A DNA stretch of 64,000 nucleotides from Trebouxia sp. TZW2008. Taxonomy: Eukaryota; Chlorophyta; Trebouxiophyceae; Trebouxiales; Trebouxiaceae. The stretch spans positions 124,001 to 188,000 of the forward strand of contig BDIU01000173.1 of NCBI GenBank assembly GCA_002118135.1, in the 5' to 3' direction. Below are positions 1 to 64,000 of the stretch, in pieces; the first letter of the stretch is position 1; every line of letters begins with the position of its first letter. The notes under the pieces are model-generated. The model did not search any database. It was given only the letters and a program-made list of their open reading frames with translations, and was not told the origin of the DNA. The translations under genes and the position numbers were made by a program.

Positions 1-59
1 ACTCAGCCACTCTGAGTCTGCCACTGAGACTCCGCCACTCAGTCTGAAGGAGACAGCCT

Positions 60-312
60 GAAAATGAAGCACAATGGTGCCGCGCTCACTGCGCAATATG
101 AGGCCACAGCAATCTGGGATGGAGTGAGTCACTCTCAACGGTGAACACCTGCACTCACAGTCAGCCACCTCAGGCTCAGCAACTCAAACTCAGCTACTCA
201 GACTCAGGCGCTCTGCTTCAACTTGGGCAAAATGGTACCATGCTCACTGCGCAGTATGAGACCACAGCAGTCTGCAATGGAATCAGTCATTCTCAACGAT
301 GAACACCTGCAC
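60..312 (-). repeat. Decayed tandem copies of the next RNase J exon start
   Basis: Two direct copies, about 60-152 and 225-312. On the minus strand each starts after an acceptor-like tgcag and reads LRVTHSIPDCCGLILRSE (left copy) or LRMTDSIADCCGLILRSE (right copy), the RNase J metal-site motif. The left copy keeps the histidine and drifts after GTI; the right copy has lost the histidine. Both sit in the intron after the 688-839 exon and look like relics of an exon beyond the left edge. Confidence 0.75.
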
Positions 313-687
313 TTGCAGGCAGCCTGTCAGACACAGCAACTCAGAACCAACCACTCAGGGTCGCGCAGTCGACCTGAGAGTGTGCACAATCTGCTGTGCG
401 CACTTTGCCACATGACACTGCAGCAGTTTAAAATTGAGCAAGTCTCCCTCAAAAGAGAACAACTGCACCCTACTGGAAACAAAGCACAACAGTCTCTGGC
501 TATCAAGTGCACTTTGACCAGACATTTGACCCTCTGAAGAACTAGATAGCTCAAAGCTGGTTTTACACGTCATGTCTTGGCATCATCGCATTTGTACGTT
601 TGTATGTATGTATGGCTTGGCACTATGAAAGAGCTTTAAGATCAAGGCAAGACCAAAACAGAAGAAATTGAGCCAGCGAAGACTTAC

Positions 688-2383
688 GAGAAGGGTCCTG
701 CTTTGAAAGTCTCCCCCATCTTGAAGGTCTTGAAGCGCTTCTCATTGAATAGGTTGTACTCTGTCAGGCGGCGGCGCACCAACTGCATGGTAAATGGCCC
801 TCCATAGACAGGAGTGTTGGGGTCGAGCGCTGGGACAACCTGCACAAATAAGTTGCCTGTTCCACACACAGATATGTGCATAGAATGCTGAACAGACAGC
901 TTACAGGTGGTACCAGATAGCTAGGAAGTTTGTACCACAAGCTAGCACCATAACTTGCAAACAGCTGCATGGTGAAAGGGGCGACCATAGCCAGGAGTGT
1001 TAGGATCTAGCGCTGGAGCAATCTGTATCAAGACATGATCAAGTGCATGCGCACATAGATAGCTGAATGAAGGACACTCCATAGACAGACATGTTGGGGT
1101 CAAGCGCAGAGAACACCTGCAGAAACACTTCACTTTGCTCATATGCCTTGATGAACGCAAGACATTGCACACAGCCGCATGACAAAGCCTACAAACGGAG
1201 TAGTGACAAGGTGTACTAGCGCATATGCAAACCATTTGCAGGTCAATCCAGCATCTGTTTCAGACAAAGTTGCTTAGTTGACACTCAATTATTCATACTA
1301 TGCGTATATGACATGCATGTCAAAGCTGTGTGCAATTTTGCAGCTTGGCTGTGCTTTTCCCTGACTTCAGCAGAAAGAAAGTGCAGAATGCAGTGCAAGA
1401 AGGAAAGCAATGTAGTGCCTGGTCACTGTGAGTGATTCTTTGGTTTTCCTCTTTTTACTGATAATGTACAACATCAAAGGACATCAGCTACTGACGTACC
1501 CATGGCAGAGCTCCAATGTGGTCTTCATGTCCATGTGTGATGACAACAGCTTCGATCTTGTCCCGCCATTCAGCCAAGAACGTGGTGTCTGGAAGGATTT
1601 TGGCCATGCCTAGATCAGTAAAGCTGCAGGCAAACATTACTGTTGGCTCAATAGCATGCTGCCATTGCTGCCAAAGCAGGAGAGGCATCAACACTGCTTG
1701 GTGAAACCAGCAAAGCGCTAAAAACTCTCGCAGCGGCGTTTTGCTGATCAACTGATCTTGGGTGACAGGTTGACGACAGTGCAAGCTTGACAGCAGGGTA
1801 TGCAACAGAGCTGAAGTAAGCAGTGTCGTCTTACTCTGGGAACATGAGACCAGCGTCAATGAGGATGTATCTGTCATACACTCCGACCAGCATGCAGTTC
1901 ATGCCAATTTCGCCCAGGCCCCCGACTGGCAACACTCTTAGGGGAGGGCCTTGGCCTGATGGTGGGCCTGGGAAGGGTCTGTTTGGCTGACGATCAAGAG
2001 CAGATCCCAAATGTTCTTTGCCATCGCTCTGAATGAAAATCTTGCTGCGCTTTTTCTTGGGCCTGGTGTATTGAGAATGCTTAGTGCCTGCAGCTCAAAG
2101 TGCAATTTGAGTGCCCAAGGGCGGCCACTCGGTGCAGTGAATGATTCAATGTTCATGATGCCGTTGCATGCCGTGAGCAAGCATTACAGGCTGAGCTGAG
2201 CTTGCCTTGTTCAGTTGCACACGAGACTCGCTTGTGACGGAACGGTTGGCGGAAGCGCAGCTGGCTGGAGCGCTTGCAGCCCTGGGAATGCGAGTCGCCG
2301 AAACCTAGCAAGCTGACTGCAGGGCTCTCAGTCCGAAGCATGTTGGAGCCTCCAGCGGCAGGCAACAAGGGCGAAAACGACAT
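688..2383 (-). CDS. RNJ: Plastid ribonuclease J, N-terminal part (continues beyond left edge)
   Basis: Metallo-beta-lactamase ribonuclease that matures and surveys plastid RNA. Exons seen: 2206-2383, 1835-2087, 1500-1623 and 688-839 (about 235 residues), all phase-consistent. The start at 2383 gives a transit-like leader ([12 protein letters not shown]...). A basic linker (RPKKKRSK) precedes the core motifs [23 protein letters not shown], the zinc-binding [12 protein letters not shown] and [11 protein letters not shown]. The next expected motif (HSIPDC..GL) appears only in decayed copies at 60-312, so the true next exon, the beta-CASP domain and the C terminus lie left of position 1. The first intron uses a GC donor (2205-2204). 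Intron 3 holds two decayed copies of the start of the 688-839 exon. Identity is sure; the exact start is likely but unproven. Confidence 0.88.
960..1128 (-). repeat. Decayed copies of RNase J exon 4 start
   Basis: Two relics at about 966-1027 and 1071-1128 in intron 3 resemble the acceptor side of the 688-839 exon. They read like [13 protein letters not shown] and [10 protein letters not shown] on the minus strand and then lose frame. Confidence 0.75.
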
Positions 2384-2734
2384 CTCGGAAGGCTTTGCGG
2401 TCTTCGCTACTCCAATAAACTCATTGCTTGCTCGATCTGCGCAGATATACACGCTCGTAGGCCACCATTTCAGACGTAAGCAGGTGCGCCGTTGCTGCAA
2501 GCGACGACCAAGTTGGGTGGTTCAACAACCTTATAAAAGGCGACGCGGTTCAAACACGGAATGCGCTTTCGACATATCCAAATGACGCAAATGGATGTGA
2601 CTATGCCCAAGAAGAAGACTGCGAAGATGCACACCGTTGACCTTCGCTTGAAAAGCACGACTTCCAGCTGTAGAATCTGAACGAACCCAAACAAAACATC
2701 GAACCAGCACGAAAAGTGTGAGTAACGCCTCGAA
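2384..2734. promoter_or_regulatory. Divergent promoter region, RNase J / AGPase
   Basis: The 351-bp gap between the two divergent start codons must hold both 5' UTRs and promoters. A TATA-like stretch (ttataaaagg) at 2530-2539 lies about 200 bp upstream of the AGPase ATG on the plus strand. Its use is an inference. Confidence 0.35.
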
Positions 2735-5700
2735 ATGGCCCTCCATTGTGGCTCCATGCCCACAAAGGCGTCCATGCCCCACACTAGGCATGCAAACCTT
2801 GGGTATGGCAGGTCCCTCGCAGGGTCAAGCAAGCTCGGCTACAGCCGAGCAATGTCAGGGGCTACTGTCTGCAACAGGAAGGTCCAGACTGTGCACAGGT
2901 GCGCGTCTGTACTTGCGAATTGGCGGACGCCGAGGCTCGTGATTGCGCTTGAGTATCAACTTGTACGAAGAGGCGAACTCTGACGCAGGAAGTCACCTGC
3001 CATTCGGGCTGTCATCGAGAAGCCCTTGATGGAGAACAGCACTGCACGCTCAGTATCCAGCAGTATAGCAGGTAGGCGGATCTTCGTCACTCAGCGACAC
3101 AGCAATAGCTCAGGACAAGTCACGATCGAAAGGGCTATCAGCCTGCGACAACCGTTCCTGAGTCACATGTTCGCGTGCAGCTGTGATTCTCGGAGGTGGA
3201 GCTGGTAGCAGATTGTATCCTCTAACCAAGCAGCGAGCAAAGCCAGCTGTGCCAATAGGAGGAGCATACCGCCTGATTGATGTGCCAATGAGCAACTGCA
3301 TCAACAGCGGCATTAGCAAGATCTACATCTTGACGCAATTCAACTCAACATCACTGAACAGGCATCTGGCCAGAACATACAACTTTGGCTCTGGTGTCCG
3401 CTTTGGTGGTGATGGCTTTGTTGAGGTTTTGGCGGCAACCCAGACGCCCACAGACAAGGAGTGGTTCCAGGGCACAGCAGATGCTGTCAGGCAGTATGCG
3501 TGGCTGTTTGAGGACATCAAGAACAGAGTTGTTCAGGACATTGTGATTCTGTCTGGTGACCACCTGTGAGTACATCACCACACCATGCACATGAGCTTGT
3601 CCATGAGCATCAACAGAGAGAGGCATGCAGTCAAAGCGGTTGGCTGTAATGATCCATGCGTATCCCTGTTTTAGATGTTGTGCTCGAGACTGCTGCTTCT
3701 TGGCATAACACAGTCTATTGCTATGCGTCTGGCAACGCAACCCCATCATATTTGTGTCAGCTGTTGTGCACATGCAATACATATCCGCCAAGCTTGTGCT
3801 CTACAGCAATGTGATTGCATCTGCTGTATGGAGCTTCAAGTCTGCAATTCAGCATGAGCTCGACCCCAGCCCAGGTGTTGGTCACTGACTGCATTAATTG
3901 CCGGCTGCTCACCAGCTTTTGGGCTGGGTTACAGGTACCGGATGGACTACATGAAGTTTGTAGAGTACCACAGGGATCAAGGGGCAGACATCACTGTTGG
4001 ATGCTTGCCGGTTGACTATGAGAGAGCGTCTGACTTTGGTCTCATGAACATTGATGACCAGGGAGTTGTCACTGTAAGTGTCATGCCCACTGTGGCTGCC
4101 AAAGCACAGTCTGCTGTACATGTCAATACTTTGCCTGCATTGTTCTGCACCGTTTTTCAATGCATCAACAGGACGGTACCTCAGCAGATTCTACACCAGG
4201 GGACTGCAGAGGCTTGCAGCAGTGTGTTGAGTCCATGACTTGCAAAAAGTGTGACACACCACATTGCTTGACATGCATCCATTCATTCATTCAGGCTGCA
4301 AGCACCAAATTGATATCAAACAATTTTGTCAAAATGTGTCAAAAACAGACCTTTTTCTTTAGTCTTGTCAGAACTTGGAACCTGTTGATTAGAGCAAACT
4401 TGATTTAAATGGTTTGGCAGCTCATGCACAACGCTTCTTACGCTCTGTGACTCACCTTCAACAGCTGCAATAACAAAAATGTGAGTGGTGCCTGCAGAGG
4501 TTTGCTGAGAAGCCCAAGGGCAAGGACCTTGATGCAATGAAGGTGGACACCACTGTTCTAGGTACAGCTCACCTTGCAAGGCACTATCGTGTAGCTGTGT
4601 ACATGACTGATGCTTTGCTGCATCTGTGTCTGTGCTGATGCTCATGCAAGCTCAGGCTCTAGCCTCACCAGATAATTATGCTTTCATGCCTGTTGACGTC
4701 CTTGCATTGCTGTCATCCTGAATGTTGCTGCTGAAAGCTCTGAAAAGCAGGCCCCAACGCACTTGGTTTTTGCTCACTCTGTAATACTCACATAAGCCTG
4801 TTGTGAAGCCGCAGGGATGTGAGCAATGCTACTCACAAACCTTGGCTTCGGGCAGATACAAGACCAGCATTCGAAGCAAGCAAGTAACAGATCAGACAAT
4901 TTGACGCTGAAGTTGACAAGCCAACCCTTGAACCAATCAATGCATCAAAAAGTCAATTCATGAGTCCATTCATGAAGCTGACTGTCGACTGTCCCACATG
5001 CCATCTCAGGATGCATCATGTCTTGCAGGACTGGACTCAGAGAAGGCCCGCCAGCAGCCCTTCATCGCCTCCATGGGGATATACGTCTTCAAGAAGGATG
5101 TCTTGGTCAATCTGCTCAAGCAGAAGTACCCAGGCTCAAATGACTTTGGTGGCGAAATCATCCCCATGGCTGCGGCCGAGGGCCAGAAGGTCATTGCCTA
5201 CCTGTTCAACGACTACTGGGAAGACATTGGCACCATGAAGTCCTTCTTTGACGCCAACTTGGGGTTGGCTGCGTCGGTGAGAGTCGTTGCCGATGGTCAC
5301 TCTGACTGCTTCCTGTTGTGATACCAATCCTGTGTTGGGGTTGACTTCATCAGCCCCTGCGTTAGTGAGAGCTTCCGTTCATGTTCTCTCTGTCTGCATC
5401 CTGTTTTGGCATCGTTGCCGACTTGTTCAATGACTACAAGGAAAGACATCGGCACCATGAAGCCCTTCTTTGATGCCAACTTGGGCTTGGCTGCATCGGT
5501 GAGAGCCTCCCTTGAAAAACGTTCTGACAGTTCTCTGTTTTGGCATGTTTTTCACCTGCTGAATGACTGCAGAGATGACATGGGCACCATGATATGCTTT
5601 CTTGATGCCAATGCATGCTGACTGTTTCTGCCACCACCTCTGACTGTCCATTGGTGCTTATGAATGGAATGGACAGGCCATGACTTCTTGCCCTACATAA

Positions 5701-8025
5701 GGTGTCTTGTCCACTTGTGAACACAGCTGCAGCAAGTTTGGGTGCAACTGTGTGCCTCAGAGCGTGTTGCTTTGCGTATGCAAGCTGCAACTTGTCATGG
5801 CATGAGGCTCATGTCAATTGACCACCCTATTAGTAATCTCTAAATGTCTGATGCATTGTTCATACATTCAGTCTCAGCAAGATTTGCTGCAGCACATCAC
5901 ATATGTCATCTTGCATGGAGGACTGGCAATAGCTTGCAATCATGTCTTTATTCTAGTCAAGGCCAGTGGACCAGTTGCACCCATTAGCACCTCACTTTTG
6001 CTTGTTTGGTCTCAAGCCAACTCGTTTGTCTACAGCCACCCAAATTTGAGTTCTACGACCCTCAGTCGCCCATCTACACCTCACCACGCTTTTTGCCGCC
6101 TGCCAAGATTGTGGGCTCAAGGATTGTGGATGCCATTGTCAGCCACGGCGCATTCTTGGAGGAGTGCAGTGTAGACAATGCCATTGTGGGCCTACGATCA
6201 CGTGTTGGCAAGGGTGCAATCATCAAGGTAATCACAACTTTTCTAAGACTGCAATGCTGGCAAGTGCACAATCCTCAAGACAAATTATGAGACCTAGAAT
6301 CCTGGCAAGAGTTTGTTTTGGGCATAGTGCAGTGTAGACAACGACATTGTGGGCCAACGATCACATTTTGGCAAGGCAAACACAGAATGCTGAGACCCAC
6401 AAAAATGTCTGACCCCTCATAAGTCAACATTCCCCTGATTGCTGCTCTGAGATCCTGGGCATCCTCTATCGACATTTGGCTTGCGTCACGACGCCAAATG
6501 ACATAGAGTGTTCTCTTGTTCCCTTAAAACTCCATTTTGGCAAGGGCTTGTTTTGGGCTCAGTGCAGTCTAAACGACGCCATTGTGGGCCTGCGATCACA
6601 TGTTGGCGAGGGTGCAATCATCAAAGTACATCAAATATAGTCTTCAGCCTTACGAACTGCATTTTTGTATTGGCAAGGGCCTCTTTTGGGAACGATGCAA
6701 TGTTAAAAGCGCTGTTGTTGGTCTACAATCACGCTTTGACAAGGGCGCTATCATCAAGGTGATTGCAAATTTTTTAAAGACTACAATGCCAGCAAGTGCA
6801 CAAATTTCAAGGCGAATAGCAAATATTCCGAGACCTACAATCCTGGCAAGGGCTTGTTTTGGGCACAGTGCAGCATAGACGACGCCATTGCCGACCTACA
6901 ATCGCGTTTTGGCAAGGGTGCAATAATCAAGTCAAACTAAAAACGGTCTATAACCTCATGAGCTGTGCCTTGTTATCGACGACAAGTGTCTGTTTTGGGA
7001 ACAGTGCAGTGTAGACAGCGCCATTGTGGGCATACAAGTCCTATTGGTACGGGTGCAATCATCAAGGTGAATACAGATATGCTGTGACTACAATGCTGTT
7101 TTGGCAAGGGCTTGTTCTGTGACTAGTGCAATGTCGCTGTTGGCCTGCGATCACGTGTCAGCAAGGGGACCAACTGAGGTAAATCAATCTGCTTTTGAAC
7201 TGGCAAAAGCGCAATCATCAAGGTAGCATGACTGTGTTGATGTGACTGGTTGACCTGCCTTGTTTCTGTTGCTTATGCGTGAGACCTCTGTGTTTGCATT
7301 GCTGCACAGCCTGTGGCTGGAAGACTTCTGCGCAGCATACTTTCCAAGCAAAATTGCATGCATCACACAGCATAGAGCACATCTTCTGAACATACATTGG
7401 CATCACTCAGGAACTAAATCATGCTGCCATAGTACAGATTGCGCAGCAGAACTCTACTCTTAATGCTACTTGTCCACCTCTACAGTATACTGCCTACATG
7501 TATCTTGCACACTGAAGCATTACAGTCAGTTGTCTCTGAAAGGACGCTTGATGTAAGGATGGATGCTTGTTGATGTAAAGACAGCTCATCACAGCAATCA
7601 CTGCGGTCTGACTGCAGTGTCCTTGAGCGAGTCCAATTTGCTAGGACAATCTTGTGAACCAAAGCAGTCGTTACAAAGACAAGTCGCTGTACACCTGTTT
7701 ACTGACTGCTGTATACATGACCAGTATGTCTTCTCACTGAAGCAATGCTGCGCAGGATGCCATGATTATGGGAGCAGACTACTATGAGTCCGACCAGCAG
7801 CGCCAGACTCTGTTGAACCAAGGGCGCATTCCCATTGGCATTGGCGAGAAGTCACTTGTTTCAAACACCATTGTTGACAAGAATGCCCGCATTGGCAACA
7901 ATGTGAAGATCACCAACAAGGAGGGAGTTGAGGAGTCTAACCAGGAGTCTAAGGGATTCTACATCAGGAGTGGCATTGTCACCATCCTCAGGAATGCAGA
8001 GATCAAGGATGGCACTCAGATTTAG
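2735..8025 (+). CDS. APL: ADP-glucose pyrophosphorylase, large subunit, plastid
   Basis: Makes ADP-glucose from glucose-1-phosphate and ATP, the committed step of plastid starch synthesis; the large subunit modulates the heterotetramer. Exons: 2735-2898, 2989-3071, 3181-3565, 3935-4073, 4498-4561, 5029-5276, 6036-6227 and 7756-8025. They sum to 1545 bp (514 residues) with every phase matching. The first two exons give a Ser/Arg/Lys-rich transit peptide. The core begins [16 protein letters not shown]; then [38 protein letters not shown], the FAEKPKG loop and [12 protein letters not shown]. The C terminus carries the left-handed beta-helix repeats and ends [20 protein letters not shown]. The ERASDFGLM and IVDKNARIG regions suggest large rather than small subunit, from memory only. 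Introns 6 and 7 are swollen by copies of adjacent exon ends. Confidence 0.93.
5405..5612 (+). repeat. Decayed copies of AGPase exon 6 end plus donor
   Basis: Two copies in intron 6 (about 5405-5510 and 5545-5612) repeat the end of exon 6 ([23 protein letters not shown]) and its gtgaga donor. The first copy is only lightly changed but is frameshifted (actacaaggaaagacatcgg). The second has lost the donor region. Confidence 0.85.
6320..7215 (+). repeat. Tandem array of decayed AGPase exon 7 end/donor copies
   Basis: Intron 7 (6228-7755) holds at least six degenerate direct copies, near 6320-6380, 6545-6630, 6690-6785, 6865-6935, 7000-7075 and 7125-7215. They repeat the last 60-70 bp of exon 7 ([19 protein letters not shown]) with its gtaatc-type donor and following intron sequence. 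Several keep an almost intact junction such as gcaatcatcaaggtgaatac at 7056-7075. Confidence 0.85.
7530..7695 (+). mobile_element. MITE-like repeat family A, copy 1
   Basis: Member of a dispersed ~170-bp family. It carries the shared segments atgtaagga, tctgactgcagtg, a diverged agtaaggac-type segment and a gcagtcgttacaaagacaa end. It lies in AGPase intron 7. Related copies sit in introns of the CBM20 gene. Confidence 0.6.
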
Positions 8026-9179
8026 AGTTCATCAGATCACTGTTGTGACCTGAGCTAGGCAGAGCAAAGATTGATGACTAACATCACTGCTGTGCGAGCA
8101 GAATAAATGGTGCCTAAGATACTGGTAGTTGCATACTTTGCCTTGACAATGTTGCGCTTACTATGCAATGCGCGCTGCAGCTGCTTGAAGACGTGAATTA
8201 ACGAATGATGCACCTGAACAGGTCAACGTGCCTGCAAGAGCCTTTCCAAGAGACTTCAGTGGATGATTTCATGGAACTTTTATTGTCGTAGAATTCGTCA
8301 CAATGACATGATTGTGCACCACACAGGACTTGCTTGTAAGCTGTTTCAGCCTCTAAAAAGTGTCTGTGATATTGCTGCAGCTGCACGAACTGAACGCCAG
8401 CCAAGGCCCCCCAAATTCCTCCTAGGACCCCTGGTGGATACCTTGCCTGGTCACACAGCTCGTCCTTGTCGTGAAGCTTGTCGTCTGGCATTGGTCGCTG
8501 TCAATGCCATTCTGCAGGTCGTGAGGCAAGTTGACACTCCTGTTGACAGGCTGATTACATCCACCGCACTGTGATGCTTTCGAGCGTTATACAGAGCACA
8601 AGCCGAAAATCCTGTCGAAGCTCAAACTGGCAGTTGACTTGCCAAAAGCAGGACATTGAACGCAGCAGGTAGCCAGCCATGCTGGGCGCCACAGATATCC
8701 TGCCTTTATGTCACTGCTAAGAGCAAAGACAACATGTCAATATCCAAATGATGCTGGAACTCTGCCACCAGCCAATATATGCTACAACAACGTCAAGAAA
8801 TACAATGTGATCACCCTTATCAGGCATACACAGCTAATATACAATGTAGATACACCCTAATATTCCACTTGCAAGCATATCACATAAGCCATGACATTGC
8901 GAGTCAAGCGAGATCCCTGCGTAAGCTGACAACATTGTGCACAACCTCATCAGCAGCAAATATATCCTGCCTGCTGCATTCATTGTGGTCCAGTACACGC
9001 TAACATTACTGTACTTCTTGCAGCAACACAAAAATACACTCATACTGGGCTGCCTCTATAAACAGACTCCCGTTATGACGCCTAACGGCGTAGACTTTTC
9101 TTTGTTTTTCCACACAATGGCACAGACGTTTCCTTTTCTTTCGTACACCCCAACATGCCAGCCTGATGTCCTACCGCAC
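8026..9179. other. Convergent intergenic region AGPase / MORC-like gene
   Basis: 1.15 kb between two converging genes. An aataaa at about 8102 follows the AGPase stop. A minus-strand open stretch at 8198-8491 matches no family I know and has no clear splice context. The only other structure seen is the hairpin motif at 9078-9091. Confidence 0.5.
9078..9091. repeat. Short hairpin motif, 3' flank of MORC-like gene
   Basis: ACGCC-TAAC-GGCGT, a 5-bp stem with a 4-nt loop, embedded in a conserved block (ttatgacgcctaacggcg then tagacttttc). About 90 bp past the MORC-like stop. The same block recurs at 44058, 53486 (degenerate) and 61046. Confidence 0.65.
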
Positions 9180-10840
9180 TCAGCTGCTATGCCAAGCAAT
9201 GAGTTTCAGCATCTGCTGATGCAACGTCTTAGTGGTGTCACTTTCTGTGATATTCCCTTGTGCTACGGCCTGTCTCCACAAATCATCGAATTGCTGGATC
9301 GTCAAAAGCTCTGCACCAGATCTGCTGGCATGGGGGTTTGATGCAGTAGGGTCCTGTTCCATCAAGCTTCTGCTGACTGTATGGGACCTAGGGCTTGAGA
9401 TGCTCTGAGTAGGCACACCATCCTCAGCAGCTGCAGCCAGCATGTTCAGACCCTGCGAATGCACCAAAAACAATTGAGTCTTGGCTGTTTTCCCAAAAGA
9501 ACAAGTTTTGAGACTGTTTAACGTGACAAGGCAACTTTGGAAATTTTTCCTCTCTGCATCACATCTAGCAGCATCAAAGCATGCAAGTGAGTCTTGCTTG
9601 CTGCTATACCTTACAAGCTGCTGAACCAAGACTCTTGAGTGCTGCATATACAGGTGCAATGGCACAGCAGACAGCATGAAAATTTGAAAGCATGTAAGTC
9701 ATCCTTGCCTGATGCTGTTCAGCACTGTGCTCAGGAGTTGCCGAGCTTCTTCTTCTTTTGCCTCTGTGCACATCAGATGGAGAGGGCAGTTGTAAGGGAT
9801 GTCCCACATCTGCCCTCGCCTGAAGCCGTGCTGCCCTTGCTGACACAACAGGTTCCTCAGCAACTGTTTCAGCAGCTGCTGGGCCACCGTCTGAGACAGT
9901 GTGACTAGCAGTGGCCGCAGCAATTGCAGCAGCAAGGACAGCAGCAGTTGGGTTCGAGTTTGAAAGGCCAGCCTGCTCTGCCTGCTGTGCATGCTGTGCC
10001 TGCTGTGCATGCTCTGCTTCCTCCTGCTCCTCATGCTGTGCCTGCTGCGCTGTCATGGGCACTCGTTTGCTCGGAGTGGCTGCTTTCCGCTTGGATCCGC
10101 TCTTCTTTGCCTCTTTGACTGGTGCTGCTGCTGCTGCTGCTGGTGCTGCTGCCTCTGTTGACTTGCCAGCCTTGAACAGCTTGTCCATTTTGAGCTGCTT
10201 GTCTGGTTTGGCTTGGTCTGCCTCGATCTTCAGGCGCTGAAAGCCTGCCAACAGGCAATTCATATGAGAGAAAAGTCATTTGACACAAGGGATCAAAAAG
10301 ACTTCATGACAGACAGGTGACCCTGTTGGTGGAATCTATATCCACCAGTACCCCTGTGATTCCATAGAGAAGTACCATGGGGTGAAAAGAACAGAGCAAA
10401 TGCTGAGATGCATTTGACATAATGAGACAGCCACCCCTCCAATACTTTGTCAGAATGCTGAACTAACTTCCCAACAATCAGCTGCCATCTATCACAAACA
10501 TAGAGCACAGATGGAGCGAAGACAGGTTTGGTCATGCACACGCAATTCAGAGGGTAAGCAGAAGGACTGATGTTGCCCACAACAGTAGCCAGACAACGAT
10601 GTGCATGGCATAGAGGAGAAAGACACTCAAACAATCAGCAACGGCATCATGAGTAGTCAGCCTGGCTTTCTATGTAAGCAGCTCGTTCTTCTCTATCATG
10701 CACTTTGCTGTCTGCCTGTGGCTTTGTGGACCACAGCTTACTCATTATGCTTGCCAGGGTCTCAAAAGACAACACGAATTCATGATTGATTGATGTGGCA
10801 CTTAGCGTGTCTTGACGATTGATGCTTGCCAAGCTGTACA

Positions 10841-10880
<40 letters not shown>

Positions 10881-13800
10881 GGAGCAGAAGCAGGAGCAGA
10901 TTTAGGACCAGCAGCGGCAGCGGCAGCGGAAGCAAGCATGTAAAAAACAAGTGCAGTGAAGAGAGCTTGTAACTTCAGCTCCTCAGTGGAGTAAGCTTTC
11001 TGCAACATTCTCTGTTGGGCTCATGCGTAAGAACTGTGATTGCTTGAACCCTTGGAGAGGCGCCTGACCTGTTGAGTAAGTGGATTCATTCATTGGACTG
11101 CAGTAAAGGTTGAGAGTCACACCTGGCGCCATTCTCTTCATGACATCAAGCGCCACAGCCATATGAGCCGCGGCAAAGAACGCGTCCCGCTTCAGCGCAT
11201 CATCCCTCAGATCGTCTTTTGCATCGTTGAACTGCAAGTACTCTCTGTCGATTCTTGCTGTGATCTGAAATGGAGCTCCAAGCAACCATTTCAGATTCTT
11301 CATCTGCTTGGCGTACTCATCTGATTTTGCAAGGTATGGGTTCTTGTTGTCAAAGACCTGCAAAGCGACAACACACAATGAGGCAAATAATGAGAGGATG
11401 CTATAAAGCTGCTTGCTGCTTTCCTAATGATAAGCAAGACAGACACAAGCCTGAAATGTGCAATTGAGCTGTGCAAAAACATTTTCAGGCAAATATCAGG
11501 CCAGGTCTAACAATCTTGCCCAACAAAGCTATTTTCTGAGGCGTCACGCATCGGTTGAGCTCACAGTTGCTACTGACATTGCATCTGCCATTGCAAAGGA
11601 TTCAGCACAATTTTTCATACACATCGCCACATAAAAGGCTATGAAGGGTAGCTTCTGGAATTGAGGGCAAGATTGAAGAGTTAGGGCATACCCCATACTG
11701 CTGCAGCAGCTCGTCAAGCTCCTCAAAGGATTCTGGAGTCTGAGTATCGAGCTGTTCACCGCAAAGCGTGCCCAGCAGCTGCCTCATAATTGTCCCAACG
11801 CCCTTTTGAGAAGTCCTCTGCTTGTTCATATAGTCAGTATGTGTTCCACCGTTGTCTGACAGCTTTGGACCATGCAATGGGTTCATGATTCTGCTGTTGC
11901 TGGCAAGGTAGAACTCGTAGTTCTGATTATAGAATTTGCTGCCAGCGTCATGGGCGTAAGGGAAGAGATCATCTTTGCGTTTGGGTGAATAGTATGGTCC
12001 GTATACCACTGTGTGCACTGCTTGGTCTATGCTGACTTGAATGGGTGGACTGACTTCAAACTCTGGCGGCTGAGGCTTGACAGTGATCTTCTTCCTTTTG
12101 AGCTGCAGTATGACGGCCAGCTGTCAGCAGAGGCATTCAAACATAAGAGCAGAGATGCATTGACGATCCACAGCTGCACACGGAGACTGACACGATACAT
12201 CTGTACAGTGCAGGTGGCGTTACACTTCATAGTGAGAACTTCTGGCTGTACATGTGATAGGCGATAAAAGGCAGGTCTGCCCACGAACGCTGTGCATGTT
12301 TGCAAATGTTCTCAGAACCTTGAGTGTTTAAGCACCTCTGTGCACGTGTAACAAGGAATCACGCCAGTCAGCGTGCAGCAAATCAGCTCAGTGAGAGGCG
12401 TCTGGAAGGTCTCATAGTCAGCCAGTAAATTCACGTGTTCATAGGATTCTGTCTTGCACTCAAGCAGCAACAGACTCATGCTGAGGTGCATCTTGAGGTA
12501 TTTGTACTCGGCTGGTATGTTCACATGTTCACAAGATTTTGACAAGCAATTGAGCAGCATGAAATTTGCGCTAAGGTGCATCTTGAAGTTCTTGTAGTCA
12601 ACTGGTATGTCTCATTGCAGAAAGCTTTGAAAAGCACACAGCCAGCACAAAGCTCACACTGAGGTGCAGCATGTTTTTTACAGATTTTGAGAAGGAAACA
12701 ATTAGCACAGAACTCACGCTGAGGTGCATCTTGAAGTTCTTGTAGTCATCCCAGTACCCAGGCTCAAGCAAGCCAAGCTCTGGTGCCACAAAGTACTTAG
12801 TCAGCAGCTCCTTCAAGCTAACGCCTTGCATCTGAATGTCTTCATCTTGCACTTTTGCCTGCACACACAACCTCCACTCTTAGCATCTGACCCTTCTTGG
12901 ATGCAAGCAAGACCTGTACAGAAAAGCCTAAGAAAAAGAAATCTGTACACTGTTAGGTATCATGACAGCAGCCTCTGTCTATAGAGGCAGCCTGGGTCGT
13001 GCAGATGTTGGTGCTTTGCAACTGCTCAAAAGAATTGTGTGCAGCCAGCAAGCAGACAACATGTTTGCATCTCAGGTCAACAACCAGTGTCGTGGATGGG
13101 CAGAACGATTTGCTCCCTGTGATATGGGTGGACCTGTAATGATCATTGCTAGTGAAGTCAGATGAGTAGTGAACAGGGAACGCATGCATCTAGAAGGAGA
13201 TCAATAGTTCTATGTGCCTCAGCCAGCCAACAAGGCTGGCTGCAGGTGCCACACAGTGGCAACGACTATGTGCCCATCAGGTCAAGGCAGTCTGTGACAA
13301 GCTCAGCTTTTCCTGCAGCAACAGACATCCAAAGCTTGCTGGCAATGTGGGTTTCACGCCACTTTGTTTGGACTTTGTCTCAGTCAAACTCCTCTAGTTA
13401 ACACACGGGTCTTTTGTCGCCAGATAGCAGAAGAGCACCCAGCAGGCAGATCAATCATCACACAGCGTCTATGCATTCACTTCAGTGCATGCATATGACA
13501 TCATCACCTTGTGGTGCTACTGAATCAGCTTTCCACACAACAAATGCCAATAGTGTTCTGGAATCCCACCAAAAAGGGAACAACCAGAACTGAGTCTTAG
13601 TGTGTAGCTGAGGAGAAAGAAACACAACAATGTACAGATCAATGGCAAGATGGCTAAACTTGCCTTGATGTTGTTCTCCTCTCGGCCAAAAGGGAAGATG
13701 GCCAGAACACCAGTATTCTTGATCTCCGCAAAGTACTTATGGGCCACTGAAAGGTCCTTCATAGTGGCCCAATTCTTGCCACCAGGAATGCTACTGAACA

Positions 13801-15302
13801 GGTCCTGGCAAACTTCCTGACTGCCACACATAAAGAAATTCTCCGCTGCATATTCTTGGAAGTTCCCTGTGAAGCTTGCGGGCCAGGCTAGTCTCCTGTA
13901 GCTATACCAGCCATCCCGGTCGAAATTGTCACCGATTGCAAGCACAGTGTGCCAAATGAGGCCTGCAACAGGCCAGAGCAGATGTCATCATGATAGTAAT
14001 CAATACACATTCCAGCACATGTGTCAGATGTGTGTGGTCCAAGTCCTGTCTCGCCAGGTAGGCTTGTTCGGAGCAGGTTTTGCCCATGATACTAGCCATC
14101 TTATCACAGATATGATGATCACTGCTTTGGACTGATGTCATTCCGCAGACGCACAATTCAGCCCTGGAGAGCACCGTGTGCCATATCAAGCCTGCAACAG
14201 GCCAGACTGAATAGTAGCCAATAATCAGTGATTGACACCGCTGTGATAGCAGTTTGCAACATGTCAACAAGCACATTGACACTCAGGCGCTTCCAGCTGC
14301 TCTGTGTTTGCTGTCATGCTTTGCTTGTGAGGTGCCCCACTGTATGCAGCCCCGCGCCCATGGGTGCCATGGGCGCCCTCAAGAACGACACAGCCCCAAC
14401 AGGATCCGCAGATCAGACAGTTGCGGAGTTTTGACCATTGCACGGGGGGACTATGGATTGTAATCGGCTGGGTCTTTGGGCAATACTGCCCCATTTGGGC
14501 GCCCCAAAATGTTTCACCAAGTGCAAAGCATCTTGTCTGCATTGCTGCTTGGCATCAATCTGAAGTGCAGTGACATTGCCATGATGGGGCTTTGACCGCT
14601 CAGCATGTGCGGCAGAGCTCAATGCATGATTGCCTGCAAGACTTACAAGTGACGCAAAAGGAGTCAAAGACAACCAAGCTTATGCCAAGGGTATAGCAGG
14701 CACTTACCATCAGGACGCCTGTTTTTGGAGAACAGCAAGCTGCATGCAGGTCCCAGGGTGGCAGCCACTGCCTTCAGACCATGATTGTTGGCACCTGCAG
14801 AAACAATTTGCGTGTGTCAGTGAATGAGCTATGAAGCTGGCAGTGCCATGACAGCAAATCTATGCTGCTTGATTGCGGCTGTCATCAAGGCTGCACTGCA
14901 TGCATTGCCAAATCAAGGTGCATGTGGAGACAATGCGTGTTGGCTGCAGGGCATGTCTTTGAACTTACCAAACTTCTTGTCAGTAGGGACATCCTTCGGA
15001 GTGCCATACGACAGCATCGTCTCGACCTCCTCGTAGCCGAACCCCGAGCCATCGTCCAGCACCTTCAGGGCTTGCGATTCGAGCGCCATCCCTACGTCCG
15101 TGCCTTCCACCCTAGTGAAGCTGCGAAACCGGGGCAGGATGTTGACCCAAAAATTCCTGGCGTTGAACTCCTTGCCCTTCGCAGCGCTGTTCTCGGCCAG
15201 TTGGCCCACGCATTGCGCTGGAGAATAGACACGGCTGTCAAAGCGCCTTTGTGCGGCTGCAACTGGCACAAGGCCGGAACCTTCGGCTCTTGCAGTAGAC
15301 AT
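9180..15302 (-). CDS. MORC-like GHKL ATPase
   Basis: Exons: 14969-15302, 14708-14794, 13664-13962, 12718-12858, 11692-12120, 11123-11357, 9709-10244 and 9180-9452; 777 residues, all phases consistent. The N-terminal third carries GHKL ATPase signatures in order: an N-box-like QLAENSAAKGK, the ATP-lid motif LDDGSGFGYEEVETMLSYG and the following GANNHGLKAVAATLG. The spacing resembles MORC-family chromatin ATPases. Residues near KRKKITVKPQ and FYLASNSRIMNPLHG could be the S5-type transducer domain. The C-terminal third is low complexity (Ala, Gln/Glu/His runs, Lys/Arg patches such as GKRRRSS), typical of nuclear proteins. Two introns use GC donors (13663-13662 and 9708-9707). The join 11123 to 10244 rests on phase and splice signals; without it the frame would stop at 10983. 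MORC assignment is by motif memory only. Confidence 0.62.
10841..10880 (+). repeat. (CAG)n microsatellite
   Basis: About a dozen CAG units followed by degenerate cag/gcag repeats to ~10935, inside an intron of the MORC-like gene. It creates a long open Ala-rich frame on the minus strand that need not be coding. Confidence 0.9.
12385..12680 (-). repeat. Decayed copies of MORC-like exon 4 end/donor
   Basis: Copies near 12388-12432, 12476-12520, 12569-12605 and a short one at 12655-12672 repeat the end of exon 4 (DDYKNFKMHLS) and its gtgagt donor. On the minus strand they read like KNFKMHLS, KYLKMHLS and YETFQTPLT. Confidence 0.85.
13988..14080 (-). repeat. Dispersed repeat family C, copy in MORC-like intron
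   Basis: Minus-strand copy of an ~85-bp repeat whose shared core reads cctggcgagacaggacttgg, then a CA-rich stretch, then gtgct(g/c)aa and a short AT-rich tail. Other copies: 25428, 33003, 35320 and 47312. Confidence 0.65.
14155..14205 (-). repeat. Decayed copy of MORC-like exon 3 start
   Basis: Reads gcctgttgcag then GLIWHTVLS on the minus strand, matching the acceptor and first codons of the exon at 13664-13962 (GLIWHTVLAIGDN), before losing similarity. Confidence 0.8.
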
Positions 15303-15641
15303 GCTTAGCCCTGACCTAACCGAAAGAAAGCTTTGCAGCGGATGATGTTGGCAATGCAGACGGCTGCCGATGCTTGCAAGCGCAGAGCTCGGACCGATTT
15401 GGCGAGGTCTATCTTCAGGTGTTTGTTGGCTCGAGGTGCTGAGCTCGCATCTTGATGCTGTGCTGCGCTTTCCAGCAAGAAGATGAAACGACGAATTGCG
15501 TGAAATGCCTGCTTCGTGTTGACAAAAGACGAACGATACCTCTAAACAGTCAAGTGAACCGCAGTATTAGTCTATGTCAAGCAGACAGCATCGCTTGTGG
15601 CACTAGGCACGAAGTGAGTCCCTTGTTTCGTCCTGTGGAGT
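15303..15641. promoter_or_regulatory. Divergent promoter region, MORC-like gene / ferredoxin
   Basis: 339 bp between two divergent start codons. It must hold both 5' UTRs and promoters. I see no clear TATA box or repeated operator. Confidence 0.35.
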
Positions 15642-16925
15642 ATGCTGAGGCAAGCAGCTCGATTGGCACGGCTTTACATCCATCAGCAAAGCTTGGCTGC
15701 TCTTCAACCTTCTCCAGCTCAGGCTGTCTGTACTACCTCTGGCAGAACATTCGACGCAGCAGCTAGTCAAAAGTCAGCAGGCATCTTTGGGGCTCGCTGG
15801 CATACATCCGGCCCGGCAGCGCCCGGTACAGATTGGTGAGCGCTGATAGCTTCACCTTGTACAGCTGCTGCTGAGGCTTGCAATTCTAAGGTGTCACGGC
15901 CCTGCAGTATTGACGTGACATTTCACGACGCGAAAGACGGGTCAAATAAGACGGTGCAGGTCCCGATTGGACAGTCGCTGCTTGAAGCAGCACACAACAA
16001 CGATATAGACCTGGAAGGTAAGTACAGCAGGAAGCCTATCGCATTCAGGACCTGCAATTCACTCTGCTGATAGCAAATTGACCAAATGTGTTCTTATCTT
16101 GCAGGTGCCTGTGAGGGGTCTCTGGCATGCTCAACATGTCATGTCATAGTGGAGGTGACACCCCTGCATTGAAGCGGCAATAGCTAACCTGGTTGCAATA
16201 TGTTCTACGTACAGCATCACAACTATCGTTGGCCTTGCACAGGACCAGGAGAAGTACGACATATTGCCAGAACCTGATGATGATGAGAATGACATGCTAG
16301 ATTTGGCCTTTGCGCTGACTGACACGTAAGTTGATGTTGGCTGCAATCTTTTTGCATCATAGCAATCTTGTGTCACTTCACTATTGCATGCATGCAGTGC
16401 ATCCTGACAAGCATATGTGATATGCATAGTGACGCAAGAATGATTGCCAGAGCATCCTTTTGATGCAGTGAGTCCACTGAGCATGTGTGATGTGTATACA
16501 GGTCCAGGCTTGATTGCTGTTTTAGTTGTGTTGACGCAATGCATATTACTCAGCATGTGCAGTGCAAGGACAGCTTGCTTGCTGGTTCATAGAAGCAAGC
16601 AGCGCTGCATACCCCTGAGCAAGTGTGAGTTGCATGTACCTCCAAGCTTGGTTGCCAGATCATTGCAGCAAAGGAGCATTGCAAGCATTCAGTGTACCCC
16701 TCTGCATATGTGACATGTACAGAGATCAGGCCTGCTTACCAGGTCGCAGCAGCAAAGGAGCATTGTACACATGCAGTGCATCCCACTGAGCATGCATGAT
16801 CTGTGTACAGGTCCAGGCTTGGTTGCCAGATCATTGCAGCAAAGGAGCTTGATGGCTTGAGAGTCAAGATACCCAGCGCCACCAGGAACTTTGCAGTTGA
16901 TGGCTATGTACCAAAGCCTCATTGA
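15642..16925 (+). CDS. MFDX: Mitochondrial [2Fe-2S] ferredoxin (adrenodoxin type)
   Basis: Electron carrier for mitochondrial Fe-S cluster assembly. Exons: 15642-15835, 15908-16017, 16105-16154, 16243-16325 and 16811-16925; 183 residues. A long Arg/Ala/Ser-rich presequence ([16 protein letters not shown]...) precedes [11 protein letters not shown]. The cluster ligands are visible as C-x5-C-x2-C in [13 protein letters not shown], with the fourth Cys in RLGCQII. The acidic partner-binding helix is [16 protein letters not shown], and the tail [17 protein letters not shown] is typical of the family. Intron 4 is enlarged by copies of the last exon's start. Confidence 0.93.
16480..16790 (+). repeat. 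Decayed copies of ferredoxin last-exon start
   Basis: Three copies in intron 4 (about 16490-16530, 16645-16690 and 16722-16770) repeat the acceptor and first codons of exon 5. Examples are tgtatacaggtccaggcttg and gttgccagatcattgcagca. None continues into the rest of the exon. Confidence 0.87.
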
Positions 16926-17451
16926 CAATGGCAGCCAGCTGAATCTAATTTTGAGCTGTATCTGCTTCAACAACGCTAGTCCTTGCACATTTGTTGCGTC
17001 TTTCATTGGCTTCCTGAGGGAAGCAGTAAGATTCCTGTCCCAATGCTGGCTTACAACACAATGTTGCAGCAGCCTGCTAGACAGCATCGGCAGCTGTGCA
17101 AAGGCACTTGTTGGCAACAGCTCCCTTGCCAGCTGATTGCTGCAACGGTTACAGTGAGTTTTCAGCCTATGCAATGCGCAGTATTGAAACATGTCAGCAT
17201 TGAACGAACCTCGACAAACAACAACTATAGAGCGTGTCACAAGGCAACTCATGACGTTTATGCTGACAAGGTGACAGCTGACACAACTATCACATCTTGG
17301 CAGGCGTGCATGTCCATCCAAGTGTCGTCACAATAACGCCGGTCAGCAACTCACGTATGTGTCAGGCTGGATCAGTGTCGACAGGTGCTGTATTTGAGGG
17401 GGATGCGCCAAACTGCACTGTTTCTGCCTACTACAAACACGTTGTTTGCAA
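16926..17451. other. Convergent intergenic region ferredoxin / glucokinase
   Basis: 526 bp holding both 3' UTRs. I see no gene or clear repeat. Confidence 0.5.
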
Positions 17452-20400
17452 TCACTTGCACACCTCTGGTGTTTGCACAAGCCTGATTGCATATTCTCGG
17501 GTGCCCAAAAGGCCCAAACCCTCATTCAGAACCACATACAAAGGGAATGTCTTCAGCAACTTATTGAATCTGCTCTTTTCATGTAGATATGAGTCCAGTA
17601 CCCCACCCTGCTTGACCTTTTCCAGAAGCTGCAACCACATGCAACATTGTTGCAAACGGCATCATCCCTGTATGCTGAGGGCACATTCTGCTAAAGATGC
17701 GTGACTGTGTGCATGATGCAAAGACATCTGCATCTGATCTGATGAGAATGCGCATCTATCTTGCACTGCTCCAAAAAATGCAGCTTCACACTGCATCACT
17801 CCAGCCACAATATGCAGCTCATTGCAATCAAGCCAGCACACGTGAGCATGCGTGAGCACTTAGCAGTTGTGTCAAAGAAGCTTCCATCATGTCACCATTG
17901 AGTGGTTTGCATGCAATCTTTAGAGTGGCCCACTGGATAACATCAGTCAAAGGCGTGCATGTGTCACTATCCCAATACGAAGGCAAGCATACACTGCACA
18001 GCATGAATTACCTTAGGCATGATACCACCACAGATGTAGATGCCACCAGATGCCAACGATCTGAGACCCATGTGACCAGCCTCAGCACCAATGAGGGCAA
18101 GGAACAGGTCCACAGCCTCTACAGCTATTTGATCACTGCTGTCCATGGCTGACTTTGAGATTTCTGCTGCGGTCTGCATCAAACATTGTATGTCAAACAG
18201 CTGAGTGCAACTGTACAGCCTGAGACCCATGCAACTGACCTCAGCAGCAATCAAGGCAAGGAACAGGTCGACAGCCTCTACAGCTATCTGGTCACTGCTG
18301 CGGTCTGCATCACACATGAAATGTCGAACAGGTGAGAGCAACTGTACAGCTTGAGACCCATGTGACCAGCCTCAGCAATAGTGAGAGCAAGCAACAGCTC
18401 CACGGCCTCTACAGCTATCTGGTCGCTCCGGTCCATGGCTGACTTTGAGATTTCTGCTGCGGTCTGCATCACACATGAAATGCCAAACAGCTGAGAGCAA
18501 CTGTACAGCTTGAGACCCATGTGACCAGCCTCAGCACTAGTGAGGGCAAGCAACAGCTCCTCAGTCTCTACAGCTATCTGGTCGGTGCGGTCCATGGCTG
18601 ACTTTGAGATCTCTGCTGCGGTCTGCATCACGCATTGCAATCAGGCATAATACTCTGCAATTCAGTCAGTTAGCTCACTGTGCTAGGCTGCAAGGTGTTG
18701 CCAAACAAACATGCATGCTGCCTGATCCAATCTCATGTAATGTTGTGAGGACTAGAACAGCTGTAAATGCGCTTGGGGTGGAGAAAACCTTTCTTTGACA
18801 CAGCAATCAAGCCAAATAGCGTTGCAACATCATGAATGGACCTTGTGACAAGCGACGCAAGGTGGCACTGTGGATTGGCACACTGCTCCTTTTTATAAGC
18901 TTTGCACCACGAATCAAGCATGCTGCTCAACACCTTATTTTCAGCCTCATTACGGCATACGTGCAAAGATACAGTCATTGTGGAACAGCTAGTTTGTCAA
19001 GGGTGTGTGCCACAAGACCATAGCAGGTGGCATTGCAGTATGCAAAGAACCTTCCATATTGTTGCTGACATCAGATACTTGTCCTGCTAAATACATGCAG
19101 TTGAATATCCAATTGCCATGAAGTGCTTGAGCAATCATGGCTTGACCCAGCTGTGATCACTGTGGCTGTCAGCCCATTGCTGCAGTCATAAGTGCATCCA
19201 ACAACAGCAAGGAACAAGACTTGAGCTGTACCTTCTGCATAGTCAGGTCCAAAGCCGGTCTTGAACAGTGCTCATCTGTCTGGAGGAACTCGTATATCCT
19301 TTGCAAGCCGCTTCCACAGCACACCTGCAGCCAGCAAACAAGGCAATTGTGAGCAAGAAAACATGGTGAGTCATGCGTTTGATGGTGCGCTGTGATGAAA
19401 GTTGCAAACAGGTGTGTGCCGCAGCTGTCAACTTCAATGTGAGTGCCTGTCCATAGCTTGAGGACTCAAAAGCAGACTCATCGCTGATGCACACAGCACT
19501 CACAAGTTCCAATCCTCAGTTTCCTAGCTGCCGCTCCACACGGATCTGCATCGATATTTGCTTCAAACCCCTAGGGCTTGTTTTGAGCACACATTACGAT
19601 TGTCTGAAGTTGATGAGAAAGCATATGCTCATTATGTCACTTAGAAGGCACTTGCATGTTGCATTTCACAGTACCAGTATTTGCTGCTCCACGTGGGCCT
19701 GAAAACAACTCTAAGCATATTGAACAATAACCAGCACCAAGCACGGGCGCATGAAATGATCCAAACTGCACTCACATGCTCCACTTCACAGTAGCCTAGT
19801 TGCCGCTCCACATGAGTCTGCAGGGCTCTTTGCTTCCAGCCCCTGGGGGCAAAGCTGGCATGGGCCCCTTCTGAGGGCCAAACCCTGTAACTGCCAAAGT
19901 TCTCACTCCAATACAGGTTTGCTTGTCCCAATCCTGTGCCTGGACCCATACACGCCTTTGGTGCCTACATAAGAAAGGAGTTTTGCTTATTTCAAGGTCA
20001 TGTGAGCTCTGTCATGTCATGACATCAACTCTGCCTGTGTTTGGGGTGTGTGCAACTAAGCCTTGATCTGGCAACGCTTCATCACATCAGTTGCGAGGTT
20101 GTCAGCATACTCGTGGTAAAGGTGCTGGTGCTGCTGCTGCTGCTGCTGCTGCTGCTTCTGATACTGCTGTGCTTGACATTATGATCCGCTGGTACCTTGC
20201 AGAGGTCAAGCCTGATATGATGGTACAAGCACTTACAGTTACTAGAAGTTCTCCTGGCTGAAGGCAACTAATCTATGTGCTAGCATGATAAGCGCAGGCT
20301 GATGCCGTTGTAAGCTGAGCAGCTGCAGGCTTACCTTTGGCCGTGCAGGCACATCATTCAGTATGTGCAGATCCTCTGGCTGAAGGGCCGGCACCCCATA

Positions 20401-21675
20401 TCCGCAAGCCTCAAAGTCATTCAACACTGCCATCCTGCAGTGAAGCATGGACAGCATGTTCGCTGCTGGCATCTTGCTGATATGTAAGCTGCTTTGCCTT
20501 ACATAAATGAGTTTAACATGATTGCCGCTGTATTGGTGATTGCAGGTTGACAAGTAGATGCGCATCTGGTGCCAAGACTTTGTGCCACTTGCACACTTGC
20601 ATGGCAGGCTGCTGTGTTTGCAAACAGAACAGTAACTTTGCTGCGTAGAAAGCGACAACAACATCCTGGGGTTGCATTTCAATGCTGGTCTTAGTTGCTG
20701 TGCTGTTGTCAAGTCTATAAGAGGCAGGTGCACATTAGGCTGCTGCTAGTTTTGACTGTGGTGTGCTCAGTCGCAATAGCAGACATATAAGATGATCCCA
20801 ATATGCCTGATGTTGACGTATTAAGACTGCTGTTGAGACTTGTGGTAGGGCGAAGTTGTGCTCTTACCTGATGCCATACTTTGAGGTCAAGGATGCACCA
20901 TCAATTACCCATTCCAGGTTGGTCATGACACACTTGTTGTCCAACACAGGACCAGCGCATGCAAATGCTGCTGCACCAGGGGTGTCCTTCTTGAATGCAT
21001 CCTCACTTGAGAGCGCATCCAGTGCATCCTCGAACGTCAGGTAGTCCTTTGTGGGGTAGATCTGCGCCACAAACATGATGTCAAGCAATGTACATGCACA
21101 ATAGAAACTATGCCCGCAGCATCTATAAGTTTTCTTGTACAGAGTACAGTTCATCAGCAAGAGCCATTGCTTTATGGTGAGACGATGACTGCTAAAGGCA
21201 CTAGGGCCTGATGAGTTATACAGGCAGTCATGGGAAGTATGCATCACCTTGCTGAAGAGCCTCTCATGATTGCCGCTCCGTAGGTCGAGCCTCCACAGCA
21301 CAAATCTACAGTTTGTCCCCCCAATGTCTGCTACTAACACGACGTTCTTGTCGCCCTGCGCCAGGTACGCATGCTCAGCGGGATGTATGCTTTGTAGGCG
21401 CGCGGTGTCGTCTTACTCAGCATTCATACCTCCTGTCCCCATTGACCAACATTTGGCGACTGTGATGCGTCACATCTGAGGAGAGAGTGCCCGTTGCGCC
21501 TTCTGCTTTGTTTCTGATGCAGATATGCTGATGGTGAACAGTCGCGCCAGGTCGCCTGTGGCTGGGCTCTGTGGCTTACAGCTCGAAAAGCCTGCGGTCG
21601 CTTGGAGTTTCGTCTGCTGAAGATGGTCTGGTGAGCGGGTGCTTGACACGTCCTGGCCTCCGCAAAACAGTTCAT
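17452..21675 (-). CDS. GLK: Glucokinase, bacterial (Glk) type, plastid-targeted
   Basis: Phosphorylates glucose with ATP. Exons: 21430-21675, 21248-21355, 20868-21061, 20335-20434, 19776-19964, 19232-19324, 18012-18173 and 17452-17628; 422 residues, phases all consistent. The first exon is a Ser/Arg/Gln-rich leader fitting a plastid transit peptide. The body shows the ROK/Glk phosphate loop VLVADIGGTNCRFVLWRLD, ACAGPVLDNKCVMTN, the catalytic-Asp region MAVLNDFEACGYGVPAL, GPGTGLGQANLYW, VCCGSGLQRIYEFL, ASGGIYICGGIMPK and the C-terminal PLYVVLNEGLGLLGT. This matches the E. coli Glk order rather than eukaryotic hexokinase. Two introns carry tandem copies of neighbouring exon edges; those before exon 7 keep a long open frame. 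Confidence 0.92.
18174..18650 (-). repeat. Triplicated copies of glucokinase exon 7 start
   Basis: Three tandem copies (~155 bp each) lie directly upstream of exon 7. Each has a near-intact acceptor (tgatgcag/acatgcag type, or gatgcag at the top) and the codons TAAEISKSAMDxxDQIAVE. The two left-hand stretches run on in one open frame (18284-18640, minus) through ALTIAEAGHMGLKLYSCSH. Unlike most relics here they could still act as alternative acceptors. Confidence 0.85.
19520..19690 (-). repeat. Decayed copies of glucokinase exon 5 end
   Basis: Segments at about 19530-19580 and 19640-19690 repeat the end of exon 5 (HVERQLGYCEVEH). One reads tactgtgaaatgcaacatgc on the minus strand; the other shares the gccgctccaca(c/t) stretch with exon 5. 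Confidence 0.75.
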
Positions 21676-21960
21676 CGCGTTCTTGCCTGCTCACATATGC
21701 ATTGTGCCAATCAAAATTACCGTTGCAACGCTGCGACGCAGATCTTAATACATCACAAATGTTCTGCAAAACCAGATCAGTTTCGCAACCGTCGCGCTAA
21801 AATCTCGTTTATGCTGCTAGCCCCTTGAGACTATCCTGAATCTGCAACCTGTGAGTCACTTCTGTGACTAATGCCAACAGCCCTGACAGAAGCAAGGGCG
21901 TCTTGCAAGGCGCCTTGATATCGTCACAATGCAAAAATTACGGTCAGATTACGGTCGATT

Positions 21961-23493
21961 ATGAAAGGAAGAAGCAGTACACAGCAGGAGCGGTGCTCAG
22001 CTGCTGTCCGATGCTTCGGCTGCAGGAAGATACCAAGCCCGGGAGGCAGAATTCGCAGCTGTGCAGCTGTGGCCATGATCGATGCCGCGATGGACTCACT
22101 GTGTCAGCACTCGAAGGCTTTCCAGCATAGCAGTGTGTCTCCCAAAATACGCAAAATTAGACGATGCGCGTCCACACCTACTTTGAGTGCCTATTCAAAC
22201 GACTTTGCAGAGGGTGGCCTTGAGGTGTATGTCGCCTTCAGACCTTTCACGGAGTTTGGCGGCGCCTTGTTTGCCAGAATGCCTCCGTCTGTGAAGGACA
22301 GCATGCTGGGCCTAGGCATCGCACACTACATGACAGTGGTTCGAACTCCAGACGGCAGGCTCACTCAGTTTGACTTTGGTCCACAAGGCGGCAGGGATAT
22401 ACACGTATCAGCTGGATCGTTAGACAACCTATTGACGCAGCCGGATCAGCCGCGCAGAAAGGGTAAACGGAGCGTCCCTGGGGAACTGAGGGAACACCAG
22501 GTCAGGCTGTGGACCAGAAATAGGTTGATTTGCTCAAAAGCAGTCTGAAAGAGATTGCCAGCATCACTCACGTTGCGTGTGCTAAATGCAGCTGACAAGT
22601 TTGCCCTCGTCCTTTGTCTATGTGGGACAGAGCAACTTGAGCATAGCAGACATACGTAACTTCAACACAATCCAGCCAACTCACTATGAGTTGCACAGAA
22701 ACGATTGCAGGTGAGCATACACACTCACTACACCTACACCAGCTTTCAGTCAGGCCTATATTGCGCAAGGCTTCAACACAGCATGCGTGCGTTCAAACCT
22801 CTCAAGAGTACCATGCTTTGTAGGCACTATGTGAACAACTTGGTGCGATACACTACTGGTATAGAGAGAGCGTCAGCAGTGTTTGTACAGCAAGCCTTCA
22901 AACAGAGGCATGTAGAGCCTCGTTGGTCAAACTCAATCTTCACACTCAGTCACTACCTGACAGATGTCACCAATTGGCCAAGAATCAAGGCAGCGGGTCA
23001 GGCATCCATGGCAGCGGCAGCAGTGCTCACAGGCAGATACACCTTTGCTCGTTTCCGCCCAGTCTTGCCAAATTTGCTGGCTCCAGCTAGACCCACACTA
23101 GCGCTTGTTCCAGCTGCTAAGGCTCGCATTGTAAGGAGACCAGTCTGTGTAGCAGCAACAGGCGCTGTAGCCACATGTGCTGCCACATTCAAACAGGCCC
23201 CAGCGCTTCAGGGAGCCTTTGCTATGGGCTCGCGTGTTACTGAGAGCGTCAAGTCAGCAGCAACAGGTGCCATTGCTCTGGGCAGGCAGACAGCAGGTGG
23301 CTTACAAGGCACTCTGACCTTTGCCGGCAACTCAGCAGCAAACGTAGCTGGGGCTGCAACAAGGGGAGCTGCCATGACAGTGCAGCACAAGCAACTTGTC
23401 AAGGCTCAGCCACGTAGGCTTGGGATGTTTCTTCCCAGTTTGCGATCCAGTTTACGAAGAAAAGCACAGGATAAAGCTGTCTCGCTTGTCTGA
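21961..23493 (+). CDS. Papain-fold (LRAT/NlpC-like) protein
   Basis: Exons 21961-22500, 22592-22710 and 22824-23493 (442 residues; phases fit). The N-terminal 60 residues are Ser/Arg/Cys rich and could be an organelle presequence. The middle holds GLGIAHYMTVVRTPDGR and, ~110 residues on, YELHRNDCRHYVNNLVRYTTG. This His then N-D-C-R-H-Y order resembles circularly permuted papain-fold enzymes (LRAT-like), with H and C as possible catalytic residues. The C-terminal ~190 residues are Ala/Thr rich and low in charge (repeated AATGA segments) and end in a basic tail. Enzymatic role not determined; the family call is tentative. Confidence 0.6.
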
Positions 23494-24397
23494 GTTGCCT
23501 TTGTGTGGCTGAGCCACGTCCTCAGCTGGCAAGGCGACAGAGTCTTTCACCAGAGCATCAGCAGTGTAGTGAGTTGTAGCTGTAGGTTGGTCCATGCCAG
23601 CTTAGTTGAGGGCGTGTTCAGCCATCTTTGTACAATAAGTAGGCAAGTAGTGAGTAGGGTGTCAAGATTCTTCTGATAACCCACGTTTGCTTTACTGGTA
23701 TATAGCATTGCACTTGGATAGTTTACTGCGTGAGTTCAGCAAATGAACATATGAAGTACAGCAAACCTCAATCAGCAGGGCCTGTTGCATTTGTCAGACA
23801 GCTTGAAACCAACAGACCTGCCTTAGTGTCAGTTTAGTGCAAGTTCGACTGAGAGTGTCATTCGAGCAACCAGTTGCCAATCAATGCAACTTAGGTCATA
23901 AGTCAGATCCCTCACAGTACAGCTATGGTATACGCTTTGACTTGACAGCAGTGTTTTACGAGTGCCAGAGCATCAACTTTCTAGCTAGCATCTGCTGATT
24001 TTGTGCTGTGACAAATCTGGTTTGACCATTGTCGGAACATGTGACGTACGTCGTACATGCAACATGTATTCTCTTGCCACAGAGCATTTGATCGAGGCTT
24101 GCATACCATTTCTTTTCACGGCACCTGAGGCAACTGTAATGGTAAAGTTTGTTCCTGATTCTCTCATGCGCGAGTGACCATTGAGTGTGCAAATACAGTG
24201 TACAAGCGTTGATTGCAAGGATTTGGCCGAGGCTTGCAGAAGTGCATGCTGGGTTTACCATTTTGATGTCAGTCATTACGTACAGATTATAGTCACAGAG
24301 AAACCAGATATCTGTTAGCTGCGAAGAGTCTTGCCGGACTGATCAGAGCGCAGTCTATCAATCGCGCTGCTCGTTGGCTTGGGTCCAAGAGCGGAGA
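23494..24397. other. Intergenic region
   Basis: 0.9 kb between tandem plus-strand genes, holding the 3' UTR of the papain-fold gene and the promoter of the oxidoreductase. No supported gene. Minus-strand open stretches at 23956-24276 have no recognisable motif. Confidence 0.45.
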
Positions 24398-27300
24398 ATG
24401 GACGCGCATCGGGTATACGACATCGTTGTGTTCGGCGCAAGCGGCTTTACCGGTCAACGCGTATTGTCGGAACTTGCAGCACAGGGTCGCGGGTAAGCCG
24501 TTTGCATAACGGCCTGCTCGCCAATTTGTGCCTGAGAGAGCGGGTTGAGATGCAATCGATAGACGGCAAATCTGTGACGTTGCCCGCGATGCCTGTGCTT
24601 GCAGAAACTATGCAGCTGCTGGTCGAAGTCGGGAAAAGCTGGAAAGGATTGTGCGTTCGTTGGGAGCTGCAAAGCCCGGGGTACCCTGTCCTTGCTGAAG
24701 TCTGCTATCGGCTCAGTGCTATTGCTTCAAGCCATTCTCCTTGTGCGACCACTTGCGACGAGGCTGTCAAACCGATGCTAAGTGCACTTTTCATCCTTGC
24801 AGATCGTCATAGCAGATACAGAAGACAGCGACACTCTACTGCACATGGCGCAGAGCACGAGGTGACATCAAAATCTCTCTGATATTTTGCTCAATGCCCT
24901 CACATCCAAGCTTGCACGCAAAGCGCCTCCGTCCAGAAATATGCTGATTGCATGCACAAATTGTCAGCATCCCAATGCATCATCCAGCAACACAGCGCAA
25001 AGTACATCAAAGGTCCAGTCTAGCAACTGACTCGCTCACAAGCCATCTAGCAACAGTGATGTCAAGGCATGGTGCTAGCCTATTGTGATGATGCAAAACA
25101 CAAATGGGCATTTTGACTGTACTGGAACGTTGTGAGAACATTGATATTGCATCGTTTTCACAACCAGAATGAGAAGATGTAACATTGATGTGCTGAGCTG
25201 CGTTTGACGTCAAGCACTCTAGCCCATTGCAAGCACGCAAAACACAAATGGGCAGTTTGACTGTGCTAAGACATCCTGAGCACCATTGATACTGCATCAT
25301 CTTCCTAACCAGAATCGGAAAATGCAACCCTCTTTGATGCCCAGCACTCTGGGACAATGCTGCTTGACGCACCATGCATGCCGCCTTCAATGCAACTTTC
25401 ACTCACGGTCCATCATGTTGCGCTCAGAACAAGCCTGCCTGGCGAGACAGGACTTAGGCCACACACGCCTAGCACATGTGCTCAAATGTGTAATTGTTAT
25501 TGTTATCATGAACATCACGTTGCCTCAAGGTCGACTCAAGTACCAATTGTGCGCATGCACTTCTTATTTTGCACCTCTTTTCCTTTTCAACAGGGTATCT
25601 GGTAATGTTGCAGGTTGGTGCTGAATTGTGTGGGCCCATACCGGTACTGGGGTCAGCCCGTAGTAGCAGCTTGTGTGGAAGCAGGCACTGACTACCTAGA
25701 TGTTTGCGGTGAACCAGGTCAGTACAGTAACTTGTCCTTACCATGGTTACAATCGACATCAAGAACAATGTCCTTGCATGGGTTTGTCCGTAACCAGAAG
25801 TAGCACAGCATTCAGCATGCAGTGCTTGATTTCCAATGGCCCTGTCCTTGCGAGAAGCATGTCATTATATCAAGTGTCCTCATAAATAGAAATACTGTGG
25901 AACCCAAAAGCAGTCCTGAAGCATATGCTGAGTGTACCTCTGCTACAATCATTTTGAAAATTGCCAAAAGGCAGGATGAGAACATCAGACAACTACCGTC
26001 TTGCAGTCGTGTATGCAGATGACAGCTGACTTGACGCCAGTGTACTGTGCATGAGCATGTTGTCCTTGTACACCAATGCTAGAACACTTTCAGTCCACGC
26101 GGTTTTCAGCTTGGTGTGTCCTTCTTGCCCAGCATGAATTCCCAGGTTGCTCTGCCAGACAAGTGCTTTTGCTGATACCTGATGTCGGCACACTCCAACT
26201 CATTGCATCAGTACATTGAGCTGTTCTGGCTTTTTGCAACTGTGTGGCAAATGATGTGCTGACAGTACGACGCAGGTGCTATGTCACATACGGTGCATCA
26301 TACAAGCTGTAGCTTCTGACCGTGCACTCATTCTGTACAGACTGACACATGACCATGAGGCTCTGGTCCACAACACTGACGCTGACACCGATGCTGAATG
26401 CTGACATTGCTGCTGCAGCTGAGCACTTATTTCGGCGATTGCACCTCAGAGACTGCCATGCAATTCCCAAGCTTGGTTAAGCCAATCAAAATGCTACTTG
26501 AATGAGTGATAAGCATGCATTTACACGTTTCTGACACAGCCACCTGACTGAGTGCAGACTTCATGGAATCTAGATGTCATGAGGAGGCAAGAAGAGTGGG
26601 GGCTATGTGGTGTCAGCAGCCGGTTTAGCAGTCATGTAGACATTGTTACAAGATTCAGCATTCTATCCCAATCATAAGCAGGCATTTGCAAAATGCTGAC
26701 AAAGACGCCAACTGCTTGCAGAGTTCATGGAATTAATGGAGTCCAGACCCCATGAGCAAGCGGCTGCTCTGTGGTGTCAGCAGCCGGGTTTGATAGCAGT
26801 ACTGCAGCCCTTATTGACCCACGCAGCATTCTGTTTTAACAGTAAGCAGGCATTTGCAAGGTGCTGACAAATTTGCTAACTGCTTGCAGACTTCGTGGAG
26901 TTGATGGAGTTCAGATTCCACGAGAAGGCAAAGAAGAACGGCTGCATTGTGGTGTCAGCAGCTGGCTTTGACAGTATTTTTGGACCCTGGGGTGCTGTCC
27001 ATCACGCAGAGTCCCAACCAGCAGCACTTCTTTCATTCAGATCATTTCTGACGGACTGCAGAGTTTATGGAGTTGATGGAAGTCAGATTACATGAGAAGG
27101 CAAGGAAGAACGGCTGCTTTGGGGTGCCCCATGCAGAGTCCAAACCAGCAGCACTACTCTCATTTGTCAGTCACTTCTGACTGACTGCAGAGTTCATGGA
27201 GTTGATGGAGTTCAGATTCCATGAGAAGGCAAAGAAGAACGGCTGCTTTGTGGTGTCAGCAGCTGGCTTTGACAGCATTCCTGCAGACCTTGGAGTGCTG

Positions 27301-28004
27301 TTCACCATGCAGCAGTTTCAGCCACCAGCAGTACCTTCCTCTGTCACGTCATTTCTCACCTTCCAGATAGGCCCTGCAGGCGCGTGTGGTAAGGATTTCT
27401 GCTTGCTGACAGTTCAAAGATACAATGCCTGCCTGCATGTGTACCTGCCTGCGTGCTTATCTATCTGTCTGTCTGCGTTGACAGCATTCCTGCAGACCTA
27501 GGGGTGCTGTTCACCATGCAGTAGTTTCAGCAACTGGCACTTTCTTCATCTGTCACACCATTCCCTGCCTTCCAGATAGGCCCTGCAGGCGCATGTGGTA
27601 AGGACGTTTGCTTGTTGGCGACTTGTCAAGTCTGTGGTATGACTTTCCTGACTGCCGATCAGCACTCCTTCATCTGTCACAACATTCCTGACATTCCAAA
27701 TAAGCCCTGCAGGCGCATGTGGTAAGGACGTCTGCTTGTTGGCAATTTGTCAAGTCTGTGGTATGACTTTCCCGTCTGCCTGTCAGCACACCCTTCATCT
27801 ATCACATCATTCGTCACCTTCCAAATAGGCCCTGCAGGCGCATGTGGTAAGGACGTTTCCTTGTTTGCAATTTGTCAAGTCTGTGGTATGACTTCCCTGA
27901 CTGCCGGTCAGCACTCAATCATCTGTCACATCCATTTTTACCTTCCAAATTGGGCCTGCAGGCACATGCGTTGAAGGCTTTTGCTTGCTGCCTCAACAAA
28001 GATA

Positions 28005-28090
<86 letters not shown>

Positions 28091-30341
28091 TCATGCAGTG
28101 TGGCAAGCCAAGCCTGCGACACAGGCGCATGTCATTAGCATGCTATTAGGTGCCCCTGCCTGCTGGCGCGCCCGCCTGTCTGCATGTCCGTGTGTGCGGC
28201 TCTGCATAAGATATAGGTCTAATGAGCTACCGCTGACAGCGCACACAACCAAGTGCTTGGCAATTGCAGCTCATTTTCCAACATGGGAGTCTGCAGTGGG
28301 GGGTTTTGGCAGTGCAAAAGACTTCCGGCAGCTGCGGAAAAGCATAGCAGCAGATCCAAACAGCCTTAAGCCTCCAAAGCCTGTTGGGCCCCGTCCAAGA
28401 AAACTGCCTCCTGGAGAGTATGACCACTACAGCAAGGGTCACGTGCTGCCTTTCCCAGGTGTGACTCGTCATGACCACCATTGGCAGTCATAGCCTGCTA
28501 GTGAGGGTCCATAACCCTGCTAGGGTGCATACATGTCTGCGTATCAGGTGTGCATGCTTCACACTCTGTCATAGCCTGATAGGGATGTCACTCTGCATTC
28601 AAGGATGTGTTGGGAATGCTGCATGGTCTGCTCTGTTGCCATGCCAATGCAGCATCTTCCGTGCACATGCAGTTGCCTCCATCAGCATCTTGTATACTCA
28701 AGAGCCACATTGCTCATTCTCTGGGTTCAATCCTTGGTCCCCATGTGTGCAGCAAAGAGCAAATATACAGAATGAGCAGGTGCGCTGTGATTACAGCAAG
28801 AAGCTTCAAAGGGGGCCTGCAGGGAAGTTAGTCAGCGCTCCAAGTGGAGTGCTAAAGCCATCACCATAGCTTGTACAGCAGCTGTTGACTCAGCATGGGT
28901 AACCAGTGGCCGAGTGATTTCTTGTAGCAAGCCAAAGGCATCTGGTGCTTCTTGTGCAGGGTCTGATGCAGCAGTGGTCAGGAGAACGCAAGCCAGGTTG
29001 TACGCTCGGAACAAAGCCACAGTGCACTACAGCGCCTATTTCACTGTGGCCACATACTTCACCTTCCTCCTGTTTTGGAAAGCTGATATGCATGCACTGA
29101 TGGGCTACTTTGCTTGCAGGGTCTGATGCAGCAGTGGTCAGGCAAACGCAAGCCAGGTTGCACTCCCAAAACAACCCCACAGTCCACTACAGCGCCTATT
29201 TCACTATGGCCACATCCTTCACCTTCCCCATGTCTGCGTCTTTTTAACAATTGACTGCAGCATGCTTGTACATTCCTGCAGGGTCTGATGCAGCAGTAGT
29301 CAGACGGACGCAAGCCCGGTTGCACGCCCAGAACAAACCCACAGTGCACTACAGCGCCTATTTCACTGTGGCCACATACTTGACCTTCCTCCTGTTTGCA
29401 TTCTTTGGGAAATTGCTGGAGAAGCTGGCTCGATTTGGTTGGGGCAGAGCGCTGCTGCTCAAGTTTCCTGGGTTATTCTCCTACGGGCTGTTCAGCAAGC
29501 GAGGGCCTTCACGACAGCAAATGGAGCAGACGCGATTTGAAATGAAGTTTCTGGGTGAAGGGTTTTCGAATGGTGAGCGTGAGTTTGACCTCTGTATGGT
29601 CTGGGCTGTCGCTTTTGGGTGATCCTGGTCTTTGGCTTTTATTGCTGTTGCTAAGACTGCCAAAGTAGTGACCGCAATCAGAAGTCAACAAGTCCACAGG
29701 TCCAGTTTACTTTCAGTGTTGTCAGTCAGCACAACACAGCTTCAGATTGCATTTTTGCTGATTGAATCACAAATCAAGATGGCCGGTTGTAACAGAGATA
29801 GTGCAGCTTCCTAAGAATCCACATACACAACAAAAATTTTGATTGCAATGTCCTCAGCTGCAGCGTGTTTCAGATGCCCTTGAGTCAAAACATGAAATGT
29901 GCCGTCATGCTATGTATGTCACAGCTCACAGGCGTATTGTTATTGCTGACACAGCTTAGAGTCTCAGCTGCAGAACGTTTCAGATGACCTCAAGTCACCA
30001 AATGAGATGTTTAGTCACGCAGTTCGTCTCACAGCTCATAGTGATAGTGTCATGACTGTTGCTGTGCAGGATCTGAAGCATCAGCTGATGCAAAGCCAGA
30101 TCAGCAAGTACAGGTCAGCGTTAAGGGTCCAGAGCCAGGGTATATTGCCACACCCATAATAATGGTGCAGGCAGCATTGACGTTGCAACAGGAAAGAGAG
30201 AAATGCAGATCATTGTTGGGTAACGGAGGTGTATATACACCAGGAGCACTGTTTGGGGTGACCACTTTGATACAGCGCCTCAATCAGGCTGGCGTTACAT
30301 TCCAAGTCACACAGCGGCAAGCAACAGATGCGACGATGTGA
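24398..30341 (+). CDS. Saccharopine-dehydrogenase-like oxidoreductase (SCCPDH family)
   Basis: NAD(P)-binding membrane-associated oxidoreductase of the SCCPDH/trans-acting enoyl reductase family; substrate uncertain. Exons: 24398-24492, 24605-24680, 24803-24861, 25614-25717, 27191-27388, 28270-28458, 29282-29572 and 30070-30341; 427 residues, all phases agree. The Rossmann start DIVVFGASGFTGQRV is followed by AAAGRSREKLERI, VLNCVGPYRYWGQPVV, CVEAGTDYLDVCGE, VVSAAGFDSIPADLG and PTWESAVGGFGSAKD. A hydrophobic segment lies at AYFTVATYLTFLLFAFFG. The C terminus has GPEPGYIATPIIMVQAALTL and GGVYTPGALFG, both typical of the family. Exons 5 and 7 are surrounded by partial copies of themselves. Confidence 0.9.
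25428..25515 (+). repeat. Dispersed repeat family C
   Basis: Copy of the ~85-bp repeat (cctggcgagacaggacttag, then cctagcacatgtgctc and an AT-rich tail) in intron 3 of the oxidoreductase. Confidence 0.65.
26540..27140 (+). repeat. Decayed copies of SCCPDH-like exon 5 start
   Basis: Four tandem partial copies before the true exon 5, near 26545-26630, 26720-26800, 26885-27000 and 27055-27130. All start at a tgcag acceptor-like site and repeat FMELMEFRFHEKAKKNG and VVSAAGF to varying extent. The copy at 26888 is the best preserved but lacks the exon's second half. Confidence 0.88.
27480..27970 (+). repeat. Decayed copies of SCCPDH-like exon 5 end/donor
   Basis: Four tandem partial copies after exon 5 (about 27480-27605, 27655-27730, 27780-27855 and 27905-27970). 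They repeat TSFLTFQIGPAGACG and the gtaagg donor. Three keep ggcgcatgtggtaaggac intact. Confidence 0.88.
28005..28089 (+). repeat. (CTGC)n microsatellite
   Basis: About 20 uninterrupted ctgc/tgcc units in intron 5 of the oxidoreductase. It accounts for the Pro-Ala-Cys-Leu repeat frames on both strands. Confidence 0.95.
28950..29240 (+). repeat. Decayed copies of SCCPDH-like exon 7 start
   Basis: Two tandem copies (28955-29080 and 29118-29235) precede exon 7. Each repeats an acceptor-like tgcag and GSDAAVVRRTQARLYARNK...YSAYF. The first copy stays open through FTFLLFW and could in principle splice. Confidence 0.87.
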
Positions 30342-31921
30342 TCAGAAGACAATGAGAACCCAGGGAGTAGGCAAAGAAAGGAAAAGCGGGTGTCGTTGCT
30401 ATTCATACAGGGAGCCTCAACTCTCAATAGTAGTTCTGGGCCAAATGGCAAAGTCACTGCAGCTGCTTTAGGTTTCTGTACTGCAAAGAACTGTTTTGAG
30501 ATGTGTGAGTTGACCTGACTTGTGTATTTGTGTAGTGATGGTACAAACGATGCTGTGTATGCTATTGGCAAGAACTGCAGATGTTTGAGCAGCCTGATAT
30601 GCTATACTACTAGCCAAGTTTCTGCAGGTTGCTGATCAGTGCAAGCCAGCTTTTGAGATGAACTGCAAAGGCTGCTTGTTTGTGGTTTCAGGCTGCCATT
30701 GTCCACATGAGCTGTCAGTGTCTTTCAGTTGTGGCATGGGGTTGTGATGTACACAGCGGGGTTGTCTAGGACTGTCCTTTTGTTGCCGCCTGTACTAGCA
30801 CTGCTTTGTCTGCCCATGGCAGTTGACGTCTTACAATGAGCAGTGGTGCACAGTCAACAGGACCAGTGTCGAGTGAAGATATCTTGACATCAATGTCAAG
30901 CTTCAATAGCAACAGAACACACTGGACAGCGCAAAGCAGCCACAGCGAGAAGCTTTTGCTGAGAAAGTGCAACTCAACAGCGCGTGATGGCATCAAGCGT
31001 TTGTTTGCATGGCATTGAATATCCACCATTGGGTCCTCCAACGAAAAAGAAGAAGAATGTTACCACATGCTGACGACCATGTGACACTCATGGCAAGCAC
31101 TTTTTGAGTCGCAAGTTATCTTCGTCCAGCCATGCTCAACAAGACTCGTTTTTGAAAGTGACGGCAAGATCTTTGCTGTAATTGTGAGCTTGAACACTCT
31201 GTCTTCGGCGCACAAGCTTGCAGCCCAGCTTTTCGCTTTTCGGGCGCGCCAGCAGTCGACCCTGGTGGTTGAACAAGATCTTAGCGTAGTGACTCTGCAA
31301 TTTACCGCAGATACACCCTTTTTAGCGCCAAATTTGTCGCGCTCGACGGGCTGTGTGCAATGCTTCAAGACCTGGTCGCACTAGCTGGTCCCGTCCTGCC
31401 GGACTGAAAGCAGACGACCGAGTTTGAGCGGTGCGTTGGTTTTAGAGTAGTGCCGGGAACGATCTGTCAGCTACAGAAGAGAGCGGACTTTGTGGCCTCA
31501 CCGAGCGCCTACCTTCAGCGCACATCATATGGTGTCGATGCAAGTGACACGCGCCAATATCTTGAGCTGTCCTGCCCGATCCCGCGCGCACCCTCAGCAT
31601 CAACAGCGATGCTGGCATGGCATATTGGCTTTTTGTTCCAGTCAGCAGCATAAACGCTCGTCACTAGGCAAGCATCATCGCCCGATCATCGTGTTGGGTT
31701 TGTCTGGCATCCCTATACTGGCATGACCGAGCAAGTTGTTGCTGTTGTTCAGGTGTACATGTCCAGCAAAAGCGCACAAAAGATTTGCTACCATTTCAGC
31801 TGCAGACGGTAAAATCTGTTCTGGTTCTTTCTTCTTCGAGACACACCAGACTGTGGCTTATGTTGCCACAGCGCACTATGTCATGTAAGCTGAGCATCAT
31901 TGCGGGACTGCTGATTTACAG
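30342..31921. other. Intergenic region and unresolved 5' exon of CBM20 gene
   Basis: 1.6 kb without a gene I can support. The first exon of the CBM20 gene should lie here and end at a codon boundary. One phase-correct option is a short exon from ATG 31723 to the donor after 31749; a longer Ser/Arg-rich frame at 31490-31723 also looks transit-like but lacks a clear in-phase donor. Small open frames at 30836-31018 (+) and 31060-31368 (-) are unrecognised. Confidence 0.4.
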
Positions 31922-34900
31922 GCAAGGCAAAGAGCACGGCGGGTCCTGCAAGCTGCTACAGCAGTTGGCTCACCAAATGACACTGCTGTGTCAACACAAA
32001 TTACTGTCAAACAGTGTGAGCTAGCGTTTGGGGACACTGTCAAGGTAGTTGGCGAATCAGACTTGTTTGGGTCCTGGGACAGTGACAAGGGTCTAGACCT
32101 GGAATGGCAGGACGGACATGACTGGGTGGCAAAACTTGAAGTGCCTCCTGGTGACTGCATATTCAAGGTGGGTGAAGCAAGCATACAGCAGCTGAGCTCA
32201 ACACCATGCTTACCCAGAGCTCAATGGATGCGCTAGTGGCTTTTTGATTGGCCATAGCTGCATTCTCTTCTGAGGCAACTGCTGGAGTCCACTGTTGCTC
32301 AGTGACCCTGACGTCCCAGCCCGCACTGGAATGATCTTTGCTGGCCAGCCTGGTCAACTTCTGAGATTTTTTTTTGTGCAGTCAGATCAAGGCAGAAATC
32401 TGACCAGTCTGTTGCTTGCAGTTGGTGATTGTGAATGGCAGTGGCGAAGCCCACTGGGAAGGAGGAGATAACAGGACTATCACGGTACACGCTGCTCTAG
32501 GTCACTCGATTGGAACAAGCTCAAGCATTATGCTTTGCACTTGCATCAGCAGATTTCACTACCTTTTGTTGCCGTTCAATGTCCACCTACGTGACGATTC
32601 ACTGGCATGCGTATGCTTTATCAAGCTGCTCATACCAATAAGTCTTTTGCCATGCACATGCCGTTATCACTATCATTGTTTCATTGTGCATCAAAGCCCT
32701 CTGGTGAAGTTAAGTTTGACCCAGTTATGCTGTTTGCAGATACCAGAAGATGCAGCAGGGGGACAGCTCAATCTGGAATGCACCTTCAATCAGACAGACG
32801 CCACAGAGGTGCAGATTGACGCGCCAGGCGGACACGGGTCCTCAAGGCCCAAGTCTGGTGCCAAGCCAGGCACCCCTGCCAGGCCAAAATCCAGTCCCAA
32901 GAAGCCACCAAGCCCTAAAATCCAGTCCTACGCAGCCGGCCGCCCTGCGTCACCAGGTGAGGTTGTCACACTGTGTTCAGCGCTGTTGCTTCTGATGATG
33001 CTGGCTGAAGCCAAGCCTGCCTGGCAAGATGAGACTTGTCTCACACACACCTAGCAGTATATGCTGGAACGTGTAATGATTACTATTGTTATGCTGGCTC
33101 ATGCCAAGACTGGTGAGTTAATCTCAGTGTGACAATTGAGAGAGTTTCATTCCACTAAGGCCGCATAGGACGCCGTTAAAGGGTCAAGCGCAATCTGCAG
33201 CTGACTTTGATCTTCATCTGCGCTCGACTACTTTCGATCAAGCCACCACCTCAGCTGCTCAAGGTAGTAGTGCAGCTGCTGGCTCTGATGGGAGTAATCT
33301 GCCCCAGTTTGGGCAGGCTCCCTGACTTTGCGCAAGCTATGGCTAGCACTTTGACCAATTTGCAGCAGCAAATGGAGGCAGCTGAGCAAAGTTTCAGTCA
33401 GCTGCCTCCATCTGCTGCTGCAAATCGTCAAAGTGCTAGCCACAGCTTGCGTGAAGTTCTGAATGTAGCCCTTGGGAGCTTGTCCAAACTGGGGGGAATT
33501 GTTGCCACCAGAGCCAGCAGTCTGCACTACTGCCTTGAACAGCTGACGTAACGGCTTGACTGAAAGCATGTGAGCGTAAAGAAGAATTAAAGTGAGCTGT
33601 AAGCTGCTTTGACTCCTCAGCCTCAAGCAAGTGAAGTGTTGCTGAAAGCCTACTCAACCTAGGTATAAGGTCTATGTTCGGTAGGGCAGAACGGTGACCT
33701 TGGGTCATGCAACAAACTGCAGAATACGGATACAGTCCTGGAATCAGGCTCCAAATCCCATTGTGATGTTTGAGAGTTTTTTATTTCACCAGGGTGGTAT
33801 TGAACAGAGCGCTGTTTTAGTGTCAAGCACAGTTGCATTGCAAAAACAGGAAAGAAGTTGTATGCTAGTTCGCATAAGGATCAGCTCAATGAGCAGATAA
33901 ACCCAATAAGCTCAGATCAGCTCTGAATAACCCAGTGCAGTCAAGAAGCTGCCACTGAAATTGTCACCACCTGACAGTCAGTCTGTTGGTTGCAGACAAA
34001 CTGCTGCTGGTCATGTCAGTGAGTTGATTGAGACCAGGTTGTCAATTGACAAGGGTCTGCTACCTAAACAGAGCTGTTTGTATTCAGCCCGCTGCTTCTT
34101 TGTGCACCAAACACGGCTGTCGAATCTCCTTAGCCAGCATGTCAAGTATGACGTGGATGAATGATGATGCTAGTTGCTCACATGAGCTATCCCGTCATGT
34201 TTGATCACGCATTTAAAGTAGTCTCCTTGCTCAGACTATATGCTTGTCGTCGCAGGGTTCTTTGGCAGCGCCCCTCCTAGGCTGAAAAGCAGCCCTGTTG
34301 ATCTCCTTAGCCAGCAGGCCAAGAAGAATGTGCATGAAGGACGACGCTAGTTACTTACTTGAGCTATCCCTCCACGTTTGAACATGCATGTAAACTGGTC
34401 TCCTTGCCGTTGCAGGGTTCTTTGGCAGCGCCCCTCCTAGGCCTAAAAGCAGCCCTGTCAAGCAAGAGAGGCCAGAGTCCTACGCAGCTGGCCGGCCTGC
34501 ATCTGCAAGTAAGCTACTCAGGATGTCTCACCTCCCTTCATGCTCAATGTACATGATTCAGGGTAGCACAGCACCAACCTGGTTGGAGACAATCGATTGC
34601 TCCAGTATGTACCTAGCTGGGCCTGCTGAGCCTGTCTAGCACACATTTAGAATGAAAACAAATGAAATGAACTCAGGATGTAAAATGCTTCCTGCTTTCA
34701 TCAAACTCACAGCCTGACTTTGAAAATGCGTCCTCGACATTCACAGTTGACGCTGTAGCTGCTTGAGCACTGTCAGGTGTCAGTGATTCCTAGAGCAATG
34801 CAACTGTGCTTGCACAACGGCTTCTCTTTGTAACAACTGCTTTGGTTACCAAGAAACTTGTACTTATACTAAATTTGTCTTACTCAGAGGTGCTGCTGCA

Positions 34901-37900
34901 GTCAGAATGCGGTGATGTGGTACCTGGCGCTCGTTACATCGAGAACATCCTTACATTGAGTGTCCTTACAAAGAGAAGTTCCTGTAGCTGTGATGCTCAG
35001 TGCATGAAACTTGCAAGATGGTCAAGCAACTGCATGCCATTGCAGGCTTCTTTCCTGCCGCTCCCCCCAAGCAGAAGTCTACTCCTGCCAAGCAAGAAGC
35101 CCCCAAGTCCTACACAGTTGGTCGCCCAACATCGCCAGGTACTAACAGTACCATAGACATGCTGTATCCATTGCTGATGCCAGTGCACACCTGTTTCACT
35201 TACAGGATTGCAGCCATGTTTTCTCTGCAATACTGCAATAGGCAATGTGCCAGCTTGTGTTGCCATAATCTCGAGTGCTGCGAGACCACTCTGATTGATT
35301 CCACAAGACAACAGTCGTGATAATAATATTTACACCTTCCAGCACGTGTGCTAGGTTTGTGTGCGGCCCAGGTCCTATCCTGCCAGGCAGGCTGGTTCTG
35401 AGCGCCTTTGTAAGGACGTCTCATGTTTCACTTTTCAAAGTCAGACAACACAATGTCATTCCAGATGTTCCTAGGCTGAGGGTTTGGAAAAACAATTTTT
35501 GTACACCACAGTATGCTTGCTATTGCAGGTTTCTTTGGCAGTGCACCTCAGAGGCCAAGTAGCCCTAAAGCGAAGCAGGAAAGCCCCAAGTCCTACTCAC
35601 AAGGCCGTCCTGCATCGCCAGGTAAAATGTCAATTTCTGCTATGGCTCCACAGCTGGGCATGTTTGTTGATTGCTGGGTACATAATACTTGCGGTTGGGA
35701 TTTTGCAGCTTGAACTTTCATGCACTGCCCCTGTGTACCAGTCTTCAAGGGACTGACTTTGTTTTGTGTTTTCAGGCTTCTTTGGCAGTGCTCCTTCCCG
35801 GCCGAAGACTCCTGCTCCAAAGCAGGACAGCAGCAACTCATACTCACAAGGTCGCCCTGCATCACCGGGTAAACATACTGATGTTGGCCTTGTTTTGCCT
35901 TTGCAGGGTCCAGTCAGCAAGTGCTGCACCTTGAGCATTTATGTGTTGAACTGCTGTTTGAAAAGTACATAGAGCGCCCCTTGCAGTTGTGAGAACCATG
36001 CGATTGGTGAACTTACAGATTGAACTTCCTTTTGCTCCACATTGCTTTGGCTTGTGCTTTCAACAGCAAATTTTGCCCTTGGCACAACCAGACAACCCGT
36101 GTAAGCCATTTTCTCTGCAGGCTTCTTTCCCAGTGCCCCTGCGAGGCAAGAAAGCACCTCCTCTAGGCAGGACAGCTCCAAATCCTATTCAGCAGGCCGT
36201 CCTGCTTCCAAAGGTAAATGGGACATTTCTGTGCCCTGTGCTGCAAGTGAGTCTTGGTGCGCTGCCAAGCTTAGTTACCCTCCTTTTTTATGATGTAGCC
36301 CTGAGTAGAGTCCTTTACTTCTCCATTTCTATGATGTGGCCCTGAATAGAGCCCTTTGCTTCTCCTTTCTAAGATGTGGCCCTGAATAGAGCCCTTTGCT
36401 TCTTCAGGCTTCTTTCCTGCTGCCCCTCCCAGGCAAGAAAGCACTTCCGCCAAACGTGAGACCCCCAAGTCCTACTCAGCAGGCCGGCCTGCTTCAAAAG
36501 GTACTCAAGTCTGCTTCATGAGCATTCATGACGCCGTCAGTCCATTTGTACAGGCGTAAGTCATTGCTTGCTAGCAATGAGAGTTGTAGTTGTAAGCAGT
36601 CACACTGTTGACTGCAATCAGCATCCTGCTTTCTCTTGAGATCTGTTGATGAGCTGTTGACTTGCAACTCTTTCTCAAGCTTGACTTGAGGATCACAGTG
36701 ACTTCTTCCTGTAGGGGCGCTAAATGGAAGGACAATTTTAATGTAAGGACAACGCAATTGGAGACCAGTCACTGCTTTCTGACTGCATTGGCACCTCTGA
36801 GCAAGGACAATTGGATATGAGGACAATGTTCTTTGGAACCAAAGCAGTCATTACAAAGACAACTCACTGTACAAGCATTCTGCTACTGCAGGCTTCTTTC
36901 CCAGTGCCCCTCCTAGGCATGAGAGTACCTCACCCAAGCAGGAGAGCCCGAAGTCATATTCACAAGACCGCCCTGCATCGCAAGGTGACTGTCCTTCACA
37001 ACGTGGGCTCTGTGTATTGGCTGAAATGCATTGGCAAGCCTCAGCTGATCGTCCTTCTCACCTCCTGTCATTGCTTGAAAGGGGCTGTTACGATATTGGT
37101 TATCGTCTGCATCTCATTCTCAGCATGTGCACTTTGACTGCTATTTGTTGTGGCAGGTTTCTTTGGCAGTGCTCCCTCTAGGCCAAACAGCCCTCCACCC
37201 AAGCAGGAAAGCAGCAAGTCATACTCACGAGGCCGTCCTGCATCCCCAGGTATGTTGTGATCATCATCAGTGTGGGCTGTTGTAAACTCTGGATGTAAGA
37301 ACACTGGTTGTAAGGACATTCTCGATGTAAGGACAATGCAACTGGGAATCAGGCACTGTATTCTGACTACAGTGGTATTTCTGAGTAAGGACAATTCAAT
37401 GTAGGGACATTTTGCTTGGTAGCCAATGCAGTCGTGATATCAAAAGATCACTATACCATGTTGTTGTCAAATTGCATCAATTGAATGCTGTCACTTTAGC
37501 ACCTACATGTTGCACCTCTGCCTGCACATTACTGCTGTTTCACCACTCCTTATCCTAATGTGGGGTTCTTGACCGCAACTCCAATTTGCAGGCTTCTTCA
37601 ACAGTAGTCCACCTGAGAGGGAGAACAATCCTCCCAAGCAGGAAAGCCGCCCATCGTACTCACGGGGGCGCCCTGCATCACCAGGTGAATATGTTGTGAG
37701 CATCATCAGTATGGGTTGTTACCATGTTGCTGTCAAATTGCATCTACTGAATGCTGTCATGTGATCATCATCAGTGTGGGCTGTTGACATGTTTCTGTCA
37801 AATTGCATCTACTGAAGGCTGTCATGTGATGATCATCAACAGTGTGGGTTGTTGCCAATGTTCTGTCAAATTGCATCATCTGAATGCTGTAACATTAGCA

Positions 37901-40900
37901 CCTCAATGTTGGACCTCCTGCAAAAAGCTGCTATTTCACCGCTCTTCATGCTTATGTGGGGTTACTGACCGCAACTTCAATTTGCAGGCTTCTTCAACAG
38001 CAGTCCACCTGAGAGGGAAAATAGTCCTCCCAAGCCCGAAAGCCGCCCGTCCTACTCACGGGGCCGCCCTGCATCACCAGGTTCGTGCTACTGTTTGCAG
38101 CTGTTGTGCAAGTGAACCTGACGTGATCATCATGGTGAAGCTGCTGCTGATTGCCACACCTAGCTGAGCGCTAGCAGCAAGCTCTTTGTCTTCCCCGATT
38201 GATCCATCCATCTGGAGCCAATCTGCTCCTGTCAGACTCGTGAAAGGTGGAGCCTTTTGTTTGATTTTGAGGGCTCAGCCTAACATGCCTTTTTTCAAGC
38301 TTCCTCCAGAGCAAGCTGTCATGCCTGCATGCGCTGGCATGGTATAGTGCTGCCTTCTGTGTAGGTACACACCAAAAAACCTGCAACAACCACAGTAATC
38401 TCTCAATATAGCGACTGAATTGGTCACCAAGAAGAATGTCCTTACATTGAATTGTCCTTACTCAAACGTACCACCGCAGTCAGAGTGCAATGCTTTGTTC
38501 CCAGTTGCATTGTCCTTACATCGAGAATGTCCTTATAATGAGTGTCCTTATATCAGGAGATTACTGTACCTGTAACACACCTACAGCCATCATGCAGTGA
38601 TAACCCCTTACTTCTGTTTGTCAAAAACCAGCTGTTGTCATGGTAGTGCTGTTTGGGCACTGCATGTGCTTCGAAGCCTGACAACCGTGTAAATCTGTTG
38701 CCTGCATGTCCAGTCTGCTTGCATGCGCTCTGTCAGCATGTGTGGAGCTGTTGCCTGCTGCTCAAGCCAGTAAATATTTGGAAAGTAGAATGGACACCTA
38801 CTGAAAAGCTGGAGAGAAACTCTAATCTGCAGGACTTTCAAAGTGTTTGCAGACGCTTGACAGCTTTGTTCCATGAGTCTTATTGTTGCAGGCTTCTTTG
38901 ATAGCGCTCCTCTCAGGGTAAAAACTTTTCCATTATGTAGAGCTTGGACAAAGTTTGCAAACGCTTGACAGCTCCATTCAATGAGTCTTAATGTTGTAGG
39001 CTTCTTTGATAGCGCTCCTCCTAAGAGAGATAGCAGCCCGCCCAAGCAGGAGAGCAGCCAATCCTATTCACATGACCGGCCTGCATCGCCAGGTGACTTG
39101 CCCTGCAATATCAGAACATGGTCGTTCATTCATTCATTCATTTTAAAAGTGGGCTAGGCAGGCTCAGCAGGCCCAACTAGGTACGTACAGAAGCAGTCAA
39201 GTGTCTCCAACCAGTTCAATCATGTGCTAACCTAAACCAATTATATTGGACATGAAGGGCGGAGATGTTCTTGTACACAGTTGACTGCCAAGTATCTCTG
39301 GGTTTACCCTTGGCCTGAGTGCCTGATAACTGCCCAAAAATGCACTGGTAAGGCAGTCTGCCCTGCGACATCCGCGTTGTGTGACCAAGCAATCTAAGCC
39401 TCCTATGGGCAATAACCTGATTAAGGCTAGGCAGCTTGCAAAGGGTCCTGATGCTGTGAAAGGGTCCTGATGCTGACAAGCAGTTTCTCGTGCTGGGATT
39501 GGAGCTTTATTGAAGCAGTCTAGCGTTTCACACTGACACTCTACATTCATCCAGGACATAGGCACAGCAAGCCCGGTGCCACCTGTGTCCGATTAGATTT
39601 GATTTGCTTTGACATTGTGTGTATGACCCCCTGCTGGGTCCCTAGGACAGAAAATGCAACTGATTGAACGAACCACCCCTAGCCGTCCCTGTTCTTCCTG
39701 TCTGCTGTCATGACTAAAGAGACATCACTGCAGTGTCGCAACAAGAGTTCTTGTACTTTCAAGCTTCACGCCACTCATGCCATTCATCCCAGTCCTCGCA
39801 GATCTGTTCCACCAACTCTGTATTGTTGAAAGAGCTTGCAATTGTTGTTGTTGTTTTTTGTTGTCACTAGAGCTTGCACAATCTGTCAAAGTGTCGTGGA
39901 ATAGCTTTACTTTCAGCGTTCTAGCATCACCCCAGCCGAGCCCGACTTGTTTTTCAAGCAAACTTATTGTTGTTACAGGCTTCTTTGGCAGTGCGCCTTC
40001 TAGAAGAGAAAGCGCTCCTCCCAAGCAGCAGAGCTCAAACTCTTACTCCGGTGGACGCCCTGCATCACCGGGTATGTTACTCATCACTGTGGAATCAGTC
40101 AACTTAGTCATTCATTCTAAATGTGTGCTGAACTGGCTCAGCAGGCCCAGCTAGGTACATACTGGAGCAATCAATTGTTTCCAACCAGTTGGTCCTGTGC
40201 CGTCCTAAATCACTTGTACTGTGGTATCAGTATGTGCATCAATTGCGGATAAATTTTGCAGATCCTGGCTGCTTCTGACATCAGCACGTGCATGCACAAG
40301 TCCTCCTTTCCAGATGCTGGACAGCTGTACATTGTCAGCTTTCTGCTGCAGAGATCCGCATGAGCTTGTGCATTCGTGCATCAGAGCATCTCAAGTATCA
40401 GAAACTGCAGAATGCTTCTGTGGTCATTTGGCTGTAAGACAGGCTTGGGATTGACAATGTATCAACTGTTTGGATGTATCAGTTGACAGACGTTACTTGT
40501 GCCACACAAATCTAGCACTCTTGCTGGAGAGTGTAGTAGTTATTACTATTATTACAGGCTTGGGGTGACAATGTATCAATGTGATTGCTGCTGCAGGGTT
40601 CTTTGATACGGCCCCTGCCAGGCAAGAAAGCTCTCCTAACAAGTCAGATGGACGCATGTCCTACTCGTCACGCCGCGCTGCGACGTCAGGCGCAACCTCA
40701 GGCGCAGGTAACATTGCTGTCACGTTAGTACAACTCACAATGGCCACTCATAATTAGCTGAGATGCACTTCAATTTCCTCAGGCGCCAAAAGCGATTCTG
40801 TGTGTTGTCGTCGCTTGACTGCTTCTGACATTTTGATCTGTGAAAAGCTTCTATGTGTGCACAAGACTTCTGGTTAATCCTTTGCATTGCCCAATATGCA

Positions 40901-43127
40901 GGCTTCTTTCCTCCTAGGCATGACAACAATTCTGGCAAGGAAGACTCAGGTCGCTCTTCATCAGGCGGTAAGTCAGTCACCACAGCAATGTGCCATTGTC
41001 CTCTTCAGTGTTCAAATTGTTCTGTGGTGGTTCAGCTTGTGTACATGTGTACAGACTGGGCTCGTCAAAGACAGTCGCTTGCTGAGTGTACATACCTAGC
41101 AAGGCCTTTAGGTCCAACTAGCATGCCATTTAACAGGTGATAGGTAGCCGTTTGAACCTATTCCTACCTTGCGTTTGTTTCAAACTTGAGTGCAGGCCTT
41201 TTTTCTCAGCCTTGCTTTGGGTCTTCATGGCCATCTTCATGTCTTGTGTCACAGCTGTGTGACAGCTAGAAGCCTCTGAACAGAAAGACATCGTGGCATA
41301 TCTGTTGCTGCACTAGCCTTGCACATCCTGCTTACCCAGGCCGCACCCCTCAAGGTGATTGCTCTTTTGAGAGACTTGCACACTGACCATTGAGGCGCTG
41401 TGCGTTCTGAGCTAGACTCGATGTTGACATTGTCGAGGGTTGCAAGCAAGGCTGTGCTGCAGGTTTCTTTGGCAGTGCCCCTCCTAGGCCAAACAGCCCT
41501 CCTCCCAGGCAGGAGAGCCCCAGGTCTTATTCAGCTGGCCGCCCTGCCTCACCAGGTCAGTTGGCCATCATTCAGTCACTAGCCTTGCTCCCACCTACTG
41601 TCAAAACTTAGCTGTTGTCATTGTGGTACGAACACCAAAGACGGTTTATTTAAGTAAATATTCTCCCGTGGCCACCATTTTGGATTTTTGAACGGACGTT
41701 GGGTATGAACAATGGAATATGATAAATTAGGTACTCGTTTACTGCCTCAGCATGAAGCTGGCTGCCATATCTCACAAGGTGATGCTGAATGCATCATTAT
41801 TATGTACGGTGTCCTGTCTTTGTCAAATTGTACTGTTCAACTGCTGTTCACTGAGCATCAATGCATCAACCTGTTGTTTGCAACAGTGTCGTCCCGCCCT
41901 TATTGACAAACTTATGCCCTGCCTAATCAAATGCTCTTTCATGTACAGTAAAGTCTTGTTGTAAGGACGCTCAATGTAAGGACAATCTCGATGTAAGGAC
42001 CCCGCCCTTGGTGACCAATCATTGCGTTCTGACTGCAGTGACCCCTCTGAGTAAGGACATTTTGGTGTAAGGACAAATTTGGTGGTGACCAAGGCAGTCG
42101 TTACAAAGAGAGTTTATTGTAGCATTGATGCGCTCTGCCCAGTACTCTTATCATTCTGACGCTGACTGACCTCATGTGCTCGCTTGCACAGCACAACTGA
42201 ATCAAGCCTGACATCCTGCATGCTGCATCTGTTCTGCTACTTCTGGCAACCACAGATGTCAGTCATGGTTGCAGGCTTCTTTCCAAGTGCTCCTCAGAGG
42301 CAAGAGAGCAACAGCGGCAAGCAGGACAGCCCCAGGTCTTACTCATCTGGCGGGTCTGCATCATCAGGTGATTGATTCAATCCATTTCTGGATCAAGATG
42401 GCAGATCATCCTGCCAGACCATCTCTCATCTCTCACTGCATATCATGGCCTTTCACATTTGGAATAACACGCATGTATGAGACACAAAGGTCGCACGGAC
42501 ATGAGAGAGTCTGCAGCACCATTCACACCTGAGCTGATGCATATGCTGCACACTTCCACACGTATTATAGTCATCAAAGTCGACTCTGCTGACAAGCTTG
42601 TGTGTCGGCTGTGCATCTTTGCTGGGCTGCCTCTGCTCACAAAAACTCCCATTATGACGCCTCATGGCCTGGGGTTTTCTCCCTTTTCAGCTGTGACAAA
42701 GGCATTGCCCGTGCAGGCTTTTTTGCCAATGCCAGCGCCCGACACACAAGTCAGCCTGCTGACCTGACAGATTCTGACATTGAAATGCGTGAGAGGCTTC
42801 GCTCCATGACTCCTGAAGAACTTGAGTCATTGAAGGCAAGTCTTTTGGACTGCATGTGCATTCCAGCAGTAACTGCAGATATTGCAGCAGCAAACAAGCG
42901 TCTTCTTCTGAACATTCTCATGCAGAGTTTGAGCATATCATTCATGATGAATCCTGGCAGTTGGTTCTTGTATGAATGGCTGCTGTATCTCTGTTGCCTA
43001 TAACACATGATATTGCTTTGTTCAGGTGAGTGATCTGAAAGAGATTTGCAGACAGGAGCAGCTAGCAGGCTTTTCCAAACTCAACAAGAGCGAACTGATC
43101 AGCTTGTTGCAAGATCAGTACAGATGA
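31922..43127 (+). CDS. CBM20 starch-binding protein with tandem-exon repeat array and SAP-like C terminus
   Basis: From the first secure exon the protein has 741 residues, plus an unresolved N terminus. Exons 31922-32167, 32422-32484 and 32740-32956 give a cleavage-site-like stretch (RARRVLQAATAVG) and a CBM20-type fold: ITVKQCELAFGDTVKVVGES, LFGSWD, WVAKLEVPPGDCIFK, VNGSGEAHWEGGDNRTI. Then 16 exons each encode one module of the form GFFGSAPxRPxS, a P/K/Q/E linker, SYSxGRPASP: 34416-34508, 35046-35138, 35529-35621, 35776-35868, 36121-36213, 36408-36500, 36892-36984, 37157-37249, 37592-37684, 37988-38080, 39000-39092, 39979-40071, 40597-40707, 40902-40967, 41463-41555 and 42275-42367. Exons 42717-42835 and 43026-43127 end the protein with an acidic helix and a SAP/Rho-N-like motif (DLKEICRQEQLAGFSKLNK). 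The last intron uses a GC donor. The middle is predicted disordered and basic. The role is inferred: starch- or pyrenoid-associated scaffold. Confidence 0.85.
33003..33100 (+). repeat. Dispersed repeat family C
   Basis: Copy with aagcctgcctggcaagatga at its start and acacctagcagtatatgctg further on, in intron 3 of the CBM20 gene. Confidence 0.6.
33198..33599. repeat. Large inverted repeat (hairpin) in CBM20 intron 3
   Basis: Left arm ~33198-33386 and right arm ~33399-33599 are reverse complements at roughly 80 percent identity by eye, around a ~12-nt loop; ggaggcagctg and cagctgcctcc flank the loop exactly. Each arm reads like a gene fragment: left arm (+) has GSSAAAGSDGSNLPQFGQAP, right arm (-) has AGSGGNNSPQFGQAPKGY and QAVASTL. 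Transcribed with the host intron it would fold into one long hairpin. Confidence 0.9.
34250..34350 (+). pseudogene. Decayed repeat-module exon
   Basis: Starts cgcagggttctttggcagcg and reads GFFGSAPPRLKSSP, then loses the second half of the module and its donor. Its first half closely matches the intact exon at 34416. Confidence 0.85.
34565..34680 (+). mobile_element. Non-LTR retroelement 3' tail (family D)
   Basis: Reads ggttggagacaatcgattgc, gtacctagctgggcctgctg, then a gaaatgaa tail. It is the same 3' end seen at 39120 and 55130, in an intron of the CBM20 gene. Confidence 0.6.
34805..34990 (-). mobile_element. MITE-like repeat family A
   Basis: Reverse-orientation copy with ctttgtaacaactgctttgg, gtcttactcagaggtgctgc and tcgagaacatccttacattg, within a CBM20-gene intron. 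Confidence 0.6.
35320..35405 (-). repeat. Dispersed repeat family C
   Basis: Reverse copy containing gtgtgctaggtttgtgtgcg and cctgccaggcaggctggttc, in a CBM20-gene intron. Confidence 0.6.
36285..36407 (+). repeat. Tandem repeat of intron end before module exon 36408
   Basis: Three ~39-bp direct repeats (atgatgtagccctgagtaga / atgatgtggccctgaataga / aagatgtggccctgaataga) form the polypyrimidine-rich end of the intron, just before the exon at 36408. Confidence 0.85.
36725..36875 (+). mobile_element. MITE-like repeat family A
   Basis: Carries aatgtaaggacaacgcaatt, tctgactgcattggcacctc and gcagtcattacaaagacaac, then the start of the tail ...actgtac. Confidence 0.6.
37290..37455 (+). mobile_element. 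MITE-like repeat family A
   Basis: Carries tgtaaggacattctcgatgt, tctgactacagtgg, tctgagtaaggacaattcaa and gcagtcgtgatatc near its end, then atcactatacc. Confidence 0.6.
37685..37890 (+). repeat. Tandem repeats in the intron between module exons
   Basis: Three to four ~60-bp direct repeats of gatcatcatcagtgtgggct with ttctgtcaaattgcatc. The intron ends upstream of the exons at 37592 and 37988 also match each other (tgtggggtt, gaccgcaact, aatttgcag), so intron and exon were duplicated together. Confidence 0.85.
38390..38570 (-). mobile_element. MITE-like repeat family A
   Basis: Reverse copy with acagtaatctctc at one end and gagattactgtacc at the other: short imperfect terminal inverted repeats. 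Inside are aatgtccttacattgaattg and gtccttacatcgagaatgtc. Confidence 0.7.
38880..38935 (+). pseudogene. Decayed repeat-module exon start
   Basis: Reads ttgttgcaggcttctttgat and AGFFDSAPLR, then diverges. It closely matches the start of the intact exon at 39000, whose upstream intron (acgcttgacagct...atgagtctta) is duplicated with it. Confidence 0.85.
39120..39570 (-). mobile_element. 5'-truncated non-LTR retrotransposon (family D)
   Basis: Minus-strand relic of a LINE-type element inside a CBM20-gene intron. An open stretch (39216-39479) carries the RRLRLLGHTTRMSQGRLPYQ motif common near the C terminus of non-LTR reverse-transcriptase proteins, followed by KGKPRDTWQS. The element ends in a short (AATG)n tail at 39131-39142 (minus strand). 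Only the 3' end is present. Confidence 0.75.
40105..40215 (-). mobile_element. Non-LTR retroelement 3' tail (family D)
   Basis: Shares ggctcagcaggcccagctag and ccaaccagtt with the copies at 39120 and 55380, in a CBM20-gene intron. Confidence 0.55.
41945..42121 (+). mobile_element. MITE-like repeat family A, best copy
   Basis: Begins tacagtaaagtcttgttgta and ends cgttacaaagagagtttatt-gta. The two ends are imperfect inverted repeats of ~25 bp. Internally: tctgactgcagtgacccctc and gagtaaggacattttggtgt. No coding capacity, so a non-autonomous DNA element is likely. Confidence 0.72.
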
Positions 43128-44096
43128 CACTTTCATTTGCTGGAGCAGTTGCATGCTTACAAATTGTTTCTTATAAGTCAGATGCACCTTCAGATGCACT
43201 CCTGTCCATCTGTGATGCTTATTCAGAAGCGCACAGAGCACGAGAAGCATTTTCTTTGTCTGCATCTCTCGCGCTTCACTGCAGTCTGCCTAGTGGGCAA
43301 GGTGTTACTTACAATATGACAATGGCTGAGAAAGTCTTTGTACTGTACATTTGCATCATCTGAGAGCATGTCAATGGACGTGATTGCAGCCTGCTATGGA
43401 ACGACTGTTGCACACCTTTATTGCACATGTGCATACACAAGTTGGATTGACATGAGACATGCTTGAGCGTGCGACAAGTGTAATGCAACCGTGTTCATTG
43501 CTCATTGGCTACGGCCTCCAATTCGCATACCATGCAAATGGAGTGAAAGCTGACGTCATGTCGCAAGTACGAATGATGTGCATTCCGCGTTTGCTGCCAC
43601 TTGTTGCTCAAATGCGCTCTGATCCTCGACGAATTACTCAACATGCACACGTCATGACTACTGAGCTGGGGTGCTGGCAGGTAAACTCTTAACAAGTCTT
43701 GTCAAGTCTGAGCAACGTATGCATGATCAGATTCACTCGGCCGCAGGCTGTTGACTGACCTCACACTTTGCTTACATGCTGTACTTCATGCTGCTCACGC
43801 TATTTTGCAGTCATGCTTGTGCAATGGTCGTGACTCTACACATTATCCGTTTTAACACAGCTACATCTTGGTGATTGTAATCTTTGAACACTACAAATTA
43901 CAGCTCAATCCCTGCAGCCATACAATGCATGCATACACTAAATAAGCAACGTCCAGCAGGATCTTAAACGCTTCATCCATTACAGAATCTTTTATTTGCT
44001 CCCATGCTACTTGATCTTGATTTTGGGCTGCCAGTTGAAACATAGGCTCCTCTTATGACGCCTAACGGCGTAGACTTTTCTATTTCTTTTGCCTCC
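43128..44096. other. Convergent intergenic region CBM20 gene / cysteine synthase
   Basis: Nearly 1 kb with both 3' UTRs, including the hairpin motif at 44058. No gene supported. Confidence 0.5.
44058..44071. repeat. Short hairpin motif, 3' flank of cysteine synthase gene
   Basis: ACGCC-TAAC-GGCGT in the same block as at 9078 (ttatgacgcctaacggcg then tagacttttct). It lies 26-39 bp past the stop codon of the minus-strand gene, within its likely 3' UTR. Confidence 0.7.
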
Positions 44097-50413
<6,317 letters not shown>

Positions 50414-50947
50414 ACACTCATTGGCCTCTGGGCGAACGATCGCGAATGCTACTCATTGCACGTGCGTTGTATCATAGGTGCACCGCAGATCATGGACGTT
50501 TCATCTTCTTTCTTGTCAGGCACTTTTGCTTTTGCTTTGCTTGCGAAGTTTGCGTCCTGCTTCAAGGAGTTATAACATTTTCAGCGAGAGACTGAAGGCC
50601 TTTCCGGTATCGCGAAAGCGAACGACCAGGCATGTGCGAAAGCTTCCTGTCCTCATCTGCCTATTTGAACTGTTAAATCGCCTGACCGATAAAATCATAA
50701 ATAGCGTAGCGGTTGCCAAAACAAGCTAAATGGCCTGAGGCCTCACTCACAGAGGGCCACATCATAATCAAGCTGATTTCCACATTGTAGGGTCTTCATG
50801 AATGTGCTATATGTGGCATATATGGATTAAGATGATGCAACGAACATTGTTTGAACTCTTTGAGATCAGATCTCGCACAGGTGGAACAGCACAGCTCAAG
50901 CAGTCGATGAAGACAAGGAACGGCTCAAACAATCGAATCAACAATGA
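50414..50947. promoter_or_regulatory. Tandem intergenic: cysteine synthase promoter / upstream gene 3' UTR
   Basis: 534 bp between the cysteine synthase start (-) and the stop of the next minus-strand gene. No clear core promoter element or gene seen. Confidence 0.4.
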
Positions 50948-52377
50948 CTAGGTGAACTTCTTGAGGAATGCGCGTTGCTCTTCTGCCTCAGGAAGCAGCT
51001 TGGCAGCTAGGCTAGTTGTCTGCTTTGGAAACTCGCTACGCTTTGAGATGGCCTCAAGAGCTGCAACTGAGTCATTGGAGTTGTTGAAGATCACTGCCAC
51101 AATGGCCTTATCGCCAGCCAGGCTGCCAAGCTTGACTTTGTTTGCATTTGCAGAGGTAGAGATAGTTGTCTCCTTCTCGGGGGGAGCATCAGACAAAGCT
51201 GCACAGCACAGAATAACTTGAGACAGAATCCTTGAAAGGCATTTTATTGCTTTTGTATGCACTTAGCTGGGTCATGAAAGCTCACTAGAACACATGCGCA
51301 CAAACACTTGCAGAGCGCAAATCTGACAGCACCCCCCTGCCCCCCAAAAGGCTGTATGTTTCAGCATCGGTGGGTTTTATTGTCTCCGTCTTTAGAGGAG
51401 TGTTGGACAAAGCTGGGCAGCACAAAATGACTCCTGACAGTGTTGTTTGAAGGCATGTGATTGCCTTCCGCGCACAAAAACTTTGTACGCCATTAGGCAC
51501 CATGATGGGAGGCTCTATCAGTAGAGGTAGCCCAAGATTGCATGCAGCTAGCTAGGTTATGAACTTTTACTGAAACGCATGAGCACAGGCATTGCCAGAT
51601 GCAAATTTGGATAACAAGAGAAAAACTTGTCTGTCCACAAATCTTTCAGGAATGCATAGGTGCTCATCCACTTTACCAAGGTGCAACGAAGATGAGCACG
51701 TCAAAAGGGAAAAATCTGCAGTGACTGGGACATTATTTCATGTCAGCGCATGCCCATTGCCGTTGGCATTCATCATGCAATGTATTGGTATGCAGTGCAT
51801 TGATATGCGACACATGATTGGCTGAGGTAGCCAAGCATTAGGAATCAGGTTCACCTCTCCACTGGTCAATTTGGCTATCAGCCTGGCTGGCAAACTTCTT
51901 CAGACCTTGCTTCAGGTCTGCATCGCTGACCTTCTCTGCAGCCTGACCGTAAGCAGCGTGGCAGTCGTGGGCCAGCTGCAGCAAGCCTAAGACGGCCTCC
52001 TCGTTGGTCTTCGACTTGGGAATCTGTGTCAAGACTGGCACTGCAAAAGCCACACATGTCTTTTGCTCGCATCTGGAACGAGACCGCTGCAAAGTCAACG
52101 AAGGAAGCAATCTGCCAATGCATGCATACCCTCTGGCGCAGGCTATCGACGCTACTTTATACGGAGTCTTGCGGATGCAGCGACGGCGCAGCTTACCTGA
52201 GACCATGGCAATCAGGCGCGAAGGTGCTGTGCTGCGCTTGCGCGACCAGCCGGTTAACAACGCAGGTCTTGATGGGATGTTGTGGGACTTGAATGGGGTG
52301 GGCAGGGCTCTTGTTACCGAGCGACTGGCGGAGCTAAGGCGTGTTTGGGAAAGCGACGCGGAGAGTGCGGATGCCAT
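50948..52377 (-). CDS. Small plastid-targeted helical protein (ferritin-like, DUF2383-like)
   Basis: Exons 52197-52377, 51855-52040 and 50948-51198; 205 residues, phases agree. The first exon is a typical transit peptide (MASALSASLSQTRLSSASRS...). The second gives a helical stretch, GLLQLAHDCHAAYGQAAEKV followed by DADLKQGLKKFASQADSQID, with the spacing of DUF2383/ferritin-like four-helix proteins. The third adds an unmatched Ala/Ser/Lys-rich region ending RAFLKKFT. An alternative start at 52428 would lengthen the leader. No metal-ligand set is obvious, so function is not assigned. Intron 2 carries a decayed copy of exon 3's start. Confidence 0.65.
51330..51440 (-). repeat. Decayed copy of exon 3 start of the ferritin-like gene
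   Basis: Reads tgtgctgcccag then ALSNTPLKTETIKPTDAE on the minus strand, mirroring ALSDAPPEKETTISTSAN of the true exon, then diverges. Confidence 0.85.
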
Positions 52378-53529
52378 TGCGGATCTGCTTGTCAGTAGGA
52401 CGGATACCGTGGGACATGCAATGATCATATGAGGTGGTACGTGGGGCACCAATGCACGTGTGTGTCATGTGGCCGCTTTACAACTGAAACGCAAGGAAGC
52501 AAATGCTATCTAATGTAGCGTCCCTTTTGCACACTAGCAAGCACAGCCTGGTAGGGAGATACGTACGCGTTAGGAATTGCTTGTTTCCTAGAAACATCCT
52601 GTGGGTCAGAGGCATGAGACTTTGGCGTGCAGTCTGATTTTGTTGACACTGCAGCGCAATGTCTGCAGTATGGACAGCCGTTATGATATGATATTCTGCG
52701 TCATTGGTGCATCTTGCTAGAGCGATGTCTGACTGTGGCTTCAGAAGAGGACTCAGCAGCATTGTACTGCATCAGGTATTTGAGTATGCCTGTGTTCCTA
52801 TGCATGCTATAGCAGGTATATCATGTATCTGTTCTAAAAGCTCAAATCAATCCCTACCAGGCTCATGACATGACATGATCATGACCAAAACTCGGGGGGG
52901 TCAAATGGTTGTTGCGCGACGAAGCATTAGATAACCGCGCAAGTCGATATCAGTCAGCACAACATAAGTTTGCAATTACAGTAGTTGTTGGAGGATGTAG
53001 TCAAATCTGACTCTGCCAGCTGTGAGCAATGTCTTAAGTAATCAAAGGTATTACAAAGCTCACAATCTGACCAGAAGTCAGTCTGATAGCAACCCCTAGC
53101 CAAGATAGTCACTATGACAACTAATTTACTGATGTGCTGATGCTGTGGGGCATAAACAGCTTAGCTCTTTGCAGCAGAACTCTCTCTCCCCTACAATCTC
53201 ACTTTGTCTGCTTCAAGCTTCATTCTGACACTTTAGTATTCCATTGGCGGAGCTCGGTTTCTTCCGTCCTTGTAAACAGTAAACACATTCACTGGTGACT
53301 TCGCCCTGCACTCTACTGTTTACATGCTTGCATTCACGCTTGCATACGTCCCTGCTCGGAGACGCCAGTGGGCGTCACAGGTGGTTGTTATGCTGTTAAC
53401 AAGTAATACAAATGTCTAGCTAGCGTATACACAGCCCTGTTCTCAATGATCCTGAGCTGCTGCCACTGCAAAACGCCCCCATTACGATGCCAAACAGCGC
53501 AGACTTTCCCCTTTTGCATTGCTTTGTAT
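52378..53529. other. Intergenic region with TauD-like gene 3' flank
   Basis: 1.15 kb. It holds the promoter of the ferritin-like gene and the TauD-like 3' UTR with a degenerate hairpin motif. The plus-strand open frame 52004-52432 is antisense to transit-peptide codons and is not believed. Confidence 0.5.
53486..53503. repeat. Degenerate hairpin motif, 3' flank of TauD-like gene
   Basis: gatgccaaacagcgcagact, about 35 bp past the stop of the minus-strand gene. It matches the 9078/44058 block at most positions but the stem is weakened. Confidence 0.45.
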
Positions 53530-56500
53530 TCACTGAAAAGGGTTAAGGGGAACGTAAGGGGTTTCATTTGGGCAGTAAATGCCGCCCCTGTTGCCAATTT
53601 CCACCGTGTGATATCTGTCAGCAAACTGGTGAGGCAGGGGCCAGCCCTCTTCAGGTGTGACCCACATGCGCAGCAGGTGCCTCTTGCGCTCTTCCTCCTA
53701 CAGTGACAAGAGCAACAAGGATGATATAAACATTAGTGGTGACACCAAATGCACTCATCATCATACCAACAACAAAAACCGAGCTGGACTGTAAGATATC
53801 TGTCAGCAGAATGATGAGGTGAACTTCTGAGCGGCAGTACACGATGAATTGATTGTGCAGCAGCTGAATGTCTTCTGCCCGCATGATACTGTGCGTTAAG
53901 CCCACTCGTGAGGGCAAGAAGCGTGATCAGTGCAAGAGCAAGCATGACGCCAGGAAGAGGACAGGATATTCACCTCGTAGTCGGTGAATCCAGAGCGGCA
54001 GTGCACGATGGAGTGATTGTGCAGCAGCTGAATGTCCCCTGGCTGCAGTTTCATGTCCATTCGTAGCTCCTCTAACCCTGCCAGCCTGTTGAACTCAGCA
54101 AAGGCAGCTAGCTGAGTCTGAGTCAAGCGAGGCACCTCCTCATGCCTCTGACACAGCTGGTAGTAGTTGTCAGCGTAAAAACAGCACAGGTGACCCTGCA
54201 TAGCACATATAGCTTGCTTCAGTGCATTTGTCTGTTGTAAGCATGAGTGCATTGCTCAGCAAAGACAGCTTGTCCAATATCCTGTTGAAATTGGCAAAGG
54301 CAGCTAGCTGAGTCTGAGTCAGGTGAGGCACCTCCTCATGCCTCAGACACAGCTGGTGGTGGCTGATAGTTGTCAGCATAGAAAGAGCATAGGTGACTCT
54401 GCATAGCACGTGTAGCTTGCTTCCGTGCATCTGTCTGTTGTGAGCATGAGTGCATTGCTCAGCAAAGACTGCTTGTCTGACCCTGATAGCCTGTTGAACT
54501 CAGCAAAGGCAGCTAGCGAGGCACCTCCTTGTGCCTGTGACACCGCTGGTAGTAGTTGTCAGCATAGAAACAGCACAATGACCCTGCATAGCACAGATAG
54601 CTTGCTTCACTGCATCTGTCTGTTGTGAGCCTGAGTGCATTGCTCAGCAAAGACAGCTTGTCTGACCCCAATAGCCTGTTGAACTTGGCAAAGGCAGCTA
54701 GCTGAGTCTGAGTCAGGCAAGGCACCTCCTCATGCCTCTGACACAGCTCGTAGTCATCTGCATAACATGATCAACTTGCATCAGTACATCTGTCATTTGT
54801 GAGTATGGGTGTGTTGCTCAGCGAACACAGCTCCTGCCAATCTGTTGAGCTCAGTAAAGGCAGCCAACTAAGTTTGAGTCAAGCAAAACACCTCCTCATT
54901 CCTTGGACACAGCTGGTAGTGGTTGTCAGCGTAGAAACAGCACAGGTGACCCTGCATTGCATCATTTTACCTCTATGTCTGACAGAATAGTAGACTGTCT
55001 AGACAGGAACAAGATCTGTCCCAAGCTGATGCAAGTTCTTGGCATATACACAGCAAAGATGACCCTACATTCCATGCATGAGGCTGTTGACTCAACTACT
55101 CATACAAGCGCAACACCTGATTCTACAGAACTGGCTGGAGACAGTTGATTGCTTCTGTACGTACCTAGATGGGCATGCTGAGCCTGCCTAGCCCACGTTT
55201 ACAATGAATGAAATGAATGAATGATTCTCTAGCCTTTGCGCAGGACAACCCTGTCAAAGCCTGGATCCAAAAGTCAGCCTGCAAAAGTATGTGCAGCCTT
55301 GCAGCATGCTTGGCACATGCGCATATTCATTCATTCATTCATTCATTCATTCATTCATTCATTCATTCATTCATTCATTCATTCACTCATTCATTGTAAA
55401 CGTGGGCTAGGCAGGCTCAGCCAGCCCATCTGAGTACGTACAGAAGCAATCAACTGTCTCCAGCCAGTTCGACTATGTGCTAACCTAAACCATTTGTATT
55501 GGGCATGGAGGGCGGAGAGGTCCTTGCACACAGTTGAGTGTTAAGTATCTCTGGGTTTACGTGTTACACATGCGCATACCTTTTGAGTCTATCCACGAAG
55601 GCAAGTGAATCTGTCTGTCTGGCTGCCTGATAAACTGAAGAACATGCAAACACATTGCAAAAAGCCAGCATTACCATGTCACAATTGAAGACTGATAATC
55701 ACACAGCAATTTGTTTGCTGCATGCACACATACTGACATGCTTCTCAAGTAGCATGACTGTACACACAATGACTTTTTGAAGGCGCAGAATTCCAGTAGT
55801 ACTGTACCTTAGAGCAGTTGAAGACTGGCAGCACAAAGTAGTCACATGATTGATGTCAAAGAAAGGATTGAAACGCAGGTTGAAAAGGCAGTACCTTGTA
55901 GCGATTGAAGACTGGCAGCACAAAGTAGGCCTTCTTGCCAGCCGGGATCTCATTCTTGCGGTCTAGGTAGCAATCCTCTGATAGCACCTGCGTACACTTG
56001 CATGTCTCAGATACTGTTCAATAATGATGTTACAGTGCAGGGCACGTACTGGCGGTCACCTTGCCATATGAGTGCACAAGCGGGTTGACAGTCCTCACGT
56101 AAGATTTCGACATTTGCAGATGCTTCCTGAAATGCACACATGAGCAAAGATCACACTTCACAAGAAGTTGTCTGCAGGCATGAGGGCTGCAGACACTTGT
56201 GCAGCTAGGAAGCTTAACGCCCAAACCCTGACTTTGCTTGTTACAGCAAACTTGCCAGATGTTTGAAGTATGCAATGTGAGCCAACACAAGCAAATATCA
56301 TGACATAGTCAAGCAGGGCCGCCCAGCTGCAGGTAGATATTTGCGAGCTCAGAAAATGACATGCAGGCAAAAGTTGATGATGTTTAAACGGGCATGTCTG
56401 GTGCATTAAGACAGAGCATTTGGAGAAGCCTTGTTTCTATCAGAATTGGCATCATGTATAAATTGACGTACCTTGACATAGTCTGGGTGACTCTCCAGCA

Positions 56501-56924
56501 TGCGGTTGTAGATGGCTCCAGAGCTTGACCAGCTGGTAAGACCGCCCTCCTTTGCTGTGTGTAAGCACAGCAAACCTGCAGCAAAGCGCCCAATGCTATT
56601 GCAAAAGCCAATGGTTCTGCTCTTTGTGTCAACTGTGGCGACTCTGGTCAGTTGATTCTGCAGCTTGGCGTCTGCACGCCATGTCAGTCATGCATGCATG
56701 TGCTACACAACATGTGCATGGCTCAGATGTCATGGACATTGCAACCTGCAGTGCTGCTCAGAGATCACAACAACACATCTGACAGGAATTGTCAGTCATG
56801 TGGCTGAGGGACATAGGCAATGCTGATTGCACTGCTTCAGAGGCTGCTGATTTATAATCACAATAACAATAACAATAATAACAATAAAAATAATAGTAAT
56901 AATGATGATGATGATAATAATAAC

Positions 56925-56955
<31 letters not shown>

Positions 56956-58250
56956 CTAATAATAATAATAGCATGTTCCAGCATATACTGCTAGGTATCT
57001 GTGGCTTGAGAGGCTGCTGGTTTGGTTGCTGCAAATGCGTGATGACGACCCAGACTAGAGATGTTACCTGGGAAGCATCCCTTGACCTGCCCGCTGCAAC
57101 TGACGGACAGACGGTGCAGCAAGGCAGCACAAACAATTCAGCTGATGCGCCATACAAAACAAGTACGTGCAGTTGATGCGTTGCTGGGACCAGAAGACGC
57201 AACAGCACTGGGGAGCATGTCAAAGCAGGGTGACAAATGCTTACCAACAACATCTGCATCGTCCACATGCCATGGCTCAGCAGCATTAGTGGAGTACACT
57301 CTGTTGACTGGATTCTTTAAGCCATCTCCCTTGTAGATGTCCTACAGCACACACCAGCAATCATGGAAGTCTTCAGCTGGGTATGGACCTCCTTTGTCTT
57401 GTAGGGATGTACAAGCATTCCTTGTAGATGCTTGGCCATATACAAGACTGTCAAGCATCTTGTAGGCGCCATACAGCACAGAGTAGCGTCATCACAATAC
57501 ATGCAGCAACATGCAGTGTGGCAAGCGAGCATCTTGTACACTCGCAGGCAACCACAGAAGCAAAGTTAGCTGAGCAGATTATAAGGGCGTTTGGCAGACC
57601 GGCAACGTTCAGTCACTGACTGCTCTGTGGGCCCATTGCAACTACGCAGAGGACAGCTTAAGGAGCAAGCATCGTGTAGACAAAGCTTGACGCTGTACAG
57701 ACAGCTGAGTCATGAGCAGTTCCAACCAGCGCTGCACATGCAGGCATGAAGGCAGCATCTGCATTGAAAGTGGCCAGATACCTTACCCTGACGTGACCAA
57801 TTAAGTGAGCTTTCTTGTTTTGTGGGACAATCTTGCCCCAGTATGTCCCAAGGCCCCAGTAGACGATAGTGCTCTCGGCCGCCGTGTATCGATGCACCGG
57901 CACTCCTTTGATGATTTGAAAGCCGCGACCGTCCACAACCTCCTTGCTGAATTTCTTCAACTTGGGTCCAAGCGTTGGCAACTTGAAGTCATCTTGTGTG
58001 ACGTCCTACACCAGGCTCAAGCTTGGCAAGCTGCAAGACATACGCAAGCAAGTTGATGAAGAGGCATGGCCCATCACTTCGGTCTTACCGTCAAAGCGAG
58101 ACCCTGTTGCTGCACATGCTGCAGAGCGGCAGCAATCTCGGCTAGGTCGGTCGGCGATAGGACGTAGCACCACTCGTTGCTTTTCGCCTTCTGCTGTGTG
58201 GCAGTCCAGACCGAAGGGTGTTGCACTGGCAGCGGTTGCTGCACAGTCAT
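53530..58250 (-). CDS. TauD/TfdA-family Fe(II)/2-oxoglutarate dioxygenase
   Basis: Exons: 58089-58250, 57787-58005, 57245-57341, 56472-56575, 55895-55987, 53974-54195 and 53530-53697; 354 residues, all phases consistent. Motifs in order: VLSPTDLAEIAAAL, DDFKLPTLGPKL, GFQIIKGVPVHRY, YWGLGTYWGKIVPQN, EPWHVDDADVVGLLCL (the HxD metal ligands), EGGLTSWSSSGAIYN, DRKNEIPAGKKAYF, PGDIQLLHNHSIVHCRSGF (second His region) and RKRHLLRMWVTPEEGWPLP (the 2-oxoglutarate-binding Arg). This is the plant/fungal TauD-like branch; the substrate is unknown. No presequence is evident, so probably cytosolic. A spliceable-looking segment at ~56100 would break phase and was left out. Confidence 0.88.
53820..53900 (-). 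repeat. Decayed copy of TauD-like exon 6 end
   Basis: Repeats the stretch for DIQLLHNHSIVHCRS (read DIQLLHNQFIVYCRS here) in the intron just after exon 6. Confidence 0.82.
54196..54965 (-). repeat. Tandem decayed copies of TauD-like exon 6 start
   Basis: Four degenerate copies (about 54240-54400, 54420-54600, 54605-54770 and 54775-54965). They repeat YADNYYQLCQRHEEVP and LTQTQLAAFAxFNR with their acceptor regions, directly upstream of the true exon. Confidence 0.87.
55130..55228 (+). mobile_element. Non-LTR retroelement tail (family D), plus orientation
   Basis: Reads ctggctggagacagttgatt, cgtacctagatgggcatgct, then a (aatg)n tail. Mirror image of the copy at 55320-55575. Confidence 0.65.
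55320..55575 (-). mobile_element. Non-LTR retroelement tail (family D) with long (ATTC)n
   Basis: About 16 attc units (55326-55395) followed by gtgggctaggcaggctcagc and the same 3' region as at 39145-39310. On the minus strand this is an element 3' end with an expanded AATG tail. Confidence 0.75.
55800..55850 (-). repeat. Decayed copy of TauD-like exon 5 end/donor
   Basis: On the minus strand reads tttgtgctgccagtcttcaa-ctg and a gtacag donor, the same as the end of exon 5 (FVLPVFNRYK). Confidence 0.85.
56855..56972 (+). repeat. (AAT/AAC/GAT)n low-complexity repeat
   Basis: Trinucleotide-like run of aat, aac and gat units in intron 3 of the TauD-like gene. It explains the poly-Asn/poly-Ile frames. 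Confidence 0.95.
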
Positions 58251-58700
58251 AGTCGCCCACCGTGCGGATGAGGGCCCGATCAAAGTCCGGGTAGCGAGTC
58301 AGAAACGGCCGTGCGAGGACAGCTTTTACGTTTTGTGTCCACCTCAGACGTTCTCCACACCTTCTGAAACGTGTCAAGCGCAACGCGTTGTTGCTTGTGC
58401 CAGCGATCTGTCGGAGTTACGGAAGGACTGCAATTTTGTCCGACATGGAGCTAAATTGTGATCACACTTGCGAGCAAAACTCCGAAACCTGATGACAAAA
58501 ACTCCGACATCACCTCATTCCGGAAAAATTGGCCACCATTCCGCCTCATTTTTCCGGGACACTTACGGAACCCCTTTTGAAGACTGCACTGCATCAGCGA
58601 CAGAGTAGTCACGGTTTCCACCCAAAACAACTGCGTGCGTGTAGTCAGACGCGCTCGCTAGCACTGCAAGTTGCTACTGGAGCACCTTGCAAGCATCAAC
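58251..58700. promoter_or_regulatory. Divergent promoter region, TauD-like / DUF6817-like
   Basis: 450 bp between divergent starts. A repeated ctccgaaac/ctccgacat stretch with ttttccgg near 58480-58560 is the only local pattern; its meaning is unknown. Confidence 0.35.
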
Positions 58701-60335
58701 ATGTCACCCGCACCAAACTTGACCCCACGCCAGTTTCTCGAGGCACTCGGTTGTGGCAAAGTGCAGCACGACACAGGTACGTACTTTACCGTTTGCAAGT
58801 AAACGCGTTCATCCAACACTCCGGTTGCAAACCCAGCAGTGAGAAGATGTGCAGCTTATACGCAGGGTGCTTGTTTCTCGAGCACCTGTCGGGCGTTTCG
58901 GATGTTTTGACATCTTGGAACGAGCCAACATATGTCTGCAACACAGGCTTGTTTCACTCTGTCTACGGCACTGAGCTGTTCCAGGTATTTGCGACCACTG
59001 CCTTGATCGCCTAGCAAAGCGGAAACGAAACAAGACTGCACAAGCATGCGCCCTGTCACCTAACGTGACTCGAGCAACATCTGTGCAAGCCTCTTAGGGC
59101 CTGCCCATTTCTCAATATGGATGACAATCCTGCATCTCAGTAATGCAATCTGTGCTGAGACTGTCACACAGCCTGCATCACATGTTGTGCTTTTAAACAC
59201 AATCATCAAAGATGTGCTGTGCATGTGTGAGTGATCCTGACACATTTGCAGGATTACTCAGTCTCCTTTGGGCGTCGCCCAGACATCCAAGCTTTGATTG
59301 GGGAACAAGCTGAGTTCTTAGTGCATACCTTCTGTGTTATGGATTTGGCATCCCTGGATGCAACCATGGACGCCCCGTCCGGCAAACACTACGTAATGGC
59401 CAGAAAGCAGCATGGCGGAAAACCCATTCCGCTGACTGATCAACAGTATAGAGACCTAATCACTGTGCAGCTAGCAGATTGGCTAGAACAGGTACGCCAC
59501 AACCAAAGCTCATGAACACGCGCTGCTGCAGCACAAATGACTCAACTTGTCATGCTTGTTGTTATGCCGATGTGCCATTGTTGTGGGAGAGCCTTCTGCC
59601 GTCATGATAGCATGCACATCCATGCAAACATGCATGCCATCGTGTGCATATTCATAAGTAATACAGCGTGCATCATGCACTTCTCTAGAACGTAGCAATA
59701 CGAGTGCATGTTGCCGTGCACGTCTGCAACAACAAGACAAAGCTTGTGGCAAAGGTCATGGATTGCGTGCTGTGTGCGACATTATCACTGTGCAGCTAGC
59801 AAAATGGCTAGAACAGGTAAGCTGCACCCAATGCTCATCAACGGACACCGCCTCAGCACTCAATCTGTCATGTTAGTGATCAGGCGCCGATGCTATTGTC
59901 ACAGCAAAACTGAGTGCATGCATGTGCATGCCATTGTAGTCACAGGTGGTCACAGGTGGCAGAAGATGAATCTTCCAGGAGTATACAGCACAGCATTTCA
60001 AGTGAATATTGTTGCACATGCTGAGTTGCGTCTGCAGCAGCTTTGCGAACAACCTTGCCAAGGTGCATGCTGTGTGCAAATCGTTATGACACCTGCGTAA
60101 CTTGTACGCCTCACATGGACCAACCTCTGTGCAAGGTCCAGATGATCAGCAATGGTCACAACACGGTGTAACCAACCGTGACAAACACCAAGAAACCTTT
60201 TGTCAAGATTTGGAGTTCTGGATCTGCATAGGAGATAGAAGGGCAGACCACTTGGCCATTCAGTTACAATTGCTTCTGCATATTTGATTGGGGGTAGGAT
60301 GGGGCCGGGGGGGGGGGGACATTGTTGAGTTACNN

Positions 60336-60366
<31 letters not shown>

Positions 60367-60985
60367 ATTGTTGACTTACTATGCACCGCATGCAGGTGAG
60401 TGCTGCTCCCACATGTCTGACCCAGAACTAGAGAATTAGACGCAGAGAAGCTGTTTTTGCTTTTGTACATGGAGCTAAAACAAGCTGTCTTGCACTGTAT
60501 TCAGGTTGAGCATTATTCCACATGCCTGACCCCAAACTGGGGTGGCAGCCGGACGGCGCCTGGGGTCACAGGAGAAGTGGTTACAGAAGAATTGCTGAAA
60601 GCAAACATGAAACGTTCTGCTCTGAATGCAGGTTCAGCACTATTGCCACATGCCTGACGCTAGATTGGGGTGGCAGCCGGGGGATGCCTGGGGTCACAGA
60701 AGAAATGGCTACAGAAGCACTGCTGAGAAGCAAAATTGTAACGTTTTGCACTGAATGCAGGTGGAACGCTACTCCCACATGCCCGACCCCAAATTGGGGT
60801 GGCAGCCTGGCGACGCCTGGGGTCACAGAAGAAATGGCTACAGAAGAATTGCTGAGAAGCTTGGCGGAGTCCAGTTGCAGGCTTGGAAAGACACGTATGC
60901 TAGAGAGCCGGCACACACGCGGCATATTGTCAATGATGTCACCCCGGAAGTGAAGCATTACATCAAGCCCGTTGTTGCTCATTGA
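58701..60985 (+). CDS. DUF6817-like protein
   Basis: Exons 58701-58776, 58866-58984, 59252-59491 and 60761-60985; 219 residues, phases consistent. The second exon has LEHLSGVSDVLTSW and CNTGLFHSVYGTELF; the third DYSVSFGRRPDIQALIGEQA, FCVMDLASLDA and ITVQLADWLEQ. The H-S-x-Y-G-T pattern with downstream acidic helices is what I recall for the DUF6817 family; biochemical role unknown. The fourth exon ends with a unique, charged segment. The third and fourth exons have decayed edge copies in intron 3, and a poly-G/N assembly artefact lies there too. Confidence 0.65.
59780..59822 (+). repeat. Decayed copy of DUF6817-like exon 3 end/donor
   Basis: attatcactgtgcagctagc then aaaatggctagaacag and gtaagc, the end of exon 3 (ITVQLADWLEQ) with a donor. 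Confidence 0.85.
60307..60365 (+). other. Poly-G run with two unknown bases (assembly artefact)
   Basis: Two G homopolymers flank 'nn', and a short segment (attgttgagttac / attgttgacttac) is duplicated around it. This is probably a misassembled low-complexity junction. Confidence 0.85.
60393..60745 (+). repeat. Decayed copies of DUF6817-like exon 4 start
   Basis: Three tandem copies (60393-60440, 60503-60610 and 60629-60735) precede exon 4. All repeat the gcag acceptor and the codons for VExYSxMPDPxLGWQPG...WGHR, with frameshifts. Confidence 0.88.
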
Positions 60986-62557
60986 CAGTAGCTCAGAAGA
61001 AAATACAGTCTAGGGCTACGTCTGCTGGCAGAAGCCCTTCTTACGATGCCTAATGGCGTAGACTATTTGTGACTTCTGACGGCTTCTCGCGCATCAGGGC
61101 TTTCTGCTTGGCAGAAATGAGGCAGTATTTCGGCAAAGGTCACACAATCACAAACAAACGCACAGACCTGACAAATCGTTCCATGTACTTGCTGAAGTCT
61201 CTTGCTTGCTGCAGTGGACAATTGAAAGGTCGAAAATTAAAGAGAGACTGTCTGTTGAGTTCTGTTGTTTACCAACCCATTTGACCAGACATATGCAAAC
61301 ACAACCTAAGAGCCCTCTACATAAGCGGACCGTGCACTTGTTCTGTTTTCAATCCTCAAACTGAAACATCAAGGACCTCCTGACTTCATCTCAGCATCAG
61401 GAATGAGCTGCTGTCTGCAGCTGCAACCTTCCCAGACACCTACACAGCAGCATGCCAAAGCTTGCAAATCAGGGGATAGCTGTGATTTCATACAACTTTA
61501 TTGCTACGCTTGTAGCTAACCATGCACAACCCTGCTACTGGGCTCACCTGCATGGCTTTGCCTCTTACGATGGATCATTGTCACACACAGAAAAATCTTG
61601 TTGCACATCAAGCCAATCACGTGACACAAAGCCATTGCTGTATGACATTTTGGTACGTCTGACCTGCTCACAGGCCTTGACTACATCTGCTGTGCAAAGC
61701 AACAGCAAAAAGCAGCTGCGCAATATTAGCAGCAAGCACGCAAGCTTTCTGATCACCCTCTTGCTAACTACAACCCCAGAGTATACGTTTGTAACGGTGA
61801 GCCTTGCTAAAAGGGTCCTATGTAGATGTCCAAAAACCTATCATTATTGTTCATCAACCGTGACATTCGCGGTCTCCCTGAAAAGCGAGGTTGCTTAAGC
61901 CTCGCTATGATCTTCTAAGGTAACCGTTATTTTGCACCTGCATGCATCTGCAGCATTACTTTTATTTCCTGCGCAAAGGACTGAAAAGGAGACCTGCAGC
62001 ATCACGTGGGCATGACAGAAGACATGGACCTTGCAGTGATGATGACATACCTTGCAAGGTCCAGCCTGCCCAGATTTGGCAATATGATCTGTGGTCGAGT
62101 GTCTGGCAGCGACCAAAGTATATGCGACTGCCAGTATGACTCCTCATGAAAGCCGACCGTGACGTTTATGCCCTCCTCAGGCTGATTTGCATGAAGTCGT
62201 TGGGTGCAGGAAGCATCTGGGCAGCTTTCCCTGTGCTGCGATTGGGCTTGACTCTGAGAGCAGAGCAGCAACTGCTTGAAGGCTCGCTGATGCTCCTGAA
62301 AACCATTGTCCTCAAGTACTGGTACAATTGCTGCAATCACCGCTGATGCTGCCGAAGCGTATCATCGCCCAAAAAGCTGGGCAGCACAGCAGCAGACCGC
62401 TGGGAAGTATAAGTGAGCAAAAAAACATCTAGGCGCTTGCCCCTTGTGCTGCCTTGAGGCTGCTATCTATTTGAATCATCGCTGATGCCGCTGAAGCATG
62501 TCGTTGCCTTTGTGCTGCCATAAGCATGAGCATTGCTACCACTGATCACATCAGTGG
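60986..62557. other. Convergent intergenic region
   Basis: 1.6 kb. The hairpin motif lies at 61046-61059. A 148-codon open frame at 61452-61898 (+) and one at 62002-62340 (-) match nothing I recognise and lack splice context. Confidence 0.45.
61046..61059. repeat. Hairpin motif, 3' flank of DUF6817-like gene
   Basis: ATGCC-TAAT-GGCGT within cttacgatgcctaatggcgt, followed by agac. 61 bp past the stop codon. One stem position is a G-U type pair in RNA, and the orientation relative to the gene is opposite to that of the copies at 9078 and 44058. Confidence 0.6.
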
Positions 62558-63465
62558 TCACTCAACATGGGGATCTGCAAAACTACGCTTCTGCTTTTTC
62601 TTCTTGTTGGAAGCTTTTGAGGACAGATAAGGGTTGACACTTGAGGTCTTAAGGCCCTTTCTTGCACCAAAAGCAGCGGATCTGCCAACATCTTCATCAT
62701 CTGAACTGTCTGGTGCCTTCTGTTCCTTTGCTGCACCTGCAGAACATGTAATCAGTTGCTGCCATCAGCCAGTCACAGCCTGCGATTGTGCAAAGCAGGC
62801 TTTGTTGCCAGCACAATAATACATACTGTGAAAGAATGCATAGAGGATGCCTGCACAGCTGCTGTAGCACAGGCAAGGACCTCTGTCCCGAACAACAGCT
62901 TGGCTTGTAAGGTGCTGTTGCTAGCACCTAGCTGCAAGGCGGGCCACGCAAGTTTTGTTGGCACAGCGTACAAACTAGTCATGCATACAGCTGTTGCCTT
63001 GACGGAGAAACTTTGTATATGGAAGACTTTGACATTCACCTGCTTTTGTTCTGGCATGGGCTTGTTTGGCTGATGGCATTGCTGCTGTGTCTGCATCCTC
63101 TGTCGTGCTGCGCTGCAACCGCTTCCCAAAGCGCTTTTCCAGTGGCATAGTCAAGTGAGCTGCCTGCATGGCATTTCCAAATGCAACTGCTGCTGCTTTG
63201 CGAATACAAGCAAGTTGCTCTCAGCAGAAGATTGATCAGTACTTGGACGACAGCTGCAGAGCGCGCTTGCCTTATGGTGTGCAAGGAACTTGGCACCTAA
63301 GCCCAAACCTTCTGGTCTTGGCTGGAAGGCCGCTGCTGCTGAGTCCTCTTCAAGCACTTTCTCGGGATCGCTGATGCCCAGCCAACTGGCAGCCTGCTGC
63401 AAGGCCTTCCCTGACGGTCGTACGTCGTCTTTCTGAGCTGCTGGGGTTGATCTCTCAGAAGCCAT
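62558..63465 (-). CDS. Small basic nuclear-type conserved protein
   Basis: Exons 63271-63465, 63040-63163 and 62558-62736; 165 residues, phases agree. Starts MASERSTPAAQKDDVRPSGK. A short motif, RPEGLGLGAKFLAHHK, is followed after the first intron by PLEKRFGKRLQRS, then an acidic patch (PDSSDDEDVGRS) and a Lys-rich tail (SNKKKKQKRS). The mix of acidic serines and lysine clusters suggests a nuclear or nucleolar protein; the GLGLGAKF motif looks conserved but I cannot name the family. Intron 1 uses a GC donor (63270-63269). Confidence 0.7.
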
Positions 63466-63891
63466 GCACCTCAGCAGGCAGGATCTTGCAAACGCTCGGA
63501 GGAGACACAAGCTGCAGTTGCACTGTGAAGGCGCTTTTGCGAGACCGTGGCATGTAGCAATTGCGGCGAGGGACTTGGTACTGAGACGCGTCTGAGCTCT
63601 GTGCGAAGCTCGTTTAAACTCGTAGGCCTAACTAGTTATGCAATTTTGAGAATAGCTGGTCGCTAGTCTGTGCGACCCGCATTGATGGAGGCTTTGAACT
63701 GTAGGTAGCGCAAAGAGATTTCGGAGCTGGTTTCGGCGCAGCCTTGGTGAAAGACAGTGGTTATGGCACATCCCTGCAAGTGTGCTTCCTCTCGTTGATT
63801 AAATTTTGCCGTGTTTGCCAAAACGTACTGGGACGGTGACTCAGAGCTTGCTATTTGCAGAGGACTTGGCAAGTGTTGACAGGTGGCTGTG
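63466..63891. promoter_or_regulatory. Divergent promoter region at right edge
   Basis: 426 bp between the minus-strand nuclear-type gene and the plus-strand start at 63892. No distinct core element seen. Confidence 0.3.
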
Positions 63892-64000
63892 ATGGCAAGA
63901 CCTGACTATGGGTTATGGGCAGGCAACATCTTTGCTGTCGCTTTAGTAGCGCTTGCCCTTGTATATTTTGTGAGCTTGCTCAGAACCATCATGAGCTATG
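63892..64000 (+). CDS. Membrane protein N terminus (truncated by window edge)
   Basis: ATG at 63892 opens MARPDYGLWAGNIFAVALVA, then a hydrophobic stretch through LALVYFVSLL and RTIMSY at the edge. One transmembrane helix of about 20 residues is visible. The rest lies outside the window; family not recognised. Confidence 0.5.
   Translation, partial: MARPDYGLWAGNIFAVALVALALVYFVSLLRTIMSY

Follow-up and report, generated by a model that had tools for sequence, protein, structure and literature searches.

A starch-binding repeat protein and a membrane-type paralogue with a common motif in Trebouxia: a candidate pyrenoid starch tether

In Chlamydomonas, a single motif is carried by EPYC1, by the starch-binding proteins SAGA1 and SAGA2, and by the membrane proteins RBMP1 and RBMP2, and it was proposed to link the pyrenoid matrix, the starch sheath, and the tubules (PMC10473226). 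CsLinker was described as contacting RbcL through F-[LM]-x-R-K residues of a short helix (PMC11570498). For other algae, the organization of a pyrenoid by one shared motif has so far been raised only as a possibility that their pyrenoids use one motif of different sequence (PMC10473226) or as speculation that such proteins, with one shared motif and other sequences, exist (PMC13167743, 2026). Trebouxia has pyrenoids (PMC11523091, PMC12712428), and bestrophin-like genes were reported for Trebouxia A48 (PMC12712428). In the genome of Trebouxia sp. TZW2008 (68.5 Mb, 527 contigs), we analyzed a 64,000-nucleotide stretch of DNA (the window, on contig C166) that contains a gene for a starch-binding repeat protein, with a paralogue on contig C207. 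The pair provides concrete starch-side and membrane-side candidates in one genome, which makes the idea directly testable.

Exons of the window gene were listed between 30 and 45 kb by searching for AG acceptors that precede an FF start in phase 1 and then scanning for phase-1 GT donors. The script returned 16 module exons and two decayed copies (34256 and 38892), along with the exon at 42717, the first of the C-terminal ones. Because it admitted only lengths divisible by three, the symmetry of the module exons was partly a search criterion and was not by itself counted as evidence. Independent support for the module exons came from the continuous frame that runs from the CBM20 exons through the 16 modules into the C-terminal exons: 31922-32167, 32422-32484, 32740-32956, the modules, 42717-42835, and 43026-43127, when joined, form a single open frame of 741 residues to the stop. 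The listing and the frame confirmed the 16 phase 1-1 module exons at 34416-42367 (14 of 93 bp, plus 111 and 66 bp) that had been proposed in an earlier sequence-only reading.

All exons of the window gene lie on the plus strand. Exon 31922..32167 encodes what we read as a transit-peptide-like start (RQRARRVLQAATAV), followed by the first part of CBM20. Its acceptor is a weak one, scoring 1.8 bits, less than any other of the 42 used; upstream, the best-scoring phase-0 donor (8.7 bits) lies after 31752, with an in-frame Met at 31723, giving a possible but uncertain first exon (MTEQVVAVVQ, 31723..31752). The second CBM20 exon (LVIVNGSGEAHWEGGDNRTIT) occupies 32422..32484, and exon 32740..32956, which runs from phase 0 to phase 1, encodes the end of CBM20, a basic linker, and the first half-motif, QSYAAGRPASP^G (^ marks the splice junction). 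Every module exon has an AG acceptor before it, phase 1 at both ends, and GT after it. The 93-bp exons are modules 1 (34416..34508), 2 (35046..35138), 3 (35529..35621), 4 (35776..35868), 5 (36121..36213), 6 (36408..36500), 7 (36892..36984), 8 (37157..37249), 9 (37592..37684), 10 (37988..38080), 11 (39000..39092), 12 (39979..40071), 15 (41463..41555), and 16 (42275..42367, with a diverged C-terminal element). Module 13 (40597..40707, 111 bp) also has a diverged C-terminal element, and module 14 (40902..40967, 66 bp) is short and diverged. Both decayed copies, 34256..34350 and the truncated 38892..38968, are situated within introns and contain an in-frame stop. Exon 42717..42835 begins with the last FF half-motif, continues with the stretch that precedes the Rho_N-like part, and ends at a GC-AG donor (AAG^GCAAGT); as read from the sequence, the neighboring GT would run into a stop. 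The final exon, 43026..43127, carries the stop codon and encodes the Rho_N-like part.

CBM_20 (PF00686; Pfam cut-off 23.3 bits) was matched by the N-terminal piece at E 9.6e-15 (54.6 bits) and in the whole protein at E 1.2e-13 (51.1 bits). The domain aligned with the starch-binding domains of cyclodextrin glucanotransferases (CGTases) and glucoamylases. Its GSWD and WEGG tryptophans, which we take to be starch-binding residues, were kept in the four alignments shown, all with CGTases. At the other end of the protein, where a SAP-like domain had been suggested, the 73-residue C-terminal piece scored 26.4 bits with Rho_N (PF07498; Pfam cut-off 24.9) and 22.9 bits with SAP (PF02037; Pfam cut-off 23.9), whereas in the whole protein both scores (20.7 and 16.1 bits, respectively) were below their cut-offs. 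SAP was rejected as the end domain, since it stayed below its cut-off in both scans and Rho_N fitted better; because the Rho_N score of the whole protein is also below the cut-off, we label this part Rho_N-like.

Other repeats were found in and around the window gene. The sequence TGTAAGGACA is a short dispersed element with eight copies in the 64-kb window (0.12 expected), located at 34961-42075, in both orientations and all within introns of the window gene. The intron that precedes the module array contains a large imperfect inverted repeat (33198-33599) with nested arms of 78, 47, 36, and 28 nt that are 74-96% complementary. In the upstream gene, which presumably resembles a saccharopine-dehydrogenase-like oxidoreductase, a 162-bp unit is present in 2.8 copies (28955-29397), each with a stretch like SDAAVVRRTQARLHAQNKPTVHYSAYFTVATYFTF, representing another exon duplication.

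The sequence-only reading held that each module exon encodes a 31-residue unit with a conserved start and a conserved end. The repeat is real, and the start was found throughout (FF in 16 of 16 modules, FFx[SATK][AS]P in 15), but the C-terminal element was recovered in only 13 modules and is missing from those at 40597, 40902, and 42275; an SY/SF-type element occurs in 14 of 16. The unit of conservation is not the exon. It spans the splice junction, SYSxGRPASP^GFF(G/D/P)SAPxR, where the conserved ends of adjacent exons join, and a variable spacer separates successive motifs. The window protein thus has 17 FF sites, one for each of the 16 modules plus one in the terminal exon, and three of the sites lack their first half; 14 of the 16 spacings between FF sites are 31 residues, and the remaining two are 37 and 22. 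Gain or skipping of any whole exon leaves a rebuilt site at the new junction.

The modules of the window gene are under purifying selection. For the 14 modules of 93 bp (modules 13 and 14 were left out for their length), pooled pS was 0.560 against a pN of 0.249, and pN was lower than pS in 91 of 91 pairs, which are not independent. Mean identity of these exons was 0.68, compared with 0.34 and 0.29 in their 60-nt flanks (91 pairs, ungapped). Modules 9 and 10 differ by 6.5 synonymous and 2.5 non-synonymous changes, and 109 of 130 aligned bases of their upstream introns are identical; module 10 is a recent duplicate of module 9, as seen from the synonymous excess and the intron likeness. A chance repeat was rejected, given the purifying selection and an exon identity far above that of the flanks. 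A pseudogene array was also rejected, as the frame is open to the stop and the decayed copies are recognizably different.

Three queries were run against the genome, two of them module consensus sequences and the third a junction sequence; they gave 24, 30, and 8 matches. All 62, including many repeats of the same places, fell in the window gene or the gene on C207, the only further module gene among the best candidates, which alone were scored. In the splice model, the C207 gene encodes 1242 residues in one frame on the minus strand. Its first exon (57936-57877) has what we read as a transit-peptide-like start (MAFALTPKLCLVRGQGRCRQ); seven further exons follow, five of them coiled-coil-like repeats, and the acceptors at 56099 and 53477, below the 4-bit threshold, were placed by eye. 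A hydrophobic exon (VALAAVLVGGLGAFLYF, 52837-52745) reaches a 19-residue mean hydropathy of 1.80. The exon after it runs from phase 0 to phase 1 and closes with KSYAAARPKTP^G; the array then comprises 22 module exons and a last exon that carries an FF half-motif and the stop, giving 23 FF sites with 22 spacings of 23-62 residues; a decayed module copy lies at 43442. The exons that precede the two arrays end alike (QSYAAGRPASP^G in the window gene). The whole C207 protein had no Pfam match up to E 1 and is therefore taken to lack a CBM20, Rho_N, bestrophin, or rhodanese domain. We read it as a plastid-targeted protein with a coiled coil and a membrane helix, from the sequence and its hydropathy only. 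The earlier statement that no described protein is known to have this layout must be qualified: in the same genome, the window protein is partnered by this paralogue of membrane type with its 23 FF sites.

The C207 modules are under purifying selection as well. In the equal-length classes, pN/pS was 0.45 (10 pairs), 0.79 (3 pairs), 0.27 (15 pairs), and 0.86 (1 pair), with pN lower than pS in 29 of 29 pairs; for six of the 22 modules, no other module has the same length. Exon identity averaged 0.80 within C207 (29 pairs) and 0.64 between the two genes (14 pairs), against 0.29 to 0.34 in the 60-nt flanks (ungapped). Two side observations concern the exons of this gene. The coiled-coil-like exons at 56698-53262, in the N-terminal half of the protein, measure 201, 264, 201, 204, and 216 nt, begin and end in phase 0, and appear to have arisen by tandem duplication. 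The exons at 46842, 46137, 45471, 44748, and 42714 are 89-93% identical in DNA (10 pairs; pS 0.255, pN 0.029), and in seven pairs of their 200-nt flanks, 11 of 14 scores did not exceed the 95th percentile of shuffles and three did so barely; exon-limited homogenization of this set is possible.

Both module arrays are free of Trp and Cys and are strongly basic, with pI values of 10.70 (window protein) and 10.45 (C207) and net charges of about +38 and +33 at pH 7.5. The charge-hydropathy test placed them on the disordered side, but it gave this result for every one of the six segments examined, among them the coiled-coil-like part and the Rho_N-like tail, so the test hardly discriminates and the predicted disorder is to be read accordingly. 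The longest Pro/Gly-free stretch in each module of the window gene is 5-18 residues. The sequence RGRP occurs at three places in the window protein and at 11 in C207, with basic residues on both sides in one only (KRGRPRK). No Pfam family matched the module arrays up to E 1, and a search with four modules of the window gene found 0 of 177635 PDB sequences at E<=10. The pattern [DN]W[RK]xx[LIVA], which is that of the Rubisco-binding motif of Chlamydomonas, had 0 matches in either protein, and no module contains Trp; membership in this motif family was rejected because the pattern is absent from both. A CsLinker-type helix was likewise rejected, as F-[LM]-x-R-K is absent from the window protein and C207.

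The 741-residue window protein was searched against 5.8 billion proteins, and none was found at E<=0.01 among the 7999 candidates scored; residues 470-1240 of C207 gave none at E<=10 among 8000. The database is probably poor in spliced eukaryotic proteins, in which case these absences say little. With the 72-residue exon 32740..32956 as query, one protein was found among five candidates. This metagenome protein (P0001, 82 residues, ENA source) is identical to the exon at 65 of 72 residues and shares its final 15 residues (SPKIQSYAAGRPASP) without a change; another sample thus contains a diverged copy of the exon. Among open-access papers on pyrenoids, Rubisco linkers, and Trebouxia, none of the listed titles and abstract openings described the window protein or the motif. 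Searches of the genome for the LCIB and bestrophin families gave no match and are uninformative, because no positive control matched either; a search for alpha carbonic anhydrase gave three matches, two of them above the cut-off.

The two proteins with a common motif suggest a mechanism, so far undescribed, by which starch and membranes could be held to a single compartment, with the CO2-fixing pyrenoid as the likeliest one. The window gene would encode a plastid tether that joins starch to a protein condensate, C207 would present the same motif from a membrane, and the likeliest partner would be the Rubisco matrix; we hold this reading tentatively, at somewhat less than an even chance, and regard the window protein as a candidate pyrenoid starch tether. 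Its CBM20 would hold starch or starch precursors, and its flexible basic tail would show 17 junction-spanning sites, mostly 31 residues apart, each binding one partner weakly, with the tail adhering by avidity. C207 would show 23 sites from a membrane-type, coiled-coil-like protein, and because both proteins display the same motif, starch and membrane would be drawn to the same partner. In the simplest reading, this partner would be abundant, with binding strength set by copy number. Since each exon junction restores the motif, exon duplication or skipping could change the valency, and duplication could raise it with every site intact. Counted in favor of such a tether were the CBM20 with its aligned tryptophans, the purifying selection on the modules of both genes, the basic arrays free of Trp and Cys, the position of the motif after the hydrophobic helix of C207, the similar exon ends before the two arrays, and the arrangement proposed for Chlamydomonas; the absence of the known Rubisco-binding patterns and of any PDB chain matching four modules was counted against it, as were the empty LCIB and bestrophin searches, although these had no matching control. 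The linker or scaffold proposed in the sequence-only reading survives as a basic, Pro/Ser-rich repeat chain on a CBM20, with modules that match no Pfam family, whereas its repeat unit and end domain have been corrected and its layout has gained a partner.

A CBM20 protein and a paralogue with a hydrophobic helix and a coiled-coil-like region would also fit starch-granule initiation at the thylakoid. In such a system, resembling the MFP1/PTST2 pair to which SAGA has been likened (PMC13167743), the membrane coiled-coil protein would mark the site, the CBM20 protein would bring primers, and the modules would bring in enzymes of starch synthesis or one another, with no role for Rubisco. We consider this unlikely, since the two proteins share one motif and do not complement each other, and site numbers of 17 and 23 suggest that an abundant partner is bound by avidity. 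The domain, moreover, is a CBM20, and PTST2 has a CBM48. Less probable again is that the FF, Y, and R residues bind each other and the two proteins co-condense, joining starch to membrane without any other partner. Aromatic and arginine residues do recur in a Pro/Ser-rich chain, and the motif is common to both proteins, but conservation extends beyond the aromatics (in 14 modules of the window gene and in an alignment of 29 of the 38 modules), which speaks for a specific binding surface, and with net charges as positive as those given above, the chains should repel each other without an acidic partner. A plastid nucleoid or RNA tether is very unlikely. In this reading, the Rho_N-like tail and the AT-hook-like RGRP runs would attach to nucleic acid, so that nucleoids are linked with starch or a membrane. 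The tail scanned alone does exceed the Rho_N cut-off, and R-loops of the Arabidopsis chloroplast are resolved by the Rho-N protein RHON1 (PMC12652420); the tail and the RGRP runs (KRGRPRK among them) could point to nucleic acid and were counted against the starch tether. Yet Rho_N reaches only 20.7 bits against 24.9 in the whole protein, RGRP is present in only 3 of 16 modules of the window gene compared with 16 for FF and 14 for the SY/SF-type element, and C207 has no Pfam match over its whole length.

In comparison with the starch tether that we favor, the plant MFP1/PTST2 system is similar in pairing a thylakoid-bound coiled-coil protein with a carbohydrate-binding protein (PMC13167743). 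The Trebouxia pair differs in its shared repeat motif. We know of no such motif in MFP1/PTST2. EPYC1 and CsLinker resemble the window protein as low-complexity repeat chains, and EPYC1 is basic like the repeat chain here; the window protein differs from both in having neither the Trp motif nor the F-L-x-R-K helix pattern and in having a starch anchor. The FF-site spacings (22-37 residues, usually 31, in the window protein and 23-62 in C207) lie within the FLIPPer range of 20-120 (PMC11570498). On the Rubisco side, the second helix of the small subunit in the Trebouxia genome reads NDAGQVLQEIDNCTK versus RDPMQVLREIVACTK. The changed residues are presumably EPYC1 contacts. The CsLinker contact residues of the large subunit are widely conserved. 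Three of the four (E51, D86, and I87, with F97 for Tyr97; contacts from PMC11570498) are kept in Trebouxia, which, given this conservation, proves nothing.

SAGA1 and SAGA2 share with the window protein a CBM20 and copies of a short motif, which in SAGA binds the pyrenoid matrix (PMC10473226). Their Trp-based motif is absent from the window protein and C207, SAGA1 has two Rubisco-binding motifs (PMC11649565) as opposed to 17 sites, and the SAGA proteins are coiled-coil (PMC13167743), whereas no coil is evident by eye in the Pro-rich chain of the window protein, which also has an added Rho_N-like tail. On the membrane side, C207 differs from RBMP1 and RBMP2 in having one hydrophobic helix, coiled-coil-like exons, and 23 FF sites, without a bestrophin or rhodanese domain; RBMP1 is bestrophin-like. 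As in RBMP1 and RBMP2, a membrane protein shares its motif with a starch-side protein, and C207, membrane-type by prediction, would be the counterpart (PMC10473226). The window protein fits the Chlamydomonas-type arrangement only if its motif binds Rubisco. If true, independently evolved tethers of this kind would be parts for pyrenoid engineering. It is possible, although on balance doubtful, that in this alga a common matrix-binding motif arose with no relation to those of Chlamydomonas and Chlorella and was copied through exon duplication into a starch-anchored and a membrane-anchored scaffold, following the same pyrenoid rule with different sequences.
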